NCBI RefSeq assembly: GCF_012927745.1
Contig: NZ_JABBKX010000008.1
Location: 62,001-126,000 of the forward strand
DNA: 64,000 nt
Source of the DNA: Neoroseomonas marina
GTDB taxonomy: Bacteria > Pseudomonadota > Alphaproteobacteria > Acetobacterales > Acetobacteraceae
Direction of reading: 5' to 3'
This document shows, one piece after another, positions 1-64,000 of this stretch. The notes beneath the pieces were generated by a model. That model was not told the DNA's origin and searched no databases. It was given only the letters and a program-made list of their open reading frames with translations. Position 1 is the stretch's first letter. Each line of letters starts with the position of its first letter. The position numbers and the translations under genes are program-made.

Positions 1-77
1 TCCTCGTCTTCGCGACGCTCTTCTCCTACTTCGCCCTCGCGCGCCGGAAGTGGCAGCAGGGCGAGTCCAACGACTGA
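1..77 (+). CDS. ABC transporter permease, C-terminal end only
   Basis: Only the last 24 codons are in the window, read in the frame that ends at the TGA at 75-77. The visible tail is a short hydrophobic stretch (LVFATLFSYFALA) followed by a basic, polar end (RRKWQQGESND), as in the cytoplasmic tail of a membrane permease. The next gene, 13 bp downstream, is a MalG-type sugar permease, so this is most likely the partner MalF/UgpA-type subunit. That role comes from context, not from any motif in the fragment. Confidence 0.6.
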   Translation, partial: LVFATLFSYFALARRKWQQGESND

Positions 78-90
78 GAAGGGGCCTGCC

Positions 91-993
91 ATGAGCGCCA
101 CCGCCGAAGCCCCGCCCGCCCCCAGCAGCGCCGCTGCGCCGCCCGAGACGCTGTCCTGGGACAGCAGGTCACGGCGCATGGTGACGATCTGGGTGCCGCT
201 CGCCTGCTTCCTGCTGATCCTGCTCTTTCCCTTCTATTGGATGAGCATCACGGCCTTCAAACCGAATGCCGAGCTGTACGACTACAACACGCACAACCCG
301 TTCTGGATCACCTCGCCGACGCTCGACCACATCCGGTTGCTGCTGTTCGGGACGTCCTATCCGCGCTGGTTGCTGACGACCATGACGGTCGCGATCTGCT
401 CGACCGTGCTGTCGCTGATCGCCTCGACGCTCGCGGCCTATGCGATCCAGCGGCTGCGCTTCAAGGGCAGCCAGTATGTGGGGCTGGCGATCTACCTCGC
501 CTACCTGGTACCGCCGTCCATCCTGTTCATCCCGCTGGCGACCGTGGTCTTCCAGCTCGGGCTGTTCGACAGCCCGATTGCCCTGATCCTGGTCTATCCG
601 ACCTTCCTCGTGCCCTTCTGCACCTGGCTGCTGATCGGCTACTTCAAGTCGATCCCCTTCGAGCTCGAGGAATGCGCGCTGATCGACGGCGCGACGCGGC
701 TGCAGATCCTGCGCCAGATCACCCTGCCGCTCGCGGTGCCGGGCCTGATCAGCGCGGGCATCTTCTCCTTCACGCTGTCGTGGAACGAGTTCATCTACGC
801 GCTCGCCTTCATCCAGAGCAGCGAGCGCAAGACGGTGCCGGTCGCGATCCTGACCGAGCTCGTCACCGGCGACGTCTACCAGTGGGGCGCGCTGATGGCC
901 GGATCGCTGCTCGGCTCCCTGCCGGTCGCGATCTTCTATTCCTTCTTCGTCGACTACTACGTCTCCTCCCTCACCGGCGCGGTGAAGGAATGA
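91..993 (+). CDS. Carbohydrate ABC transporter permease (MalG-type)
   Basis: 300-residue inner-membrane permease. A short Ala/Pro-rich N-terminus precedes about six hydrophobic segments, the first at about residues 30-52. The EAA loop that docks the ATPase lies near residues 195-215 (EECALIDGATRLQILRQ, then LPLAVPGL), the signature of binding-protein-dependent sugar permeases. A conserved FTLSWNEFIYAL follows, as in the MalG/UgpE/AraQ group. An AGGGG-like ribosome site sits just upstream of ATG 91. It pairs with the permease whose end is at 1-77. The substrate cannot be read from the sequence. Confidence 0.93.
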   Translation: MSATAEAPPAPSSAAAPPETLSWDSRSRRMVTIWVPLACFLLILLFPFYWMSITAFKPNAELYDYNTHNPFWITSPTLDHIRLLLFGTSYPRWLLTTMTVAICSTVLSLIASTLAAYAIQRLRFKGSQYVGLAIYLAYLVPPSILFIPLATVVFQLGLFDSPIALILVYPTFLVPFCTWLLIGYFKSIPFELEECALIDGATRLQILRQITLPLAVPGLISAGIFSFTLSWNEFIYALAFIQSSERKTVPVAILTELVTGDVYQWGALMAGSLLGSLPVAIFYSFFVDYYVSSLTGAVKE

Positions 994-1021
994 GGCGCCT
1001 TTCCTGACGGGAGACCCATCC

Positions 1022-2056
1022 TTGGCGAAGTTCACCATTCTGACGCCGGCCGCGCCCGCGGCCGGCATGTCGTACGGCTATGAGATGGAGGCGTTGACCG
1101 CGGTCGGCGCCGAGATCATCGAGTGCCCGCCCACCGAGGAGGGCTTCATCGCCGCCGCGCCCAAAGCCGATGCGGTCTATGCCAAGGGCATGAAGTTCAA
1201 CGCGAAGATGATCGGCGCGCTGACGAAGTGCCGTCACATCGCCTGCGGCAGCGTCGGCGTCGACTACGTGGACGTGATCGCGGCGACGGCGAAGGGCATC
1301 CCCGTCACCAACTGCCCGGACACCTTCATCGAGGAGGTCGCCGACCACGCGATGATGCTGCTGCTGGCGACGCACCGCCGCTGCATCGAGCAGGACCGCA
1401 TGGTGCGCGAAGGCCGCTGGTCGGAGGGTCGTCCGGCGCTGCTCAAGATCCCGCGCCTGATGGGGCAGACGCTCGGCTTCATCGCCTTCGGCCGTGTCGC
1501 GCGCGCGACCGCCCGGCGCGCGGCCGCCTTCGGCCTGCACATGAAGGCCTATGACCCCTTCGTCGAGGAACTGACCATGTCGGCCCTCGGCGTCGAGCCG
1601 GCGAGCCTGTCCGAAGTGCTCGCCACCTCCGACTTCGTCTCCATGCACCTGCCCGACACGCCGGAATCGCGCGGCTTCCTCAAGGAGGAGCACTTCCGGC
1701 AGATGAAGAAGAACGCGCTCTTCATCAACACAGGCCGCGGGCCGACGGTGAACGAGGCGGCGCTGATCAAGGCGCTGCAGGACGGCTGGATCACCGGCGC
1801 CGGGCTCGACGTCTTCGAGGTCGAACCGACCAAGGCGGACAACCCGCTGCACAAGATGACGAATGTCATCCTCTCGCCGCACAACGCCTCGGCCTCCGCG
1901 CGCTTCGATCCGGCGCGTCGCCGGCGCGTCGGGCAGGAACTGGCGCTGACGCTTTCGGGGAAGTGGCCGCTGTCCTGCGTGAACCCGACGGTCCTTGCCA
2001 CCTCCAGCCTGCGGCGGTGGCAGCCCTATGCGATGGATCGCGGGCCGAATTCGTAA
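1022..2056 (+). CDS. D-2-hydroxyacid dehydrogenase (phosphoglycerate dehydrogenase-like)
   Basis: 344-residue NAD(P)-dependent dehydrogenase of the D-isomer-specific family. Starts at TTG 1022 behind a GACGGGAG ribosome site. The catalytic Arg-Glu-His set is visible: Arg in NTGRGPTVNEAAL, Glu in GLDVFEVEP and His in ILSPHNAS. The dinucleotide-binding loop is atypical, GFIAFGRVARATARRAA instead of the usual GxGxxG, so cofactor binding may differ from SerA. It follows a sugar importer and precedes DUF3830, which suggests catabolism of an imported hydroxyacid or sugar derivative. That role is inference. Confidence 0.88.
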   Translation: MAKFTILTPAAPAAGMSYGYEMEALTAVGAEIIECPPTEEGFIAAAPKADAVYAKGMKFNAKMIGALTKCRHIACGSVGVDYVDVIAATAKGIPVTNCPDTFIEEVADHAMMLLLATHRRCIEQDRMVREGRWSEGRPALLKIPRLMGQTLGFIAFGRVARATARRAAAFGLHMKAYDPFVEELTMSALGVEPASLSEVLATSDFVSMHLPDTPESRGFLKEEHFRQMKKNALFINTGRGPTVNEAALIKALQDGWITGAGLDVFEVEPTKADNPLHKMTNVILSPHNASASARFDPARRRRVGQELALTLSGKWPLSCVNPTVLATSSLRRWQPYAMDRGPNS

Positions 2057-2063
2057 GGTCTGC

Positions 2064-2116
2064 CGGAGGGGCGCCGCCCCTCCGCACCACCCCGCCAAAG
2101 GCCGAAAGGCCTTTGG
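2064..2116. repeat. Pair of perfect hairpins in the intergenic gap
   Basis: Two back-to-back inverted repeats: CGGAGGGGCG / CGCCCCTCCG (2064-2073 and 2075-2084), then CCAAAGGCC-GAAA-GGCCTTTGG (2095-2116). The second is a 9-bp stem with a GNRA-type tetraloop and no clear U-tract. They sit between the dehydrogenase and the DUF3830 gene on the same strand and may act as a terminator, attenuator or mRNA stabiliser. A similar hairpin mosaic lies at about 37015-37113. Confidence 0.6.
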
Positions 2117-2179
2117 AAACCGATTTTCCGCCAGGACGCGACGGGTTACACCGCAAGGATCCAGGACAGGAGCAGCGAC

Positions 2180-2593
2180 GTGGCGGACGTGATCATCGAC
2201 ATCGGCGGCGAGATCTTCGAGGCCTTCTACGAGGAACGCGACGCCCCGAAGACCGTCGCGCGCTTCCGCAGCTTCGTCCCCTACAGCAACCGCATCATCC
2301 ACGTCCGCTGGTCGGGCGAGGCCTGCTGGATCCCGATGGGCGATTTCGACCTCGGCCTGGGCTTCGAGAACGCGACCTCCTACCCCGCGCCGGGCCAGGT
2401 GATCGTCTATCCCGGTGGCGTCAGCGAGACCGAGATCCTCGTCGCCTATGGGCCGACCTGCTTCGCCTCGAAGGCAGGCCAACTCGCGGGGAACCACGTG
2501 CTGACGATCCGCGAGGGGCTCGATCGCCTCGCGGTCGTCGGTCGTTCCGTGCTGTGGGACGGCGCGAAGCCGATCACCTTCCGCCCGGCCTGA
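2180..2593 (+). CDS. DUF3830 family protein
   Basis: 137-residue soluble protein starting at GTG 2180 behind AGGACAGGAG. The whole length fits DUF3830: an acidic/aromatic start with FYEERDAPKTV, the RIIHVRWSGEACWIPMGD block, ENATSYPAPGQ, YPGGVSETEIL and FASKAGQLAGNHVLTI. The family is thought to have a cyclophilin-like small beta fold, and no function is established. Members often sit beside transporters and hydrolases of small-molecule catabolism, as here next to a hydroxyacid dehydrogenase and sugar importer. I cannot assign a reaction. Confidence 0.85.
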   Translation: MADVIIDIGGEIFEAFYEERDAPKTVARFRSFVPYSNRIIHVRWSGEACWIPMGDFDLGLGFENATSYPAPGQVIVYPGGVSETEILVAYGPTCFASKAGQLAGNHVLTIREGLDRLAVVGRSVLWDGAKPITFRPA

Positions 2594-2605
2594 CCGGGCG
2601 GAACG

Positions 2606-2629
2606 CCGCGGCGCGAATCAGCGCCGCGG
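2606..2629. terminator. Hairpin between convergent genes
   Basis: Perfect 9-bp inverted repeat CCGCGGCGC / GCGCCGCGG with a 6-nt loop. It lies exactly where the DUF3830 gene (+) and the M23 peptidase gene (-) converge, and overlaps the last codons of the peptidase. Probably a bidirectional terminator, although no U-run follows on either side. Confidence 0.5.
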
Positions 2630-3211
2630 GGCCTCCGCGACCTGCGTGTCTTCGACGCAGGCGGTGCGCGTCAGCCAGGGCCAGGGGTCCATCGGCCGAC
2701 CGTCGCGCCGCAGTTCCACATGCAGGTGCGGACCCGTCGTGCGGCCGGTGCGGCCGACGGCGCCGATCGGCTGGCCGGGCATGACGACATCGCCGACCTG
2801 CAGGCCACGCGCGATGCCGGACAGGTGCGCATAGCGCGCCGTCGAGCCATCCTGGTGCCGGATCTCGATCATCACGCCATAGGCGTAGTAGCGGCCGGCG
2901 AAGACAACGGTGCCGCCGACGGCGGCACGCACCTGCGAGCCGACGGGGGCGCGCAAATCGACGCCGGGATGGAATCCGCGCCCGCGATAGCCGAAGCCGG
3001 AGGAATACTCGCCGGAGACAGGCAGGGCGGTGGGACACGGTGTTGCCGAGGCGACGGCGGGCGCAAGGAGCGCCGCAGCCAGGACCAGGGTTCGCACGCC
3101 GCCTGCCGGCGCGAGCGTCCGCAACGGACGCACCGCGTCATTGTCTCCCGCCACTCTGTCAGCCCCCATTGTGGTTCGTGGTCCTGCCCGGTTTGCCGCC
3201 GGTCGGGGCAT
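2618..3211 (-). CDS. M23 family metallopeptidase (LytM domain), exported
   Basis: Putative zinc endopeptidase acting on peptidoglycan cross-links in the periplasm. The LytM domain begins near residue 70: SGEYSSGFGYRG, then the zinc motif HPGVDLRAPVGS (His and Asp ligands), AGRYYAYGVMIEIRH, YAHLSG and the final HLHVELR, where the HxH supplies catalytic and binding histidines. All expected ligands are present. A hydrophobic segment ending ALLAPAVASA (about residues 42-56) looks like a signal peptide. The true start is therefore probably an internal Met or Val, not the first codon. Single-domain, 197 residues at most. Confidence 0.9.
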   Translation of the reverse strand: MPRPAANRAGPRTTMGADRVAGDNDAVRPLRTLAPAGGVRTLVLAAALLAPAVASATPCPTALPVSGEYSSGFGYRGRGFHPGVDLRAPVGSQVRAAVGGTVVFAGRYYAYGVMIEIRHQDGSTARYAHLSGIARGLQVGDVVMPGQPIGAVGRTGRTTGPHLHVELRRDGRPMDPWPWLTRTACVEDTQVAEAPRR

Positions 3212-3257
3212 GGGTCAATCCCGCCCGCCGGATCGATCCGGTTGGGGCGCGACGGGG

Positions 3258-4676
3258 TCACGTCTTGGATTTGAACCGCCGCTGCGCCTTCTGTCGTTCG
3301 AGGAAACGGACCACCGTGGCTTCGGAGATATCCCCGGCGATGCCGCGCGGACCGACGAGGATGACCGGTGGTCGATCCTGGTGCCGCATGGTGTAGGCCA
3401 TGCTGTAGAGCGGCCAGATCCAGTTGTACCCGACATCGACATGGCCCTGGTCCTCGGGCGCCGCGCAGACCGAACACTGGGCGTGTGGCATCATGCCGCC
3501 GAGGCGCCCCAGCTCGACCTCGAAGGTCTTTCGGAACGCGACGGCGTCCGCGCTCGACATCACGCTGATGCCGCCGAATCCGGCGATCACGGCGGCCGCA
3601 AGCCCGCGCAATGTCGGCGTTCCGATCCATGCCATCACGCGATGCGGCCAGTCGAATCTAGGGAGCAGCAGCAGCGGCAGGAGCGAGATCACGAACAGCA
3701 CGCCCACGCTGAAGTAGCGCGACGGATAGGCGTAGCGGAAGGCACGGCTGCGCAGCCCGAGCATCGACGGCAGCAGCAGCATCGACACCGGGACGAGGAA
3801 GCACAGCAGCACCAGGATCGCGGCCGACCAGCCCGCCGTCAGCAGCAGCCGCGTGACGCCGAGCATAACCAGAAGGCCGGCCGTGAAGACGCCGGCGATC
3901 ATCCACACGAAGTGTGCCTTGGCGCCGCCCGGATGGGGCCAGGGGTTCACCAGGAAGAAGCCGATCTGGAACGGCGTCGCGCAAAACAGGATGAGCGGCA
4001 CCAGCACGCGGTTGGCCCGCGAGCGCAGTTGTTCGGACCGCCCCCTGACGAGGGCGCCAAGCGCAAGGAGCGGGTTCGTCAACGCGACCGTCTCGTAGCT
4101 CGCGAGCAACAGCACGGCGAGGAGCAGCCGCCACCGGCCCCTCGGGTCGAGAGATGGGTCGAGCGTGAGGGTGACGAAGGCGGTCGTCATCGACAGGGCG
4201 AAGACGAGCTCGGTGACGATGAAGTTCGTCAGGAACACCATCGACGCGAGGAAGCCGATCAGGATCACGGCTTGCTGCGACGCCGGCATCCGGGCCTTCA
4301 GCACGAGCGCGACCGGGATCAGGATGAGCGTGTAGCTCGTCAGTCCGAAGACGAAGGAACCGAGGGCGATCAGGTCCGGCGAGGCGAGGCCGACCAGCCG
4401 AACCGGCCAGGTCGACCAGAGGATCGCGAAGAGCCGGCGCGGGGTCGGGTGCGGGTACCATAGCGGGTCGAGCAGCGACTGGACGACGTAGTTCGCTCCG
4501 TCCAGGTGAAGCTGACGGCCGCTGAGGACGCTGATGAGCAGGCAGGCGGCAAGGAAGGCAAGATGCAGCCGGCCCGGTTCAACCAGACGGCCAGGCACGG
4601 GTGGCGACATCTGAGTCTCCGGCATGGTGTCGTTCTTGAGGGGAACGAAGACCATGACCGGACGGCCGCTAACCAC
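3258..4676 (-). CDS. Polytopic membrane protein of unknown function
   Basis: About 470 residues with 9-11 hydrophobic segments, beginning at LAFLAACLLISVLSG after an uncertain N-terminus (Met codons at 4676, 4655 and 4625 are all possible). The extracytoplasmic loop after the first segment holds HLDGANYVVQSLL, and the C-terminus is soluble with two cysteines (AQCSVCAAPEDQG). The layout recalls integral-membrane glycosyltransferase-like proteins, but I see no GT-C motif that decides it. The soluble tail ends in a very basic QKAQRRFKSKT. It lies next to the tRNA-Gln element boundary and belongs to the chromosome, not the element. Confidence 0.7.
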   Translation of the reverse strand: MVSGRPVMVFVPLKNDTMPETQMSPPVPGRLVEPGRLHLAFLAACLLISVLSGRQLHLDGANYVVQSLLDPLWYPHPTPRRLFAILWSTWPVRLVGLASPDLIALGSFVFGLTSYTLILIPVALVLKARMPASQQAVILIGFLASMVFLTNFIVTELVFALSMTTAFVTLTLDPSLDPRGRWRLLLAVLLLASYETVALTNPLLALGALVRGRSEQLRSRANRVLVPLILFCATPFQIGFFLVNPWPHPGGAKAHFVWMIAGVFTAGLLVMLGVTRLLLTAGWSAAILVLLCFLVPVSMLLLPSMLGLRSRAFRYAYPSRYFSVGVLFVISLLPLLLLPRFDWPHRVMAWIGTPTLRGLAAAVIAGFGGISVMSSADAVAFRKTFEVELGRLGGMMPHAQCSVCAAPEDQGHVDVGYNWIWPLYSMAYTMRHQDRPPVILVGPRGIAGDISEATVVRFLERQKAQRRFKSKT

Positions 4677-4797
4677 CGGGCAGGACGCAATCTTTTCCCG
4701 TAGTTGGCCGGTCCGTGCTCACGTTTTGGTGTGCGGCCTGCATGCCCAACGGGGGGGCGCGGAGTGTCGCGCTCGGAAGCCGTGGAGGACGGAGGTT

Positions 4798-4814
4798 TGG
4801 CTGGGGGACCTGGA
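4798..4814 (+). other. attL/attR-type site, distal copy of tRNA-Gln 3' end
   Basis: The 17 bases match the 3' end of the tRNA-Gln gene at 12888-12904 exactly and diverge on both sides. This is the expected scar of site-specific integration by a tyrosine recombinase. It lies in the roughly 350-base gap between the membrane protein (start about 4676) and the first cargo gene (5027), which otherwise holds no gene I can support. Confidence 0.82.
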
Positions 4815-4877
4815 ACTGGCCCTCCCGATCTCGCATCTCCCTGACAATGCGGGCCTCTCGGGGCCGGCTGGGGGAAA

Positions 4878-4896
4878 TGTGGGTGGATTGTGGGTG
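4878..4896 (+). promoter_or_regulatory. Paired octamers, candidate integrase arm sites (left)
   Basis: TGTGGGTG occurs at 4878-4885 and again at 4889-4896, 11 bp (one helical turn) apart. The same pair, with one change in the second copy (TGTGGGCG), lies at 12795-12802 and 12806-12813 inside the other end. The distance to the core repeat is similar on both sides (64 and 74 bp). This is the geometry of arm-type sites of a lambda-class integrase. Binding is inferred. Confidence 0.6.
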
Positions 4897-5026
4897 AGCG
4901 TCAGGCTGCGAGCAAGGTTCGATTGTAGGCTATTGGGATCTATTCGAACGGTCGGGCTATGGTCCAATATCGCCATGGTGTGAGGGTGAGCACCAACATT
5001 GCCAGACGGGAGGACAGTCTACCACT

Positions 5027-5377
5027 ATGCCTGAACCTGACGGTTTCTATGCAGGGTACTTTACATCGAAGGTAGGGCAGGGCTTCTCTTTGCTCTTGCT
5101 AACGAACGGTATCCTTGCAGGCGTGGATGTCGCTGGCGTGACCTACGACGGATCGTTCCAGTACGATCCCGTGGATGGCGGATACCCATTTGATGTGATC
5201 ATTCGGGCACCGGCAAATATTCATCTTGTGCAGGGCCGAGAAACAGGACCAGAAGGATTGACTTATGGGGCCAAATTCAGCCTGCCTGTCGACTTCCTGT
5301 CTCGATCTTATGTTACAATTCCAACTGCCCAAGGGCCAGTGAACGCGCGGTTGGTGAAGTTGCGAGACGCACCATGA
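5027..5377 (+). CDS. Small cargo protein, possibly GrlR-like beta-barrel fold
   Basis: 116 residues, no signal peptide or membrane segment. It opens with DGFYAGYFTS, GFSLLLLTNGILAGVDVAG and YDGSFQYD, followed by alternating hydrophobic strands. This resembles the pattern of the GrlR-like family (small beta-barrel proteins first named for a type III secretion regulator), but the match is by eye only. It overlaps the next gene by 4 bp (ATGA), so the two are almost certainly co-translated. Base composition is AT-richer than the chromosome. As the first gene inside the element it is cargo. Function unknown. Confidence 0.6.
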   Translation: MPEPDGFYAGYFTSKVGQGFSLLLLTNGILAGVDVAGVTYDGSFQYDPVDGGYPFDVIIRAPANIHLVQGRETGPEGLTYGAKFSLPVDFLSRSYVTIPTAQGPVNARLVKLRDAP

Positions 5378-5952
5378 TCGATTTTGTGGTATCTCGGCCG
5401 GAGGTGGTTGCGGCTTTTCTCTCGGCACTTGCTGCGGGCTTTGCTGCCTATACTGCGTGGAAAGGACCGCTCTCGGCTGCTCGTTTGGCCGAGGATCTTC
5501 GGCGCGACGGACAGGAGGCTGAGGAGAGACGCAAAGCGAAACTAGAAATCTTTGTTGCACTCATGCAGGAACGAAAGTCACTTTGGTCTCCGAGCGGTGT
5601 CCGGGCTCTGAACTTAATAGATGTCATTTTCTTTGACGTTCGCGAAGTCAGGGATGCATGGGCGGATCTGTACAATTCATATGACCCTTCTCGTCATGTT
5701 CCGATGCATGAGCAAGAGAACCGGATAAGAAAAATGCTGGAGGCGATGGCTAAAGATTTGAAATTCTCAAAAGAACTTAGGGTCGATGACTTTGACCGTC
5801 TGTATTATCCAGATTTTATGGCAAAGCGTCGAGAGTTGGATATGTTGCAGACTGATCAGACGCTTCGTACGCTGCGCGGACAAAGCTCGCCAACGGCCAA
5901 CACCGCCCCGACCGCAAGTGCGTCAAGCCTGTTCCCGCCACCACCTCCCTAA
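5374..5952 (+). CDS. DUF6680-like protein with one N-terminal membrane segment
   Basis: 192 residues. A hydrophobic segment (about residues 10-27, VAAFLSALAAGFAAYTAW) is followed by a charged helix (EDLRRDGQEAEERRKAK). Next comes a conserved-looking core with IFVALMQERK, RALNLIDVIFFDV and VRDAWADLYN, then a Ser/Thr/Pro tail ending in six prolines (SLFPPPPPP-like). The core fits what I associate with DUF6680, a family of unknown function whose members begin with a membrane anchor and a repeated MxxR...ALN pattern. ATG overlaps the stop of the preceding gene (ATGA). AT-rich relative to neighbours. Probably the membrane-anchored half of a two-gene cargo module. Confidence 0.7.
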   Translation: MIDFVVSRPEVVAAFLSALAAGFAAYTAWKGPLSAARLAEDLRRDGQEAEERRKAKLEIFVALMQERKSLWSPSGVRALNLIDVIFFDVREVRDAWADLYNSYDPSRHVPMHEQENRIRKMLEAMAKDLKFSKELRVDDFDRLYYPDFMAKRRELDMLQTDQTLRTLRGQSSPTANTAPTASASSLFPPPPP

Positions 5953-6087
5953 GTCTCTTCAGTGGCTCTGGGCCGCCCCTCTCGGCTAGGCCCCTTTCAT
6001 TGCGTGGGTCGTCTCTCTTTGGCCATCAGGTTGACCTCTCCCGGTTGTCTAGGGGGTGTGAGGGTTGCCGTTCAACGCATCCCATGC

Positions 6088-6172
6088 CTGAGATGCTGAG
6101 GACGTATTTCTGATTTCCCTTCCGCCTTCCGGGAAAGCCGACTGGACCGCGAGCCTCGCTGGGATTGCTACG
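6088..6172 (+). repeat. Solitary A-B unit of the element-specific repeat
   Basis: The 458-base gap 5953-6410 holds no gene I can support. It does hold gagat (6090) followed 51 bp later by gccgactggaccgcgag (about 6137-6153). The core matches and the spacing agrees, within 1-3 bp, with the A and B units of the array at 10.05-10.9 kb, where A to B is 52-54 bp. A weaker A-like segment follows at about 6162. This places the repeat family on both sides of the resolvase. Confidence 0.55.
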
Positions 6173-6410
6173 CCGTATCCGCCGTCAGGCGATGACGCCG
6201 CGGTAATGCAGGGCCCAGGCCCCGAAGCCTGCCCACTCGGTCGCCCCCACAGCGAAATCCCGCCCCCAGCAAGCGCAGACGGCGCCCCGGAAAGATCGCG
6301 CCAGGTCCACCAACCCGGGTGGCTGCGGTTGCCCCGAAGGGCCATGCCTGTGCCCGTTGCATACTGCTCCCGGCCCTTGCTGCGCGGCGGCCTCACGCTA
6401 CCCTCCTTGG

Positions 6411-6968
6411 TTAGCCGAGGATGCGATAGACGCTGGCCCGGCCGATACCGAGCTTGCGGGCGATGTCCACCGGGCGGACCCCCTCGGCCTTGAGGCGCAA
6501 CACCTCGGCCGCCTGCCGCTGCGCCGTGGGCACCCGCCCTTGGTACTTCCCCTCGGCCTTGGCCTTGGCGATGCCCTCCCGCTGGCGTTCGAGCATCAGG
6601 GCCCGCTCAAACTCCGCGACGGCGCCCAGCATGGTCAGCATGAGGCGCCCGGTCGGGGTCCGCGTATCCACCTCGCTACCGCCCATGGAGAGGACCCGCA
6701 GGGCAACGCCTTTTGCCTCAAGGCGGGCGATGATGCCGAGGAGGTCTGCCACTGAACGGGCCAGCCGGTCAGGCTTGGTCACGGCCAGCGTGTCGCCCTC
6801 GCGGACATACTCAAGGGCCGCCTCTAGCTGCGCCCGCTTGGCAATGGAGGAGACCCGCTCCGCAAAGACCTTGCCGCACCCGGCGGCCCGAAGGTCCCGG
6901 TCCTGTGCCTCTAGGCTGGCTTCCTGTTCCACGGTGCTGGTCCGGGCATAACCCACGGTCATTGCCAT
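6411..6968 (-). CDS. Serine recombinase, resolvase/invertase family
   Basis: Small (about 185 residues) serine recombinase. The start is set at ATG 6968 (or 6962), where MTVGYARTSTVEQ gives the canonical N-terminus. The nucleophile is the Ser in YARTS. The catalytic-domain signatures KPDRLARSVADL and GRLMLTMLGAVAEFER are intact, then comes the E-helix with EGIAKAKAEGKYQGR. A C-terminal helix-turn-helix (AEVLRLKAEGVRPVDIARKLGIGRASVYRIL) binds the site. Tn3/gamma-delta-like in size. It probably resolves multimers of the excised or replicating element, or inverts a segment. The likely res site lies directly upstream. Confidence 0.95.
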   Translation of the reverse strand: MAMTVGYARTSTVEQEASLEAQDRDLRAAGCGKVFAERVSSIAKRAQLEAALEYVREGDTLAVTKPDRLARSVADLLGIIARLEAKGVALRVLSMGGSEVDTRTPTGRLMLTMLGAVAEFERALMLERQREGIAKAKAEGKYQGRVPTAQRQAAEVLRLKAEGVRPVDIARKLGIGRASVYRILG

Positions 6969-6984
6969 TGGTCGTGTGTCCCTG

Positions 6985-7117
6985 GCCCGGCGAGACTGTC
7001 TCGCACGGGTCTTTGACGACGATGGTGGATATCGTCTCAATCGTCAATGATATTCGTGTGAGACATTCCCGGCCCATCGCGAGACGACTCACACGGGCCT
7101 GCTCTATTGAGACGTGG
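6985..7117. promoter_or_regulatory. Candidate res site / resolvase operator
   Basis: The gap upstream of the resolvase start is rich in GAGAC/GTCTC boxes. There is a perfect palindrome GCGAGAC-T-GTCTCGC at 6990-7004, then ATCGTCTCAA (7031-7040) facing GTGTGAGACA (about 7056-7065), then GCGAGACGACTCAC (about 7079-7092) and TTGAGACGT (about 7108-7116). Several imperfect inverted pairs over about 120 bp beside the recombinase gene is the layout of a three-subsite res. It is also the likely promoter region of both flanking genes. Confidence 0.5.
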
Positions 7118-7136
7118 GGCCAGCGAGGAGACGGGG

Positions 7137-7598
7137 ATGGACATTGGATTGTGGCTGACCGGACTCGGCGCCATCGGGTCGGTCGTCGGCGCTTACTTCG
7201 GATGGAAAGCCCTGAGGCCGCGCCTAAGGGCGCCTAAAGAGGTGCCGAGTGGTGCGGGCGGCAGGGGTGGCGGTGGCCTGATCGAAGGCGGCAGCGGGGT
7301 TATCATCGGCGGGCGCGGCGGTGCTGGTGGTGGCCCGGGTGGTGGTCATGGCGGCGAGGGCGGGTCAGGTGTCATCAGAGGCGGGACGGGGATTATCATT
7401 GGTGGCGAGGGCGGAGGAGCGGGGCAAGCAGATGGCAAGGGCGGAAAAGGGGGCCGTGCCGGGTGGGCTCAGTTTGGCGACGAGTATCTAGGTAGCGTCC
7501 CGGACATCACGCTGCCTGATGGAAGGAAACTGAGGGACGTGATGAGGACAGCAGGTTCGGGAGGAGACGGCGCCTCCGCGCCGCAGCCCAATCAGTGA
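7137..7598 (+). CDS. Single-pass membrane protein with glycine-rich repeats
   Basis: 153 residues. Start ATG 7137 behind GGAGACGGGG. The N-terminus is one membrane segment (IGLWLTGLGAIGSVVGAYFGW) followed by a basic stretch (RPRLRAPK). Residues about 40-115 are a glycine-rich region with three recognisable repeats (GGSGVIIGG, GGSGVIRGG, GGTGIIIGG). The C-terminal part (DEYLGSVPDITLPDGRKL) looks folded and is not glycine-rich. I do not recognise a family. Glycine-rich repeats after an anchor can form self-associating or solenoid structures. Divergent from the resolvase. Confidence 0.65.
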   Translation: MDIGLWLTGLGAIGSVVGAYFGWKALRPRLRAPKEVPSGAGGRGGGGLIEGGSGVIIGGRGGAGGGPGGGHGGEGGSGVIRGGTGIIIGGEGGGAGQADGKGGKGGRAGWAQFGDEYLGSVPDITLPDGRKLRDVMRTAGSGGDGASAPQPNQ

Positions 7599-7853
7599 GT
7601 GATGGCGGGCGCGAGGCCCCCCCCCCGGGGGGAAACCCACGATGCCGCTGGCGGTATTGGTCGCTCAGATGCGTGACCCAAAAAAGCCGGCCCCCGCCCG
7701 CCAGGGGCACCGCCCAGGGGCTGCGCTGGGGCTCGCCTGGGGCCGTTCGGGACCCCGAGAGCATATCCCGTGCTGCCGGCAGAACGGGCCCTTTGGCGGT
7801 GCCTCGGAGGGGCGGGGGACGGCCATCAAAGGACTTCTGGCCCTCTGCGCCCG
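7599..7853. other. Gap without a gene; homopolymer tract
   Basis: No supportable ORF. It contains ten C followed by six G (7617-7632), directly after the glycine-rich gene, and several GGGGC/GCCCC segments. A strong transcription or replication obstacle is plausible, but no classical terminator is seen. Confidence 0.4.
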
Positions 7854-9254
7854 TCACATGTCCTCCGATGCCTTCCGGCCATCCTCCCACCACGATACGG
7901 ACACCCGAGGTTCTTCCCCGGCATGGACGAGGTAGCCCGTTCGGATGGCCTCGACGGCCCGGCCGGTAGCCGACCGGGGAACCAGCAAGCAATCAAACAG
8001 GGGCAGCGCCAGAGTTTCGTGCTCCCGCCAGAGGATGCCCATGGCGGTCGCCAGCGCGTCCGCCTCAAGGCGCATGAGGTAGTGCGAGAGCGCCCGCTCC
8101 CGTCCGACACCCGGGAGGAAGTCGGCGGGGACCAAGAGCGCCGGGCAGCGCATGAAGGGGAACCGGGCGATGACCGCAGCACGGATGCTCGCCAGTGGCG
8201 GCCATCCGTCTTCGCGTCCTGCATCCCTGGCCCACCGCTTGGCCGGCCCGCCTGTGCCGATGGTCATGGTGACGAACGCTTTGACGGCCTCCCGGGGGAT
8301 GCCGGGAAGGGCATACGGGTCTCCCTCGGGCAGCGGGATATTCGCCAGCGCGTGCAGGACGGTCAGGTGTGAGGCCCGCGCATCCACCTCCACTATCGGC
8401 TCCCCGCCTATCGTGATGTCCCGGAGGCGGTCCTCCGCTGCCATCCGCTGGTAGGCCACACCGCCACCGCCGAGGGCATAGAGGCGACCATGCCCGGTGC
8501 CGTGGTAGGTGCGGCGGAAGACCGGACGCGGGCACCCCGTCACGGGCACCGTCGCGGCCCGTTCATTGAGGGCGGCCACGGTCTCGGTGGCAGCGGCGAG
8601 GTCGGCGCCGGCTAACCTTGCCCGGCCGAGGGGCTTCACCTCCACCAACTCAGGTGGTGCGGCAGGCTGGATGGTCTCGGCGTCGATGCGGCGGAAGGCA
8701 TCCGCGACGGTCCCCGCCGTGACCCGGTAAGCCCCCGCGAGCGCGAGCAAGCGGGCGGTCGGGTGCCATCGCGAAGACCAGCCCCCGCCGTAGCAGCCCG
8801 GCATCACTTCGCGGCGGAAGCCGGGGTGGTGGATCAGAAGGCCGGCGGACGTGAGAGCATCGGCGGCGGCCAGTGCCGTCCGGGCCCCGATAGGCTTCCC
8901 CGTGAAGGCAGCGGCCCTCCGCGAGTGAGAGATCGGAACACGGCGCCGCCACCACGCCCCGAGAACGGAACCGACGATGGCCCCAAGAGCGCGGCGGAAG
9001 TCAGCGGCTTCGCGTGAGCCTCTGGTCCTGCCGCGTGTTTCGACGGCCGATGCGTTGGCCTCCACGGCACCCATGAGGGCCCGCGCGGGTTCCGTGACGG
9101 GAGCGATGGTCCAGTCCAGCAACACAGCATCGCGCAGGGCATCCGCCGACAGCGTCGCAGGGCCAGAAACCGTTTCCCGTAATGGCGTGTGGTGCGCTGA
9201 GGGTTCCCGGCGCAGTGGACCACCTCCTCCATCCACCATCGAAGGCTTCTCCAT
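7854..9254 (-). CDS. Unrecognised protein with family-A-polymerase-like motifs
   Basis: 466 residues, soluble, start at ATG 9254 (or 9239). No family is certain. The C-terminal half shows motifs in the order and spacing of a PolA palm. IVEVDARASHLTVLHAL has Asp291 in a motif-A-like position, after which come GDPYALPG and REAVKAFVTMTIGTG, an R-x3-K-x7-G pattern (Arg321, Lys325, Gly333) as in motif B. LMRLEADALATAM follows, then LPLFDCLLVP, where Asp421 would be motif C (HDE reads FDC). The motif-C change means catalysis is doubtful. The N-terminal half has a WWRRR-rich segment and no clear exonuclease motif. It lies downstream of RNase HI on the same strand (90-bp gap), which suggests a replication role. 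Confidence 0.75.
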   Translation of the reverse strand: MEKPSMVDGGGGPLRREPSAHHTPLRETVSGPATLSADALRDAVLLDWTIAPVTEPARALMGAVEANASAVETRGRTRGSREAADFRRALGAIVGSVLGAWWRRRVPISHSRRAAAFTGKPIGARTALAAADALTSAGLLIHHPGFRREVMPGCYGGGWSSRWHPTARLLALAGAYRVTAGTVADAFRRIDAETIQPAAPPELVEVKPLGRARLAGADLAAATETVAALNERAATVPVTGCPRPVFRRTYHGTGHGRLYALGGGGVAYQRMAAEDRLRDITIGGEPIVEVDARASHLTVLHALANIPLPEGDPYALPGIPREAVKAFVTMTIGTGGPAKRWARDAGREDGWPPLASIRAAVIARFPFMRCPALLVPADFLPGVGRERALSHYLMRLEADALATAMGILWREHETLALPLFDCLLVPRSATGRAVEAIRTGYLVHAGEEPRVSVSWWEDGRKASEDM

Positions 9255-9317
9255 CGAGGGATATGCCTAGAGGCGGTGGGAGGTGGGATGTCGCTTCCGG
9301 TAAAGCCGACTGGACCG
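9255..9317 (+). repeat. Solitary A-B unit between the PolA-like and RNase HI genes
   Basis: gagggatatgcc at about 9255 is followed 54 bp later by a B unit centred on 9294-9320. Here B is a perfect inverted repeat, TTCCGGT-(12 nt)-ACCGGAA. It sits in the gap directly upstream of the PolA-like gene, so it may also be regulatory. Same unit and spacing as the array at 10.05-10.9 kb. Confidence 0.55.
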
Positions 9318-9343
9318 GAAGGACGCAAGGCGATGCCGCACGA

Positions 9344-9847
9344 TCAAGCACCGCGCCGCGTGACTTCCGGTTTGTCCCTCGCGGCACTTGCAAGGGCATC
9401 TGCGCGGGTGTTCATCGGGTCCCCGGCGTGCCCCTGCACCCACTGCCAGGTGACGTCGTGGGGTTCCGCCGCTACGGCGAGAAGCTGCCAGAGGTCGGCG
9501 TTCAAGACCGGCTTTCCTGCGGAGGTGCGCCACCGGCTGGCCTGCCACTTCGGCAGCCACAGGGACATGCCCCGCACGACATACTCACTGTCGGCATGGA
9601 CGGCGACGCGGGACGGGTTCAGCAGGGCTTTCAGGCCAGCGATGGCAGCACGAAGCTCCATGCGGTTGTTGGTCGTGTTGGGCTCGGCGCCGGATAGCTC
9701 GCGGGTGCGGCCCTCGGGATTGCGGAGGATTGCAGCCCAGCCGCCGCGTCCTGGGTTCGGACGGCAACTTCCGTCGGTCCAGATTTCGATGTGACGCCGA
9801 ACGTCGCCGCTTGGACCGGCGGCGAGGGCAGAGGAGATGGTGGTCAT
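9344..9847 (-). CDS. rnhA: Ribonuclease HI
   Basis: About 167 residues with the start set at ATG 9847 (an upstream Met at 9874 is possible). Cleaves the RNA strand of RNA-DNA hybrids. All catalytic residues are present, numbered from 9847: Asp24 in WTDGSC, Glu64 in NNRMELRA, Asp86 in VHADSEYV, His140 in WVQGHAG and Asp150 in NTRADALA. The handle-region segment with LWLPKWQASRWRTSAGK is present. As a copy carried by a mobile element next to a PolA-like protein and a repeat array, it plausibly processes primers or R-loops in element replication. It is probably additional to a chromosomal rnhA. Confidence 0.95.
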   Translation of the reverse strand: MTTISSALAAGPSGDVRRHIEIWTDGSCRPNPGRGGWAAILRNPEGRTRELSGAEPNTTNNRMELRAAIAGLKALLNPSRVAVHADSEYVVRGMSLWLPKWQASRWRTSAGKPVLNADLWQLLAVAAEPHDVTWQWVQGHAGDPMNTRADALASAARDKPEVTRRGA

Positions 9848-10046
9848 GGTGGGTGTGGGTCCTTGTGGGCGCATGTCCGCACGTCCCTCCGGGGTGATCC
9901 GAAGGGGCGCGCGTTGGTGGCCTTGAGGGGTTGAGGGAGAAAGGGAGGCAACGCACGGCGGCGCCTGCCATCACGATCCGCGAGTAGCACCACCAACGAT
10001 ATTGCCGGGGCGAATCTCGGTCAGATGCGGCGAGGACGGTTTCGGG

Positions 10047-10920
10047 GCTGTGGAGGTGGCCGGTATTAGCGCCGTGCGGCCGCTCCACGGCCAGCGGTCA
10101 AGCTGACTGGACCGGAAATCTTCGGCACGGGGAGGTTCACCGTATTAGCCTTGAGCGTCGAGCACCGAGCATTTCACATGCGGGCGACGTGGCGCACGTC
10201 TCGGCGCCGAGCGCAGTGGCAGAGGCCAGTAGTCGCAGCCGGGCGGCGTTTGGCGCTGTGGAGGTCGGCCGTATCGTATGGCATCCAGCCGCACCGCCGC
10301 TTGCGGGAAAGCTCCCTGGACCGCGGACGTGTGGCGCGGGGAGATGCACCGTATTGGGCACGAAGCTCATGGACCTCGGCGTCCGCCGTTTGGGCGCGTG
10401 GGGAGGGCCCCGGTAGATCAAAGCCCCCACTCACGGCGGGTGACGCTCGGTGCGTGGGGAGGTTCACCATAACTCCCCGCGTCCCGGCGTTCGGCGCGTG
10501 CTGAGATAGGCCCTAACTTATGCGCTCCGCCGGTTCCGCGTTTCCGGTCCACTGACTGGACCGCAAATCCTTAGGGCGCGGGGAGGTAGGCCTCAACTTG
10601 CGCTCCTCACTGTTCGGGTGGGTGGGGAGATGCATCCTAACTCGCGCTCCTCGCCGCTCGGGTGCGTGCTGAGGTGAGCCCTAACTCACGCCGCCGGCCG
10701 CTCGATGCCTGGGAAGATGGGCCCTAACCGCGCATTCAGCCGCATCGTCGTTTTCGGTAAAGCCCACTGGAGCGCGAATGTTTGGGCCTTCTGTGGTGAG
10801 CCCTATTGGTCGCGAGGAATGGCCCTCTCGGCTCCCGGCTTCGAAGGGCCTGGAAGGGGCGCCGCATTGCGGCGGCGACGTTTTGGTCTGGCCTCAGGTC
10901 CAGCGGACTGGACCGCAACG
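10047..10920 (+). repeat. Composite repeat array, A units (44-bp step) with palindromic B units
   Basis: The 1.1-kb gap between RNase HI and the integrase holds no gene. A units read roughly GCGTGGGGAGGTNNNCC followed by TAACTCGCG. Their GAGGT cores start at 10053, 10132, 10261, 10341, 10403, 10459, 10503, 10583, 10627, 10671, about 10713 and about 10795, with a weak copy near 10853. B units centre on actggacc at 10106, 10315, 10555, 10766 and 10907, and several are hairpins (GGTCCA-CTGAC-TGGACC at about 10547-10563). Direct A-A steps in the best part are 42-44 bp. Wherever a B intervenes the step is 79-81 bp, with A to B 52-54 and B to A 26-29. Iteron-like, possibly a replication origin or partition site. 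Function unknown. Confidence 0.8.
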
Positions 10921-10989
10921 CCCGAGGCGCCGAACGGCCCATCAATGCAAAGGAGCCGCCCGCGAGCCCGACCGGTGGCGAACGCGCAG

Positions 10990-12825
10990 TCAATCCGCCG
11001 GATCGGCATCTGGCCAATACAAGTGCGACAAGTCCAACTCAGGATACCGCAATAGCGCGAGCGTAGCGGCAGTCGCCTTCAAGCCGGGCCCTTTGTCGTA
11101 TCGCACATCGCCCTCGGTCGCGCCCCCGCCATGGCCCATGAGGTAATCGCGATGGCGCTTCTGTTGGAAATCGGTGATGGCGTCCGTCAGCCGCGTGATG
11201 GCGGTATGGCGGAACGAGTGCATGCCGACGCCCTTCCGATACACCCCGACTTGCTGACGGTAGTAGATGAAATCGCGCGTGAAGCGTGCGCCGCGCCGCC
11301 CGTCTTTCCCCTGCGGCGGAAGGTCGGGGAATAGAGGATCGTCCGGGCGCGGCGCCTTCTCGTGGACGTATTGTACGAAGCCCAAGCGGATGACCTCGGG
11401 ATGCAAAGGAAGAGAGCGGGCCGCATTGCCGGTCTTTAGGCTGCGGCCCTTCTTCCCCGCCGCTTCATCCGCCTCGGTCTCCACGATCTTGAGAAGCCAT
11501 GTTCCTGCGTCGCATTGCAGGTCGCGCCCGTAGAGGTCTGCGAACTCCTCAAGCCGGCCGCCATGGAACAATGCCAAGAGCGGCAGCCAGAACTTCGCAT
11601 CGCGGACAATGTGCGGGCCGGACAGGGTGGCGCGGGAGATATCGCGACCCGACCACACGGGCGTCTTGAACAGTGCCGCTAGCTCCGCTGGCGTCCATGC
11701 GTCGCGTTGGTCTCGCGCCTTCTTCGGCGCCTGGAAGCGGTGATCCTTCACCAGCTCGTCACGACCGACGACGCTTAACAGCCCTTGGTCCATTGCAAAG
11801 CGGAAGAACTGCGATAGCGCAGTGAGGTGGCGCTTCACGGTCTTGTCGGTTAGTCGCGCGGCGTTGCTCGCTTCGGCCTCCGCGATCATGGCCGCGACGC
11901 TTTTTGGCGGGGCCTTGCAGGACCGATTGTATAGGGCCGGCATCCTTCGCAGCGTGCCGAGGAAATGCGTCACGTCGCCGCGCTGATACTCGGCCGGCGG
12001 ACGGTCGCCGCACACTTCGAAGAACAGCCGCAGCGTGGCGCGTTCTTGCCCCATCACCTGATGCCGCGTGCGGTCGATGGTTTCCCTGCGGACGAAATAC
12101 GGATCAACCAACGAGGAAGCAGAAGGCTGCGCGTGTGTCTCGGCATTGGACGCTGCGGCTGCCTTCGCCTCTGGCGTGGGAGGCATCCCGCTTTCCGGGG
12201 ACGTGGACTGCACTTCAACGGGTGGCGCGGCGCCGCATGATGGCGCCTCTCCCGTCGCCACTACCAGCGGCTCAAGGCCCAACGTCCGCCGTTCAGCCGT
12301 GTCCCACGCCTTCACCGCGACTTCCAGCAAGCCCAGGGCGAGGGGCCGCAGGAGGTGCTCCGGGAGACCATGACGACGAAGCAGCCGCGCGGCCTCATCC
12401 TCCATATCCATCGGGTCGTTGTCGGCAATGCGCTGCGCCATGCTCTCACGGGCGTCGCGGATGGCGCGAAGGTCCGCCTCGGTTGCGGTCTCGGGGTCGC
12501 CGCGTTCCCATCCATGGGCATAGACGGGTCGCCCGGGCGCGCGCTCCATGCGCTCCCGAAGGTCCCGCTCCAAGGTGTCGCGAAGCTCCGCCGCGAGGAT
12601 CGGCCCGAGGGCCGCCGTCAGCTTGGTCCCGTCCACACTCACTCTCGCCATCGCAGCGCCGAAAACATCATCGAGCAGCGCCGCCCGATGCTCGGCTTCC
12701 CGGAAGCGGCGCGTGCGGAGGCTTAGCGAGACCTCGCCGCGCGGCAAGCCCGGGAGGCGGCGCCGCCAGTAGTAAACGTCATTCTTCCTGGTGATGTGGG
12801 TGAGTTGTGGGCGAGCAGCGTGCAA
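10990..12825 (-). CDS. Tyrosine recombinase (integrase) of the tRNA-Gln element
   Basis: 611 residues, start TTG 12825. Catalyses integration and excision at the tRNA-Gln 3' end. The N-terminus (ITRKNDVYYWRRRLPGLPRGEVSLSLRTRRFREAEHRA) is the arm-binding type domain found in proteobacterial integrases. A low-complexity linker (residues about 195-240) precedes the core-binding domain. All catalytic residues are visible: Arg424 in HGGRLEE, Lys near 465, His536 and Arg539 in HSFRHTAI, His565 in MGHGG and Tyr576 in VRYDKG. It reads away from the tRNA, 62 bp from its 3' end. The arm octamers at 12795-12813 lie within its first codons, so integrase binding could repress its own synthesis. Confidence 0.95.
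   Translation of the reverse strand: MHAARPQLTHITRKNDVYYWRRRLPGLPRGEVSLSLRTRRFREAEHRAALLDDVFGAAMARVSVDGTKLTAALGPILAAELRDTLERDLRERMERAPGRPVYAHGWERGDPETATEADLRAIRDARESMAQRIADNDPMDMEDEAARLLRRHGLPEHLLRPLALGLLEVAVKAWDTAERRTLGLEPLVVATGEAPSCGAAPPVEVQSTSPESGMPPTPEAKAAAASNAETHAQPSASSLVDPYFVRRETIDRTRHQVMGQERATLRLFFEVCGDRPPAEYQRGDVTHFLGTLRRMPALYNRSCKAPPKSVAAMIAEAEASNAARLTDKTVKRHLTALSQFFRFAMDQGLLSVVGRDELVKDHRFQAPKKARDQRDAWTPAELAALFKTPVWSGRDISRATLSGPHIVRDAKFWLPLLALFHGGRLEEFADLYGRDLQCDAGTWLLKIVETEADEAAGKKGRSLKTGNAARSLPLHPEVIRLGFVQYVHEKAPRPDDPLFPDLPPQGKDGRRGARFTRDFIYYRQQVGVYRKGVGMHSFRHTAITRLTDAITDFQQKRHRDYLMGHGGGATEGDVRYDKGPGLKATAATLALLRYPELDLSHLYWPDADPAD
12795..12813 (+). promoter_or_regulatory. Paired octamers, candidate integrase arm sites (right)
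   Basis: TGTGGGTG (12795-12802) and TGTGGGCG (12806-12813), 11 bp apart, duplicate the pair at 4878-4896 in sequence, spacing and orientation. They overlap the first codons of the integrase gene. Confidence 0.6.
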
Positions 12826-12887
12826 GGGCGGCCTCGGCGTGCTGGCCGACCCGAAAGATGCTGCTTCGTCAGGTGTTTAGGATGCGG

Positions 12888-12961
12888 TGGCTGGGGGACC
12901 TGGATTCGAACCAAGGCTGCCCGGGTCAGAGCCGGGAGTTCTACCGCTAAACTATCCCCCA
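12888..12961 (-). tRNA. tRNA-Gln (anticodon CUG)
   Basis: 74-nt cloverleaf with encoded CCA. The acceptor stem pairs TGGGGGA with TCCCCCA, and the discriminator is G. The anticodon stem is CCCGG/CCGGG around the loop CTCTGAC, giving anticodon CTG. The T-arm is CTTGG-TTCGAAT-CCAGG with one G-T pair. The 3' 17 bases are the attachment site of the element and are duplicated at 4798-4814. The gene is intact, so integration restored it. Confidence 0.97.
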
Positions 12962-13143
12962 AGCGGTCTCGGCATCGGCCGAGGGCGGGGCATCTACCAC
13001 CCTGGTTGCCAGGAGGCAACCACCCTCGCACCCGTTCCGGGGCCGATCAGCGTGCGGTCGTGGAAACTGCTTGCCCGCGCGCCTACATCTCCGGATCATT
13101 CGTTAAGGGCCAGTCCTCGACCCCGGCTGGTCCGGACCCTGAT

Positions 13144-14208
13144 ATGACCGACGCGTCCGCACCTTTCGTCCCCGATTCCCCGCCCGCGCAGGCGGCAGCG
13201 GGCTTCGCGCGGGCGGATCATTGCGGACCGGCCTTCGCCGCGCTCGACCTCGGCACGAACAATTGCCGGCTGCTGGTGGCCGCGCCGACCGCCGGGGGGT
13301 TTCGCGTCGTCGACTCCTTCAGCCGCATCGTTCGCCTGGGGGAAGGGCTGGCCACCAGCAACCGGCTGGCCGATGCGGCCATGGACCGCGCCGCGACCGC
13401 CCTGCGGGCCTGCGCCGAAAAGCTCACCCGTCGCCCCGTCCGCCGGCTCGAGGCCGTGGCCACGGAGGCCTGCCGGCGTGCCGCCAACGGTCAGGCCTTC
13501 CTTGCCCGCATCACCGCCGAAACGGGCCTCCGCCTGCGCATCATCTCGGCGCGGGAGGAAGCGGAACTGGCGATGGAATCCTGCGCTCCGCTCCTCGAAC
13601 CGCAGGACCGCCGGGCGCTGCTGTTCGACATCGGCGGCGGCAGCACCGAGATCGCCTGGATCCGCGTCCCGCCCGAGGGCGGCGCCCCGGAGCTGATCGG
13701 CTATGTCTCCCTGCCGCTTGGCGTCGTGACGCTGGCGGAAAGGGTTCACCAGGACTGTTTCACCGAACGCGGCTTCTGCGAGGTCGTCGCCGAGGTGGCC
13801 GAGCACCTGGCGGAATTCGACCGCATCCACCGCATCGGGCAGGAGATCCGCGCCGGCGGGGTGCGGTTGATGGGCACCTCGGGCACCGTCACCACGCTGG
13901 CCGGGGTCGCCATGGCGCTGCCGCGCTACCGGCGCCCGCTGGTGGACGGCAAGACCCTGGATTGCGAGGCGGCGGACCTGGCCCTTGGCGACCTGTTCGC
14001 CCTGGGGCGGGAGGGGTTGGCCGCGCATCCCTGCGTCGGGCCCGATCGGGTGGAATTCGTCCTGCCGGGCTGCGCGGTGTATGCCGCGATCCGGCGTGTC
14101 TGGCCGACGCCGCGCCTCACGGTCGCGGATCGCGGCCTGCGGGAAGGCATGCTGACCCGCATGATGCGCGCCGAGCGCGCCGGGCCCCGTCGCCGGCCGC
14201 TGCGCTGA
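13144..14208 (+). CDS. ppx: Exopolyphosphatase / pppGpp phosphohydrolase (Ppx/GppA)
   Basis: 354 residues from ATG 13144, an actin-fold phosphatase that degrades polyphosphate or converts pppGpp to ppGpp. [16 protein letters not shown] is phosphate-binding loop 1, [10 protein letters not shown] and [11 protein letters not shown] are the middle signatures, [12 protein letters not shown] is phosphate loop 2 and [12 protein letters not shown] the adenosine-type motif. It lacks the C-terminal HD domain of E. coli Ppx, giving the short alphaproteobacterial form. An in-frame extension to 12796 runs over the tRNA and was rejected. The gene pair ppx-rlmE, 10 bp apart, is common in alphaproteobacteria. 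Confidence 0.92.
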
Positions 14209-14218
14209 AGGAGAGAAC

Positions 14219-14893
14219 ATGGCGAAGCAACCGCCGGCCGCCGGGCGCGGCATGGCGACCCGCCTGCGCACCGCGACGGGCCGCAGCACCGCGAGCCAGC
14301 GCTGGCTGACGCGGCAGCTCAACGACCCCTATGTCCGTGCCGCGAAGGAACGCGGCCTGCGCTCCCGCGCCGCCTTCAAGCTGCTCGAGATGGACGAGAA
14401 GCTGCACCTGCTCAAGCCGGGGATGCGGGTGGTCGACCTTGGCGCGGCGCCGGGCGGCTGGACTCAGGTGGCGGTGCAGGCTGTGGGGCCCAGGGGCCAG
14501 GTCGTCGGCATCGACATCCTGCCGATGGACCCCGTGCCGGGCGCGACCGTGCTGCAGGGCGACTTCACCGAGCAGGAGGCCGAGGACCGCACCATCGCCG
14601 CCATGGGCGGCAAGGCGGATATCGTGCTGTCCGACATGGCGCCCAACACCACCGGCCATCAGGCGACGGACCACCTGCGGATCATGGGCCTCGCCGAGAT
14701 CGCGCTCGACTTCGCCTGCCGCGTGCTGGCCCCCGGCGGAGCCTTCGTCGCCAAGGTGTTCCAGGGCGGGACGGAGAAGGAGATGCTGGCCACGCTGAAG
14801 CGCGACTTCGCCGCGGTCCGCCACGTGAAGCCGCCGGCGAGCCGCAAGGACAGCGCCGAGCTCTACGTCGTCGCCACCGGCTTCAGGGGCTAG
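14219..14893 (+). CDS. rlmE: 23S rRNA (uridine-2552-2'-O)-methyltransferase
   Basis: 224 residues. Methylates U2552 of the 23S A-loop during 50S assembly. Signature order: [25 protein letters not shown] (the catalytic Lys lies in this segment), [15 protein letters not shown] (SAM loop), [14 protein letters not shown] (catalytic Asp), [12 protein letters not shown] (Lys) and [11 protein letters not shown] (Glu). The K-D-K-E tetrad is complete. RBS GGAGAG precedes ATG 14219. Its stop overlaps the stop of the convergent methyltransferase gene. Confidence 0.96.
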
Positions 14894-15699
14894 GCCCGGC
14901 AGAGGTAGGTCACGGTCCGGATCCGGCGTTCCTTCAGGTTCGCGACCTGGTTGCGCGCCATCGCCGCGAACTCGTCGCCGAGGAAGGTCTTGAAGGTCAC
15001 GGCCGGCGGCGGGCGGCCCACCAGGGCTTCGAACCAGGCCTGGCTGTCCTCGGTGGAATCCTCCGTGGTCAGGATTTCGAAGCCGGCCTCGGTGAGCAGC
15101 GCCTGCATTTCCGCCGGTGTGGCGAGGTGGCTGATCGACGGCTCGCGTGCCCAGGGCACGGGAAAGTGGACCGGACCGCCTTCCCCCTGCAGGACGTCAT
15201 AGACGGCGAAACGGCCGCCCGGCTTCAGCACGCGCCGGGCCTCGGCGTACATGCGGTCCTTGGCGGGAATGTTCATGGCCACATGGATGGTCATCGCCGC
15301 GTCGAAGGCGGCATCGTCGAAGGGCAGGGCGGTCGCGTCGCCCTGGCGGAACGCCACCCGGTCCGCGAGGCCGACCCAGCCGCTCATCGCCGTCGCCGCG
15401 TCGCAGAAGGCCTGGGTCAGGTCGATGCCCGTCACCCGGCAGCCATGCGCCTCGGCGACCGTGCGCGCCGGCCCGCCCAGTCCGCTGCCGATGTCGAGGA
15501 CATGCGAGGCGGCGTCGAGCCCCAGCGCGGCCGCGATGTCCAGCGTCGCCTTGCGGCCGCGGATATGGAACTCATCCACCGAGGCGAGGTCGGCGGCGCG
15601 CAGGCTTGCGGGATCCTTGCCGGCCTGGCGGAACTGCGCGGCGATCGCCGCGGCCAGGTCGCCATCGCCCGCGTAGTGGGTCGCCACCGCATCCGTCAT
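14890..15699 (-). CDS. Class I SAM-dependent methyltransferase
   Basis: 269 residues from ATG 15699, preceded by a strong GAGGAGGTG ribosome site. A longer in-frame extension was rejected. SAM-binding motif I is [29 protein letters not shown], followed by [11 protein letters not shown] (motif II) and [16 protein letters not shown] (motif III region). The N-terminus ([20 protein letters not shown]) is typical of the sarcosine/dimethylglycine- and UbiE-like small-molecule group. Substrate unknown. Convergent with rlmE, stops overlapping by 3 bp. Confidence 0.88.
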
Positions 15700-15832
15700 C
15701 GTCGCACCTCCTCGGGCTGGAGCATGCGGACCATTGCATGTCCGGCCTGCCGCCCGCGAGGCGGAAAAACCGCCCCTTCCATCGTCGCCCCTCCGCACCG
15801 ATATCCCGCGGGCCCGAGGAGGAGACGGCGCC

Positions 15833-16678
15833 ATGTCAGGATGCCCCGATGCGGTCAGCCCCGAGGACCCGCCGCCCATCGAGGTCGCGACCGTCTGGTC
15901 GCAGCTCCTGGCGGCGGCAAGCCGTTCGGCGCGCGAGGAACCGCTCCTCGCCCCCTTCCTGCATGCCGCGGTGCTGCGCTGGTCCTGCTTCGACCAGGGC
16001 CTGTCCGCGGTGCTCGCCCTGCGGCTCGAGGATACCTTCGCCTCCCGCGACCGGCTGTCGGACCTGGTGGCCGAGGCCATCGCCGAGGATCCGGACATAG
16101 CCGCCGCCGCGGCCGCGGACCTGATCGCCGTCGGCGCGCGCGACCCCGCCGCGGCCGGCGCGCCGCTCGCGCCCTTCCTCCACTACAAGGGTTTCCACGC
16201 GGTGCAGTGGCACCGCGTCGCGCATTGGCTCTGGGGGCAGGGGCGGCAGGCGCTTGCCTATTTCGTGCAGAGCCGCGTCGCCCAGGCCCTGGCGGTGGAC
16301 ATCCATCCCGCCGCCCGCTTCGGCCGGGGCGTCTTCATCGACCACGGCACCGGCGTCGTGATCGGGGAGACCGCCGTGGTCGGCGACGACGTCTCGATCC
16401 TGCAGGGCGTGACGCTGGGCGGCACCGGCAAGGACCGCGGTGACCGCCACCCCAAGGTGCGCGACGGCGTGCTGCTCGGGGCCGGCGCCAAGGTGCTCGG
16501 CAATGTGGTGATCGGGCGGGGAGCCAAGGTCGGCGCCGGCAGCGTCGTGCTGCGGGACGTCCCACCCTGCGCCACGGTCGCCGGGGTGCCGGCCCGCGTG
16601 GTCGGTTGGTGCGCCGAGGCGGTGCCCGCGCTCGCCATGGACCAGAGCCTGCCGAACGAGGCTGCGCCGCCCGGCTGA
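15833..16678 (+). CDS. cysE: Serine O-acetyltransferase
   Basis: 281 residues from ATG 15833 behind GAGGAGGAG. Transfers acetyl from acetyl-CoA to L-serine, first step of cysteine synthesis. An N-terminal helical domain (LRLEDTFASRDRLSDLVAEAI) precedes a left-handed beta-helix of hexapeptide repeats. KGFHAVQWHRVAHWLW and DIHPAARFGRGVFIDHGTGVVIGETAVVGD carry the catalytic Asp-His region. GVTLGGTGKDRGDRHP is the CysE signature. A C-terminal tail ends in NEAAPPG, without the usual terminal Ile that docks in CysK. Confidence 0.95.
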   Translation: MSGCPDAVSPEDPPPIEVATVWSQLLAAASRSAREEPLLAPFLHAAVLRWSCFDQGLSAVLALRLEDTFASRDRLSDLVAEAIAEDPDIAAAAAADLIAVGARDPAAAGAPLAPFLHYKGFHAVQWHRVAHWLWGQGRQALAYFVQSRVAQALAVDIHPAARFGRGVFIDHGTGVVIGETAVVGDDVSILQGVTLGGTGKDRGDRHPKVRDGVLLGAGAKVLGNVVIGRGAKVGAGSVVLRDVPPCATVAGVPARVVGWCAEAVPALAMDQSLPNEAAPPG

Positions 16679-16738
16679 CCCGCGTCGCTGCCTGCCATGC
16701 GTGGCCCGCGCTGGACGCGCGCCCCGGTTCGGGGCTAA

Positions 16739-18328
<1,590 letters not shown>

Positions 18329-18424
18329 GGTCGTCCGACCGCGGTCACGAACTCGCGAACCTGCAGCCCTTCAGGCATAGCATCATACTCGGCCATCCTG
18401 CGGGGCCGGAAACGGAGTCCGATC

Positions 18425-19102
18425 ATGCCCGCGCCGGAAGCGGTCGTCTTCGACGCCTATGGAACGCTGCTCGACGTCAACGGCGCCATGGAGCGCCATG
18501 CCGCGCGCCTCGGCGCGCGATGGGCGGCGCTGTCGGCGGAATGGCGCGCGAAGCAGCTGGAATACACCTGGGTGCGCAGCCTGACCGGCGCCGCGCATCA
18601 CGAGGATTTCTGGCTCTGCACGCGCGATGCGCTCGCATTCGTCTTCGCCCGGCACGGCATTGCCGACGCGGCGCTGGAACGCGACCTGATGGAGGCCTAC
18701 CGCATCTTGCCGGCCTATCCCGAGGTGCCGGCGATGCTGGCCGCCATCCGCGCGCGGGGCATCACCACCGCCATCCTGTCCAACGGCACGCCCGGCATGC
18801 TTGCTGCGGCCGTGGAGGCCGCGGGCCTCGCGAAGCAGATCGATGAGATCCTCAGCGTCGAGGAGGTCGGCGTCTTCAAGCCCGATCCGCGCGTCTATCG
18901 GCTGGCCACGCGGCAGTTCGGCTGCCCGCCCGACGACCTCGTCTTCGTCTCGGGCAATGCCTGGGATGGGCAGGCGGCCCATGCCTTCGGCATGCGTGTC
19001 GTCCGGGTGAACCGCACCGGGGCGCCGGACGAATACGGCCTGGCCGCCGCGGGAATCCCCGCGCTGACGGACCTGTCCAGCCTCGCCGATCTGCTCGCGT
19101 GA
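18425..19102 (+). CDS. Haloacid dehalogenase, type II (HAD family)
   Basis: 225 residues. HAD subfamily IA with features of (S)-2-haloacid dehalogenases. The nucleophile Asp10 lies in VVFDAYGTLLDV, with the cap-domain EYTWVRSLTGAAHHEDFW (aromatic/Arg substrate pocket), then LSNGTPGMLAAAV (Ser/Asn motif II), VGVFKPDPRVY (Lys motif III) and FVSGNAWDGQAAHAFGM. These match L-2-haloacid dehalogenase more closely than phosphatases. The natural substrate may be a small halo- or phospho-acid. Ends in a 4-bp overlap (GTGA) with the next gene. Confidence 0.87.
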   Translation: MPAPEAVVFDAYGTLLDVNGAMERHAARLGARWAALSAEWRAKQLEYTWVRSLTGAAHHEDFWLCTRDALAFVFARHGIADAALERDLMEAYRILPAYPEVPAMLAAIRARGITTAILSNGTPGMLAAAVEAAGLAKQIDEILSVEEVGVFKPDPRVYRLATRQFGCPPDDLVFVSGNAWDGQAAHAFGMRVVRVNRTGAPDEYGLAAAGIPALTDLSSLADLLA

Positions 19103-20439
19103 CCCCGTCCGCCCGCATCGCCGCCGCGATCGATCTGCTCGCGGCGCTCGAGGATCAATGCTTCGCACCCACCGCCCGCCGCCGCCCGGCGGATGCGGTG
19201 GCGAGCGATTTCTTCCGCGCCCGCCGCTTCATCGGCGGAGGAGACCGGCGCGCGGTCTCGGAACTCGCCTGGGGCGTGGTGCGGCAGCGGCTGCGGCTCG
19301 ACTGGCACCTGGCGCGGATCGGCATGGCGCCGACGCCGCGGCTGCTGCTGCTCGCCCAGATGGTGCTCGCCGCGGGGGCGGACGACCATGGCCGGACGCG
19401 CCAGGCGGCGGAGGCCGCCTTCGACGGGTCGCGCTACGGGCCGGCCGCGCTCGATGCCGGGGAACGGCGCGCCGCGGCGTCGCTGGCCGGGCGCCCGCTG
19501 ATCGACGCGGCGATGCCGGACCATGCCCGGCTGAACCTGCCCGAATGGGTGATGCCCGCCTTCACGGCCCGCTTCGGGGCCCGGCTGCCGCAGGAGGCCG
19601 CGGCGCTCGAGGCGGAGGCGCCGCTCGACCTGCGCGCCAACCTGCTGCGCACCACGCGGGAGGCCGCCGCCACCATGCTGGCGGGGGAGGGGCTTGCCAC
19701 CGAACCGACGCCCTTCTCGCCCTGGGGATTGCGACTGCCCTCCCGCCGCCCGGTCACCGGCACCAAGGCCTACAAGGACGGGCTGATCGAGGTGCAGGAC
19801 GAGGGCAGCCAGTTGATCGCCCTGCTCGCCGACGCCCGGCCAGGGATGCGGGTGGCGGATTACTGCGCAGGGGCGGCGGGCAAGACGCTCGCCATGGCCG
19901 CGACCATGGGCAACCGGGGCCGGATCACCGCCTGCGACACCTCCGCCCCGCGGCTGGAAGGGGCGGCGAAGCGCCTGCGGCGTGCGGGCGTGGACAACGC
20001 CGAGCGGCACCTGTTCGTTCCCGGCGACCGCTGGGCCAAGCGGCGGGCCGGGTCGTTCGACCGGGTGCTGGTCGATGCCCCCTGCACCGGCACCGGCACC
20101 TGGCGGCGCAACCCCGATGCGCGCCTCCGGACGCGGCCGCAGGACCTCACCGAGCTCGTTGCGGTGCAGCATGAGATTCTCGCGACCGCATCGGAACTGG
20201 TGCGCCCCGGTGGAAGGCTGGTCTACGCTACCTGTTCACTCCTGCCGCAGGAGAACGAAGAGCAGATGGAGCGTTTCCTGGCGCGCGACCCGCGCTTCAA
20301 GCCGGCGCCGCTGGACGGGCTGTGGGCCGCGCTGATGCCGGGCGCGACGGCGCCCTGTGCCGGGCCCTGGCTGGCGCTCTCGCCGGGTGACCAGGGAACC
20401 GACGGCTTCTTCTGCGCGGTGCTGGAGCGGGCGACGTGA
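19099..20439 (+). CDS. RsmB/NOL1-type rRNA m5C methyltransferase
   Basis: 446 residues, start GTG 19099 overlapping the previous stop. Cytosine-5 RNA methyltransferase of the RsmB/NOP family. The N-terminal NusB-like helical region is FFRARRFIGGGDRRAVSELAWG. The SAM motif reads VADYCAGAAGKTLAMAA, with DAPCTGTGTWRRNPDARLR (motif IV Pro-Cys) and YATCSLLPQENEEQ (motif VI Thr-Cys, the catalytic Cys). Both cysteines are present. The target is probably 16S rRNA, and the exact base is not readable from sequence. Overlaps the following GNAT gene by 4 bp. Confidence 0.9.
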   Translation: MTPSARIAAAIDLLAALEDQCFAPTARRRPADAVASDFFRARRFIGGGDRRAVSELAWGVVRQRLRLDWHLARIGMAPTPRLLLLAQMVLAAGADDHGRTRQAAEAAFDGSRYGPAALDAGERRAAASLAGRPLIDAAMPDHARLNLPEWVMPAFTARFGARLPQEAAALEAEAPLDLRANLLRTTREAAATMLAGEGLATEPTPFSPWGLRLPSRRPVTGTKAYKDGLIEVQDEGSQLIALLADARPGMRVADYCAGAAGKTLAMAATMGNRGRITACDTSAPRLEGAAKRLRRAGVDNAERHLFVPGDRWAKRRAGSFDRVLVDAPCTGTGTWRRNPDARLRTRPQDLTELVAVQHEILATASELVRPGGRLVYATCSLLPQENEEQMERFLARDPRFKPAPLDGLWAALMPGATAPCAGPWLALSPGDQGTDGFFCAVLERAT

Positions 20440-21008
20440 TCAGCATCCGCCGCGCCCGCCCGGCCGACGCGCCGGCGATCGGGGAAATCCACGCGGCGGT
20501 GTGGCGGTCGAGCTACGCGGGCATCCTCCCGGATGCCTATCTCGCGGCGCTGTCCCCTGCGCGGCTCGCGGGCTTCTACCAGCGGGCGATCCTCGATCGC
20601 CGCGAAGGACATGCGGTCTTCGTCGCGGTCGCCGGCGGGGCGGATGCGCCTGACCGGGGCGTGGGCTCGACCGTCGTGGGCTTTGCCTCCGGTGGCCGCG
20701 CGCGCCGCGCCGGCCTCGCGGAGGGGGAGGTGGAGACGCTCTACCTCCTCGAGGACTGGCGGGAACGCGGCGCGGGGCGGCGGCTGATGCGGGCCATGGG
20801 GGCGCATCTGCGCGCCGTGGGCTGCCGGTCGGCCATGCTGTGGGTGCTGCGGGCCAATCCGACGCGCTGGTTCTACCGGCACATCGGCGGGCGGGAGGCG
20901 GCGCGGGAAATGATCCGCGTCGGCGGCCAGCCGGTCGAGCAGGCCGCCTTCGTCTGGGATCCGATCGAGAGCCTGCTGTCGGCGACCGCCCCGGCCGGCG
21001 AGCGGTAG
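20436..21008 (+). CDS. GNAT family N-acetyltransferase
   Basis: 190 residues, start GTG 20436 overlapping the previous stop (GTGA). ISIRRARPADAPAIGEIHAAVWRSSYAGILPDAYL is the typical N-terminus of Gcn5-related acetyltransferases. Motif A, the acetyl-CoA loop, is EVETLYLLEDWRERGAGRRLMRAM (Q/R-x-x-G-x-G/A reads RERGAG). The C-terminal NPTRWFYRHIGGREAAREM completes motif B. Acceptor unknown. Co-transcribed with the RsmB-type gene, so a protein or ribosomal target is possible but unproven. Confidence 0.88.
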   Translation: MISIRRARPADAPAIGEIHAAVWRSSYAGILPDAYLAALSPARLAGFYQRAILDRREGHAVFVAVAGGADAPDRGVGSTVVGFASGGRARRAGLAEGEVETLYLLEDWRERGAGRRLMRAMGAHLRAVGCRSAMLWVLRANPTRWFYRHIGGREAAREMIRVGGQPVEQAAFVWDPIESLLSATAPAGER

Positions 21009-21044
21009 TCTTGCCCGCGACGCGGCGGTGTGCTTCACGCCGCC

Positions 21045-22625
21045 ATGGCCGATCCGATTCCTGATTCCGCCCCCCGCCACGACCGGATCCTGATCCTCGA
21101 CTTCGGCAGCCAGGTGACGCAGCTCATCGCGCGCCGCCTGCGCGAGGCCGGGGTCTATTGCGAGGTCTGGCCCTTCAACAAGGCCCCCGAGGAGCGCATC
21201 CGCGCCTTCGCCCCCAAGGGCATCATCTTCTCGGGCGGGCCGGCCTCGGTCACCGAGGGGCAAAGCCCCCGCGCGCCCGACTACGCCTTCGCCTCGGGCC
21301 TGCCGATCCTCGGCATCTGCTACGGGCAGCAGACGCTGGCGCATCAGCTCGGCGGCACGGTCGAGGGCGGGCACGCCGCCGAGTTCGGCCGCGCCTATGT
21401 CGACGTGACCGGCGACTGCGCCATCACCCAGGGGGTCTGGGCCAAGGGCGCGCGCGAGCAGGTCTGGATGTCGCATGGCGACCGCATCACCGAACTGCCC
21501 CCCGGCTTCCGCGTCGTCGCGAGTTCCGAGGGCGCGCCCTTCGCGCTGATCGCCGACGACAAGCGCCACTACTACGGCACCATGTTCCACCCCGAGGTGG
21601 TGCACACCCCGCATGGCGCGGCGCTGCTGCGCAACTTCACCAACCTGGTCTGCGGCTGCCGCGGCGACTGGACCATGGGCGCCTTCCGCGCCGAGATGGT
21701 CGCGAAGATCCGCGCCCAGGTGGGCAAGGGCCGCGTCGTCTGCGGCCTGTCGGGCGGGGTCGATTCCTCGGTCGCGGCGGTGCTGATCCATGAGGCGATC
21801 GGCGACCAGCTCACCTGCATCTATGTCGACCACGGGCTGATGCGGGCGAACGAAAGCGAGCAGGTCGTCTCGACCTTCCGCGACCGCTTCAACATCCACC
21901 TGGTCCACCGCGACGCGTCGGACCTGTTCCTCGGCCAGCTCTCCGGCGTCACCGACCCGGAGGTGAAGCGCAAGACGATCGGCCGGCTGTTCATCGAGGT
22001 GTTCGAGGAGGAGCAGAACAAGATCGGCGGCGCCGACTTCCTCGCCCAGGGCACGCTCTATCCGGACGTGATCGAGAGTGTGTCCGCGACCGGCGGCCCG
22101 AGCGTGACGATCAAGTCGCACCACAATGTCGGCGGCCTGCCCGAAGGGATGCGCATGCAGCTGGTGGAGCCGCTGCGCGACCTGTTCAAGGACGAGGTGC
22201 GCGAGCTCGGCCGCGAGCTCGGCATCCCCGAGGAGATCGTCGGCCGCCATCCCTTCCCCGGGCCGGGCCTCGCCATCCGCATCCCCGGCGACGTGACGCG
22301 CGAGAAGGCGGACCTGCTGCGCAAGGTGGACAGCATCTACCTCGAGGAGATCCGCGCCGCGGGTCTCTACGACGCGATCTGGCAGGCCTTCGCGGTGCTG
22401 CTGCCGGTGCGCACCGTGGGCGTGATGGGCGATGGCCGCACCTACGACCAGGCCTGCGCGCTGCGCGCGGTGACCTCGACCGACGGCATGACGGCCGATG
22501 TCTATCCGTTCAGCATGGAATTCCTCAGCCGCGTGGCGAACCGCATCGTCAACGAGGTGCGCGGGATCAACCGGGTGACCTACGACATCACCTCCAAGCC
22601 GCCGGGGACGATCGAGTGGGAGTGA
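21045..22625 (+). CDS. guaA: GMP synthase (glutamine-hydrolysing)
   Basis: 526 residues from ATG 21045. Converts XMP to GMP using glutamine and ATP. Class I amidotransferase domain first: ILGICYGQQ (nucleophile Cys92) and [10 protein letters not shown] (His-Glu of the triad). The PP-loop ATP pyrophosphatase is [16 protein letters not shown], and the C-terminal dimerisation domain ends in the diagnostic [13 protein letters not shown]. All catalytic motifs are intact. With guaB nearby it makes up the guanylate branch. Confidence 0.98.
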
Positions 22626-22711
22626 GGCGGCCAGGCTCGCGGTTGCGCGGTCCCTGACGCTCGCACATGGTGGCGCCAATGGCCGGCCGTGACCGGTCCG
22701 GAGGACGCGCC

Positions 22712-24106
22712 ATGGAATTGTGGGAACTCTCTGCGACCGAGGCGGTGGCGCGGCTGCGCCGTGGCGAGGTCTCGCCGCTCGAGATGGTGGATGCCGCCGC
22801 AGCGCGGATCGCGGCGGTGGAACCCCGGGTCAACGCCCTGCCGATCCGCTTCCTCGACGTCGCGCGCGACCAGGCGAAGGGATTCCGGCGCGAAGCGCGG
22901 GAGCATCCCGGCTGGCTCGCCGGGCTGCCCGTCGCGATCAAGGACTACAACGATGTCGGCGGCCAGCTGACGACGCTCGGTTCGCCGATCTACGCGCAGC
23001 ATGTCGCCCCGACGGACGACCGGACGGTCGCGACGATGCGCGCGAACGGCGCGATTCCGGTCGCGAAGTCCAATGTCCCCGAATTCGCCGGCAGCCATAC
23101 CTTCAACCCGGTCTGGGGCGTGACGCGCAATCCGTGGGACCTCGGACGCACCGCGGGCGGTTCCTCGGGCGGGGCTGCCGCGGCGCTGGCGGCGCATGAG
23201 GTGTGGCTCGCCAACGGGTCCTGCCTCGGCGGGTCGTTGCGCATACCGGCTTCGTTCTGCGGCGTCGTCGGGCTGCGGCCGAGCGCGGGCGTGGTTCCGC
23301 GCGGCGATGGGCTGCCGGCCTTCGACAGCCTTTGGGTCGATGGTCCGATGGCGCGCAACGTGGCCGACCTCGCGCTGCTGCTCGACGCCATGGCGGACCT
23401 GACCCCGCATGACCCGTTGTCACGACCCGTGCCGGTCGGGGGGTACCAGACGGCCATGATGCGCGGCCGGCCGCCGCGGCGCATCGGGTTCAGCGCGGAT
23501 CTCGGGCTGCGGAAGGTCGATCCCGAGGTCGCAGCGATCTGCGAGGCGGCGGCACGGCAGTTCGCAACGATGGGAACGGCGGTCGAGGCCGCCTCGCCGG
23601 ATTTCTCCGGTGCCATCGACGCCTTCCAGGTGTTGCGCGCGCTGCTGTTCGCGGATGTCCGCGGCGGCCTGCTGCCGGCAGAACGCGACCGCATCAACCC
23701 CGACATCGTGTGGAACATCGAGAAGGGCCTGACGCTCACCGCCGCGGAGATCATCGAGGCGCGGCGGGCCCGCGCCGCGCTGTTCCACCGAGTGGCGCGC
23801 TTCTTCGACGATTTCGACCTGCTCGTCTGCCCCACCGTCGCGGTGCCGCCCTTCCCGGTGGAGCAGCGCTTCCCCACGGAGATCGCGGGGGAGCGGCTGA
23901 CGACGTATATCGACTGGATGTTCCTCACCTTCGTCATCACGCTCACCGGCTGCCCAGCGATCTCGATCCCCTGCGGCGTGACCGCGGAGGGCCTGCCGGT
24001 CGGCCTGCAACTCGTCGGGCCGCCGCACGGGGATGCGGCGCTGCTCGGGCAGGCGCGTCTGATCGAGCAGGCGCTCGGTTTCCGCCAGACGATGCTGGCG
24101 GCATGA
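22712..24106 (+). CDS. Amidase (amidase signature family)
   Basis: 464 residues from ATG 22712 behind CGGAGGAC. Serine hydrolase with a Ser-cisSer-Lys triad. The Lys is in PVAIKDYNDVGG, and the nucleophile and bridge are in GRTAGGSSGGAAAALA and GSCLGGSLRIPAS. It resembles acylamidases and aryl-acylamidases more than GatA, because no GatCAB partner is nearby. Overlaps the next gene, an M20 peptidase, by 4 bp (ATGA). This suggests sequential hydrolysis of an amide and the released amino-acid derivative. Confidence 0.92.
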   Translation: MELWELSATEAVARLRRGEVSPLEMVDAAAARIAAVEPRVNALPIRFLDVARDQAKGFRREAREHPGWLAGLPVAIKDYNDVGGQLTTLGSPIYAQHVAPTDDRTVATMRANGAIPVAKSNVPEFAGSHTFNPVWGVTRNPWDLGRTAGGSSGGAAAALAAHEVWLANGSCLGGSLRIPASFCGVVGLRPSAGVVPRGDGLPAFDSLWVDGPMARNVADLALLLDAMADLTPHDPLSRPVPVGGYQTAMMRGRPPRRIGFSADLGLRKVDPEVAAICEAAARQFATMGTAVEAASPDFSGAIDAFQVLRALLFADVRGGLLPAERDRINPDIVWNIEKGLTLTAAEIIEARRARAALFHRVARFFDDFDLLVCPTVAVPPFPVEQRFPTEIAGERLTTYIDWMFLTFVITLTGCPAISIPCGVTAEGLPVGLQLVGPPHGDAALLGQARLIEQALGFRQTMLAA

Positions 24107-25377
24107 CCGGGGCGGGCGACGCGGCGGGGCTGAAGGCCGCGCTCTGCCGCCACATCGACGAACGGCGCGACGACGTCGTCACGCTGCTGCGGGACTTCCT
24201 GCGCATCCGCTCGGTCAACCCGCCGGGCGACACGCGGGAGGCGGCGGATTTCGTGCGCGGCATCCTCGATCGCTTCGGGCTCGAGCACCACACCGTCGCG
24301 GCGCGGGAGGACATGCCCAACATCCTCTCCCGCTGGCATGCGCCCCATGTCGGTCGGCACCTGGTGCTCAATGGGCACATGGATGTCTTCCCGGTGTCGG
24401 ACGACCGGCTCTGGGCGGCGGAGATCGAGGGCGACCGGATCGTCGCGCGCGGCGCCTCGGACATGAAGACCGGGACGCTGGCGTCGATCCTGACCTATTG
24501 CCTGCTCTATCCGCATCGCGACCGGCTGTTCGGGATGCTGACGCTGACCGTGGTCTCGGACGAGCAATCGGGCGGGCGCTACGGCACGAAGTTCCTCTTC
24601 GACACCCACGCCGAGGACATCGCCGGCGATTGCTGCCTGAATGGGGAACCCAGCGGCCTCGGCAATCTCCGCTTCATGGAGAAGGGCACGCTGCGCTTCG
24701 CGCTGTCCGCGACCGGGCCGGGCGGGCATGGCGGCTATCCGCATCGCGCGAACAATCCGATCCAGCAGGTCGTCGCCGCGACGCAGGCGCTCTATGACCG
24801 CTACCATGGCCGGCTGGCGGAGATGCCCGAGGAGTTCGCCGCCGTGCTGCGCTCGCCCGAGAGCGTCGCCGCGGCCGACGCGATCCTCGGGCGGGGCGCC
24901 GCGGACAACGCGCTGCGCATCACCGTCAATGCCGGCATCATCGAGGGCGGGCGCAAGGCGACGCAGATCCCGACAGGCTGCACGGTGCATGTCGACATGC
25001 GCTTCCCCGTGGGCCCCGACCGCGACCGCGTCCGGGCGGAACTGCCGCTGCTCGCCGCGGAATTCGGCTGCGCGCTGACAGTCAACGAGGATCATTCCTA
25101 TCCGGCCAGCAGCACCGATCCCTTCGGCGAGATGGCCGGCATCCTGCGCGCCAATACCCGCGCGCTGCTCGGGATGGACGCGCCACCCGTGTGCAGCCTG
25201 GGCGGCACTGACACGCGCTACTGGCGCTGGCGCGGCATTCCCGCGGTGATCTGCGGCCCGTCCCCGCTCAGCATGGGGACGGACAACGAGCATGTGACGA
25301 TCGAGGAAGCGATCAACGTGCTCAAGCTGCAGGTGATGTGCGCGGTGGACTACCTCTCGGTTCCCACGGCCGGCTGA
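24103..25377 (+). CDS. M20 family metallo-amidohydrolase
   Basis: 424 residues, ATG 24103 overlapping the amidase stop. Family of ArgE/DapE/carboxypeptidase G2 with a di-zinc site. LVLNGHMDVFPV (His and Asp) and ARGASDMKTGT (bridging Asp) are normal. The usual catalytic DEE reads DEQ (VVSDEQSGGRYG), so one zinc ligand is Gln in place of Glu. GEPSG supplies the next acidic ligand. LGGTDTRYWR lacks the common C-terminal His-containing form. Likely hydrolyses an N-acyl or peptide bond, with reduced or altered metal binding. Confidence 0.9.
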   Translation: MTGAGDAAGLKAALCRHIDERRDDVVTLLRDFLRIRSVNPPGDTREAADFVRGILDRFGLEHHTVAAREDMPNILSRWHAPHVGRHLVLNGHMDVFPVSDDRLWAAEIEGDRIVARGASDMKTGTLASILTYCLLYPHRDRLFGMLTLTVVSDEQSGGRYGTKFLFDTHAEDIAGDCCLNGEPSGLGNLRFMEKGTLRFALSATGPGGHGGYPHRANNPIQQVVAATQALYDRYHGRLAEMPEEFAAVLRSPESVAAADAILGRGAADNALRITVNAGIIEGGRKATQIPTGCTVHVDMRFPVGPDRDRVRAELPLLAAEFGCALTVNEDHSYPASSTDPFGEMAGILRANTRALLGMDAPPVCSLGGTDTRYWRWRGIPAVICGPSPLSMGTDNEHVTIEEAINVLKLQVMCAVDYLSVPTAG

Positions 25378-25415
25378 GGCTGGCCACGGCCGGAACATCA
25401 TGCGAACATCTCCGC

Positions 25416-25970
25416 ATGGCTTCCGACACTGTCACCCGCTGTACCTGGGCCGAGCGCGATCCGCTCGAGCGCCACTATCACGACACCGAATGGGGCGTGC
25501 CCGTGCGCGACGCCCGCGCGCTGTGGGAATGCCTGATGCTGGAGGGCTTCCAGGCCGGCCTGTCCTGGACGGTCATCCTGCGCAAGCGCGAAGGATTCCG
25601 GGCCGCCTTCGCCGGCTTCGACCCGGTGAAGGTTGCTGCCTTCGATGAAGCGGACATCGTCCGGCTCCTGGCCGATCCCGGCATCGTGCGGTCGCGTGCC
25701 AAGATCGAGGCGACCATCGCGGGCGCGCGCATCTTCAACGCGATGCAGGCGGCCGGCGAGGATTTCGCGGCGTTCTGCTGGTCCTTCACCGGCGGCGTGC
25801 CGGTGCGCGGCGACGGGTCGAGCGTGACGCCGCTGTCGGAGCGTGCCTCGAAGGAGCTGAAGCGCCGCGGCTTCAAGTTCGTCGGCCCGACCATCGTCCA
25901 TGCCTGGATGCAGGCCGTCGGCATCGTCGACGACCATGTGCCCGGCTGCTTCCTGCACCGGGCGCGCTGA
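25416..25970 (+). CDS. tag: DNA-3-methyladenine glycosylase I
   Basis: 184 residues from ATG 25416. Removes 3-methyladenine from alkylated DNA. RCTWAERDPLERHYHDTEWG carries the first Cys and His zinc ligands, and VDDHVPGCFLH the second His and Cys. LMLEGFQAGLSWTVILRKREGFR is the helix-hairpin-helix region with the catalytic Glu. The Cys-His-His-Cys zinc snap is complete. Followed 3 bp later by a YbaK gene. Confidence 0.96.
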   Translation: MASDTVTRCTWAERDPLERHYHDTEWGVPVRDARALWECLMLEGFQAGLSWTVILRKREGFRAAFAGFDPVKVAAFDEADIVRLLADPGIVRSRAKIEATIAGARIFNAMQAAGEDFAAFCWSFTGGVPVRGDGSSVTPLSERASKELKRRGFKFVGPTIVHAWMQAVGIVDDHVPGCFLHRAR

Positions 25971-25973
25971 ACC

Positions 25974-26447
25974 GTGTCGAAGGCCACGCGGGCGACGACC
26001 ATGCTGGCCAAGGCTGGCGTCGCCTTCACCGTTCACACCTACGCATATGACCCGGATGCCGACAGCATCGGGATGCAGGCGGCCGAGGCGCTGGGCGAAT
26101 CCCCGGCCCGCGTGCTCAAGACGCTGATGGCGCTGGTGGACGGCAAGCCGGCCTGCGTCATCGTCCCCTCGGACCACGAGGTGTCGATGAAGCGCCTCGC
26201 CGCCGCGTTCGGGGGCAAGTCGGCGCAGATGATGAAGCCGGCCGAGGCCGAGCGCGTCACCGGCTACAAGGTCGGGGGCATCAGTCCCTTCGGGCAGATG
26301 CGCCTGGTGCGCACCGCGATCGAGGAACAGGCCCTCGCGCACGACCTTGTTTACATGAATGGCGGGCAGCGGGGGCTGCAGGTGCGCCTCGCCCCGCGCG
26401 ACGCCATGGCGGTGCTGAAGGCCATCGCCGCGCCGCTGGTGGCGTAG
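25974..26447 (+). CDS. ybaK: Cys-tRNA(Pro) deacylase, YbaK/EbsC family
   Basis: 157 residues, GTG 25974, 3 bp after tag. Trans-editing factor that hydrolyses Cys-tRNA(Pro). SKATRATTMLAKAGVAFTVHTYAYDP is the standard N-terminus. ESPARVLKTLMALVDGK contains the catalytic Lys, and YKVGGISPFGQ the conserved Gly-Gly-x-Ser-Pro substrate loop. Full length for the family. Probably co-transcribed with tag. Confidence 0.94.
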   Translation: MSKATRATTMLAKAGVAFTVHTYAYDPDADSIGMQAAEALGESPARVLKTLMALVDGKPACVIVPSDHEVSMKRLAAAFGGKSAQMMKPAEAERVTGYKVGGISPFGQMRLVRTAIEEQALAHDLVYMNGGQRGLQVRLAPRDAMAVLKAIAAPLVA

Positions 26448-26490
26448 CGCGGAGGAGCGGCCGCCATGCGCCTTGGCGGCACGGCACAGA

Positions 26491-26505
26491 GTTCCTATTT
26501 TGTTC
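26491..26505 (+). promoter_or_regulatory. LexA (SOS) box
   Basis: GTTC-ctatttt-GTTC, an exact GTTC-N7-GTTC. This direct repeat is the established LexA site in alphaproteobacteria (Rhodobacter, Caulobacter, rhizobia). It lies 38 bp upstream of the 2H phosphoesterase start, in an AT-rich patch that could hold the promoter. One exact 8-base match can occur by chance, so confidence rests on its placement. Confidence 0.6.
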
Positions 26506-26543
26506 TATTCTCGCGATCGAGGGGGCGGTAGGGCAGAGCGCCA

Positions 26544-27107
26544 ATGCAAGCGTCCCTGGATCTCGGCGACATGCCGCTGAAGCGCCTTCCGCGCCTGTAT
26601 TTCTGCCTCCTGATGGGCCCTGCGGAGGAGGCCGCGTTGGAAGACCTCGGTCTCCAGGCGGCCCGCGGCGGTGCGGGCTGGCGGCGGACGAGCTTCGGCA
26701 GACATCACCTCTCGCTGCATTTCCTGCGTGAATGCGCGCGCCCGCCGCCCCGCCTTGTGCTCGCAGCCGAGCGGGCGGCGCGCGGCCTCGTGACGCGATC
26801 CTTCGACATCGTCTGCCGGGACCTCGTCTGCATCCGGACTCCGAGCACGCGGGCCCATCCGTTCCGATTGATCCTGCGTGCCGAAAGTCCCGCGCTCATG
26901 GCGCTGCATGCCGAGCTCGGCGAACGCATGGCGCGTCAGCGGCTCCGGCCCGCAGCAGGACTGGTGCCGCATATCACCTTGGCGTCCGGGTCGACGGCCC
27001 TGCCATCGGGGGGGGTCATGCCGATCCGGATCGCGGTGCGGGAGGTCGCGCTCGTCCACAGCGGTCTGGATCTCGACGTCCGGGGGCGCTTTCCGCTCGC
27101 GGCCTGA
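26544..27107 (+). CDS. 2H phosphoesterase / 2'-5' RNA ligase-like protein
   Basis: 187 residues. The two HxT/S-x motifs of the 2H superfamily are visible: HHLSLHFL (about residues 53-60) and PHITLAS (about residues 148-154). RLYFCLLMGP is the first strand. Members act as RNA 2',3'-cyclic phosphodiesterases (ThpR) or on ADP-ribose 1'',2''-cyclic phosphate. It differs from ThpR in having a long basic middle region (RPPPRLVLAAERAARGLV). The upstream LexA box suggests induction by DNA damage, and the nearby tag fits a repair context. Confidence 0.82.
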   Translation: MQASLDLGDMPLKRLPRLYFCLLMGPAEEAALEDLGLQAARGGAGWRRTSFGRHHLSLHFLRECARPPPRLVLAAERAARGLVTRSFDIVCRDLVCIRTPSTRAHPFRLILRAESPALMALHAELGERMARQRLRPAAGLVPHITLASGSTALPSGGVMPIRIAVREVALVHSGLDLDVRGRFPLAA

Positions 27108-27119
27108 AGCGGGTCGGGA

Positions 27120-27779
27120 TCAATCCCGCCCCGGATCACCCAGCGGAAAGTACTGGCGATACGGCCGCGCCTCGTCGAGCGCCCGCGCGTAGGACGGTCG
27201 CGCCAGCAGCCGCGCGCGGTAGGCGCGAAGGTTCGCGAAGCTCGGATCGATCGGATGGGTCCAGTCGGCGTAGAGCAGCGCCGGCGCCGCCCCGCAATCC
27301 GCGAGGGTGAAGGACGCGCCGGCCGCCCAGTCGCGGCCCGCGATCCGCGCGTCGAGCCAGGCATAGGCGGTCTGCAGCGTCGAGCGCGCCTGGTCGACGC
27401 CGAAGGGATCGCCCGCGCCGGCGGGGCGGATCGCATCGAGGACCACCTTCTGCATCGGCGTGAGCAGGTAGTTGTCGACGACGCGGTCGATCAGTCGCAC
27501 CTCCATCGCGGCATCCCGATCTTCCGGGATGAAGCGCACCGACCCGGGGTGACGCTGGTCGAGATGCTCGATGACGAGGCTGGCTTCGGCGATCACCGCA
27601 GCGCCGTCCTCGAGAACCGGGAACTTGCGGAATGGCCAGAGCGCCGTCAGCGCGGCGGCATCCGCCGCGTTGCGGAGGTTCACCATGCGGAAGGCGAACG
27701 GCGTCGCGTTCTCGTAGAGCGCGACCAACGCCTTCTGGCAGTAGGCGGAGAAGGGGTGGGCATGAAGTGTCAGCGTCAT
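27120..27779 (-). CDS. Glutathione S-transferase family protein
   Basis: 219 residues from ATG 27779. N-terminal thioredoxin-like domain with HPFSAYCQKALVALYE (Ser/Cys at the active site) and RKFPVLEDGAAVIAEASLVIEHL, the glutathione gamma-glutamyl binding motif. A C-terminal helical domain contains SFTLADCGAAPALLYAD, the hydrophobic staple. Second gene of a two-gene operon with the DHFR-like protein (5-bp gap), divergent from an HxlR regulator. Likely detoxification of an electrophile. Confidence 0.92.
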   Translation of the reverse strand: MTLTLHAHPFSAYCQKALVALYENATPFAFRMVNLRNAADAAALTALWPFRKFPVLEDGAAVIAEASLVIEHLDQRHPGSVRFIPEDRDAAMEVRLIDRVVDNYLLTPMQKVVLDAIRPAGAGDPFGVDQARSTLQTAYAWLDARIAGRDWAAGASFTLADCGAAPALLYADWTHPIDPSFANLRAYRARLLARPSYARALDEARPYRQYFPLGDPGRD

Positions 27780-27784
27780 GGCGA

Positions 27785-28366
27785 TCAGCCCTCCCGCGCG
27801 CGGCGGTAGCGCAGGATGACCGACCCGACCTCGAGGCGCCGGCAGTCGATGAGCGTCATGCGCGCCCCCGGGCGACCGTTGCGGAAGAAGGGCTCGCCCG
27901 CGCCGAGGAGCTCCGGCGTCACCATCAGCCAGAACTCGTCCACCACATCCAGCGCCAGAAGGCTGTTGGCGAGGTTCGATCCGCCGAAGGCGAAGATGTC
28001 CCCGCCGGTGACCTCGCGCTTCAGGCGCGCGACTTCGGCGGCAAGGTCGGGCCCCGCGATCCGGGCATTCCAGCCCGGATCGCCCGTGAGCGTGCGGGAG
28101 ACGACCGTCTTGGGCAGGCCGTTCATCAGCGGCGCGTAGGAGATCTGCGCGGCGACGCTGGAAGGATCGGTTTCCGCCGGGCTCCAGAACCCCTTGTTGA
28201 AGAGGAAGTTCACCCGCCCGTAGATCAGGTGCCTCGCGCGGGAGAGGGCGGCGAGGGACCATTCGCGCTCGACCTCGTCCGACCATGGCGGCGGGGCGAA
28301 CTCGCCGCCGGGTTTGACGAAGTACCCGTCGAGGCTCGTGAAGATGGACAGGACCAGGTCGGCCAT
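27785..28366 (-). CDS. Dihydrofolate reductase family protein (RibD C-terminal type)
   Basis: 193 residues. LVLSIFTSLDGYFVKPGGE is the typical start of the small RibD-C/DHFR-like oxidoreductases. RARHLIYGRVNF and TGGDIFAFGGSNLANSLL are the NADPH-binding parts. DEFWLMVTPELLGAGEPFF ends the domain. Such proteins are NADPH-dependent reductases of unknown substrate, usually behind MarR/HxlR regulators. First gene of the operon with the GST gene, divergent from HxlR at 28449. Confidence 0.88.
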   Translation of the reverse strand: MADLVLSIFTSLDGYFVKPGGEFAPPPWSDEVEREWSLAALSRARHLIYGRVNFLFNKGFWSPAETDPSSVAAQISYAPLMNGLPKTVVSRTLTGDPGWNARIAGPDLAAEVARLKREVTGGDIFAFGGSNLANSLLALDVVDEFWLMVTPELLGAGEPFFRNGRPGARMTLIDCRRLEVGSVILRYRRAREG

Positions 28367-28398
28367 GGGTTCCTCCCGCCAGTCTTTAACTGCTTGCT

Positions 28399-28411
28399 AT
28401 TTGCAATCGGT
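28399..28411 (+). promoter_or_regulatory. Operator half of an HxlR site (copy 1)
   Basis: ATTTGCAATCGGT. A near-identical copy (12 of 13) lies 37 bp downstream at 28436-28448. The position in the divergent promoter region suggests HxlR binding in front of the DHFR/GST operon. Confidence 0.5.
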
Positions 28412-28435
28412 GGATTCCTGCTCTGACCGATCCTA

Positions 28436-28448
28436 ATTTGCAATCAGT
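28436..28448 (+). promoter_or_regulatory. Operator half of an HxlR site (copy 2)
   Basis: ATTTGCAATCAGT, ending directly before the hxlR start codon. Binding here would block initiation of the regulator gene, so autoregulation is likely. Confidence 0.5.
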
Positions 28449-28958
28449 ATGACGTCGCCATCACCGATTGCTGAACCGCACCGTTCCGGCTGCCCGATCA
28501 ACCTGGCGCTCGAGACGCTCGGCGATCGCTGGAGCCTGATCGTCATCCGCGACATGATGTTCGGGAACCGGCGCCACTTCCGCGAATTGCTGCAAGGGTC
28601 GACGGAGGGCATCGCCTCCAACATCCTGGCCGACCGGCTGAAGCGACTGGTCGCGGCCGGGCTGCTGACGCGCCGCGACGACCCGACGCATCGGCAGAAG
28701 GCCATCTACAGCCTGACGGAAGCGGGGATTCAGTTGCTGCCTGTGCTCGCGCAGCTCGGCGCCTGGGGACGCAGGCACAGGCCGACGACGCCCGATCTCG
28801 CGATCCGCGCACAGCTGCTCGAGGAAGGTGGACCCGCGCTGTGGGAGGCGTTCATGGACGAGCTGCGCCATCGCCATCTCGGCGCGCCCGATCCGGGCAC
28901 GCGGGTGCTGGCGCGGCTGACCGCCGCCCATGAGGCCCTGGCCGCGAAAACGGCGTAG
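28449..28958 (+). CDS. HxlR family transcriptional regulator
   Basis: 169 residues. Winged helix of the HxlR/MarR-like type. CPINLALETLGDRWSLIVIRDMMFGNRRHFRELL has the redox-type Cys at the start of helix 1, ASNILADRLKRLVAAGLLTRR is the recognition helix and HRQKAIYSLTEAGIQLLPVL the wing and dimerisation part. Longer than usual because of an extra C-terminal helical tail. Divergent from the reductase/GST operon, with two direct-repeat boxes between. Probably senses an electrophile or quinone. Confidence 0.93.
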   Translation: MTSPSPIAEPHRSGCPINLALETLGDRWSLIVIRDMMFGNRRHFRELLQGSTEGIASNILADRLKRLVAAGLLTRRDDPTHRQKAIYSLTEAGIQLLPVLAQLGAWGRRHRPTTPDLAIRAQLLEEGGPALWEAFMDELRHRHLGAPDPGTRVLARLTAAHEALAAKTA

Positions 28959-28988
28959 CCTGGGCCAGCGAATCACCGGAGACGCCCC

Positions 28989-29357
28989 GTGCCCACGCCG
29001 ATCACCATCCACGGCATCAAGAACTGCGACACGATGAAGAAGGCGCGTGCCTGGCTCGACTCCCACGGCGTTGCGCATGCCTTCCACGACTACAAGACCG
29101 CGGGCATCGACGCCGCGACGCTGCAAGCGTGGGCGAAGAAGGTCGGGTGGGAGACGCTGCTCAACCGCAGCGGCACCACTTTCCGCAAGCTGCCCGACGG
29201 CGACAAGGAAGGCCTGACCGAGGCGCGCGCGCTGGCGCTGATGCAGGCCCAGCCCTCGATGATCAAGCGCCCGGTCCTCGCCCTCGGAGACAGGTTGCTC
29301 GTCGGCTTCGACGCGGCGGCATACCAGGACGCGATCGCGTCACTGCCGCGCGACTGA
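28989..29357 (+). CDS. ArsC/Spx family protein (YffB-like)
   Basis: 122 residues, GTG 28989. ITIHGIKNCDTMKKARAWLDSHGVAHAFHDYK has the single Cys of the YffB/ArsC-like thioredoxin fold. The ArsC resolving pattern CX5R is not followed. LLNRSGTTFRKLPDGDK and KRPVLALGDRLLVGFD complete the family. Function not settled. Proteins of this group bind glutathione and may be thiol-dependent reductases. Not a convincing arsenate reductase. Confidence 0.88.
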   Translation: MPTPITIHGIKNCDTMKKARAWLDSHGVAHAFHDYKTAGIDAATLQAWAKKVGWETLLNRSGTTFRKLPDGDKEGLTEARALALMQAQPSMIKRPVLALGDRLLVGFDAAAYQDAIASLPRD

Positions 29358-29379
29358 CCGAAGCGCCCACCGCGGACCA

Positions 29380-29410
29380 TCCCGCCGGAGGCCGGCGGCC
29401 TCCGGCGGGA
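29380..29410. terminator. Bidirectional hairpin between convergent genes
   Basis: Perfect 14-bp inverted repeat (arms 29380-29393 and 29397-29410) with a 3-nt loop, located between the ArsC-like gene (+) and the SRPBCC gene (-). GC-rich with no U-run, a pattern common in high-GC terminators. Confidence 0.7.
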
Positions 29411-29429
29411 CGCGCCCGTGGGATGGACG

Positions 29430-29900
29430 TCACAGCGTCCGTGCGAGCGCGACGAGCTGGTCCGCCGCCTTGCCCCAGCCTTCGTGGAAGCCCATGGCCT
29501 CGTGCTTCGCGCGGGTCTCGGCATCGGCGTGCCGCACGACGGCGCGGTACAGCGTGCCGCTGCCCTGCGGATCGAAGGTGAGGGTCCCCGACATGAAGGG
29601 CTCCGCCCGGGGGCGGTAGTCCTCCTCCATCGCATCGGTCCACACCAGGCGCCGCTCCGGCACGATCTCGAGGAAGCAGCCGCTCTGCGGCATCGCCTCG
29701 CCGTCCGGGCCGCGGATCACCGATTTGAAGCGCCCGCCCGGACGCAGGTCGATATCGAAATCGGTGGCGCGCCAGGGCACCGGACAGAACCATTGCTCGA
29801 GCAACGCAGGCTGCGTCCAGCAGGCCCAGACCTTGGACGGGGGAACATCGAGCAGACGCTCGAAGACCAGGTCGCGCTCGGGATCGACAGCGGCCCCCAT
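29430..29900 (-). CDS. SRPBCC family protein (AHSA1-like)
   Basis: 156 residues from ATG 29900. Hydrophobic-ligand START-like fold. FERLLDVPPSKVWACWTQPALLEQWFCP is the signature of the AHSA1/polyketide cyclase group. DIDLRPGGRFKSVIRGPDG and GFHEGWGKAADQLVAL are the remaining conserved parts. Last gene of the TetR-led operon. Start overlaps the VOC stop (ATGA). Likely binds or modifies a small hydrophobic molecule. Confidence 0.9.
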   Translation of the reverse strand: MGAAVDPERDLVFERLLDVPPSKVWACWTQPALLEQWFCPVPWRATDFDIDLRPGGRFKSVIRGPDGEAMPQSGCFLEIVPERRLVWTDAMEEDYRPRAEPFMSGTLTFDPQGSGTLYRAVVRHADAETRAKHEAMGFHEGWGKAADQLVALARTL

Positions 29901-30322
29901 CACGGCGCGTCCTGGAACACGCCGATCATCCACAGCACGCCGAAGCGGTCCTGCACCATGCCGAAGGCCGGGCTGAAGAAGGTCGCGCTGATCGGCATGC
30001 GCACCTCCCCGCCGTCCGACAGGCCGGTGAAGAAGCGCTCGGCTTCCGCCGCGTCGCGCGCGGGCAGGGAGACGCCGAAGCCGGCGAACTTCGCCGCTCC
30101 CGCGCAATGCCCGTCGGAGATCATCAGGGGCAGGTCGCCGATGCGGATCTCGGCGTGCATGATCTTGTGCTCGGACCCGGGCGGCATCATGCCGGGCGGC
30201 GGCGGTTGCGGGCTGTCGCTGTTGCGCATCAGCATCGCCGTCGTCGCGCCGAGCGCCTTCGCATAGAAGGCGATCGCCTCCTCGGCGCGGCCTTCGTAGA
30301 AGAGATAGGGGGTGATGGACAT
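29900..30322 (-). CDS. VOC family protein (PhnB-like)
   Basis: 140 residues. TPYLFYEGRAEEAIAFYAKALGA, HAEIRIGDLPLMISD and FGVLWMIGVF are the PhnB-type glyoxalase/bleomycin fold signatures. A glycine/proline loop (PQPPPPGMMPPG) is an insertion. Fourth gene of the TetR operon, 14 bp after DUF1428, overlapping the SRPBCC start. No metal-site certainty. Confidence 0.9.
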   Translation of the reverse strand: MSITPYLFYEGRAEEAIAFYAKALGATTAMLMRNSDSPQPPPPGMMPPGSEHKIMHAEIRIGDLPLMISDGHCAGAAKFAGFGVSLPARDAAEAERFFTGLSDGGEVRMPISATFFSPAFGMVQDRFGVLWMIGVFQDAP

Positions 30323-30336
30323 GCCGTATCTCCGTC

Positions 30337-30687
30337 TCAGGCGTTCACGAGGACGCTGAAGCCGCCATAGATCATGCGCTTGCCGTCGAAGGGGGCGTCG
30401 ACGCCCTCCATCTTCATGCGCGGGTCTTCCATGATCTTCTTCCAGCCGGCGTCGCGGACGTCCTTCGATGGCCAGGTGATCCAGGAGAAGACGACCGTCT
30501 CGTTCTCCTCCTGCTTCACCGCCATGCGGAAGGAGGTGAGCTTGCCTTCCGGCACGTCGTCGCCCCAGCACTCGACCATCGACACCACGCCGAATTCCTT
30601 GAAGATCGGCGCGCAGCGCTCGGCATGTTCGCGATAGGCGTCCTTCTTCGCGCTCGGCACCGCGAGCACGAAACCATCGACATACAT
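30337..30687 (-). CDS. DUF1428 family protein
   Basis: 116 residues of the dimeric alpha/beta barrel type. YVDGFVLAVPSAKKDAYREHAERCAPIFKEFGVVSMVECWGDD and VFSWITWPSKDVRDAGWKKIMEDPRM match DUF1428 along the full length. No known reaction. Frequently found with VOC and SRPBCC proteins in small stress-related operons, as here. Confidence 0.93.
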   Translation of the reverse strand: MYVDGFVLAVPSAKKDAYREHAERCAPIFKEFGVVSMVECWGDDVPEGKLTSFRMAVKQEENETVVFSWITWPSKDVRDAGWKKIMEDPRMKMEGVDAPFDGKRMIYGGFSVLVNA

Positions 30688-30711
30688 CGGACTTCCTCCT
30701 TGTTCCCGGCT

Positions 30712-31185
30712 TCAGGATTCGTGGAACGCCGCCTCGAGTGCGGCGGCGTCGATCTTCACCATCTGCATCAGCGCGGCGATCACGCGGCCGCGCTGGGCTC
30801 CGTCGCCGGCCTTCATCAGGCGCGGCAAGGCCTCGGGCACCACCTGCCAGGCGACGCCGAAGCGATCCTTCAACCAGCCGCAGGCCTGCGCCTGGCCGCC
30901 GTCCAGAAGCGCGTTCCAGACCCGGTCCAGTTCGGCCTGATCGGCGCAGAGGGCAACCAGGGAGAACGCATTCGTGAAGCCTTCCCCGGGGTTGCCGTTC
31001 ATCGCGAGGACCGAGGTGCCGGGCAGGCTGAATTCCACCAGCAGGACGCCGCCCTCGGGCCCCGGGCCGCCCGGCGGGATGCGGACGACATCGCCCATGC
31101 GCGCACCCGGGATCGTCGCGCAGTAGAAGCGCGCCGCCTCTTCGGCTTCGCTGGCGAACCACAGGTTCGCCGAGATCGTCGTCAT
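30712..31185 (-). CDS. VOC family protein (3-demethylubiquinone methyltransferase-like fold)
   Basis: 157 residues from ATG 31185, overlapping the TetR stop by 4 bp. ISANLWFASEAEEAARFYCATIPGARMG, NPGEGFTNAFSLVALCADQAELDRVWNALL and GWLKDRFGVAWQVVP are the PhnB/UbiG-like VOC signatures. The C-terminal MKAGDGAQRGRVIAALMQMVKID is the common MxxD-helix. Usually found in stress or detoxification operons. Confidence 0.92.
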   Translation of the reverse strand: MTTISANLWFASEAEEAARFYCATIPGARMGDVVRIPPGGPGPEGGVLLVEFSLPGTSVLAMNGNPGEGFTNAFSLVALCADQAELDRVWNALLDGGQAQACGWLKDRFGVAWQVVPEALPRLMKAGDGAQRGRVIAALMQMVKIDAAALEAAFHES

Positions 31186-31814
31186 GGCCCGGTTCCTTCC
31201 CGCTGGCCCGGCACCGCGAACAGGCATTCGATGTAGCGGCGCAGGTGGTGCATGCATTCGATGGCGGGGGCCGGGCCGCCGGCGGCCTTGGCGAGCACGA
31301 AGCCGCCCTGGATCACCGCCATGATGTGCAGGGCGAGCCCGGCCGCCGAGACGCCCTCGATGCCATGGGAGGCGAAGGCCGCCTCGATCTCCGCCTCCAG
31401 CGGCGCGAGATGGCTGCGGATGCCGGCCTCGCAGGCGGCCTGCAGCGCGGGATGGGTCGAGAAGGTCTCCTGCACCATCATGCCGATGAGGCAGGTGAAG
31501 TGCGGGATCTCGCCGCGCAGGATCGCCGTCCGGAAGTCGACATAGGCCAGCACGCGCTGGAGCGGATCGGCGTGGTCCCGCCAGCCGGAGCGGACGAACA
31601 GCGCCTCGAGCCACTCCAGGAACCGTGCCGCGGCGGCGATGCCGAGCTCTTCCTTGCTGCGGAAGTGGTGGAAGAACGCGCCCTTGGTCACGCCGGCGGC
31701 GCGGCAGAGGTCATCGATCGAGGTGGCCTCGTAGCCCCGCGTGCGGATCTGCACGAGGGCGGCGTCGAGCAGCCTGGCCCTGGCATCCCCGGTGCGGCGC
31801 GGCGTCCTTTCCAT
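31182..31814 (-). CDS. TetR family transcriptional regulator
   Basis: 210 residues with the start set at ATG 31814. An upstream Met at 31856 would run through the operator and is unlikely. The N-terminal DNA-binding domain (ARLLDAALVQIRTRGYEATSIDDLCRAAGVTKGAFFHHFRSKEEL) is canonical. The C-terminal ligand domain has FRTAILRGEIPHFTCLIGMMVQE, close to the AcrR/YcdC-like group. A perfect palindrome abuts the start. Heads a five-gene operon (TetR, VOC, DUF1428, VOC, SRPBCC) and probably represses it. Confidence 0.95.
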   Translation of the reverse strand: MERTPRRTGDARARLLDAALVQIRTRGYEATSIDDLCRAAGVTKGAFFHHFRSKEELGIAAAARFLEWLEALFVRSGWRDHADPLQRVLAYVDFRTAILRGEIPHFTCLIGMMVQETFSTHPALQAACEAGIRSHLAPLEAEIEAAFASHGIEGVSAAGLALHIMAVIQGGFVLAKAAGGPAPAIECMHHLRRYIECLFAVPGQREGTGP

Positions 31815-31821
31815 GACGAGG

Positions 31822-31845
31822 AACATACCGACCGGTTGGTATGTT
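31822..31845. promoter_or_regulatory. TetR-type operator
   Basis: 24-bp perfect palindrome with arms AACATACC and GGTATGTT around GACCGGTT (itself ACCGGT-centred). It starts 7 bp upstream of the TetR ATG at 31814. The ACCGRCCGGT-like core is typical of TetR operators. Confidence 0.75.
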
Positions 31846-31939
31846 TGGCAACCCAAGATTGCGATGCTTGACGGCCGCGGCTGCGGCCCCGGAGGCTGAC
31901 CGGACGGCGGGCGACAGATCCTGCCGCTGGGAGGAAGCC

Positions 31940-33508
31940 ATGCCGAAGCGAATGCTCGGCGCCGCGCTCGCGGCGCTGATCGCGGCCATGCCGGCCGCCG
32001 CGCAGCGCACGCTGATCATGGGCGTCCAGACGCCGCCCTCGGCGCTGGACCCGCATTTCCACAACACCACCAACAACACGATGATGCTCATGCAGATCTA
32101 TGAGCGTCTGTTCGAGCTCGACAATCGCGCGGTGCCGCAGCCGCGCCTCGCCACCTCCATGCGGGCCATCGACGAGCTGACCTGGGAGGTGAAGCTGCGC
32201 CCCGGCGTGCGCTTCCACGACGGCACGCCGCTCGAGGCCGCGGACATACCCTATACCTTCGCGCGCATCCCGACGGTGCCCAACAGCCCGGCGCTCTATA
32301 CGCCGGCGGTGCGCGTCATCAGCGCGGTCGACATCGTCGACGCGACGACGATCCGCATCCGCACGCATGAGCCGAACCCGCTGATGGCCTTCGACATGGC
32401 GGCGCCGTTCATCCTCTCCCGCCGCATCCACGGGGACAATCCGGCGACCTCGGACTTCACGAGCGGGCGGCTCGCCATCGGTACCGGGCCCTATCGCCTC
32501 GTCTCCTTCGCCCAGAACGAGCGGATGGAGATCGCCCGCAACCCGACCTACTGGGGCGCGCCGGAACCCTGGGACCGCGTGACGATCCGCTTCATCCCGC
32601 AGGCCGCCTCGCGCAGCGCGGCGCTCCTGGCCGGCGAGGTGGACCTCATCGACTACGTGCCCGTGCAGGACGTCGAGACCTTCCGCCGCGACCCGCGCTT
32701 CGCGCTGTTCGAGGTCGACAGCGTCACCTACGTCTACCTCTTCCCGGATTCGATGCGCGATACCTCGCCCTTCGTCGCCGATCGGCAGGGCAACCCGCTG
32801 CCGGGCAATCCGCTGGCCGACCGGCGGGTGCGGGAGGCGCTCTCGCTCGCCATCAACCGGGAGGCCATCGCGACGCGGCTCTACCAGGGCCAGGCCAGCC
32901 CCGCCGACCAGTTCGCCGCGCCGATCGCCGAGCACCGCCTGCCGGCGCCGGGTCCGCTGCCGCACGACATCGCCCGCGCCCGCGCGCTGCTCGCCGAGGC
33001 CGGCTACCCCGACGGCTTCCGGCTGACGGTGCATGGGCCGAACGGGTTCTTTCCGTCCGACCAGAACCTGCTGCAGGCGCTGGCGCAGCAATTCACCCGC
33101 GTCGGCATCGAGACCACCGTGCAGGCGCTGCCGCCGGCGAACCTCTTCACCCGGGCGACGAACCGCGAATTCTCGCTCTTCATGACCTATTTCAGCAGCT
33201 ACCTGACCATCAACCCGCTGCGGCAGGTGGTGGCGACGCGCAACCCGGACCTCGGCTTCGGCCCTTTCAACCGGCAGCGCTACTCCAACCCCGCGATCGA
33301 CGAGCCGCTGCGCCTCGCGCTGACGACGATGGACCCCGAGCGCCGCCAGGTGCTGACGCATCAGGCAGCGCGTGCCCTGCAGGAGGACAAGGGCGTCATC
33401 CCCGTGATCTTCCTCCGCAACACATGGGCTGGTCGTCGCGACCGGGTCGTCTACGATCCCTCCCCGGTGAACCACACCACGGCGGTGCTCGCGCGTCCGC
33501 CGAACTGA
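31940..33508 (+). CDS. ABC transporter substrate-binding protein, family 5 (peptide/opine type)
   Basis: 522 residues from ATG 31940 behind GGGAGGAAG. Signal peptide MPKRMLGAALAALIAAMPAAAQ. The body has family 5 signatures: YERLFELDNRAVPQPRLATS, RPGVRFHDGTPLEAADIPYTFAR, GTGPYRLVSFAQNERMEIARNPTYWG and VREALSLAINREAIATRLYQG. Periplasmic capture of peptides, nickel or opines. No permease or ATPase genes are next to it. It is followed by an M20 peptidase, a Bug receptor and an M28 peptidase, which suggests peptide-like or N-acyl substrates. Confidence 0.93.
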   Translation: MPKRMLGAALAALIAAMPAAAQRTLIMGVQTPPSALDPHFHNTTNNTMMLMQIYERLFELDNRAVPQPRLATSMRAIDELTWEVKLRPGVRFHDGTPLEAADIPYTFARIPTVPNSPALYTPAVRVISAVDIVDATTIRIRTHEPNPLMAFDMAAPFILSRRIHGDNPATSDFTSGRLAIGTGPYRLVSFAQNERMEIARNPTYWGAPEPWDRVTIRFIPQAASRSAALLAGEVDLIDYVPVQDVETFRRDPRFALFEVDSVTYVYLFPDSMRDTSPFVADRQGNPLPGNPLADRRVREALSLAINREAIATRLYQGQASPADQFAAPIAEHRLPAPGPLPHDIARARALLAEAGYPDGFRLTVHGPNGFFPSDQNLLQALAQQFTRVGIETTVQALPPANLFTRATNREFSLFMTYFSSYLTINPLRQVVATRNPDLGFGPFNRQRYSNPAIDEPLRLALTTMDPERRQVLTHQAARALQEDKGVIPVIFLRNTWAGRRDRVVYDPSPVNHTTAVLARPPN

Positions 33509-33526
33509 AGGACAGAGAGAGCGCCC

Positions 33527-34807
33527 ATGCCCGACGCCGCGGCCCGCGACAGCATCTTCGCCGCCATCGATGCGAATTTCGACCGCCAGGTGGCCTTCCT
33601 GCAGGAACTGGTGCGCTTCCCCTCCCTCCGCGGGCGCGAGGCGCCGCTGCAGGACTGGTTCGCGCGCCAGATGGCCACGCGCGGCTATGCGGTGGACCGC
33701 TTTTCCATCGCCGATGTGCCGGACCACCCGAAGATGGCGCCGATGGTCGATGCCGATCCGGCCGCGAGCATCCAGGTCGTCGCCTCCCATCGTGCCGCCA
33801 ACCCCACGGGCCGCAGCCTGATCCTGCAGGGCCACATCGACGTGGTGCCGGAAGGCCCGCACGGGATGTGGACCTACCCGCCCTATTCCGCGACCATCCG
33901 CGACGGCTGGATGTACGGCCGTGGCGCGCATGACATGAAGTCCGGCGTCGCCTGCATGGTCTTCGCCATGGACGCGATCCGCGCCGCGGGCTTCGAGCCC
34001 GCCGCCGATGTCTACGTGCAGACGGTGACGGAGGAGGAGAGCACCGGCAACGGCGCGCTGGCCGCCCTGCTGCGCGGCTACCGCGCCGATGCCGCGCTGG
34101 TGCCCGAGCCGACCGGCCATACCATCACCCGCACCCAGACCGGGACGATCTGGTTCCGCCTGCGCGTGCGCGGCGTGCCCGTCCATGTCGCCGTCGCGCA
34201 GGACGGCACCAACGCGATCATGTCGGCCTATGCGCTGATCAACGCGCTGTACGCGCACACCAAGGTGCTGAACGCGGAAGCGAAGTCCAACCCCTGGTAT
34301 GCGGACATCAAGGACCCGATCAAGTTCAACCCCGGCATCATCCGCGGCGGCGACTGGGCGTCCTCGACCCCCGCCTGGTGCGAGGTGGATTGCCGCATCG
34401 GCCTCGTGCCCGGCATGACGCCCGAGGAAGCGATGGCGCGCGTCGAGGCCTGCGTGAAGACGGCGGCCAAGACCGACGCCTTCATGGCGAACAACCCGCC
34501 CGAGATCATCTGGACCGGCTTCCAGACCGACCCCTACGTGCTCGAGCCCGGCAGCGAGGCGGAAGCGGTGCTCGCCGCCGCCCATGCTTCGGTGCATGGG
34601 GGCGAGATGCCCGAACGCCGCACCACGGCGGTCAACGACGCGCGCTACTACGGGCTCTACTTCGGCTTCCCCGGCCTCTGCTATGGGCCCAAGGGCGAAG
34701 TGGCGCACGGTTTCGACGAACGCACCTCGATCGAGGACCTCCGCACATGCACGAGAACCATCGCGACCTTCATCGCCGACTGGTGCGGCCTGCGCCCGAA
34801 GGGCTGA
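33527..34807 (+). CDS. M20 family peptidase (ArgE/DapE-like)
   Basis: 426 residues, RBS in AAGGACAGAGAG. LILQGHIDVVPEG (His, Asp), YGRGAHDMKSGVACMV (bridging Asp), TVTEEESTGNGAL (Glu-Glu, complete here) and PEPTGHTIT (acidic ligand) give a full di-zinc site. ALLRGYRADAALVP and the dimerisation domain follow. ArgE-like deacetylase or dipeptidase of unknown substrate. Its last bases overlap the start of the Bug receptor gene. Confidence 0.93.
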   Translation: MPDAAARDSIFAAIDANFDRQVAFLQELVRFPSLRGREAPLQDWFARQMATRGYAVDRFSIADVPDHPKMAPMVDADPAASIQVVASHRAANPTGRSLILQGHIDVVPEGPHGMWTYPPYSATIRDGWMYGRGAHDMKSGVACMVFAMDAIRAAGFEPAADVYVQTVTEEESTGNGALAALLRGYRADAALVPEPTGHTITRTQTGTIWFRLRVRGVPVHVAVAQDGTNAIMSAYALINALYAHTKVLNAEAKSNPWYADIKDPIKFNPGIIRGGDWASSTPAWCEVDCRIGLVPGMTPEEAMARVEACVKTAAKTDAFMANNPPEIIWTGFQTDPYVLEPGSEAEAVLAAAHASVHGGEMPERRTTAVNDARYYGLYFGFPGLCYGPKGEVAHGFDERTSIEDLRTCTRTIATFIADWCGLRPKG

Positions 34808-35763
34808 GGCGACGCGCGCTGCTGGGCGCGGCGGGGGCGGTCCTCGCCGCCCCCGCGCTCGCGCAGTCGGACTGGCCGAACAAGGCGATCCGCCTGGTCG
34901 TACCCTTCGCGCCCGGCGGGTCGTCGGACGTGCTGGCGCGACTGATCCAGCCGGGCCTCGGGGCTGCGCTCGGCCAGCCGGTGGTGGTTGAGAACCGGTC
35001 CGGCGCGGGGTCGATGCTCGGGACCGAGGTCGTCGCGCGCTCGCCGGCGGATGGGTACACGCTGCTGTTCGCGGACCTGCCCTACGCCATCGTGCCGGCG
35101 CTGCAGGCGCGCATGCCCTATGACGTCGAGAAGGACCTGGTCCCCGTGGTCATGGTCGGCGCGGCGCCGCTGCTGATCTTCGGCCATCGGTCCCTGCCGG
35201 CGCGCAACGCGGCGGAATTCGCGGCACTCGCGAAGGCGCGACCCGGGCACTACACCTTCGGATCGGGCGGCGTCGGCGCGGCCTCGCACATGATGGGGGA
35301 GCTGTTCCAGATCGCCACCGGCACGCAGCTGACGCACGTGCCCTATCGCGGCGGCGGGCCGGCGATCCAGGATCTCGCGGCGGGCAACCTGAACACGGTG
35401 TTCGTCACCGTGGCGTCGGCCGCGCCGCAATTGTCCTCAGGGCAGATCACCGGGCTCGGCGTGATGTCGGCCGAGCGCATGCGCAGCCATCCCGACATTC
35501 CGACCTTCCGCGAACAGGGGATCGACCTGGTGGCGGAGCATTGGTGGGGGTTGCTCGCGCCCGCGCGCACGCCGGATCGGATCATCGAGAGGATCGCCGC
35601 CGCCATGCCAGCCGTCCTGGCCGCGCCCGACATGGCGCCGCGGCTCGAGGCGCTGGCGGTGATCCCGCGCAGCGACGGGCCGGCTGCCTTCGGGGCGCGC
35701 ATCCGCCAGGACGTCGCCCGCTACGGGGAGATCGCGCGCACGCGCGGCATCACCGCGCAGTGA
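34783..35763 (+). CDS. Bug family tripartite tricarboxylate receptor (first copy)
   Basis: 326 residues if GTG 34783 is the start (ATG 34747 also possible); both overlap the upstream M20 gene. Twin-Arg-like signal LRRRALLGAAGAVLAAPALAQ. The mature part starts WPNKAIRLVVPFAPGGSSDVLARL, the Bug signature, then NRSGAGSMLGTEVVA, YGGGGVG-like FGSGGVGAASHMMGEL and HVPYRGGGPAIQDL. Periplasmic binding of carboxylates or related small molecules. No TctA/TctB membrane genes are adjacent, which is usual for Bug paralogues. Overlaps the M28 gene by 4 bp. Confidence 0.9.
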   Translation: MRPAPEGLRRRALLGAAGAVLAAPALAQSDWPNKAIRLVVPFAPGGSSDVLARLIQPGLGAALGQPVVVENRSGAGSMLGTEVVARSPADGYTLLFADLPYAIVPALQARMPYDVEKDLVPVVMVGAAPLLIFGHRSLPARNAAEFAALAKARPGHYTFGSGGVGAASHMMGELFQIATGTQLTHVPYRGGGPAIQDLAAGNLNTVFVTVASAAPQLSSGQITGLGVMSAERMRSHPDIPTFREQGIDLVAEHWWGLLAPARTPDRIIERIAAAMPAVLAAPDMAPRLEALAVIPRSDGPAAFGARIRQDVARYGEIARTRGITAQ

Positions 35764-37007
35764 CGCTCGCCGCCTTTCTCGGCCGCGTCGCCGCGGATGC
35801 CGCGCTGGCGGAGGATTTCGCGGCGATCTGCGACACCGGCGGACGCTTGCAGGGCAGCGCGAGCGCCGCCCGCGGCTTCGCGCTGATGGCCGAACGCATG
35901 GCGGCGATCGGGCCTGTCAGCGATGAGCCGACGCCCTACGCCGGCTGGACCTGCCACGAGGCGCGACTGACCGACCTCGCGAGCGGCCGCGACCTTGCCT
36001 GCGCGCCGCTGCTCGGCGCGGCGGCGACGCCGCCTGAAGGGCTCGTGCTCGACACGCTCGATTGCGGGCGCGGGGCGCCGGGGGCCTATGGCGAGGCGGC
36101 GGGGCGCGCGGTCCTGGCGCGGCACGAATATCCCTTCGCGGCCTGGACGGTGCATCGGCGCGTCAAGCTGAACGCCGCGGCCGAGGCCGGCGCCGCCGCC
36201 TTCCTGATCGTTCAGCCGGAACCGGGCGTGGGCCCGGTCTCGGGGTCGAGCGGGCGTGGGGGCGGGGAGGGGATCCCGGCGCTCGGCATCAGCGCGGAGG
36301 CCGGGGCGCTGCTCGCCGAGGGCCGGCGCGTGCGGGTCACGCTGCGCGGGGAGGACCATGCGGCGACGACGCCGACGCTGGTGCTCGACCTGCCCGGGCG
36401 CAGCGAGGACCGCGTGGTGCTGTCGGCGCATCTCGACGGACATCCGCTGGGGGAGAGCGCGATCGACAACGGGACGGGCCTTGCCGCCGCGCTGTGCCTC
36501 GCGCGCGCGGCCGCGCCCTTCGTGCCGGACTGCCCGCGCGGGCTGACGCTGTGCGTCTTCGGCGCGGAGGAATGGGCGCTGGCGGGCTCGCGCGCCTGGC
36601 TGGCCGCGCTGCCGGCGGAGCGGCGGGCGCGGATGGCGGTGAACATCAACCTCGATTCCATCGCGGGCGGGTCGTCGCTGACGGCGCTGACGAGCGGCTT
36701 CGCCGGGCTCGGCCCGTTCCTGCGCGACGCGGCCGCGGCGGTCGGCCTGCCGCTGCGCACGCACCTGCCGCTGATGACGAATTCCGACCATGCGAACTTC
36801 GCCGCGCAAGGGATTCCGGCGGCGCGGCTGGTGTCGGGATTCGACGAGCCCGGCAGCGCGCTGCGCTACCTGCTGACGGCGGCCGATACCCGCGCCGTCG
36901 TGCCCGTGCAGGAACTCAAGGCGGCGACGATCACAGCCGGGGCGTTGCTGTGGGCGGCGTTGTCCGCCCCGCCCGAGGCGCTGGCCGCCCTCCCTAGCGC
37001 CAGATAA
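35760..37007 (+). CDS. M28 family metallopeptidase
   Basis: 415 residues, GTG 35760 overlapping the Bug stop (GTGA). Zinc aminopeptidase of the PSMA/Ap1 type with an inserted PA-domain-like region (VKLNAAAEAGAAAFLIVQPEPG). Zinc ligands: His and Asp in SAHLDGHPLGESAIDNGTG, Glu-Glu in FGAEEWALAGSR, Asp in INLDSIAGG and His in NSDHANFAAQGIPAARL. No signal peptide, so probably cytoplasmic. Third hydrolytic or uptake gene in a tightly coupled series. Confidence 0.9.
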   Translation: MTLAAFLGRVAADAALAEDFAAICDTGGRLQGSASAARGFALMAERMAAIGPVSDEPTPYAGWTCHEARLTDLASGRDLACAPLLGAAATPPEGLVLDTLDCGRGAPGAYGEAAGRAVLARHEYPFAAWTVHRRVKLNAAAEAGAAAFLIVQPEPGVGPVSGSSGRGGGEGIPALGISAEAGALLAEGRRVRVTLRGEDHAATTPTLVLDLPGRSEDRVVLSAHLDGHPLGESAIDNGTGLAAALCLARAAAPFVPDCPRGLTLCVFGAEEWALAGSRAWLAALPAERRARMAVNINLDSIAGGSSLTALTSGFAGLGPFLRDAAAAVGLPLRTHLPLMTNSDHANFAAQGIPAARLVSGFDEPGSALRYLLTAADTRAVVPVQELKAATITAGALLWAALSAPPEALAALPSAR

Positions 37008-37014
37008 GGGCTTC

Positions 37015-37113
37015 CAAAGGCCGTTCGGCCGATGGGACCCCAAGGACGTCGCACGGCAACGTCCTTGGGAACCCGCGGCGGGGAGAGTCCGAGAGGGGCG
37101 GCGCCTCTCTCGG
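37015..37113. repeat. Hairpin mosaic between genes
   Basis: A CCAAAG...CGGCC segment at about 37015-37030 is followed by a perfect 11-bp hairpin CCCAAGGACGT / ACGTCCTTGGG (37039-37069) and by CCGAGAGGGGC / GCCTCTCTCGG (37089-37113, one wobble). The same ingredients (CCAAAGGCC stem and a GAGGGGC stem) occur at 2064-2116. Looks like a composite intergenic repeat family with RNA-structure potential. Confidence 0.55.
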
Positions 37114-37177
37114 AGACCCTTCCGCCCCGCTGCGGTCGATGGTCTTCTGCGCCCCGGACCAGTCGGGGGAAACGGAT

Positions 37178-38884
37178 TTGTACGACTACATCATCGTCGG
37201 CGGCGGTTCCGCCGGCTCGGTGCTGGCGCATCGCCTGTCCACGCCCGGCGCCAACAAGGTGCTGCTCTGCGAGGCCGGCCCCGACACCCCGCCCGGCCAG
37301 GTCCCGGCGACGATCCTCGATACCTATCCGGGCCAGGCCTATTTCGATCCGCGCTTCCACTGGACCGAGCTGAAGGTCCGCACGCAGGTCGTCTCCCACA
37401 ACAACCCCGATGCCGACCGGCCGCCGCTGCGCAAGTACGAACAGGCGCGAGTGCTGGGCGGCGGGTCCTCGATCAACGGGCAGATGGCCAATCGCGGGGC
37501 GCCGCACGACTACGACGAGTGGGAACGGCGTGGTGCGGCCGGGTGGAACTGGGATGCGGTGCTGCCCTACTTCAAGAAGGTCGAGCGTGACCTCGACTTC
37601 GACAATGAATGGCATGGACGCGAGGGCCGCATCCCGGTCCGCCGCATTCCCGAAGCCGAATGGCCGGTGCATTCCAAGGCGACGGCCGAGGCCTTCCGCC
37701 AGGCGGGGTTCAAGAAGCTCGACGACCAGAACGGCGCCTTCGAGGACGGCTACTTCCCTCTGACGGTGAACGTGACCGAGACGCGCGTCTCGGCCGCGAT
37801 CGGCTACCTGGATGCGGAGACGCGCAAGCGGCCGAACCTGACGCTGTCCACCGACACGCAGGTGATGGGCCTGATCTTCGAGGGCACGCGCTGCACCGGC
37901 ATCCGCGCCCTGGTGAAGGGGCAGGAACAGGCGTTCCGCGGGCGGGAGGTGATCCTCTGCACCGGTGCGATCCATTCGCCGGCGCATCTGATGCGCGCGG
38001 GCATCGGCCCCGCGGCGCATCTGAAGGAGCACGGCATCGAGGTCCGCGCCGACCTGCCCGGGGTGGGGCAGGGGCTGATGGACCACCCGGCCATCTCGCT
38101 GTCCTCCTTCATCAAGCCCGAGGCGCGGCTGAACCGGACGAAGCTGCGTCGGCACATGCTGGTGGGGCTGCGCTTCTCCTCGGGCATCGAGGGCGCGCCG
38201 CCGGGCGACATGTTCATGTCGGTGGCCAGCAAGTCGGCGTGGCACGCGGTGGGCGAGCAGGTCGGCTCGATGCTGACCTGGGTGAACAAGACCTATTCCC
38301 AGCGGGGGCAGGTGCGGCTGGTCTCGACCGACTGGCGGGCGCATCCGGATGTCGAGTTCAACCTGCTGTCCGACCGGCGCGACCTCGAGCGGCTGATGAT
38401 CGGCTTCAAGCTGGCCGCGGCGCTGAACCTCTCCGCCCCGCTCGCCGCCGTCTCGGCGGATCCCTTCCCGGCCTTCTATTCGGACCGGGTGCGGCGGATC
38501 GGCGTGGTGAACACCAAGAACCGGCTGATCACGTCCTTCATCGCGAAGTTCCTCGACGGGCCGGCGGCGCTGCGCCGCGCCTTCATCGACCGCTTCGTGG
38601 TGGAGGGCTTCACCTTCCGCCAGGTCATGGAGGACGACGAGGCGCTGGAGGAGTTCATCCGCAAGGGGACGATCGGCGTCTGGCACGCCTCCTGTTCCTG
38701 TCGGATGGGGGCGGATGGGGACCCGATGGCGGTGGTCGACGCCGCCGGGCGGGTCCGGGGGGTGTCCGGGCTGCGGGTGGTCGACGCCTCGGTCTTCCCG
38801 GTCGTGCCCTCGGCGAACACCAATTTCCCGACGCTGATGACGGCCGAGAAGATGGCCGACGCGATCCTGTCCCCGGCCGGCTGA
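37178..38884 (+). CDS. GMC family oxidoreductase (FAD)
   Basis: 568 residues from TTG 37178, chosen because a GGGGGA ribosome site lies 7 bp upstream. An ATG at 37139 has none. YDYIIVGGGSAGSVLAHRLS is the FAD Rossmann motif. RVLGGGSSINGQMANRGAPHDYDEW is GMC signature 1 and REVILCTGAIHSPAHLMRAGIGP is signature 2. WHASCSCRMG holds the catalytic His, and SANTNFPTLMTAEKMAD is the C-terminal FAD segment. Choline-dehydrogenase-like; substrate unknown, probably an alcohol. Confidence 0.93.
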   Translation: MYDYIIVGGGSAGSVLAHRLSTPGANKVLLCEAGPDTPPGQVPATILDTYPGQAYFDPRFHWTELKVRTQVVSHNNPDADRPPLRKYEQARVLGGGSSINGQMANRGAPHDYDEWERRGAAGWNWDAVLPYFKKVERDLDFDNEWHGREGRIPVRRIPEAEWPVHSKATAEAFRQAGFKKLDDQNGAFEDGYFPLTVNVTETRVSAAIGYLDAETRKRPNLTLSTDTQVMGLIFEGTRCTGIRALVKGQEQAFRGREVILCTGAIHSPAHLMRAGIGPAAHLKEHGIEVRADLPGVGQGLMDHPAISLSSFIKPEARLNRTKLRRHMLVGLRFSSGIEGAPPGDMFMSVASKSAWHAVGEQVGSMLTWVNKTYSQRGQVRLVSTDWRAHPDVEFNLLSDRRDLERLMIGFKLAAALNLSAPLAAVSADPFPAFYSDRVRRIGVVNTKNRLITSFIAKFLDGPAALRRAFIDRFVVEGFTFRQVMEDDEALEEFIRKGTIGVWHASCSCRMGADGDPMAVVDAAGRVRGVSGLRVVDASVFPVVPSANTNFPTLMTAEKMADAILSPAG

Positions 38885-38999
38885 TCGCCTGCCGCGGCGC
38901 ACACGCAGGGCCTTGGCGGGGTGCCGGGGGGGCGGGCATGCTCCCGTTCGGGCCGGCCGCAGCAGGGACGGCTTGGAACGACAAATGGGAGACTGAAGA

Positions 39000-40034
39000 A
39001 TGATCAAACTGGGCACCCGGATCGCGGGTGTGGCGGCGGCAGCGATGCTGGCCTGGGCCGGACAGGCCGAGGCGCAGCAGGCCCCGGCCGACACGGTCGC
39101 CGCCATCCGCGCGCGCGGACAGCTCATCTGCGGCGTCGCGGTCAACGCGCCGGGCTTCGCGCTGCCGGACAGCCGCGGCGAATTCCGCGGCCTCGACGTC
39201 GACACCTGCCGCGCGGTCGCGGCCGCGATCCTCGGCGACGCCACCAAGGTGCGCTTCGTGCCGAACACCACGGTGCAGCGCTTCCCGATGCTGCAGTCGG
39301 GCGAAATCGACATCCTGGTGCGCAACACGACCTGGTCGATGGCGCGCGAGACGCAGCTCGGCCTCGCCTTCGCCGGCATCAACTTCTACGACGGCCAGGG
39401 ATTCATGGTCCGCCGCTCCTCGGGCATCACCTCCGCCCGGCAGCTCGACGGCGCGACGGTCTGCGTCCAGCCCGGCACGACGACCGAGCTCAACCTGACC
39501 GACTACTTCCGCACCAACCGCATGCGCTTCACCCCCGTGGTGATCGAGCAGGCGGAGGAAATCCGCGCCGCCTTCGTCGCCGGCCGCTGCGACGCCTACA
39601 CCAACGACGCCTCCTCGCTCGCCTCCTTCCGCGCCACGCGCACGACGGATGCGAACGAGTTCGTCCTGCTGCCCGAGATCATCTCGAAGGAGCCGCTCGG
39701 CCCGGCGGTCCGCAAGGGTGACTGGCGCTTCTTCGACATCGTGCGCTGGTCCCTGTTCGCCCAGATCGCCGCGGAGGAGATGGGCCTGAATAGCGGCAAC
39801 GTCGAGGAGATCGCCCGCACCACCACCAACCCGGACATCCAGCGCCTCGTCGGTCGGACAGGCGACCTGGGCCGGTCCATGGGCCTCGAGAACGACTGGG
39901 CGGTGCGCATCATCCGCCAGGTCGGCAACTACGCCGAGATGTACGAGCGGAACATCACCCCGATCGGCATCCCGCGCGGCGTGAACAACCTGTGGAACAA
40001 CGGCGGCCTGCACTACGCACCGCCGATCCGCTGA
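39000..40034 (+). CDS. General amino-acid ABC transporter substrate-binding protein
   Basis: 344 residues. Signal peptide MIKLGTRIAGVAAAAMLAWAGQAEAQ. RGQLICGVAVNAPGFALPDSRGEFRGLDVDTCRAVAAAILGD is the AapJ/BztA-type start. FPMLQSGEIDILVRNTTWSM, GATVCVQPGTTTELNLTDYF and GRCDAYTNDASSLASFR are the binding-cleft elements. Periplasmic capture of glutamate, aspartate and other L-amino acids. The permease and ATPase genes (aapQMP) are not in this window. Confidence 0.93.
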   Translation: MIKLGTRIAGVAAAAMLAWAGQAEAQQAPADTVAAIRARGQLICGVAVNAPGFALPDSRGEFRGLDVDTCRAVAAAILGDATKVRFVPNTTVQRFPMLQSGEIDILVRNTTWSMARETQLGLAFAGINFYDGQGFMVRRSSGITSARQLDGATVCVQPGTTTELNLTDYFRTNRMRFTPVVIEQAEEIRAAFVAGRCDAYTNDASSLASFRATRTTDANEFVLLPEIISKEPLGPAVRKGDWRFFDIVRWSLFAQIAAEEMGLNSGNVEEIARTTTNPDIQRLVGRTGDLGRSMGLENDWAVRIIRQVGNYAEMYERNITPIGIPRGVNNLWNNGGLHYAPPIR

Positions 40035-40041
40035 GGTAATG

Positions 40042-40069
40042 GGTAGGGGCGCGGCGACGCGCCCCTACC
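40042..40069. terminator. Bidirectional hairpin between convergent genes
   Basis: Perfect 12-bp stem GGTAGGGGCGCG / CGCGCCCCTACC with a GCGA tetraloop, between the amino-acid binding protein gene (+) and the cytochrome c gene (-). It overlaps the last codons of the cytochrome. Confidence 0.75.
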
Positions 40070-40460
40070 GCATCAGGTAGTCGACGATCGCGCGGCGCGC
40101 GGCCGCATCCCGGACCCCGTTCCCGCCCATCCAGAGGCCGGGGAACATCTCCTCCGGGTCTTCCAGGAATTCCGACAGCCGCGCCGCCGTCCAGGCGCCC
40201 TGCGCCCCGCGCAGCGCGGGCGAGTAGTCGAAGCGCGGGTCGCCGCCGATACGGCGCCCGGCGAGGCCCGCGAGGTTCGGGCCGGGGCCGGGCGGGGCGC
40301 CGGCGTCGGCCGCATGGCAGGAAACGCAGCGGGCCTCGAAGGCGGCGCGGCCGTCCTGGGCCAGCGCCGGGGCGGCGAGCAGGGCAAGCGTCAGCACGGT
40401 CGCCAGACGGCCGGGGGGACCGAATGCCCCCCAAATCCCCCCTCCGTCCTCGATCACCTG
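40065..40460 (-). CDS. Small c-type cytochrome
   Basis: About 131 residues if GTG 40460 is the start. The ORF continues upstream without a clear ribosome site. Signal peptide LATVLTLALLAAPALAQ. Single haem site CVSCHAADAG with axial Met in DPEEMFPGLWMGG. RIGGDPRFDYSPALRGAQGAW is the class I cytochrome c region. Periplasmic electron carrier. Downstream of a Vgb-like protein on the same strand, 40 bp apart, so possibly its redox partner. Confidence 0.85.
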   Translation of the reverse strand, partial: QVIEDGGGIWGAFGPPGRLATVLTLALLAAPALAQDGRAAFEARCVSCHAADAGAPPGPGPNLAGLAGRRIGGDPRFDYSPALRGAQGAWTAARLSEFLEDPEEMFPGLWMGGNGVRDAAARRAIVDYLMR

Positions 40461-40500
40461 GAGGGGCGGTCCTGGGGCGAGGGGGCGTTCGTCCTCCCGC

Positions 40501-41508
40501 TCATAGCCCGTATTCGATCCGCACGATCCGGTCCGTCCCGCTCTCCCCGCCCCAGGCCTCGCCCGCGATGCCATCCATCTGCCGGACGTTGGCGCCGCTG
40601 CGGTCGGAGGGGAAGGCGAGGAAGCCCTCGGTCGTCGGGTCGAAGCGCAGGATGGCGTTGGCCGAGAAATCCGTGACCCAGACCTTGTCCGTCGGATCGA
40701 CCCAGACGGAGTAGCAGCGGGGCCGTTCCCCCGGCAGGCGCCACACGCCCCACCGCCCGGTCATCGGGTCGTGGACGGAGAGGTTCCCGCTGTTCCACTC
40801 GCTGACCCAGAGCCGTCCGCGGCTGTCCGTCCAGACCCGACGCGCACCTTGGTTGGGCGTCGGCGGTTCGAGGATCTGGACACGCAGCGCTTCGGCCGTC
40901 GTCGCCTCCGTGTCGATGCGCGCGAGGTGGTTGCCGGCGAGGGAGACGTACCAGACCGTGCCCTGCGGCGTCTTCGTGATGCCATAGGGGCCGCGACCGC
41001 GCGGGGCCTCCCAGACCTCCATCCGCTCGGTGGCGGGCACGAAGCGGCCCACCACGCCATTCTGCCCGGTGAACCACAGCGTGCCGCGATCGTCGAACAC
41101 CGCGGTGTTGAGGTTCGCGTCGTTGAAGCGCTGCGGCAGACGCCACAGCGTGACGCGATGGTCGGCGGGATCGACCCGTGCGATGGCGTTCTGCCCGCCC
41201 TCGGTGACCCAGGCCGCGCCATCCGGCCCGCGGATGACGCCATGCGGCGCCGCCCCGGGGCCGAGGGTCACGACGCGGATGGCGCCGCTCCGCGGATCGA
41301 GCCGGTTCAGCGTGCCGTTGCGCTGCCCGCAGAACCAAACGGTCCCATCGCCAGCGGCCGTCACGTCGCGCGACCCGACGCGGCCCGACCCTTCCGTGCG
41401 GGCGTTGAACCACGTCACGCGGTAGCCCGGCGGCGTGGCGTTGGCGGATGCGAAGATGGGCGCGGCCGCCCCCGCGGCGGTCAGGGCGATCATGTCGCGG
41501 CGACGCAT
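40501..41508 (-). CDS. Beta-propeller protein, streptogramin lyase (Vgb)-like
   Basis: 335 residues from ATG 41508 (GGAAGGAGGACC ribosome site). RRRDMIALTAAGAAAPIFASANA is a Tat-like signal. The body has repeated propeller blades: TVWFCGQRNGTLNRLDP, GAAWVTEGGQNAIARVDP, GTLWFTGQNGVVGRFVP, GTVWYVSLAGNHLARID, GRLWVSEWNSGNLSVHDP and KVWVTDFSANAILRFDP. The fold matches virginiamycin B lyase. I cannot see the catalytic His-x-Glu set, and most such relatives do not act on antibiotics. Exported together with a c-type cytochrome. Confidence 0.85.
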   Translation of the reverse strand: MRRRDMIALTAAGAAAPIFASANATPPGYRVTWFNARTEGSGRVGSRDVTAAGDGTVWFCGQRNGTLNRLDPRSGAIRVVTLGPGAAPHGVIRGPDGAAWVTEGGQNAIARVDPADHRVTLWRLPQRFNDANLNTAVFDDRGTLWFTGQNGVVGRFVPATERMEVWEAPRGRGPYGITKTPQGTVWYVSLAGNHLARIDTEATTAEALRVQILEPPTPNQGARRVWTDSRGRLWVSEWNSGNLSVHDPMTGRWGVWRLPGERPRCYSVWVDPTDKVWVTDFSANAILRFDPTTEGFLAFPSDRSGANVRQMDGIAGEAWGGESGTDRIVRIEYGL

Positions 41509-41572
41509 GGCGGTCCTCCTTCCCGGGAATGGACGCGCCATCATTTCGTGCGCAGACGGGCGCCCGCAAGCC

Positions 41573-41935
41573 TCACGAGGGCGGCGGAGCGACCGGTAGC
41601 GCGGAGGTGTAGGGCTCGATGCGGTAGGTGTCCTGCCGCAGGATCGAGATCCGCCCGTTGGGGCCGTAGCGCGTCGACCCGTCCGGCGCGCGGCCGACGG
41701 TGTAGCGCCAGGCGCCGATCTGGCCCTCGGAAGCCAGGCGGCGGCCGATCCGCTCGACCTCCGGCCCGCTCCCGAGCGCGGCGAGTTCGGCCGGCGTGAG
41801 ACCGATGATGATCTCGTCCCGCTGGGAGACGACGCGGAACAGCAGGATGGAAGGTGCCTGGGCCCGAGCGGGCGCGATGCTGGCGGCGACCATGGGCGTC
41901 GCCAGCAGCGTCAGGCGGCGGGAGAGGAACGGCAT
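41573..41935 (-). CDS. Small exported protein of unknown function
   Basis: 120 residues from ATG 41935 (MPFLSRRLTLLATPMVAASIAPARAQ, a clear signal peptide). The mature part is IGLTPAELAALGSGPEVERIGRRLASEGQIGAWRYTVGRA, ending in ILRQDTYRIEPYTS. I do not recognise the family. The RIEPY ending recurs, from memory, in uncharacterised Acetobacteraceae proteins. Same strand as the propeller protein, but 64 bp apart. Confidence 0.75.
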   Translation of the reverse strand: MPFLSRRLTLLATPMVAASIAPARAQAPSILLFRVVSQRDEIIIGLTPAELAALGSGPEVERIGRRLASEGQIGAWRYTVGRAPDGSTRYGPNGRISILRQDTYRIEPYTSALPVAPPPS

Positions 41936-42103
41936 CGTCGTGGTCCTGGACCGGTGGCCGCCCCGCCTGTTCCCGGGCCTGGCGTGGCGTGGCGCCATCC
42001 TACGCCAGCCAGGCGCCGGCGCGAGCGATGCATGTCACGTGCAAACGACGAAGGGCGGCGGATCGCTCCGCCGCCCCTCGGGCATTCCGAAACTGCGCCT
42101 GGG

Positions 42104-42988
42104 TCAGCCGACCGTCAGGCGCCGCTCCACGACCTGCTGCTTCATCGACTTCTGCAGCTTCTCGAAGGCGCGGACCTCGATCTGGCGGACGCGCTCGCGG
42201 CTGATGTTGTACTGCTGCGAGAGCTCCTCGAGCGTGGTCGGCTCCTCCTTGAGCCGGCGTTCGATCAGGATGTGGCGCTCGCGCTCGTTGAGAGTCTTGA
42301 GCGCGCCGTTGAGCAGGTCGCGGCGGTTGGACATGTCCTCCCGCTCGGCGAGTTCCTCCTCCTGGCTCTCGCCGTCGTCGACCAGCCAGTCCTGCCATTC
42401 GCCCTCGCTGTCGGCGCGGACGGGGGCATTCAGGCTGTGGTCCGGGCTGGCGAGGCGCCGGTTCATGCTGACCACGTCCTGTTCGGGGACCTGGAGGGCA
42501 TGGGCGATCTTCGCCACCTGCTCGTCCTTGAGGTCGCCTTCCTCGAGCGCGGACATCTGCGCCTTCAGGCGGCGCAGGTTGAAGAACAGCTTCTTCTGCG
42601 ACGCCGTGGTGCCCATCTTCACGAGCGACCAGGAGTGCAGGATGTATTCCTGGATGGCGGCGCGGATCCACCACATCGCATAGGTGGCCAGGCGGAAGCC
42701 GCGCTCCGGGTCGAAGCGCTTCACCGCCTGCATCATGCCGACATTGCCTTCGGAGATCAGTTCGCCGACGGGCAGCCCGTAGCCGCGGTAGCCCATGGCG
42801 ATCTTGGCGACGAGTCGAAGATGCGACGTGACCAGCTTGTGTGCGGCCCGTTCGTCACCATCTTCCTTCCAACGGCGCGCCAAGTTCAGCTCTTCCTCTG
42901 GCGAGAGCATCGGGAACTTGCGGATCTCCTGCAGATAGCGGGAGAGGTTCCCTTCCGTCGCCATGGGAATGGCCATGCTGGAAGCCAT
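42104..42988 (-). CDS. rpoH: RNA polymerase sigma factor RpoH (sigma-32)
   Basis: 294 residues. Directs transcription of heat-shock genes. NLSRYLQEIRKFPMLSPEEE is region 1.2, VTSHLRLVAKIAMGYRGYGLPVGELISEGNVGMMQAVKRFDPERGFRLATYAMWWIRAAI is region 2, QKKLFFNLRRLK is the RpoH box and ERERHILIERRLKEEPTTLEELSQQYNISRERVRQIEVRAFEKL is region 4. Full length and intact. Confidence 0.97.
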   Translation of the reverse strand: MASSMAIPMATEGNLSRYLQEIRKFPMLSPEEELNLARRWKEDGDERAAHKLVTSHLRLVAKIAMGYRGYGLPVGELISEGNVGMMQAVKRFDPERGFRLATYAMWWIRAAIQEYILHSWSLVKMGTTASQKKLFFNLRRLKAQMSALEEGDLKDEQVAKIAHALQVPEQDVVSMNRRLASPDHSLNAPVRADSEGEWQDWLVDDGESQEEELAEREDMSNRRDLLNGALKTLNERERHILIERRLKEEPTTLEELSQQYNISRERVRQIEVRAFEKLQKSMKQQVVERRLTVG

Positions 42989-43187
42989 GGGTCATCTGCC
43001 TCCTGGGCCGGGCGGACCCCCCGTGACGGCGGGGCGCGCAAGCGGCCTAACCTCGGTTGTGTCGCCTCCCTCAGGGCCCTGAGCCCGGGCCGCCAGCCCC
43101 GGTCACGACGGGGCAGGCCGGACGGGGTGCTGAGCGGCACCCTTCGGAATCCGACAACGCCCTTGTACCGCTCCCGGTTTCGCAGCG

Positions 43188-43213
43188 CAAGAAAAACCGA
43201 CTGCAATAGTCGG
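43188..43213 (-). terminator. Rho-independent terminator after rluD
   Basis: Read on the minus strand: CCGACT-attgc-AGTCGG followed by TTTTTC. It lies directly downstream of the rluD stop (43215), before rpoH. A classical stem plus U-tract. Confidence 0.8.
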
Positions 43214-43214
43214 G

Positions 43215-44261
43215 TTACTGGCTGTTACCATCCAGCAACGCGACGAGGGTCCTGAGGTCGTCCGGCAAGGGGCTTTCGAAGGATAGGGCCTGTCCGGTTA
43301 CGGGGTGCGCGAAGCCGAGCGTCGCGGCGTGCAGCGCCTGGCGGGGGAAGGCCAGCAGGGCGCTGCGCGTGTCCTCGGGCAGCAGCCGGGCCGAGGCGGG
43401 GCTGCGCCGCAGGTAGACCGGGTCCCCCACCAGGGGGTGGCCGATATGGGCCATGTGGACCCGGATCTGGTGCGTCCGCCCGGTCAGCAGCCGGCATTCC
43501 ACGAGGGAGACGGCCGCCCCCCAGGCCCGGCGCAGCTTGTAACGGGTCGTGGCCGGCTTGCCGCCCCGTGTGACCACGGCCATGCGCTTGCGGTCGGCCG
43601 GGTGGCGGCCGATGGCGGCGGAGACCTCGCCCTCGGTCGGCGCCGGCAGCCCCCAGGCGAGGGCCAGGTAGGCCCGGTCGAGGTCGCGGGCGGCGAAGGC
43701 CTCGGACAGCGCGCGGTGGGCGCGTTCGGTCTTGGCCGCGACCATGACGCCCGAGGTGTCCTTGTCGAGGCGGTGGACGATGCCCGGCCGCTTCTCCCCG
43801 CCGATGCCGGGCAGGTCCTCCCCCGCATGGGCGAGCAGCGCGTTGACCAGCGTCCCGTCGAGATTGCCCGGGGCCGGGTGGACGACCAGGCCCGCGGGCT
43901 TGTCGACCACGATCAGGTCCCGGTCCTCGTACAGGATCGTCAGCGGGATGGCCTGGGGCTGGGGCGTGGCGGGGACGGCCGGCGGGATCTCGACCGCATA
44001 GCGGGCGCCGGCGCGGACTGATTCGGACGGGTCGGTCATGGGCGCGCCGTCGCGCGAGGCGTGGCCGGCCTCGATCAGCGCCTTGACCCGGGAGCGCGAG
44101 AGCGAACCTATGGCATCCGCGAGGAAGCGGTCGGCGCGGCTGCCGGCGGCCTCAGGGGGTGCGAGGGCTTCGACGCGCTCCGGTTCGGTGGACGAGGGGG
44201 TAGGGGTGGCTGGGCTCAAGGCTCTGGTGATCGGAATGGGGGTGCTGATCGTCGTCGGCAC
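43215..44261 (-). CDS. rluD: Pseudouridine synthase RluD
   Basis: Up to 348 residues (GTG 44261; TTG 44219 would shorten it by 14). Makes pseudouridines at 1911/1915/1917 of 23S rRNA. S4-like domain [31 protein letters not shown]. The catalytic Asp is in [42 protein letters not shown] is the C-terminal motif. The Ser/Thr/Pro-rich N-terminus overlaps the divergent DUF6476 gene by up to 56 bp. Confidence 0.93.
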
Positions 44262-44484
44262 CGTGGCGCTGGGGATCGTGCTCGTCCAGCGGCTTGGCGG
44301 CAGTCAGCCGCCGGCGCGCATGGCCCAGCACGTCCTGGGGGAACCGGAAGGCAGCCGCATCGGGGGAATCGCGGCGATCGACCGGTCCCTCGCCATCTGG
44401 GTGCTGCGGCCCGACGGCGAAAGGGTCGTGCTGGTCGATCCCGCGAGTGGGCGGCGGACCGGCGAGATCCGCCTGCGCGACTGA
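44206..44484 (+). CDS. DUF6476 small membrane protein
   Basis: 92 residues, start GTG 44206 behind GAGGGGG. One membrane segment ([27 protein letters not shown]) then a short soluble part ([26 protein letters not shown]). The [16 protein letters not shown] start is what I associate with DUF6476, an alphaproteobacterial family of unknown function next to rluD. Overlaps the 5' end of rluD on the opposite strand. Confidence 0.8.
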
Positions 44485-44492
44485 GGCGCCCC

Positions 44493-44675
44493 ATGGTGCA
44501 CCGCAAGCCGCATCTGCCGCAGAAGACCTGCGCTGCTTGCGGCCGGCCGTTTGCCTGGCGGCGCAAATGGGCGCGGGTGTGGGACGAGGTGCGCTTCTGT
44601 TCGGATGCGTGCCGCGATGGGCGACGTGCGGCGGCGCGCAGAAGGGTGCTTGATCAACCGGCCGGGGAAGGCTAG
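44493..44675 (+). CDS. DUF2256 small zinc-ribbon-like protein
   Basis: 60 residues, ATG 44493. [39 protein letters not shown] has a Cys-x2-Cys ... Cys-x3-Cys arrangement and the RPFxWRRKW core of DUF2256. Probably binds one zinc. No known function. 8 bp downstream of DUF6476, so probably co-transcribed, and 19 bp upstream of tRNA-Glu. Confidence 0.88.
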
Positions 44676-44694
44676 AAGCCCGCCCCTGGCCAGG

Positions 44695-44770
44695 GTCCCA
44701 TTCGTCTAGAGGCCTAGGACACCGCCCTCTCACGGCGGCAACAGGGGTTCGAATCCCCTATGGGACGCCA
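44695..44770 (+). tRNA. tRNA-Glu (anticodon CUC)
   Basis: 76-nt cloverleaf with encoded CCA. The acceptor pairs GTCCCAT with ATGGGAC. The anticodon stem CCGCC/GGCGG encloses CTCTCAC, giving anticodon CTC. T-arm AGGGG-TTCGAAT-CCCCT. Its last 18 bases and the 3 following bases are repeated at 47547-47567, marking an integrated element. Confidence 0.97.
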
Positions 44771-44833
44771 ACCAGCCCTCAAGGGCTTGATCGGCCAGGA
44801 AATCTAGGACATTCCAGGGCTTGAGCGCCGTCC

Positions 44834-44844
44834 GGTGATACAAA
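44834..44844 (+). promoter_or_regulatory. Candidate arm-type site (left)
   Basis: GGTGATACAAA, 60 bp inside the core repeat. Identical 11-mer at 47486-47496 near the other end, same orientation. Confidence 0.5.
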
Positions 44845-44847
44845 CGG

Positions 44848-45576
44848 ATGGTCCAAATGGTCCTGAGCATGGCCCGCCCCACGAAGCACCCGAAGTCCGG
44901 CGTCTACCGAGCACGCAAGGTCGTCCCTGAGGACCTTCGGGCGGTCATCGGGAAGCGGGAACTCATTGCCTCCCTGCGGACCAAGGACCCCTCCGAGGCG
45001 AAGGCTCGTCACTCGGCCGCGATGGCTGCTCTGGAGGCCCGCCTTGCCGGAGCGCGCGCCGAGGTCGCCAGGATAGTCACGCGCCTGACTGCGCGCCAGA
45101 TCGCCGAGATCGCCGGGGAGGTCTACCACGCAGAGGTCCGCGCCGCCGAGGATGCTCCGGGTGCAGCAGCGGCGCGCGAGGCCGCCCGAGATGCGCTGAT
45201 GGACCGCCTAGACGGGCATCATGGCGCCGATGAGCCGGACGAGCGCGAGTTTGTTCCCGGGCACGCCGAGATAGCCGAGGCTCGGGCTGTTCTCGCCACG
45301 CGCGGCATCGCGGCTGATGGCGACACCCTCCGCGACCTCGCATCGGCGATCTACTCCGCGCGCACCTACTCGGCCGACGTAGCGGTGCGCCGGGCGAAGG
45401 GCGATTGGCGGCCTGATCCTGACGCTGGACGGTTCCCTGCGCCGCCGACACAGGCCGAAACGCAGCGCCCCTCTCCGCGCGGTGCTTCGGGGATGGGTCC
45501 CCCCCGCAAGTCCCACCCCCGGGGGGTGTTCGGCGTCGTGCCGGAAGACCCGGGGGTGGTCTTCGGGTCCCTCTAG
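44848..45576 (+). pseudogene. Integrase, N-terminal fragment only
   Basis: 242 codons. The start resembles proteobacterial phage-integrase N-terminal domains: MARPTKHPKSGVYRARKVVPEDLRAVIGKRELIASLRTKDPSEAKARH. Long Ala/Glu helices follow, and the frame ends in low-complexity Pro/Arg sequence (RPSPRGASGMGPPRKSHPRG). No Arg-His-x-x-Arg-Tyr catalytic domain is present here or in other frames before TcmP. It starts 78 bp from the tRNA, the normal place for an integrase. A relic, or a protein that binds arm sites without catalysis. Confidence 0.75.
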
Positions 45577-45627
45577 GCGGCTCCGAACCCGACAGGGGAG
45601 CCGCTGCCAATACTCTTTCATTTCAAC

Positions 45628-46551
45628 TTGCTATCTAGTGACACCGTCAGCAAACGTGTGTCAGCCATGAGAATCGCTCAAGCATACGGATCGAAAAACA
45701 CTACCATTAAGGCCGACGTTATCGAGAGATACGTCTCGACTTATGGGCGGGCTCTCAAAGAGAAGGGTCTCGTCCGATCGTATGTAGATGCGTTTGCAGG
45801 ATCAGGTTGGCGCGATCTTGGAGGTGGTCAGTCGGAGCCGGGCGCTGCGATCCGGGTGCTTCAAGCCGAACAGCCGCTAGAGCGGTATGTCTTCGGTGAT
45901 CTATTAAGACGAAACATCGCGTCGTTGCAGGAAGAAGTAGCCGCCATAACCGCCGCGCGGGAATCGCAAGGACTGCACACACCGCAGCCCGACTACTTTG
46001 TTGGTGACGCCAAGGAGTTGGTTGCTAGGGAGTGCGCGTGGGTGACGGCGCATCCGAGCCGACGCACGGTGATGTTCCTCGATCCATTCGGCATGCAAGT
46101 TCGTTGGGCGACTGTCGAGCAGATTGCTGCAACGGGGCGGTGTGACCTCTGGATGCTCGTGCCGACTGGGCAGGCTCTAATCCGCTGCATGCCCAAGAAG
46201 GGCGAAGCGCCCCCCGAGCACGCTAGCGCCATCGACGAGTATCTTGGTGGCCCGTCGTGGCAATCTGAGTTCTACAACGAGCGCGCAGCGAGCAGCGTCG
46301 GAGACCTCTTCGGTCAGACTTCGAAGGACCGAGAGTTGGTGACAGCCAATGACATCGCTCGATTCTTCATCGAGAGGCGCCTCAAGGCTGTATTCCGTGG
46401 AGGCGCACACCCAACTGGGCTACCGCTCTACCGGAGGGGAACAGAGGCGTTTCGCCTCGTCTTTGCATGCGCAAACCCTTCGAAGGCCGCGCACGGACTA
46501 GCGTTGCGGTTCGCCTCGGAGTTCATTCGGTGGGCGCAAACGCCTCGCTAG
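45628..46551 (+). CDS. tcmP: Three-Cys-motif partner protein TcmP
   Basis: About 294-307 residues (ATG 45667 or 45628). YGSKNTTIKADVIERYVSTYGRALKEKGLVRSYVDAFAGSGWRD is the characteristic TcmP start, followed by PGAAIRVLQAE, FVGDAKEL and RTVMFLDPFGMQVRWATVEQIAATGRCDLWMLVP. The DPFG motif recalls a methyltransferase-like NPPY or DPPY site, and the fold is probably Rossmann. It is defined by co-occurrence with three-Cys-motif proteins, as here. Role unknown. AT-richer than the chromosome. Its 3' end overlaps the convergent partner by 29 bp. Confidence 0.82.
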   Translation: MLSSDTVSKRVSAMRIAQAYGSKNTTIKADVIERYVSTYGRALKEKGLVRSYVDAFAGSGWRDLGGGQSEPGAAIRVLQAEQPLERYVFGDLLRRNIASLQEEVAAITAARESQGLHTPQPDYFVGDAKELVARECAWVTAHPSRRTVMFLDPFGMQVRWATVEQIAATGRCDLWMLVPTGQALIRCMPKKGEAPPEHASAIDEYLGGPSWQSEFYNERAASSVGDLFGQTSKDRELVTANDIARFFIERRLKAVFRGGAHPTGLPLYRRGTEAFRLVFACANPSKAAHGLALRFASEFIRWAQTPR

Positions 46552-47332
46552 GCAGACCGTTCCAGATGCGGCCGTCGAGCCGCCGCCCCGCTACCGCCTT
46601 GCTGACTTTGGCGAGAGTGCCGCTCTTGCTCGGAGCCCAGTTGCCCCACTGTTTGAAGTGAAACGGCACGCCCGCTCTCTTGCAGTCATCGCGGAGCCCG
46701 CGAAACCAGGCCGGGTCGCTAGGACGCGCTCGGGCGCCACTTTCTCCGCCAGCGATCACCCATCCGATCTTGCCGCGCCCCGGCGCCGAGATCAGCCAGT
46801 CGCGAACGTCCAGGGCGCTCAGCAGCGGCTCGGCTGAGATGAAGTGCACGACGGATGGCGTGCCCAGGAGATGCGGCACGCGGCGCTGAGCCTCTGTTTG
46901 GTTCTCGGTGGTCGTCCCAAGCCAGACATTCGAATAGCCTCCGCCCCAGTCCTGCGGGAGATACCGTGCGATCAATTGGGGGCGCTTTGTGAGCAGTAGC
47001 CAATCCAGCGCTGGCGTTGCGCGGATTAGCTCCCAGAGCTTGCTCCGGTGTGCCACGACCTCGGCGCGGTTCTCGAACACATCGGCCATGCTCGCGCAGA
47101 AGACTCGCTTGCGCGCTCCCAACCGCACGGCTTCGGCGTTCCACCGAAGAGGTTCCCTCCAATGGGCCTCGCCGAAGAACCGGCGCGGTGCCCGAGCGCC
47201 CCAGATGCCAGCGGAGAACCGACGCGCAATGGCCTCCGCATAGCAGTTGTCGCACGCCGGAGAGACGCGCGCGCATCCCCACCAGGGGTTGAACGTGTGG
47301 TCCGTCCATTCGATACGGCTAAATTTTGCCAT
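46523..47332 (-). CDS. Three-Cys-motif protein (DUF5131, phage Gp37/Gp68 family)
   Basis: 269 residues. IEWTDHTFNPWWGCARVSPACDNCYAEAIARRF carries the three cysteines (20, 27, 30; C-x6-C-x2-C), an iron-sulphur-like or radical-SAM-like cluster motif. FCASMADVFEN, LLLTKRP, WLGTTTENQ, HFISAEPLL, WVIAGGESG and PFHFKQWGNW are the other conserved blocks. Function is not established. Gp37/Gp68 is phage-encoded and may modify nucleic acid. Encoded opposite to TcmP with overlapping 3' ends, so the two are not one operon. Confidence 0.9.
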   Translation of the reverse strand: MAKFSRIEWTDHTFNPWWGCARVSPACDNCYAEAIARRFSAGIWGARAPRRFFGEAHWREPLRWNAEAVRLGARKRVFCASMADVFENRAEVVAHRSKLWELIRATPALDWLLLTKRPQLIARYLPQDWGGGYSNVWLGTTTENQTEAQRRVPHLLGTPSVVHFISAEPLLSALDVRDWLISAPGRGKIGWVIAGGESGARARPSDPAWFRGLRDDCKRAGVPFHFKQWGNWAPSKSGTLAKVSKAVAGRRLDGRIWNGLPSEAFAPTE

Positions 47333-47485
47333 GGGATGAGCACTCTTTGTCCGAGTCGGGCCCTATCTGCATATTCCTCGCATAGAGATCGAACTGTGTC
47401 CGCTAAACCGTTCGCCGGGACCGGAGGCGCCCGCATGAGCCCTGCGCGGTAAGGTCGCGATTGGCGGATTGTGGTGATCCAGCAG

Positions 47486-47496
47486 GGTGATACAAA
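47486..47496 (+). promoter_or_regulatory. Candidate arm-type site (right)
   Basis: GGTGATACAAA, 51 bp inside the distal repeat, identical to 44834-44844. Confidence 0.5.
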
Positions 47497-47530
47497 TGAC
47501 CTGTTGTTCGGCGCCCAAACCCCAGGAAAA

Positions 47531-47567
47531 CCCTAGGACTCCGCCCATCCCCTATGGGACGCCAACC
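47531..47567 (+). pseudogene. tRNA-Glu remnant with an internal deletion at the distal att site
   Basis: CCTAGGACtCCGCCC (D-arm and anticodon-stem sequence, one change from the intact tRNA) is followed directly by the 21-bp T-arm and acceptor repeat. About 25 bases of anticodon loop, variable and T-loop are missing. It is therefore a longer tRNA relic than the bare 21-bp core. Confidence 0.5.
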
Positions 47568-48410
47568 TTTCCACTAGGTTGGCTTTGCAACCCGGCCGAT
47601 GTTCCAAGGTTTCTCCAAAGGCATCCCGACACGTGGTGGGATATCGCCGCGCTCAGAGCCTGATCCGCCGGACCGTGGATCTACGTCCTGGCTGACATGG
47701 GGTGCGTCCGCGGAGCTGTTGCGCCCGAATGCGGGTGAGTTGGGGCGGACCCTGGGGAACGGCCTTCCATATCCACGCGAAGGCCGCAACCGCGTGTCTC
47801 CAGCCTCCGGTGACTGGCGCGACGCGTCGGACCCTTCGCAGCCATGGCTGTCCGCGAGGGGGCGACCATTCGGGACCAGCCAACCAGAGGGCGAAGCCCG
47901 CGGGCGTGAGGCTCAGGCGGCGGCGGAGATCGGAACAACCTCGACGGCGCCGCGCGTCGCAATGAGCGCCTTGCCATCCGCCCGGACGGAGACGGGCACT
48001 CCCTTTTGAAGTTCGTGCTGGGGGCCGTGAACCTCGGACAGCTACGGGGCGGCATGCGCTCCAACGCGCGGCAAAGGGGCAGGAGAAGGCCTCTGGCGCG
48101 ACAAGCGACAGGGGTGACGTCCCGTTATCAGGACCGCATCGCGGCGGCGACGGATCGGCCGCTGTTCATCGAAACGGCGCCCGAAGGCATCCGCGCGCAT
48201 ACCGTTACCGAACGGGAGTTCATCCGCGACGGAATTGCCGACGAGGTTCGCCGAGTCCTCTCAGCGCTCCTCCGGCGGACCGGCCGGGCGGTACGCGTTT
48301 GTCACGGAGATCGCGTGGGATCTATCGAATCCGGGACGCGGGATGACCTGTCCGCCCAAGCGAAACGGCCCCGATGCATCGCTTGGCGGGCGTCACCTCG
48401 GAAGGCCCCA
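47568..48410. other. Gap without a supported gene
   Basis: About 840 bases of mixed composition. The only protein-like stretch is on the minus strand at 47913-48041: ELQKGVPVSVRADG, then IATRGAVEVVPISAAA and a stop, with an upstream stop after 42 codons. It looks like the C-terminal end of a decayed gene. The plus-strand ORF in the first half and the one continuing into the receptor gene have no family features. Confidence 0.4.
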
Positions 48411-49385
48411 TCACCCGTCCGACCGCATCCCCGTATCGCGCAGGAACTGCCGCCAACGGGCGGTTTCCTGGTCCAGGAACTGTGGCAGCCGGTCCACCGG
48501 CGTGATGCAGGCCTCGGCGCCGCGCGCCTCCAGCCGCGCGATGTAGTCACGGTCCATGCTGATCTCGTGCATGGCTTGCCGCAGTCGCGTGAGCAGCGGG
48601 GCCGGCGTATGGAGGGGCGCATAGACGCAGAGCCAGAGCGAGAACTCGACATCCCGAATCCCGAGTTCTCCCAATGTCGGCACCTCGGGCAACACCGCGG
48701 ACCGGCTTGCGGAGGACACCGCGAGAGCACGTACGGAACCACCTCGGATATGGCTGAGGGAGGTGGTTATGCTGTCGAAGAGGAAATCGATCTGCTCGCC
48801 GAGCAGCGCCGTCAGCGCCGTCGCACTGCCGGTGAAAGGCACCTGCAAGGCACGGAAGCCGGCACTGCGCTGGAACATCTCCGTCACCACGTGTGGTGAG
48901 GAACCCGGGCCGAAGGTGCCGAAGCTCAGCTCGTCCGTCCGCTGCCGGCCGCGTGCGATCAGCTTCGTGATATCCGCGATGTCCGTGCGCTTGGGGAGGA
49001 CCACCAACACGTTCGGCAGCGCCGCCACCGTGCCCACCGCCGCCAGGTCCTTCGCCGGATCGACACGCGAACCGGGGATGAGGAGTGGCGTCATGGTATG
49101 CGTGCCGAGCGTACCGAGGACGAGGCTGTAGCCATCCGGCTCGGATGCCGCGACCTGCGCATGCCCGATGCTGCCGCCGGCGCCGACGCGGTTCTCGACC
49201 ACGACGGGCTGGCCGAGCGCGTCCTTCAGCTTTTCCGCCACCATGCGGCCGATGAAATCGGCAGGCCCACCCGGGGCGAAAGGTGCGACCAGCCGCAGGG
49301 GACGCGTCGGCCAATCCTGCGCGTGGGCTGCTGGGGCCGCCAGGGTCGCAAGGCCGGCTGCAAGGGCAGTACGACGGGTGATCAT
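48411..49385 (-). CDS. Bug family tripartite tricarboxylate receptor (second copy)
   Basis: 324 residues. Signal MITRRTALAAGLATLAAPAAHAQ. DWPTRPLRLVAPFAPGGPADFIGRM is the Bug signature, with ENRVGAGGSIGHAQVA, FGTFGPGSSPHVVTEMF and LQVPFTGSATALTALL. Periplasmic binding of a small carboxylate. Translationally coupled to the CoA-transferase gene (start overlaps its stop, TCATG). The likely ligand is the acid activated by that enzyme. Confidence 0.92.
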   Translation of the reverse strand: MITRRTALAAGLATLAAPAAHAQDWPTRPLRLVAPFAPGGPADFIGRMVAEKLKDALGQPVVVENRVGAGGSIGHAQVAASEPDGYSLVLGTLGTHTMTPLLIPGSRVDPAKDLAAVGTVAALPNVLVVLPKRTDIADITKLIARGRQRTDELSFGTFGPGSSPHVVTEMFQRSAGFRALQVPFTGSATALTALLGEQIDFLFDSITTSLSHIRGGSVRALAVSSASRSAVLPEVPTLGELGIRDVEFSLWLCVYAPLHTPAPLLTRLRQAMHEISMDRDYIARLEARGAEACITPVDRLPQFLDQETARWRQFLRDTGMRSDG

Positions 49386-50536
49386 GTCAGGGCGTCCTCC
49401 GGCTGTGAGCTCTTCACCGGAGCGAATTCCCGCCGGATGGGCTCATCATGTTCGCCCACCGACGGCACACGCCGGGCGGGGATCGTCGTGCCCGCAGGTG
49501 TTCCCGGCGGGACCAGCATCCTCAGGGGGCCTTCCGCGAGCATGACATCCATGAAGCGGGCCTGCGGATGCTCGGCGAGCTCGGGCAGCCCGTTCATCCG
49601 GGCATAGGCAATGCGACCCGCTTCGCAGCGCTGGATCAGCGTGTCGCGCGGCAGATCGCGGAAAATCGCCGTGATCTCTGAATCCAGCGTGGCGCGGTTC
49701 GCGGCGCGGAGCGTCGTGGTCGCGAAGCGCGCATCCTTCGCCATGCCCGGCCGCAGCAGCACCTCCGCGCAGAAGCGTTCCCATTCGCCTTCGTTCTGCA
49801 CCGCGACGAACAGCGTGCCGTCGGCACAGCGATACGCGCCATAGGGCGTGATGGTCGGATGATGCAGGCCGGTCCGTTCCTGCGCATATCCGCCATAGGC
49901 CCACTGCAGGTACGGGACGTTCATCCAGTCGGCGATGCAATCGAACATGGAGATGCGGATCGGGCGGCCGCGTCCGGTGCGATGACGCGCGTGCAGCGCC
50001 TGCAGGATCGCCTGATAGGCATACATCCCGGTGGCGATGTCCACGATCGAGATGCCGACGCGTGCCTCCGCCTCGGCCGTGCCGGTGACGCTGCACAGGC
50101 CGGATTCCGCCTGGACCAGCAGGTCATAGGCCTTCATGTCGCGGTACGGCCCTTCGGCGCCGTAGCCGCTGATCGAACAGGTGACGAGGCGGGGATTGCG
50201 GCGGACCAGTTCCTCGTCACCGAGGCCATAGCGCTCGACGGCACCGGGGGAAAGGTTCTGGATGAATACATCCGCCCTCTCCAGCATGCGCAGCAGGAGG
50301 TCGCGGTCGGCGGCATCACGCAGCCCGACCGTCATCGCCTCCTTGCCATGGTTGAGCCAGGAGAAATAGGCGCTCTGGCCCAGCGCGTAGCGGTCGTACC
50401 GGCGGGCGAAGTCGCCCTCGCGCCGTTCGACCTTGATGACCCGCGCACCGGCCATCGCGAGACGGCATGACGCGAAAGGCGCGGCGATGGCCTGCTCCAG
50501 CGATACTACCAGAATGCCTTCGAGGTCGCCGGTCAT
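49382..50536 (-). CDS. CoA-transferase family III (CaiB/BaiF)
   Basis: 384 residues from ATG 50536. LEGILVVSLEQAIAAPFASCRLAMAGARVIKVERREGDFARRYD is the family start. LNHGKEAMTVGLRD, QNLSPGAVERYGL, CSISGYGAEGPYRDMKAYDLLVQAESG and the catalytic Asp in RDMKAYDLLVQ (an Asp in this position carries the CoA adduct) are present. Exchanges CoA between a short carboxylate and an acyl-CoA. Divergent from a LysR regulator, with the Bug receptor as its downstream gene. Confidence 0.93.
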   Translation of the reverse strand: MTGDLEGILVVSLEQAIAAPFASCRLAMAGARVIKVERREGDFARRYDRYALGQSAYFSWLNHGKEAMTVGLRDAADRDLLLRMLERADVFIQNLSPGAVERYGLGDEELVRRNPRLVTCSISGYGAEGPYRDMKAYDLLVQAESGLCSVTGTAEAEARVGISIVDIATGMYAYQAILQALHARHRTGRGRPIRISMFDCIADWMNVPYLQWAYGGYAQERTGLHHPTITPYGAYRCADGTLFVAVQNEGEWERFCAEVLLRPGMAKDARFATTTLRAANRATLDSEITAIFRDLPRDTLIQRCEAGRIAYARMNGLPELAEHPQARFMDVMLAEGPLRMLVPPGTPAGTTIPARRVPSVGEHDEPIRREFAPVKSSQPEDALT

Positions 50537-50636
50537 GCGGAACTGCCCCTGTATCGCTGAGCTGACCGCGCGCTTGTGCAGAGGTGGTCTGGTTCCTACA
50601 AGGATCTTGAGGATATGGTGGCCATAGGAAATCACT

Positions 50637-51605
50637 ATGAGTGGCCTCGATGCGCGGGCGCTCCGCTACTTCGTCGGTATCGTCACGGAAGGATCCATCA
50701 CGCGGGCGGCGGAGCAGCTCAACGTCGCGCAACCGGCGCTCAGCCTGCAGGTGAAGAAGCTCGAAGCGGTGCTGGGGACGGAGCTCCTCCACCGGACGGC
50801 CCGCGGGGTCACGCCGACCGAGGCCGGGCTTCGGCTCCTGGACTACGCCAGGGACATCCTGAAGCTGATGGAGTCCGCGCGCGAGGAGTTGCGCAGCGCG
50901 GCCTCCGAACCGATTGGCGATGTCAGCCTCGGCCTGCCGCAATCCGTCTCGATGGTATTGACCGTACCCCTGGTGGAGACGGTGCTGGCGACCATGCCGA
51001 AGGTCCGTCTGCATGTGGTCGAAGCGATGACCGGCTACATTCCGGGTTGGCTGAGGTCAGGGCACCTCGATCTCGGGATGCTGTTCCGCAGCAGCGATGC
51101 GACGGGGCTTGTGACGCGGCGCTTCCTCGACGAAAGCCTGTATGTCGTCGGACCACCCGGTGCCTTCCCGGTCGCGGGGCGGAAGGGCGCGTACCGCTGC
51201 GGCAGCGTGCCCTTCTCGACCCTCGGCGGCCTGCCGCTGATAGCGCCCGGAAGGCCGCACGGGCTGCGGGACCTGGTGGATGAGGCAGCGCGCAGCCAGG
51301 GCGTCGAACTGCATCCGATCGTCGAGGTGGATGCCATCGCGCCGATGCTGGAGCTGACGGCGCGGGGTGTCGGCCATTGCGTGCTGTCATACGCCGTGGT
51401 GCGGGGCGCGATCGAGGAAGGGCGCGTGTCGGCCGCAAGGCTCGTCGATCCGCCGATCCGCCGTTCCATCTTCATCTGCCGCGCGGCCGATGCGCCGATC
51501 TCGCGTGCCTCGCGGGAAGTGGAGGCGCTGGCCTGCCGGTTGATGGCGGAACTGGTCACCAGTGGCCTGTGGTCCGCGGATCTTGCGGGCGATGCCACCC
51601 CATAG
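50637..51605 (+). CDS. LysR family transcriptional regulator
   Basis: 322 residues. Helix-turn-helix LRYFVGIVTEGSITRAAEQLNVAQPALSLQVKKLEAVLGTELLHRTARGVTPTEAG. The effector domain opens SLGLPQSVSMVLTVPLVETVLATMPKVRLHVVEAMTGYIPGWLRSGHLDLGML, which is the Nac/CynR-like subgroup. Divergent from the CoA-transferase/Bug pair (about 100-bp gap). Likely controls both that pair and the genes behind it. Confidence 0.94.
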   Translation: MSGLDARALRYFVGIVTEGSITRAAEQLNVAQPALSLQVKKLEAVLGTELLHRTARGVTPTEAGLRLLDYARDILKLMESAREELRSAASEPIGDVSLGLPQSVSMVLTVPLVETVLATMPKVRLHVVEAMTGYIPGWLRSGHLDLGMLFRSSDATGLVTRRFLDESLYVVGPPGAFPVAGRKGAYRCGSVPFSTLGGLPLIAPGRPHGLRDLVDEAARSQGVELHPIVEVDAIAPMLELTARGVGHCVLSYAVVRGAIEEGRVSAARLVDPPIRRSIFICRAADAPISRASREVEALACRLMAELVTSGLWSADLAGDATP

Positions 51606-51700
51606 CGTCGGCTTATGACCGCCAGCTAAAGCCTGTCTTTGTCCTGCCCCGCCCCGCCGACGCATCCTGCCGGCCGATCCTTCCGGGAGACGAGCGTGTG

Positions 51701-52501
51701 ATGGGGCAGGGCTATGACGGCCGCGTGGACGTGCGCATCGAGCAGCGCGGCGATCGTGGCGTGGTTGCGTATGTCACGATCGAGAACTCGGCCAAGCTCA
51801 ACACACTGAACAGCGGCCTCATGAACGCGTTCGCGGAGACCATCCGTGACCTTGGCCGACGCCAGGACCTGCGCGTCGTTGTCGTCACCGGCGGCGGCGA
51901 GAAGGCGTTCATCGGTGGTGCGGACATCCGCGAACTGGCGGAACTCGATCCGATCGTCGGCAAGGCCTTCATCGAGAAGGTCCACACCAGCTGCCGCGTC
52001 CTGCGCGAACTGCCGGTCCCCGTGATCGGGCGCATCCAGGGCTACGCCCTCGGCGCGGGGCTCGAAGTGGCGGCGGCCTGCGACCTGCGGATCGCGGCGG
52101 ACAAGGCCGTGTTCGGCATGCCGGAGGTGTGCATCGGCATTCCTTCCGTCGTCGAGGCCGCGCTGCTGCCCGGCCTGATCGGGTGGGGGCGTACCCGGCA
52201 GATGCTGATGCTGGGCGAGAACATCGGCGCGGCTGAGGCACTGGAATGGGGCCTCGTCGAGCGCGTGGTGCCGATGGCGGAACTGGATGCGGCGGTCGAG
52301 CAATGGGTCGCGAAGCTGGTTGCAAACGGCCAGAATGCCCTCACGGTCCAGAAGAAACTGATCCTGGATTGGGAGGTCCTGCCGATGGACCAGGCGATTG
52401 CCGCCGGCATTCCCGCGCTGGCCGGTTCCTTCACCAGTGACGAGCCGAAGGCCTTCATGAAGGCATTCCTCGAGCGGCCGCGACGGCGGGACGTGGCATA
52501 G
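51701..52501 (+). CDS. Enoyl-CoA hydratase/isomerase family protein
   Basis: 266 residues from ATG 51701. Crotonase fold. ENSAKLNTLNSGLMNAFAETI, EKAFIGGADIRELAEL (oxyanion-hole residues), GYALGAGLEVAAACDLRIAADKAVFGMPEVCIGIPS (second oxyanion Gly and catalytic acidic region) and SDEPKAFMKAFLERPRR. The pair Glu-Val-Cys where hydratases have Glu plus Gly-x-x-Pro leaves hydratase or isomerase open. Acts in the CoA-ester pathway implied by the neighbouring CoA-transferase. Confidence 0.92.
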   Translation: MGQGYDGRVDVRIEQRGDRGVVAYVTIENSAKLNTLNSGLMNAFAETIRDLGRRQDLRVVVVTGGGEKAFIGGADIRELAELDPIVGKAFIEKVHTSCRVLRELPVPVIGRIQGYALGAGLEVAAACDLRIAADKAVFGMPEVCIGIPSVVEAALLPGLIGWGRTRQMLMLGENIGAAEALEWGLVERVVPMAELDAAVEQWVAKLVANGQNALTVQKKLILDWEVLPMDQAIAAGIPALAGSFTSDEPKAFMKAFLERPRRRDVA

Positions 52502-52561
52502 TGTTCGTGCTGTGGCGTGGCGCGCCGCGGCCCGGTGGGGCGATCCAGGGGAACTGAAGAC

Positions 52562-53548
52562 GTGCAAAGCGTGATGTTCGAACGCCGGAGGCTCGCCATT
52601 GCCGGCGCCGCATTGGTGACGGCAGCGGCGCGGCCCGCGCTGGCGCAGGACGCCTCGGCCGCACCGCTGCGCATCGTCGTTCCCTACTCGGCCGGGGGAC
52701 CGACGGACGTGCAGGCGCGTGTGCTCGCCGGACATCTCGAGCGGGTTCTCGGGCGGCCCGTCGTCGTCGAGAACCGCACCGGTGCAGGCGTCCTGGTCGG
52801 CACGGAGGCGGTGGCGAAGGCGCGACCGGACGGGCAGACGCTGCTGCTGACCACCGTCGCCCATGCCGTGAATCCAAGCCTGCTGCCACGCTTGCCCTAC
52901 GATACCGAGCGCGATTTCGCGCCGGTCGCGCTCGTCGCCACTGTGCCGCTGGTGATCCTGGTCCGCCCGGATCTGCCGGCACCGGACGGGCGCGCGTTCC
53001 TGGCCTGGCTGCGCGCGCAGCGCGGGCGGGCGACCTACGGATCGGCAGGCGTCGGCAGTGCGCCGCATATCGGCACCGCCCTGCTGCTGATGATGGCCAA
53101 TGCGCAGGCCGAGCACGTTCCCTATCGCGGCACCGCACCGGCCATGACGGACCTCGCTGCGGGACGCATCGACTTCTATCTCGACGCGGTCGCGACAGGC
53201 ATTGCCCAGGCGCAGGGCGGCAGCGTGCGGGCACTCGCCGTCACCTCCGCATCGCGCAGCGGGGCCGCGCCCGAGATGCCGACGCTCGCGGAGCAGGGCC
53301 TGCCTGGCTACGAGGCCTACACCTGGAGTGGCATCTTCGCGCCGGCCGGCACGCCGCCCGACACGGTGGCGCGGCTCAACGCCGCGGTCAGGGAAGCCGT
53401 GGCCGACCCGGCGCTGCGTCGCCGCTTCGCGGAGATCGGCGCCGAGCTCGCCGCGCCGGCGGCACCCGAGGCGCTCGGCACCTTCGTGCGCGCCGAGATC
53501 GCGAAATGGTCGCAGGTGGTCGCCTCGTCCGGGATGAGGGCGGAATGA
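52562..53548 (+). CDS. Bug family tripartite tricarboxylate receptor (third copy)
   Basis: 328 residues from GTG 52562 (ATG 52574 also possible). Signal MFERRRLAIAGAALVTAAARPALAQ. PLRIVVPYSAGGPTDVQARVLAGHL, ENRTGAGVLVGTEAVAKARPDGQTLL, YGSAGVGSAPHIGTALLLM and HVPYRGTAPAMTDLAAG are Bug signatures. Second receptor in this catabolic cluster, so the locus may take up two related acids, or one copy may be a spare. Followed without gap by MaoC. Confidence 0.92.
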   Translation: MQSVMFERRRLAIAGAALVTAAARPALAQDASAAPLRIVVPYSAGGPTDVQARVLAGHLERVLGRPVVVENRTGAGVLVGTEAVAKARPDGQTLLLTTVAHAVNPSLLPRLPYDTERDFAPVALVATVPLVILVRPDLPAPDGRAFLAWLRAQRGRATYGSAGVGSAPHIGTALLLMMANAQAEHVPYRGTAPAMTDLAAGRIDFYLDAVATGIAQAQGGSVRALAVTSASRSGAAPEMPTLAEQGLPGYEAYTWSGIFAPAGTPPDTVARLNAAVREAVADPALRRRFAEIGAELAAPAAPEALGTFVRAEIAKWSQVVASSGMRAE

Positions 53549-54036
53549 GCGCTTCGCCCTTCGACCCACGCAGCCATCGGCTGGTTCCCGAACAGCGGTG
53601 GTTCGAGGATTTCCGCATCGGGGAGCGCTTCTCGCTCCCCAGCCGGACCATGACCGACGCGATTTTCCTCGCCTTCCAGGCGGCATCCGGCGACAACCAC
53701 CCGGTGCATTACGACGTGGAGTATTGCCGCGCGCACGGCATGCCGCACATGCTGGCGCACGGGTTCCAGGTGGTGATCCAGACGGCCGCCGGTGCTGGCC
53801 TCTTCCCGCATCTCGTCGAGGATTCGCTCAAGGCGTTCCTCGAGCAATCCAGCCGCTTCCTGCTTCCGGTCTTCGTCGGCGACACGCTGTATCCGGCGCT
53901 GGAGGTGGACGAGCTGTCGCCGAATCGCAGTTCCGGCGTGGTCGGGCTGCGCAGCACCGTTCACAACCAGCGCGGCGAGCTCGTGCTGGAGGGCCGACAT
54001 CGGTACCTGCTGCGGAAGCGCGCCGGCAGCGCCTGA
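53545..54036 (+). CDS. MaoC family dehydratase
   Basis: 163 residues, ATG 53545 overlapping the Bug stop (ATGA). Hot-dog fold hydratase: WFEDFRIGERFSLPSRTMTDAIFLAFQAASGDNHPVHYDVEYCRAHGMPHMLAHGFQ has the Asp-His hydratase-2 motif. SSRFLLPVFVGDTLYPALEVDEL is the second half. Hydrates an enoyl-CoA, consistent with the crotonase and CoA-transferase nearby. Confidence 0.93.
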   Translation: MSASPFDPRSHRLVPEQRWFEDFRIGERFSLPSRTMTDAIFLAFQAASGDNHPVHYDVEYCRAHGMPHMLAHGFQVVIQTAAGAGLFPHLVEDSLKAFLEQSSRFLLPVFVGDTLYPALEVDELSPNRSSGVVGLRSTVHNQRGELVLEGRHRYLLRKRAGSA

Positions 54037-54059
54037 CGGCCGCGGGCGGTCCGATCCTT

Positions 54060-54134
54060 GCGGCACGGCGCAGCGACGACGCCGCGTACGTCACGGGCCA
54101 GCATCTGTCCGTCAACGGCGGATTCGTGATCTCG
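54060..54134 (+). pseudogene. C-terminal fragment of an SDR oxidoreductase
   Basis: In frame, SDDAAYVTGQHLSVNGGFVIS. This is the conserved end of short-chain dehydrogenases, where S-x-D/E-A-A/S-Y-V-T-G-Q precedes the C-terminal NGGF/DGG. No N-terminal TGxxxGxG or Tyr-x-x-x-Lys part exists upstream, where MaoC ends only 36 bp away. A decayed gene or deletion scar of a former pathway member. Confidence 0.65.
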
Positions 54135-54860
54135 CTACGGGGTCGCGACCCCATCAGGTCGACCAGGAGATGAGGGCGACGTTGCGCGTCGTCCTGGCTG
54201 GCGTCGCAGGGATGCGGGTTCCGTCGCAGCCTTGATGGCCCAGGAAGGCGCGGCAGGGCGGCGCGACGGCAATATCGGCGATGCTGCCAGGGGCTGATCA
54301 GGACGGCGCGCGGCCGCCCCTGCCCATCGGCTATGGCGTGGATCCTTATCGAGCGGTCCCCGCGCGAGCGGCGCTGCCCCGGCCTGCGGCGCCACTCCTT
54401 CCGGCGCCCCGCACTGATTCGGAGGCCGCCGCGGCCCCATCGCCGCCCACGCCCCATCGTCCCGCCAGGACTCTGCCGCCATCGTTTCCATCCAACCCGG
54501 TACCGCCTGGATCGGATCTCGACCCTGGTCCGTCGTCAGCGCCAGTCACGCGGCTCCGGCCGCGCGATCGCGGTGCACAAAATCACACAAATCAATCCGC
54601 ACCTCCGGCCTCGATCGTCATAGAGATGGCCAACGCGAATGGAGTTCCACTCGCATGAAGTCGCGATAACGCCGCGTATTACTGAATAGGCGATAAAAAA
54701 TAAACGCTGCACAACTGCAGGTTTATAAATGCCATGAGGCGATGATGCGTGCCTGGTACTCGGCGGCGCAGGATGGAAGGCGCGCTCCGACTTTCGGTGC
54801 AACCGGCAACCGTCGTGGCGCGGCCGTCTTCGGCTCCCGCGACGCTCAGGAGGCAAAACG
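54135..54860. other. Long gap without a supported gene
   Basis: About 720 bases. The first 500 are GC-rich and hold only short shadow ORFs. 54640-54730 is a marked AT-rich patch (gataaaaaataaacg near 54695), a plausible promoter or protein-binding region for the RTX/Hint gene at 54861. AGGAGG at about 54848 is its ribosome site. No RNA gene seen. Confidence 0.4.
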
Positions 54861-56222
54861 ATGAGTGACAGCACGATTATCCTCGGCACGCCCGGGAACG
54901 ACACGATCCCCGGCTCCGCCGATACCGATGTCATCCTCGCAGGGCGCGGGGACGACGTTGTCTCGGCGGGCGCCGGCGCTGACGTCATCATCCCCGGCTC
55001 CGGTTCCGATGCGATCGACGGGGGCGCCGGCGAGGACACTCTGGTCCTGCAGGGTGACCTGAATCGCTACACCTTCACCCGCAACGACGACGGCTCCGTC
55101 ACGGTGGATGCGAAAGGCAACTCCGACATCCAGGGGACCAAGACCGTCACGAATGTGGAGTTCGTGAGTTCCACCTCCGGCGATATCGTCGACATCTCGA
55201 CCGTCGCCCCGTGCTTCGCGCTCGGCACCCTGATCGGGACGCCCGGCGGGCCGGTGGCGGTCGAGGCTTTGGCGGAAGGCGATCTGGTGACGCGCGCGAC
55301 GGGTCAGCCCGGCCGCGTCGTGTGGGTCGGGCGCCGCACCGTCGACATCGAGCGTCATCGCTGGCCGGACCTCGTGCGCCCCGTCCGCATCCGTGCCGGA
55401 GCCCTGGCGGACGGCGTGCCCTCGCGCGACCTGTTCCTGTCGCCGGAGCATGGATTGCTCATCGACGGCGCCCTGGTGCCGGCGGGCTCGCTGGTGAACG
55501 GCCGTACCGTCGTGCAGGAAGGGGGCATCCGCTTCGTGACCTACTTCCACATCGAACTGGAAGCGCACGACATCCTCCTCGCCGAGGATACGCCGGTCGA
55601 ATCCTACCTCGACGTCGGCAACCGCTTCATGTTCGAAGGCAGCCCGGTCGTCGCGATGGAGCCGCGCTTCGATGCACCCGCCGGCAAGGACTTTGCCTGG
55701 TGCGCGCCCCGCATCGAAGGCGGAGAAGCGCTTGCCGCGATCCGCACCCGGCTCATGGCGAAGGCCGATGCCTTCGGCTTCCGCGCGACCGCCGCTGCGG
55801 CGCTGCACCTGTCTGCGGATGGGCAGGTGATCGCCGGACGGCCGCTGGGCAACGACACCTGGCGTTTCGAGCTTCCGGCCCGCGTCGCGGATGTCCGCAT
55901 CCGGTCGCGGAGCGCCTGTCCGGCGGCCGACAGCAATGCGTGGGAAGGCGACCGGCGGCAGCTCGGCGTGGCGGTGCGGCGCATCACCCTCCGTGCTGCG
56001 GCGGGCCAGGACATCGCGGTCGCGATGGATGATCCGTCGCTGTCGCGTGGCTTCCATCCTGTGGAAGACCAGGGTGGCGCCGTATTCCGCTGGACGGACG
56101 GGAATGCCCTGCTGCCCGCGGGCCTGATGTCCCGCCTCGAGGGGCCGGCGGTGCTGGAGATCCAGCTCTGCGGCACCCTGCGCTACTGGGAACCCCTGGC
56201 CGCCGAACGACGCGCAGCATAG
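54861..56222 (+). CDS. RTX-repeat and Hint-domain protein
   Basis: 453 residues. Calcium-binding haemolysin-type repeats occupy residues about 8-60 (GTPGNDTIPGSADTD, AGRGDDVVSAGAGADVI, IPGSGSDAIDGGAGEDTL). A Hint domain begins at about 118 with PCFALGTLIGTPGGPVAVEALAEGDLV (the Cys is the usual splicing or cleavage residue), with TRATGQPGRVVWVGRR. LSPEHGLLIDGALVPAGSLVNGR and ESYLDVGNRFMF complete it. A further beta-rich region follows to the C-terminus. Likely secreted by type I export and self-cleaving, or acting as a cell-surface protein. No signal peptide. Confidence 0.88.
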   Translation: MSDSTIILGTPGNDTIPGSADTDVILAGRGDDVVSAGAGADVIIPGSGSDAIDGGAGEDTLVLQGDLNRYTFTRNDDGSVTVDAKGNSDIQGTKTVTNVEFVSSTSGDIVDISTVAPCFALGTLIGTPGGPVAVEALAEGDLVTRATGQPGRVVWVGRRTVDIERHRWPDLVRPVRIRAGALADGVPSRDLFLSPEHGLLIDGALVPAGSLVNGRTVVQEGGIRFVTYFHIELEAHDILLAEDTPVESYLDVGNRFMFEGSPVVAMEPRFDAPAGKDFAWCAPRIEGGEALAAIRTRLMAKADAFGFRATAAAALHLSADGQVIAGRPLGNDTWRFELPARVADVRIRSRSACPAADSNAWEGDRRQLGVAVRRITLRAAAGQDIAVAMDDPSLSRGFHPVEDQGGAVFRWTDGNALLPAGLMSRLEGPAVLEIQLCGTLRYWEPLAAERRAA

Positions 56223-56330
56223 CGGCGACGGCGATGGGCGCGCGACCCACCAACCTGTCGCGAGCCCATCGTCCGTGTCCGGCCTGGCCGGCCGGTCCAT
56301 TCTTCGGGGCAGGGATGCGTCTCACTCGCG

Positions 56331-58940
56331 GTGCGAGTTGATGTCCGGCGCTCTCCGCCCTCAGCGCGGAGACATGCCTTGGACGATGCCCACGCCCTGA
56401 GCGCGCTGCCGCACGCGGAGGACCCCACCCTGGCGGCAACCACCGGCCTTGCGCCAACGGCCACGGCCGGCGAGCCGAGAGGTCGGGCCGAGCGTATCGA
56501 AGGCGACTACCTGACCGGCTGGGCGTGGATTCCCGCCAGGCCCGACGAGATCGTCCATGTCGAGGTCTTCGTCGGGGAGACGATGGTGGCGCGCATCGCT
56601 GCCGACGCCTTCCGCAAGGATCTGCTCGATGCCGGCATCGGGGATGGCCGCCACGGCTTCATGCTCGGCGGCGTGTCGGCGCTGATCAACGCGCCGCGCG
56701 AGCTGGTCAGCATCCGGTTCGCCGATGGCGGCGGCGATCTTCCCAACTCCCCGCGCTGGGTCCAGCGGCGGGGTGGCGATCTGGACGCCGCCACCACCGC
56801 CTTCATCCGGACCGTGATCTCCGACACGGTCGCGGCCGCCGCGGCGCCAGCCGAGCTCGATCCTGCCTGCGCCCTGCTGACCGGCCTCCTTGCCGAGGTC
56901 ATGGACGCGCGCACGGCGTTGTCCGCGGCAACCGGCCTGCCGGCGCCATCGCGCCTCGACCAACTCGCCGCAGGTCAGGCGCACGGCATGCTGCGGGAGC
57001 TGGCGCAGACCTTGCGCGGCCAGTACGCGCCATTGTCGCTGCCGGACGCGGACGAGCCATTGGTGTCCGTGATCATCCCCGTCCACAATAACTTCGACTT
57101 CACCTACCGTTGCCTCGAATCCATCATCGAGGAAGGCGCCGCGGCGCCCTTCGAGGTGATCCTCGTCGACGACGCGTCGACCGACGCAACGGTCCTCGCC
57201 GAGTTCGTCGTCAGCGGCGCGTTCAGGGTCGTGCGCAACGCCTCCAATCTCGGCTTCCTGCGGTCGGCCAATGCCGGGGCGCGTGCGGCACGTGGAGAGC
57301 TCCTCTTCTTCCTCAACAACGATACCCGCGTGACCGAATCCTGGCTCGACGAGCTGGTACGCTGCTTCGAGCTCCACCCCGACATCGGCATCGCGGGATC
57401 GAAGCTGATCTATCCCGACGGATCCCTGCAGGAGGCGGGCGGAACCGTCTGGCGCCTGGGGGATGCCGCCAACTGGGGCCACGGCGCCGATCCGGCGCTG
57501 CCGCGCTACTGCTACCTGCGGGATACCGACTATGTCTCGGGCGCCGCGCTCATGATCCGCCGTTCCCGGTTCGAAGCCCTCGGCGGCTTCGACGAGCGAT
57601 TCGCGCCGGCCTACTACGAGGATACCGATCTCTGCTTCCAGGTGCGGGAAGCAGGCCACCGGGTGGTCGTGCAGCCGCTGTCCCGCATCGTGCATCACGG
57701 CGGCGCCACGTGCGGCCAGTCTGCCGACGGCCCCGGCGCGAAGCGGTACCAGCGCATCAACCAGCGGAAGTTTCGCCAGAAGTGGGAGAAGGTGCTGGCG
57801 CGGCACGGCTTCGCCAATCACCAGCCCGAGTATGAGGCCGAGCACGCGGTGAAGCGGCGGGCCCTCTTCATCGATGAGACGGTTCCCACGCCGGATCGCG
57901 ACGCCGGGTCCTGCGCCGCGCTCGCGCATATGCGGCTGCTCGTCGCTCTCGGCTACAAGGTGACCTTCCTTCCCGCGAGCAACATGGCGCGGATCGATCC
58001 GTACACGGCCGCGCTGCAGCGTCTCGGCATCGAGTGTCTCTACGCGCCCTACTACCAGTCCACGGAGGATGCCTTCCGCGCGATGCGCTTCCCGCCGGAC
58101 CTCGTCTACCTGCATCGGCATGCCAACGCGTCGAAGTACATGGGGCTGGTGCGGCACCATTTTCCCGGCGCGCGCATCGTCTACAGCGTCGCCGACCTGC
58201 ATTTCCTCCGTACCCGCCGGCAGGCCGAGATCGAGGCCGATGAGGCAGTGGCGGCCCGTGCGGCCGCGCTCGAGACCTCCGAGCTCCATGCCGTGGGCGC
58301 GGCGGACCGGGTGATCGTGCATTCCCTGGAAGAGGAACGCCTGCTGCGCGACCGCGTCCCCGGCGCCGCGGTGTCCGTGGTCGCCTGGCCCGTCGACACC
58401 GTGGCGCTGCAGACGCCACTTGCCGAGCGCAGCGGCGTCGCCTTCGTGGGCGGCTATGCCCATGTGCCGAATGTCGACGCGGCGCGGCATCTCGTCTCCG
58501 CCGTCATGCCCCTCGCACGAGAGACGCTGCCGGAGCTCTGGACCTTCCTCGTCGGCAGCAATGTTCCCCCAGCGGTGGCGGCGTTGGCTGGCCCCGGCGT
58601 CGAGGTGGTCGGCTATGTGCCGGACCTGCGCGACATCTTCTCGCGGGTCCGCTGCACCGTCGCGCCGCTGCGCTACGGTGCCGGGATCAAGGGCAAGGTG
58701 CTCATGAGCCTCGCCCACGGGGTGCCCTGCGTCATGTCCCCGATCGCAGCGGAAGGGATCGACCTGCCCGAGGCGCTGCTCTGGCTTGTCGCTGATTCCG
58801 ACGCGGCGATGGCGGAGAAGATCGTGGCGTTGCACGAAGACGACGCGCTGGCTGCCAGCCTCGCCGATGCCGCGCGCTCCTTCGTCGAGGCGCGGTTCAG
58901 CGAGGTGGCCGTCCTGCGCGACCTCGCGGCGGCTCTCTGA
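56331..58940 (+). CDS. Two-domain glycosyltransferase (GT2 plus GT4-like)
   Basis: Up to 869 residues (GTG 56331; TTG 56379 also possible). N-terminal region about 50-130 (GDYLTGWAWIPARPDEIVHVEVFVGETMVARIAADAFRKDLLDAGIGDGRHGF) is a small beta domain often fused to sugar-handling proteins in this group. A GT2 domain follows: PLVSVIIPVHNN, VILVDDASTD, LLFFLNNDTRV (DxD-like Asn-Asn-Asp), YEDTDLCFQ and HHGGATCG. A GT4-like domain comes last, with RALFIDETVPTPDRDAGS, RIVYSVADLHFLR, LRYGAGIKGKVLMSLAHGVPCVM. Probably builds cell-surface polysaccharide. Follows the Hint gene by 108 bp. Confidence 0.9.
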   Translation: MRVDVRRSPPSARRHALDDAHALSALPHAEDPTLAATTGLAPTATAGEPRGRAERIEGDYLTGWAWIPARPDEIVHVEVFVGETMVARIAADAFRKDLLDAGIGDGRHGFMLGGVSALINAPRELVSIRFADGGGDLPNSPRWVQRRGGDLDAATTAFIRTVISDTVAAAAAPAELDPACALLTGLLAEVMDARTALSAATGLPAPSRLDQLAAGQAHGMLRELAQTLRGQYAPLSLPDADEPLVSVIIPVHNNFDFTYRCLESIIEEGAAAPFEVILVDDASTDATVLAEFVVSGAFRVVRNASNLGFLRSANAGARAARGELLFFLNNDTRVTESWLDELVRCFELHPDIGIAGSKLIYPDGSLQEAGGTVWRLGDAANWGHGADPALPRYCYLRDTDYVSGAALMIRRSRFEALGGFDERFAPAYYEDTDLCFQVREAGHRVVVQPLSRIVHHGGATCGQSADGPGAKRYQRINQRKFRQKWEKVLARHGFANHQPEYEAEHAVKRRALFIDETVPTPDRDAGSCAALAHMRLLVALGYKVTFLPASNMARIDPYTAALQRLGIECLYAPYYQSTEDAFRAMRFPPDLVYLHRHANASKYMGLVRHHFPGARIVYSVADLHFLRTRRQAEIEADEAVAARAAALETSELHAVGAADRVIVHSLEEERLLRDRVPGAAVSVVAWPVDTVALQTPLAERSGVAFVGGYAHVPNVDAARHLVSAVMPLARETLPELWTFLVGSNVPPAVAALAGPGVEVVGYVPDLRDIFSRVRCTVAPLRYGAGIKGKVLMSLAHGVPCVMSPIAAEGIDLPEALLWLVADSDAAMAEKIVALHEDDALAASLADAARSFVEARFSEVAVLRDLAAAL

Positions 58941-59147
58941 AGGAGGCGCCGGTCGAAACGGCCAGTTCCGACCGGTATCCGCCGCGCGGACAATCGACGG
59001 CGTCGCCGTCGCCCATCCCGCCGCAGTGTCTCACGATGTCGTGCCGGCCGAGCCTGGACCCTCCGCAGGAGCGGCGGCGCGGTCTCCGTCATGCGCGGCG
59101 CCCGCGTGGTGTCTCCGCTTCGCCGCCCCAGGCGACGGAAGAGGTCC

Positions 59148-59567
59148 CTACCCGGAATGCGCCGTGGTCGGCTGGTCGGACCCGAGCACGCCTCGCAGCG
59201 CCGACTGCCAGAGATCCTTGCCCGGCCCGTCCTCGATCGAGACATGGACGCCGAGAAGGCTGATGCCGCGGACACGGGCCGGAATGGGCTGATCCGGCAA
59301 GCGGTCCAGGCACAGGCGCAGGATGTCCCCGACGATGACGTGCCGCACGCCGTGCAGCATCGCTCCGCTCGATGAAACGTCGCCCACCGGCACTCGCTGG
59401 ACATGCATGCCGAACAGGACCTCGCAGTCCTCGTTCAGGGGGAAGCGCGGCGCGTCGCGCCGCTCATCGAGCCCATCGGCGATGGCCTCGACAGACGTCT
59501 GCGGGTCGAGGGAGCGGTGACCCCACAACACGACGCCCGCATCTTCCCGCGGTTCTTCGGCGGCCAT
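59148..59567 (-). CDS. PilZ domain protein
   Basis: 139 residues. Cyclic-di-GMP-binding PilZ domain with R37-D-A-P-R41 (RxxxR) and D63-V-S-S-S-G68 (D/N-x-S-x-x-G), both ligand motifs complete. RHVIVGDILRLCLD and PARVRGISLLGVHVSIED are the barrel strands. Stand-alone protein, typical of adaptors for surface polysaccharide or motility, which suits the adjacent glycosyltransferase. Oriented opposite to it. Confidence 0.9.
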   Translation of the reverse strand: MAAEEPREDAGVVLWGHRSLDPQTSVEAIADGLDERRDAPRFPLNEDCEVLFGMHVQRVPVGDVSSSGAMLHGVRHVIVGDILRLCLDRLPDQPIPARVRGISLLGVHVSIEDGPGKDLWQSALRGVLGSDQPTTAHSG

Positions 59568-59627
59568 TCATCCTCCGGCATCGAATGCCCCCATCGCAAC
59601 CATAGAGGGAATTCCTGGGATGTGACT

Positions 59628-62051
59628 TCACCTTATGCGGCGGAGCTGCTCGGATCCCTCCCTGGCCTCGGCAACGGCCGCGTCGACGCTCCATGCATCC
59701 GGACCGCGGCGGTGCGCGACCGTACCATCCGGCCCCAGCGCGACCAGATGCAGCCACCCGTTGTCGAACAGCGCCTGCACCGCCGGGTGCCGCCCCAGGA
59801 TGTCGTCGACGGCCTCGCGCGGCGCCGCCACCACGACGCACAGCCGCAAGGGCTCATGGACCAGGTTCTCGCCGTCATGCACCGACTGCCAGGGCAGGCC
59901 GGTGCGCAGCGCGCCGCCATTGCCTTCCAGGACGCCGATGCCGCCGGTGACGTTGTGCAGCAGCTTGTTGCCGCCGCCGAAGGCCTCGGGTGCGACGACC
60001 GACCCATAGTATTGCAGGCTGATCCAGCTCGCGACGACGACAGGCGCGGTCAGGATCAGCTCGAGCACGCGGAACCCCTCATCCGCCCGCCAGTCGTAGT
60101 CGTGCAGGAAGGCCCGCCCGCCGAGGTCGCGCCCCGCGGTCATGGCGCGCGGCGCGGCGATGAAGGCGCGGCAGCCGGCGAGGCCCCATTCGGGCCGCGT
60201 CTCCGCCCAGTCGCGCCCGTGCCGGGCAACGGCCTTCCCGGTCGCGGCCCGCGGCAGCCGCAGCGCCCGTTCCGCCCGCGCCAGCGCCGCCGCGCGCGCG
60301 AGCCAGGCCCGCGCCTGCCGCAGCGGCGCCTGGTGCGCGGCGGACGCATGGTCGCCGGCGAAGACCGCGACCTCGTCGCTCGTCGTGTCGTGCAGCCCGG
60401 CGACGAAAAGCGTGTCCTCCGGAATGACGATGCCCTTCGCCGCGAGCCCCTGCCGCACCTCGGCCTCGTTCAGCAGCGCGGCGAGCAGCCTTGCGCTGAC
60501 ATCGCCCTGGTACCCGCCGCAGGCGCCGCATTGCAGCGCGCTCGCATGCGGATTGTTCGTCACCCGCGCGCCGTGGCCGACCAGCAGCACGAGCGGCGCG
60601 AAACCCTCCGTCAGCGACATGGCGCGCAGCACCGCCTCGGCGGTCGCGACCCGCGTCGCCGCGGGCAGCGCGCCGTCGAAGCGCGGCGCCGGCATGGCCT
60701 TCGCCGCGCGGCGAAGGCCGAAGGACTCCCGCAGCAGCGTCCAGCCATGCAGCAGCCCCGCGGATTCCACGAAGGCGAAGGAGGACACCGCCGCCTGGCT
60801 GAACCGCCCCCAGGCACGCTTCGCCCGCGCCGTGATGCGCGCGCGCTCCGCGCCCTTGTCGCCCGGCACCGCGTCGCAGCTCATCAGGCCCGGGCGCAGC
60901 AGCACCGGCAGCCGGTTCTCGACCACGTCCGAGGCGAAGGGCCGGTGCGCCACCGGCAGGCCGAAGAAGCCCGCGAAGCCCTGGGTGCGGATGCCGGGGT
61001 CGAGGGATTCCAGCGCCCGGCGCAGCACCTCGGACCGCACGTCGATGCAGAAGGCCGCCTGCAGGGCGGGACGCGCCGGCGCGGCCACGACGGGCGCCGT
61101 CCCGACCGCGGCGAGCACCTCCCGCTGCGCCGAATGGTCCGCCGCCGCCTGGAGAATAGCGTCGATCGCGTCCTCCGCGGTCGGCAGCACGGGCTCGGCA
61201 TGGGCGGCGAGCACCTCCCGCCACCGCGCCTCGATCGCCGGCGTGTGGCGGGCATAGAGCGCCTCCTCCCAGACCAGCCGCACGGCCAGCAGCCCGGCCA
61301 GCGTGCCATCGGTCCCGCCGGCGAGTTCCGCCTCGAAGCCGCGCTGCCTGGCGAGCTGCGCCCAGCCGCCCAGCGTCATCAGCAGCCGGTGCAGCAGCGT
61401 CCCCAGCGCCGCCTCCGGCACGCCCAGCGCATCGAGCGCGCGGCCGGTCGCGGCCTCGGCCGCCTGCGGGGCCGCGGCGACATGGGCGCAGAAGCCGGAC
61501 AGGCCGAGGATCTCAGGCGTCAGGTCGCGCAGCGCCGTCGCCCGCCAGGAGGCATAGAGCGAACCGCGATCCTGCATCGGCCACAGCGCCTGGCCGGCAT
61601 CGAACCAGCCCCCGGCGAAGGCGCCGAGCCGCTCGGCGATGATGCCGGGCCAGTCGGTGCCGGTCGCCTCCGCGACAAGGTCGGCGACGGTGGGCAGCGC
61701 GACGGGCGGGGCGACGGGCGCGGTCAGCGCCTCGCGCAGCGCGGCGATGTCGGCCGGGCGGTGCGCGTCCGGCGCGGCGGCGAGTGCGGCGGCGAGGTCC
61801 GCCTCGGTGATCGCGCCGGAGGCGATGCGCCCGGCATACCAGGCCCGCGGCATGGTGGCGCGCAGCCCGCCGACGCGCCGCAGCCGCGCCGCGGTCGTGG
61901 CGAGGTCCTCCTCCGCCTGGCCGAGGAAGGGGTTGACCGCGACCGTGGCGGCCAGCGGCCAGGCCGGCGGGATGGCGCGCTCGGCCTGCATCAGCGCGGC
62001 GGCGAGCGCCGGCACGGCGGGGGCGGCCTGGTGGGTGTCGAAGGGCATCAT
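59628..62051 (-). CDS. dabA: Inorganic carbon transporter subunit DabA (DUF2309)
   Basis: 807 residues. Cytoplasmic beta-carbonic-anhydrase-like subunit of the Dab CO2 pump, formerly UPF0753/Ybc[17 protein letters not shown] gives zinc Cys335 and Asp337. [24 protein letters not shown] gives His493 and Cys508. The spacing (Cys-x-Asp; His to Cys 15) equals that of characterised DabA. FGFFGLPV and [15 protein letters not shown] are conserved. Follows dabB (start 11 bp downstream), so one operon. Provides energy-coupled bicarbonate accumulation. Confidence 0.94.
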
Positions 62052-62061
62052 CGGCCTCCTC

Positions 62062-63600
62062 TCAGGCGGCGTTGCGCAGCGACCAGCCCCGCAGGAGCCG
62101 GTCGGTCAGGGCGTTGACGTAGAGGCCGTTGGCCAGGTGCACGCGCAGGCCGGCAGCGGCCGGGTGCTGCGCCCAGAGCGGGAAGGTCGCCTGCGCGAAG
62201 GCCGTCAGCCCGAAGCCGAGCACCGCGAGCACGATCAGCACCCATTCGAGCGCGCCGGGCGTGGGCGCGGGCGGCAGGATGCCGGCGGTCAGCGCCTCGG
62301 CCGCGCGCTGCAGGGCGAAGTAGCCCACCGCCGCCGCAGCCGCGGCGATCGAGGTGCGCAGCGCGAGCGGCCCCGGCGCCGCATCGGCGAAGCCCTGGGC
62401 GAGCAGGTATGCGACGCCGAGCACCAGGATGGCGCCGAGCGCGATCGCCTGCGGCGACTTGCCGTCGAAGCCGAAGGCGGCGCCGATCAGCGCATAGAGC
62501 GCGAGCGCCGCGAGGAAGGCCCGCCCGACCGCGCGCCCGCCGGGCACCGCGACCGGCCCGGGGCGCGGGATCGCCGCGACCTTCGCCACCGCCCCGCCCG
62601 CCGCGAGGAAGGCATGCGCCTTGTAGAGCGAGTGGGCGAGGATGTGCAGCAGCGCGAGCGGGAACAGCGCGAGCCCGCATTGCAGGATCATGAAGCCCAT
62701 CTGCGCTATGGTGGACCAGGCGAGCGCCGTCTTGACCGCCGGCTGCGTCAGCATCACCAGCCCCGCGAACAGCGCGGTGAAGCCGCCGATCATCGCGAGC
62801 GCGGCGAGCACGCCGGGTGCGGCCAGCATCACGTCGGCGAAGCGGATCAGCAGGAAGCCGCCGGCATTGATCAGCCCGGCATGGAGCAGGGCGGAGACCG
62901 GCGTCGGCGTCTCCATCACCTCGGTTAGCCAGCCATGGGTCGGGAACTGCGCCGACTTCAGCAGCGCGGCGATGGCGAGCAGCGCGGCCGCGCCGGCCGC
63001 CGCGACGGGGGCCTGGCCGGCCCGCGCACCCTCGAGGATCGCGCCGATATCAGCGGTGCCGAAGCCGAGGCCGAGCAGCAGCGCCGCCGCGGCGAGCGCG
63101 ACATCGCCGGTCCGCGCGAAGATCGCCTTCTTGCGCGCCGCCCGCCGGGCCGCCGGCCGGTCGGGATAGAACAGGAGCAGCCGTTGCAGCCCGAGCCCCG
63201 CGCCGATCCAGGCCAGGACGAGCAGCACCATGTTGCCCGCCTGCACCAGCAGCAACGCGGCGGCGAGCGTCAGGCAGAGCCAGCCGGTGAAGGCGCCCTG
63301 CCGCGCCTCCCCGTCGAGGTAGGTCGCCGCGTAGCGCACCACCACCCAGCCGACGAAGGCGACCAGCAGCAGCATCGCCGTCGAGACCGCGTCGATGCGC
63401 GCCAGGCCCAGCGGCGCGCCGCCCGGCCCGGCGAGGAGCAGGACGCCGAGGCTCGCCACCGCCACGCCCAGCGCGGCGAGGGCGGCGAGGCCGGCGAGAC
63501 GCAGGCTCGCGGCCGGCCGCAGGCCGGGGCCGCGGAGGGCGACCAGCGCCGCGGCGGCCAGCGCCAGCGGGGCGAGGAGGGGCAGGAGATGGCTCGGCAT
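62062..63600 (-). CDS. dabB: DabB, proton-conducting membrane subunit (NuoL-like)
   Basis: 512 residues, about 14 hydrophobic segments. NADH-quinone oxidoreductase subunit 5 family without the complex-I genes. [41 protein letters not shown] is the conserved antiporter core with its Lys and Glu in the middle. [19 protein letters not shown] and [19 protein letters not shown] contain the proton-path Lys and His. Likely uses the proton gradient to drive DabA. Confidence 0.92.
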
Positions 63601-63682
63601 CGGCGTCGGGCGCTCCGTCGGGCTTGGGATGGGCGCCGGATAGCAATCGTCGATATTGCAAGAAATGACATTGTTTCTATCG

Positions 63683-63707
63683 TATCGTTCACATGAACAG
63701 AACGATA
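63683..63707. promoter_or_regulatory. LysR-type operator in the dabB/lysR gap
   Basis: TATCGTTC-acatgaaca-GAACGATA, perfect 8-bp arms with a 9-nt centre. It ends on the first base of the LysR ATG (63707), so binding probably represses that gene and could activate dabBA in the other direction. Contains an inner GTTC-acat-GAAC. Confidence 0.65.
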
Positions 63708-64000
63708 TGCCCGAGCTGAACTACCATCACCTGCGCTACTTCCACGCCGTCGCGCATGAGGGGAACCTCACCCGCGCCGCGGCGCGGCTGAACCTCGCGC
63801 CCTCGGCGCTGTCGGCGCAGATCCGCGCGCTCGAGGACCGCCTGGGTCAGCCGCTGTTCGAGCGCAGCGGCCGGCGGTTGGTGCTGACGGAGGCCGGGCG
63901 CATCGCGCTCGCCCATGCGGATGCGATCTTCGCGGCGGGGGAGGAACTGGTCGCGACCCTGCAGGAGACGCGCCGGGCCCAGCGCATCCTGCGCGTCGGT
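63707..64000 (+). CDS. LysR family regulator (N-terminal part; continues beyond the window)
   Basis: 98 codons visible. LNYHHLRYFHAVAHEGNLTRAAARLNLAPSALSAQIRALEDRLGQPLFERSGRRLVLTEAGRIALAHADAIF is the HTH and linker of the NhaR/CbbR-like group. Divergent from dabB-dabA with a palindromic box at its start. Likely senses carbon or pH status and controls the Dab pump. The effector domain is outside the window. Confidence 0.9.
   Translation, partial: MPELNYHHLRYFHAVAHEGNLTRAAARLNLAPSALSAQIRALEDRLGQPLFERSGRRLVLTEAGRIALAHADAIFAAGEELVATLQETRRAQRILRVG

Follow-up and report, generated by a model that had tools for sequence, protein, structure and literature searches.

At positions 10046-10918 of the window, the whole 64,000-nucleotide stretch of Neoroseomonas marina DNA analysed here, a small element integrated in a tRNA gene carries an array composed of two sequence motifs, a directional unit (A) and a dyad (B). 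The array is real, and with a probability of about 0.7 it represents a putative cis-acting, protein-binding array which functions at the level of the DNA. Four such arrays, from three genomes of two genera, have A, B, their position and a leader in common; each of the three further arrays is located just 3' of a DUF6538 integrase gene, in the same genome (locus L005), in another Neoroseomonas species (genome G402) and in another genus (genome G308). As a few related elements have the signals next to their integrase genes as well, the array is probably a docking array for proteins controlling or maintaining the element. We infer both the protein binding and its purpose. That the array serves mainly the maintenance of the excised element, in an origin- or centromere-like capacity, or the control of that process, is proposed tentatively, at somewhat below even odds.

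The array and the element that carries it

The element, 8.1 kb in size (4798-12904), is integrated in a tRNA-Gln gene (12888-12961, minus strand; ARAGORN, Rfam) and is bounded by a 17-bp exact repeat, with one att copy in the 3' end of the tRNA gene (12888-12904) and the other at the opposite element end (4798-4814). The order along the minus strand is tRNA, integrase, array, leader, RNase HI, the ORF at 7854-9254 and, further along, a serine resolvase, the array being localised between the DUF6538 tyrosine integrase gene (10990-12825, minus strand; Pfam PF20172, phrog_1 integrase) and rnhA (9344-9874, minus strand; PF00075 1.8e-41, NF001236). The small serine resolvase (6411-7040, minus strand) matches PF00239 (1.6e-41), and a DUF6680 protein (PF20385) is encoded on the plus strand at 5374-5952. 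The conserved leader between the array and the next gene (9963-10016, minus strand) was aligned with those of L005 and L054 and its first part was recognised by eye in L103 and L106; in all four elements the array is followed by a short leader of approximately the sequence TTCGCCCYGGCAR. The 466-aa product of the ORF at 7854-9254 (minus strand), earlier called PolA-like, matches only phrog_4756, of unknown function, and has no Pfam, NCBIfam or PDB match, no relative in the viral contigs or phages searched and a single match among plasmids (Sphingomonas, 28.5%). One stretch of it presumably resembles a family A polymerase motif.

Thirteen A units, one of them weak, and five B dyads make up the array, which is read on the plus strand, where all of the A units lie. 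The A units are located at 10046-10068 (18.3 bits under the A PWM), 10125-10147 (20.4), 10254-10276 (17.9), 10334-10356 (23.1), 10396-10418 (19.0, with a degenerate right half), 10452-10474 (24.6), 10496-10518 (20.9), 10576-10598 (16.7), 10620-10642 (21.9), 10664-10686 (20.7), 10707-10729 (18.9), 10786-10808 (13.7) and, as the weak unit, 10847-10869 (8.0). The B dyads occupy 10092-10117 (28.4 under the B PWM), 10301-10326 (22.1, imperfect), 10542-10566 (33.1, with a centre shorter by one base), 10752-10777 (23.9) and 10893-10918 (29.1). Measured between fixed anchors, all four A-A intervals that contain a B fall at 79, 80, 80 and 79, all five A to B distances at 57, 58, 56, 56 and 57, and all four B to A distances at 22, 22, 24 and 23, no A following the fifth B. 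The eight A-A intervals without a B are 129, 62, 56, 44, 44, 44, 43 and 61, so that the 43-44 step is found in four of the eight. The original prediction had placed the array at 10047..10920, with a 42-44-bp A step in its best stretch and a step of 79-81 across B, and these figures agree closely with those measured; its A to B and B to A distances of 52-54 and 26-29 describe the same regularity from different anchors.

Autocorrelation of the array was tested against 200 dinucleotide shuffles. The best segment score at lag 44 is 35 (z 4.1), as against 18 for the best shuffle at any lag, and lags 209, 168 and 255 also lie above all shuffles (30, 26 and 22), while two control pieces of the window, of 921 bp each, score at most 15 and 13. 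Lag 80 does not form a peak of its own (z 2.3 versus 3.7, the 95% point of the shuffle maxima). The 44/80 signal that had been predicted is therefore present at lag 44, which exceeds every shuffle, but not at lag 80 taken alone.

Read against the integrase strand, the A motif is TGGGGAGRT-N6-TAWY, a bipartite, directional unit of about 20 bp. When sites in the four arrays were chosen by GGGGA[GA] alone, TA was found at exactly +14 in 18 of 23, with a total of 3 for all other offsets from +6 to +29, whereas 66 control GGGGA[GA] sites elsewhere in the window have TA at +14 in 0 and within +13 to +15 in about 2 (~3%). This selection used only the left half of the motif, so the TA under test was not selected for. 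GGGGA[GA] occurs 23 times on this strand of the arrays versus four times on the integrase-sense strand, and when both strands of the four arrays were scanned, every A hit scoring at least 8 bits (40 in all) proved to be on the strand opposite the integrase gene. The chance rate at 13 bits is 0-2 A hits per resampled 64 kb (12 trials). The A PWM was trained on these same arrays and, as this holds for both PWMs, hits within the arrays are there by construction; held-out support is provided by the discovery of G402 with the model R2 described below, by a two-array training test whose site choice had, however, seen all arrays, by the lone B sites that were not used in training and by the half-motif test. 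By analogy with iteron-binding proteins, the shape of A is as would be expected where the protein contacts two patches spaced by about one turn.

The B dyad, TTCCGGTnnA...TnnACCGSAA with a short variable centre, is about 26 bp long. Outside the array the window element contains two lone copies, one of them 3' of the serine resolvase gene (6127-6152; B PWM 24.6) and the other, nearly perfect, between rnhA and the next ORF (9295-9320; 33.0). The latter fits the 26-bp dyad pattern at every position and is alone in doing so in its own genome. All seven dyads of at least 13 bits in the window lie within the element, with 0 in the other 56 kb, and the strong A and B sites of the window are alike confined to it; each of 20 resampled 64-kb sequences gave at most one B hit of at least 13 bits, and the B dyads of three elements score 21-33. 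A lone B is situated 3' of the resolvase in all three elements in which both are readable (window, L005 and G308), L005 and G308 having one lone B each, at that position.

Genome-wide, four sites in the own genome match the dyad with 0-2 mismatches, all in the window element; this pattern fixes the centre length, so that the two array B dyads of L005 escape it. When up to 3 mismatches are allowed the own genome yields 20+20 matches versus 34+41 for a reversed control pattern. An exact-pattern search found B in 4 of 319 family genomes, two of which (G044 and G124) are not known array carriers, and a shorter pattern matched in 7 of 10 chosen genomes, at most three times in each. In G044, G216 and G237 the single B-form dyads that were read are located within ORFs, and single dyads of this form outside such elements count against an element-only role. 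One search of viral contigs with the B pattern gave no match; another gave six contigs with one site each, and no array was seen within the 150 bases read. As a dyad, B is as expected for a dimer and is a candidate dimer site, although its centre varies between 3 and 5 bases (by one way of splitting it), a degree of variation not usual for a strict dimer site. G393 also has two B-like dyads (GGTGCAGT..CTGCACC; L088 7080-7105 and 7468-7493); the gene adjoining them is HNH-like as judged by eye, and the surrounding island also encodes a large serine recombinase.

The one-way orientation of A and the hairpin that B makes on paper would also suit an array that is transcribed to a repeated structured or decoy RNA. 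Action at the RNA level is, however, very improbable: the whole array shows no excess folding on either strand (z -0.58 and -0.73, 20 shuffles each), no covariation was found in the B-A or A units, the 4 pairs found never varying on both sides, and Rfam gave no match at gathering score. By inspection only, a CRISPR-like array was rejected as the repeats are too degenerate, an integron attC on account of the 26-bp B and the integrase at a tRNA, and an anti-Shine-Dalgarno decoy as A varies between G and A at a pairing base.

Related arrays in the Acetobacteraceae

The second array in the own genome was found by DNA search (L005 9943-10121). It comprises 3 A and 2 B and immediately follows the 3' end of another DUF6538 integrase gene, at tRNA-Thr, in a 5.9-kb element with a 26-bp att repeat. 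A model of the B-A unit built from the window and L005 (R1) gave hits in 6 of 397 family genomes, one of which, G308, has an array of 9 A (by PWM) and 3 B between the integrase and a ParB-like gene. With G308 added, the model (R2) matched four of the 35 genomes scanned from the own genus. One of these, G402, contains the fourth array, which has 15 A according to the PWM, together with two B-like dyads, and lies 3' of an integrase sharing 91% identity with that of L005. As the G402 score under R2 (25.4 bits) is little above two single hits of 24.2 bits, one of them in G405, this array was recognised by reading the locus. Across the 397 family genomes R2 gave hits in 11, of which the own genome and G308 alone reached at least 48 bits; each of the remaining nine has a single hit scoring 19.5-24.2 bits, those in G044, G216 and G237 being in ORFs and that in G393 in the above island. 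G139, with one 25-bp match, proved by eye to be without an array. The genome samples are partial, with family draws of at most 397.

The window integrase has relatives with identities of 85% in Neoroseomonas terrae, 51% in an Acetobacteraceae MAG and 45% in N. lacus. The elements constitute a family of small tRNA-integrated elements of the Acetobacteraceae; the two with both ends located measure 5.9 and 8.1 kb. A search for related integrases gave 31 places in 28 of 387 genomes. Of these places 30 were given as loci, some of them truncated by contig ends; the matches do not include G402. Two of the 30 loci have an array, 24 have no A of at least 12 bits, three have one A of 12.1-13.0 bits and one has a single A of 18.8 bits. 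Since 24 of 30 loci have no A at this threshold the integrase lineage does without the array, and N. terrae has none despite the 85% identity of its integrase. Minimal forms consisting of a single A and the leader are found in G313 (18.8 bits) and, weakly, in G138 (11.2 bits). The comparison of leaders left out L109, where the contig ends soon after the integrase and which is included in the 30-locus count; the leader pattern missed L103 and L104, in which the leader was read by eye. At about position 3383 of L108 (G225), 3' of a related integrase, a palindrome GGTGCAGTTCACTGCAC and a similar second copy are each followed by TTATCCCC, perhaps representing another array type.

The location of the arrays next to DUF6538 integrase genes raises the alternative that A and B are arm-type sites of the integrase, the DUF6538 domain being one that we presume may bind such sites. 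This is highly improbable, as most related integrases have no array, and no A of at least 5 bits is found in the 165-351-bp stretches at four att ends of two elements, a comparison which covers the A motif only. Moreover, the window and L005 integrases are 36% identical over 148 aa only, while their array units reach 90% over 49 bp.

The integrase genes of L005 and G402 are 89.7% identical at the DNA level. Alignment of their array regions, by contrast, is limited to pieces no longer than 38 bp, at 76%, and both have nevertheless kept A, B, the orientation and the leader. Sites kept while the surrounding sequence turned over are, as judged from the sequence, what selection on sites would look like. 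The A-A step is 44 in the window, 34-37 in G308 and mostly 35-41 in G402, and none is seen in the short L005 array; the A to B distance is 56-58 in the window, 57, 42 and 57 in G308 and 60 and 49 in L005, and only the B to A distance (22-28) is steady in the window, L005 and G308. With the flanks turned over and the A-A step differing between related elements, the sites are conserved and the 44/80 phasing is not. The original prediction of a functional nucleoprotein array, not random decay, is upheld as to its non-random motifs, since A and B recur at the same place in three further arrays and the geometry of A is fixed despite the turnover, but is not supported as to the phasing being itself functional, as the spacing scan of related elements with a model of A and B shows that the step is not conserved.

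The location of the array in the four elements, where the integrase stop codon precedes it and the leader of the following gene comes after it, the retention of a single A with the leader in G313 and, more weakly, in G138, and the intergenic position of the lone B sites would be in keeping with transcription control, with A and B acting as operators or attenuator-like sites which insulate or regulate the integrase and the downstream cargo genes. Up to 15 A sites are, however, far above the needs of an operator, the sites are 3' of the integrase rather than at its promoter, and the ORFs scanned revealed no regulator gene shared by the elements, so that this explanation is considered unlikely.

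The arrays may alternatively represent a mosaic repeat expansion, REP/BIME- or STAR-like, in which A and B spread as short repeats without a dedicated role. The A copy number ranges from 1 to 15, and isolated A-like sites of 13.5-17.0 bits occur in L009, L064, L065 and L088. An A site also lies within the integrase ORF, at a similar position in both genes, in G402 (L103 6553-6575; 25.7 bits) and, in degenerate form, in L005 (11064-11086; 15.4 bits), which would be a peculiar location for a maintenance site. The arm CTGGACC of B is common to the window and L005 arrays of one genome, and the ACTACAC form is found in the lone B of L005 and the B of G308, a distribution which suggests copying between co-resident elements; on sequence grounds it may reflect either such copying or adaptation to one shared protein, both of which the data accommodate. 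REPs, according to PMC2817692, are usually present in more than 100 copies per genome and, within BIMEs, occur in alternating orientation. The arrays resemble the REP/BIME sequences of that account (PMC2817692) in that palindromes are mixed with other segments, clustered and extragenic, but differ in the single orientation of A and the rarity of B in the genome. In the own genome neither high copy number nor dispersal of the repeats was observed, nor was a RAYT-type Y1 transposase (Y1_Tnp PF01797, 0 matches; 5 of 14 control genomes positive). As conservation is, in addition, limited to two half-motifs at a fixed distance, which copying alone would not give, repeat expansion is doubtful as an explanation. 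Among the loci without an array, two A-like sites (13.9 and 16.0 bits) share one inter-ORF gap in G059 (L065 3834-3857 and 3971-3994), which has a ParB-like gene, and a lone A-like site (16.6 bits, minus strand) occurs just 3' of the resolvase gene in the element of G166 (L064 3996-4018), which has ParB-like, HNH-like and integrase genes.

Comparison with described origins, partition sites and transfer regions

The iterons of theta plasmids are directional, bipartite sites of about 20 bp with steps of about 22 bp, accompanied by an AT-rich segment and a Rep gene. The present array is similar in that directional, bipartite sites of about 20 bp are arrayed in a small replicon-like element with conserved geometry (TA at +14 and a single strand, as above), and differs in its steps of 34-44, its second, dyad motif and the lack of an identified Rep gene or AT-rich segment. 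No adjacent AT-rich unwinding region is present at the array, where the lowest 50-bp GC content is 0.52, with 0.58 in 9860-10030; elsewhere in the element a value of 0.34 (50 bp) is reached, at 5725. Without an AT-rich segment and a recognised Rep or ParA gene, the array is less readily explained as a plain origin or a plain par site. P1 parS also combines two different motifs in one site, its A and B boxes, but is a single compact site of heptamer and hexamer boxes around an IHF site, unlike the long array observed here.

In the IncC plasmids and SGI1, parS consists of 22-bp dyads, mostly intergenic and scattered, which function in partition, SGI1 using the partition proteins of its helper, and a 4-bp insertion in the dyad centre abolishes ParB binding (PMC10954446). 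The B dyads are likewise scattered and intergenic in a mobile element, but no ParA was recognised here, the B centre varies in length, and the excerpted account describes no counterpart of the directional A motif (PMC10954446). The oriT regions of the pWBG749 family, which also combine repeats and dyads, are, as described in PMC8136818, compact, with two binding sites (ossA/ossB) per oriT that are bound by an accessory protein and mimicked by other staphylococcal plasmids. An oriT mimic by which a conjugative element would mobilise these elements could similarly be envisaged, as no relaxase was found among the element ORFs scanned. This is improbable, more so than transcription control or repeat expansion, since no nic-type site was identified and array size varies widely. 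Furthermore, no plasmid counterpart of the arrays was found, by contrast with the oriTs of PMC8136818: the window array DNA has no match in 50,697 phage or 72,556 plasmid records, and the L054 and L103 arrays have no similar DNA in the same plasmid records (blastn, words of 11), a search which degenerate arrays could escape. No such array is named in the titles or abstract starts among the papers listed, and the literature search gave none on DUF6538.

Candidate binding proteins and a proposed role in maintenance of the element

No ParB-like gene was recognised in the window element, and a search of the own genome for one gave a single match, in the L005 element. The gene that follows the array is rnhA in the window, an unassigned 145-aa ORF and then a ParB-like gene in L005, and a ParB-like gene in G308. 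The proposed connection of the array with rnhA and the PolA-like gene is not supported, as the next gene differs in L005 and G308 and the PolA-like ORF has no match in Pfam, NCBIfam or PDB. The ParB-like proteins of L005 and G308 are 72% identical, and a profile of seven ParB-like relatives matches ParB, Noc and sulfiredoxin structures (ParB/Srx-fold); no relative was found in viral contigs or phages. In an arrayless relative, G102, an RNase HI (45% over 132 aa to that of the window) adjoins a ParB-like gene, placing both in one element family. The relatives encode several plasmid-like proteins, namely a ParB/Srx-fold protein, a serine resolvase and RNase HI. Among the ParB-like proteins scanned only that of the 3.4-kb Roseomonas marmotae plasmid (NZ_CP061100.1), which has three annotated genes (recombinase, HTH and ParB-like), reaches the Pfam ParB_N cut-off. 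A G-rich, irregular repeat stretch is visible by eye upstream of the ParB-like gene of this plasmid (L063 1985-2330), at a position equivalent to that of the G308 array. The ORFs scanned included no recognised ParA, and the element ORFs scanned, several of which have no match at all, included no Rep initiator by Pfam or NCBIfam. Given that no ParB-like gene was found in the window element, the host or the co-resident L005 element may supply the binder.

In the proposed mechanism a protein would read A as a directional two-patch site in the manner of an iteron, and a dimer would recognise the B dyad. The array would then serve the maintenance of the excised element, origin- or centromere-like, or its control, and the extra B sites in the same element would fit scattered sites of the centromere type. 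It is conceivable, though unlikely, that the two-motif grammar allows small integrative elements with different integrases and cargo to share one protein for segregation or replication that acts in trans and may be provided by a co-resident element, with units copied between co-residents so that arrays would match the cell and not the integrase; the array would then be a previously undescribed maintenance sequence. To our knowledge, how small tRNA-integrated elements persist without recognisable phage, conjugation or replication genes is poorly known. A conserved, element-specific array provides a concrete cis target for the factor on which such elements depend, and the identification of its binder could show whether one element lives on the protein of another.
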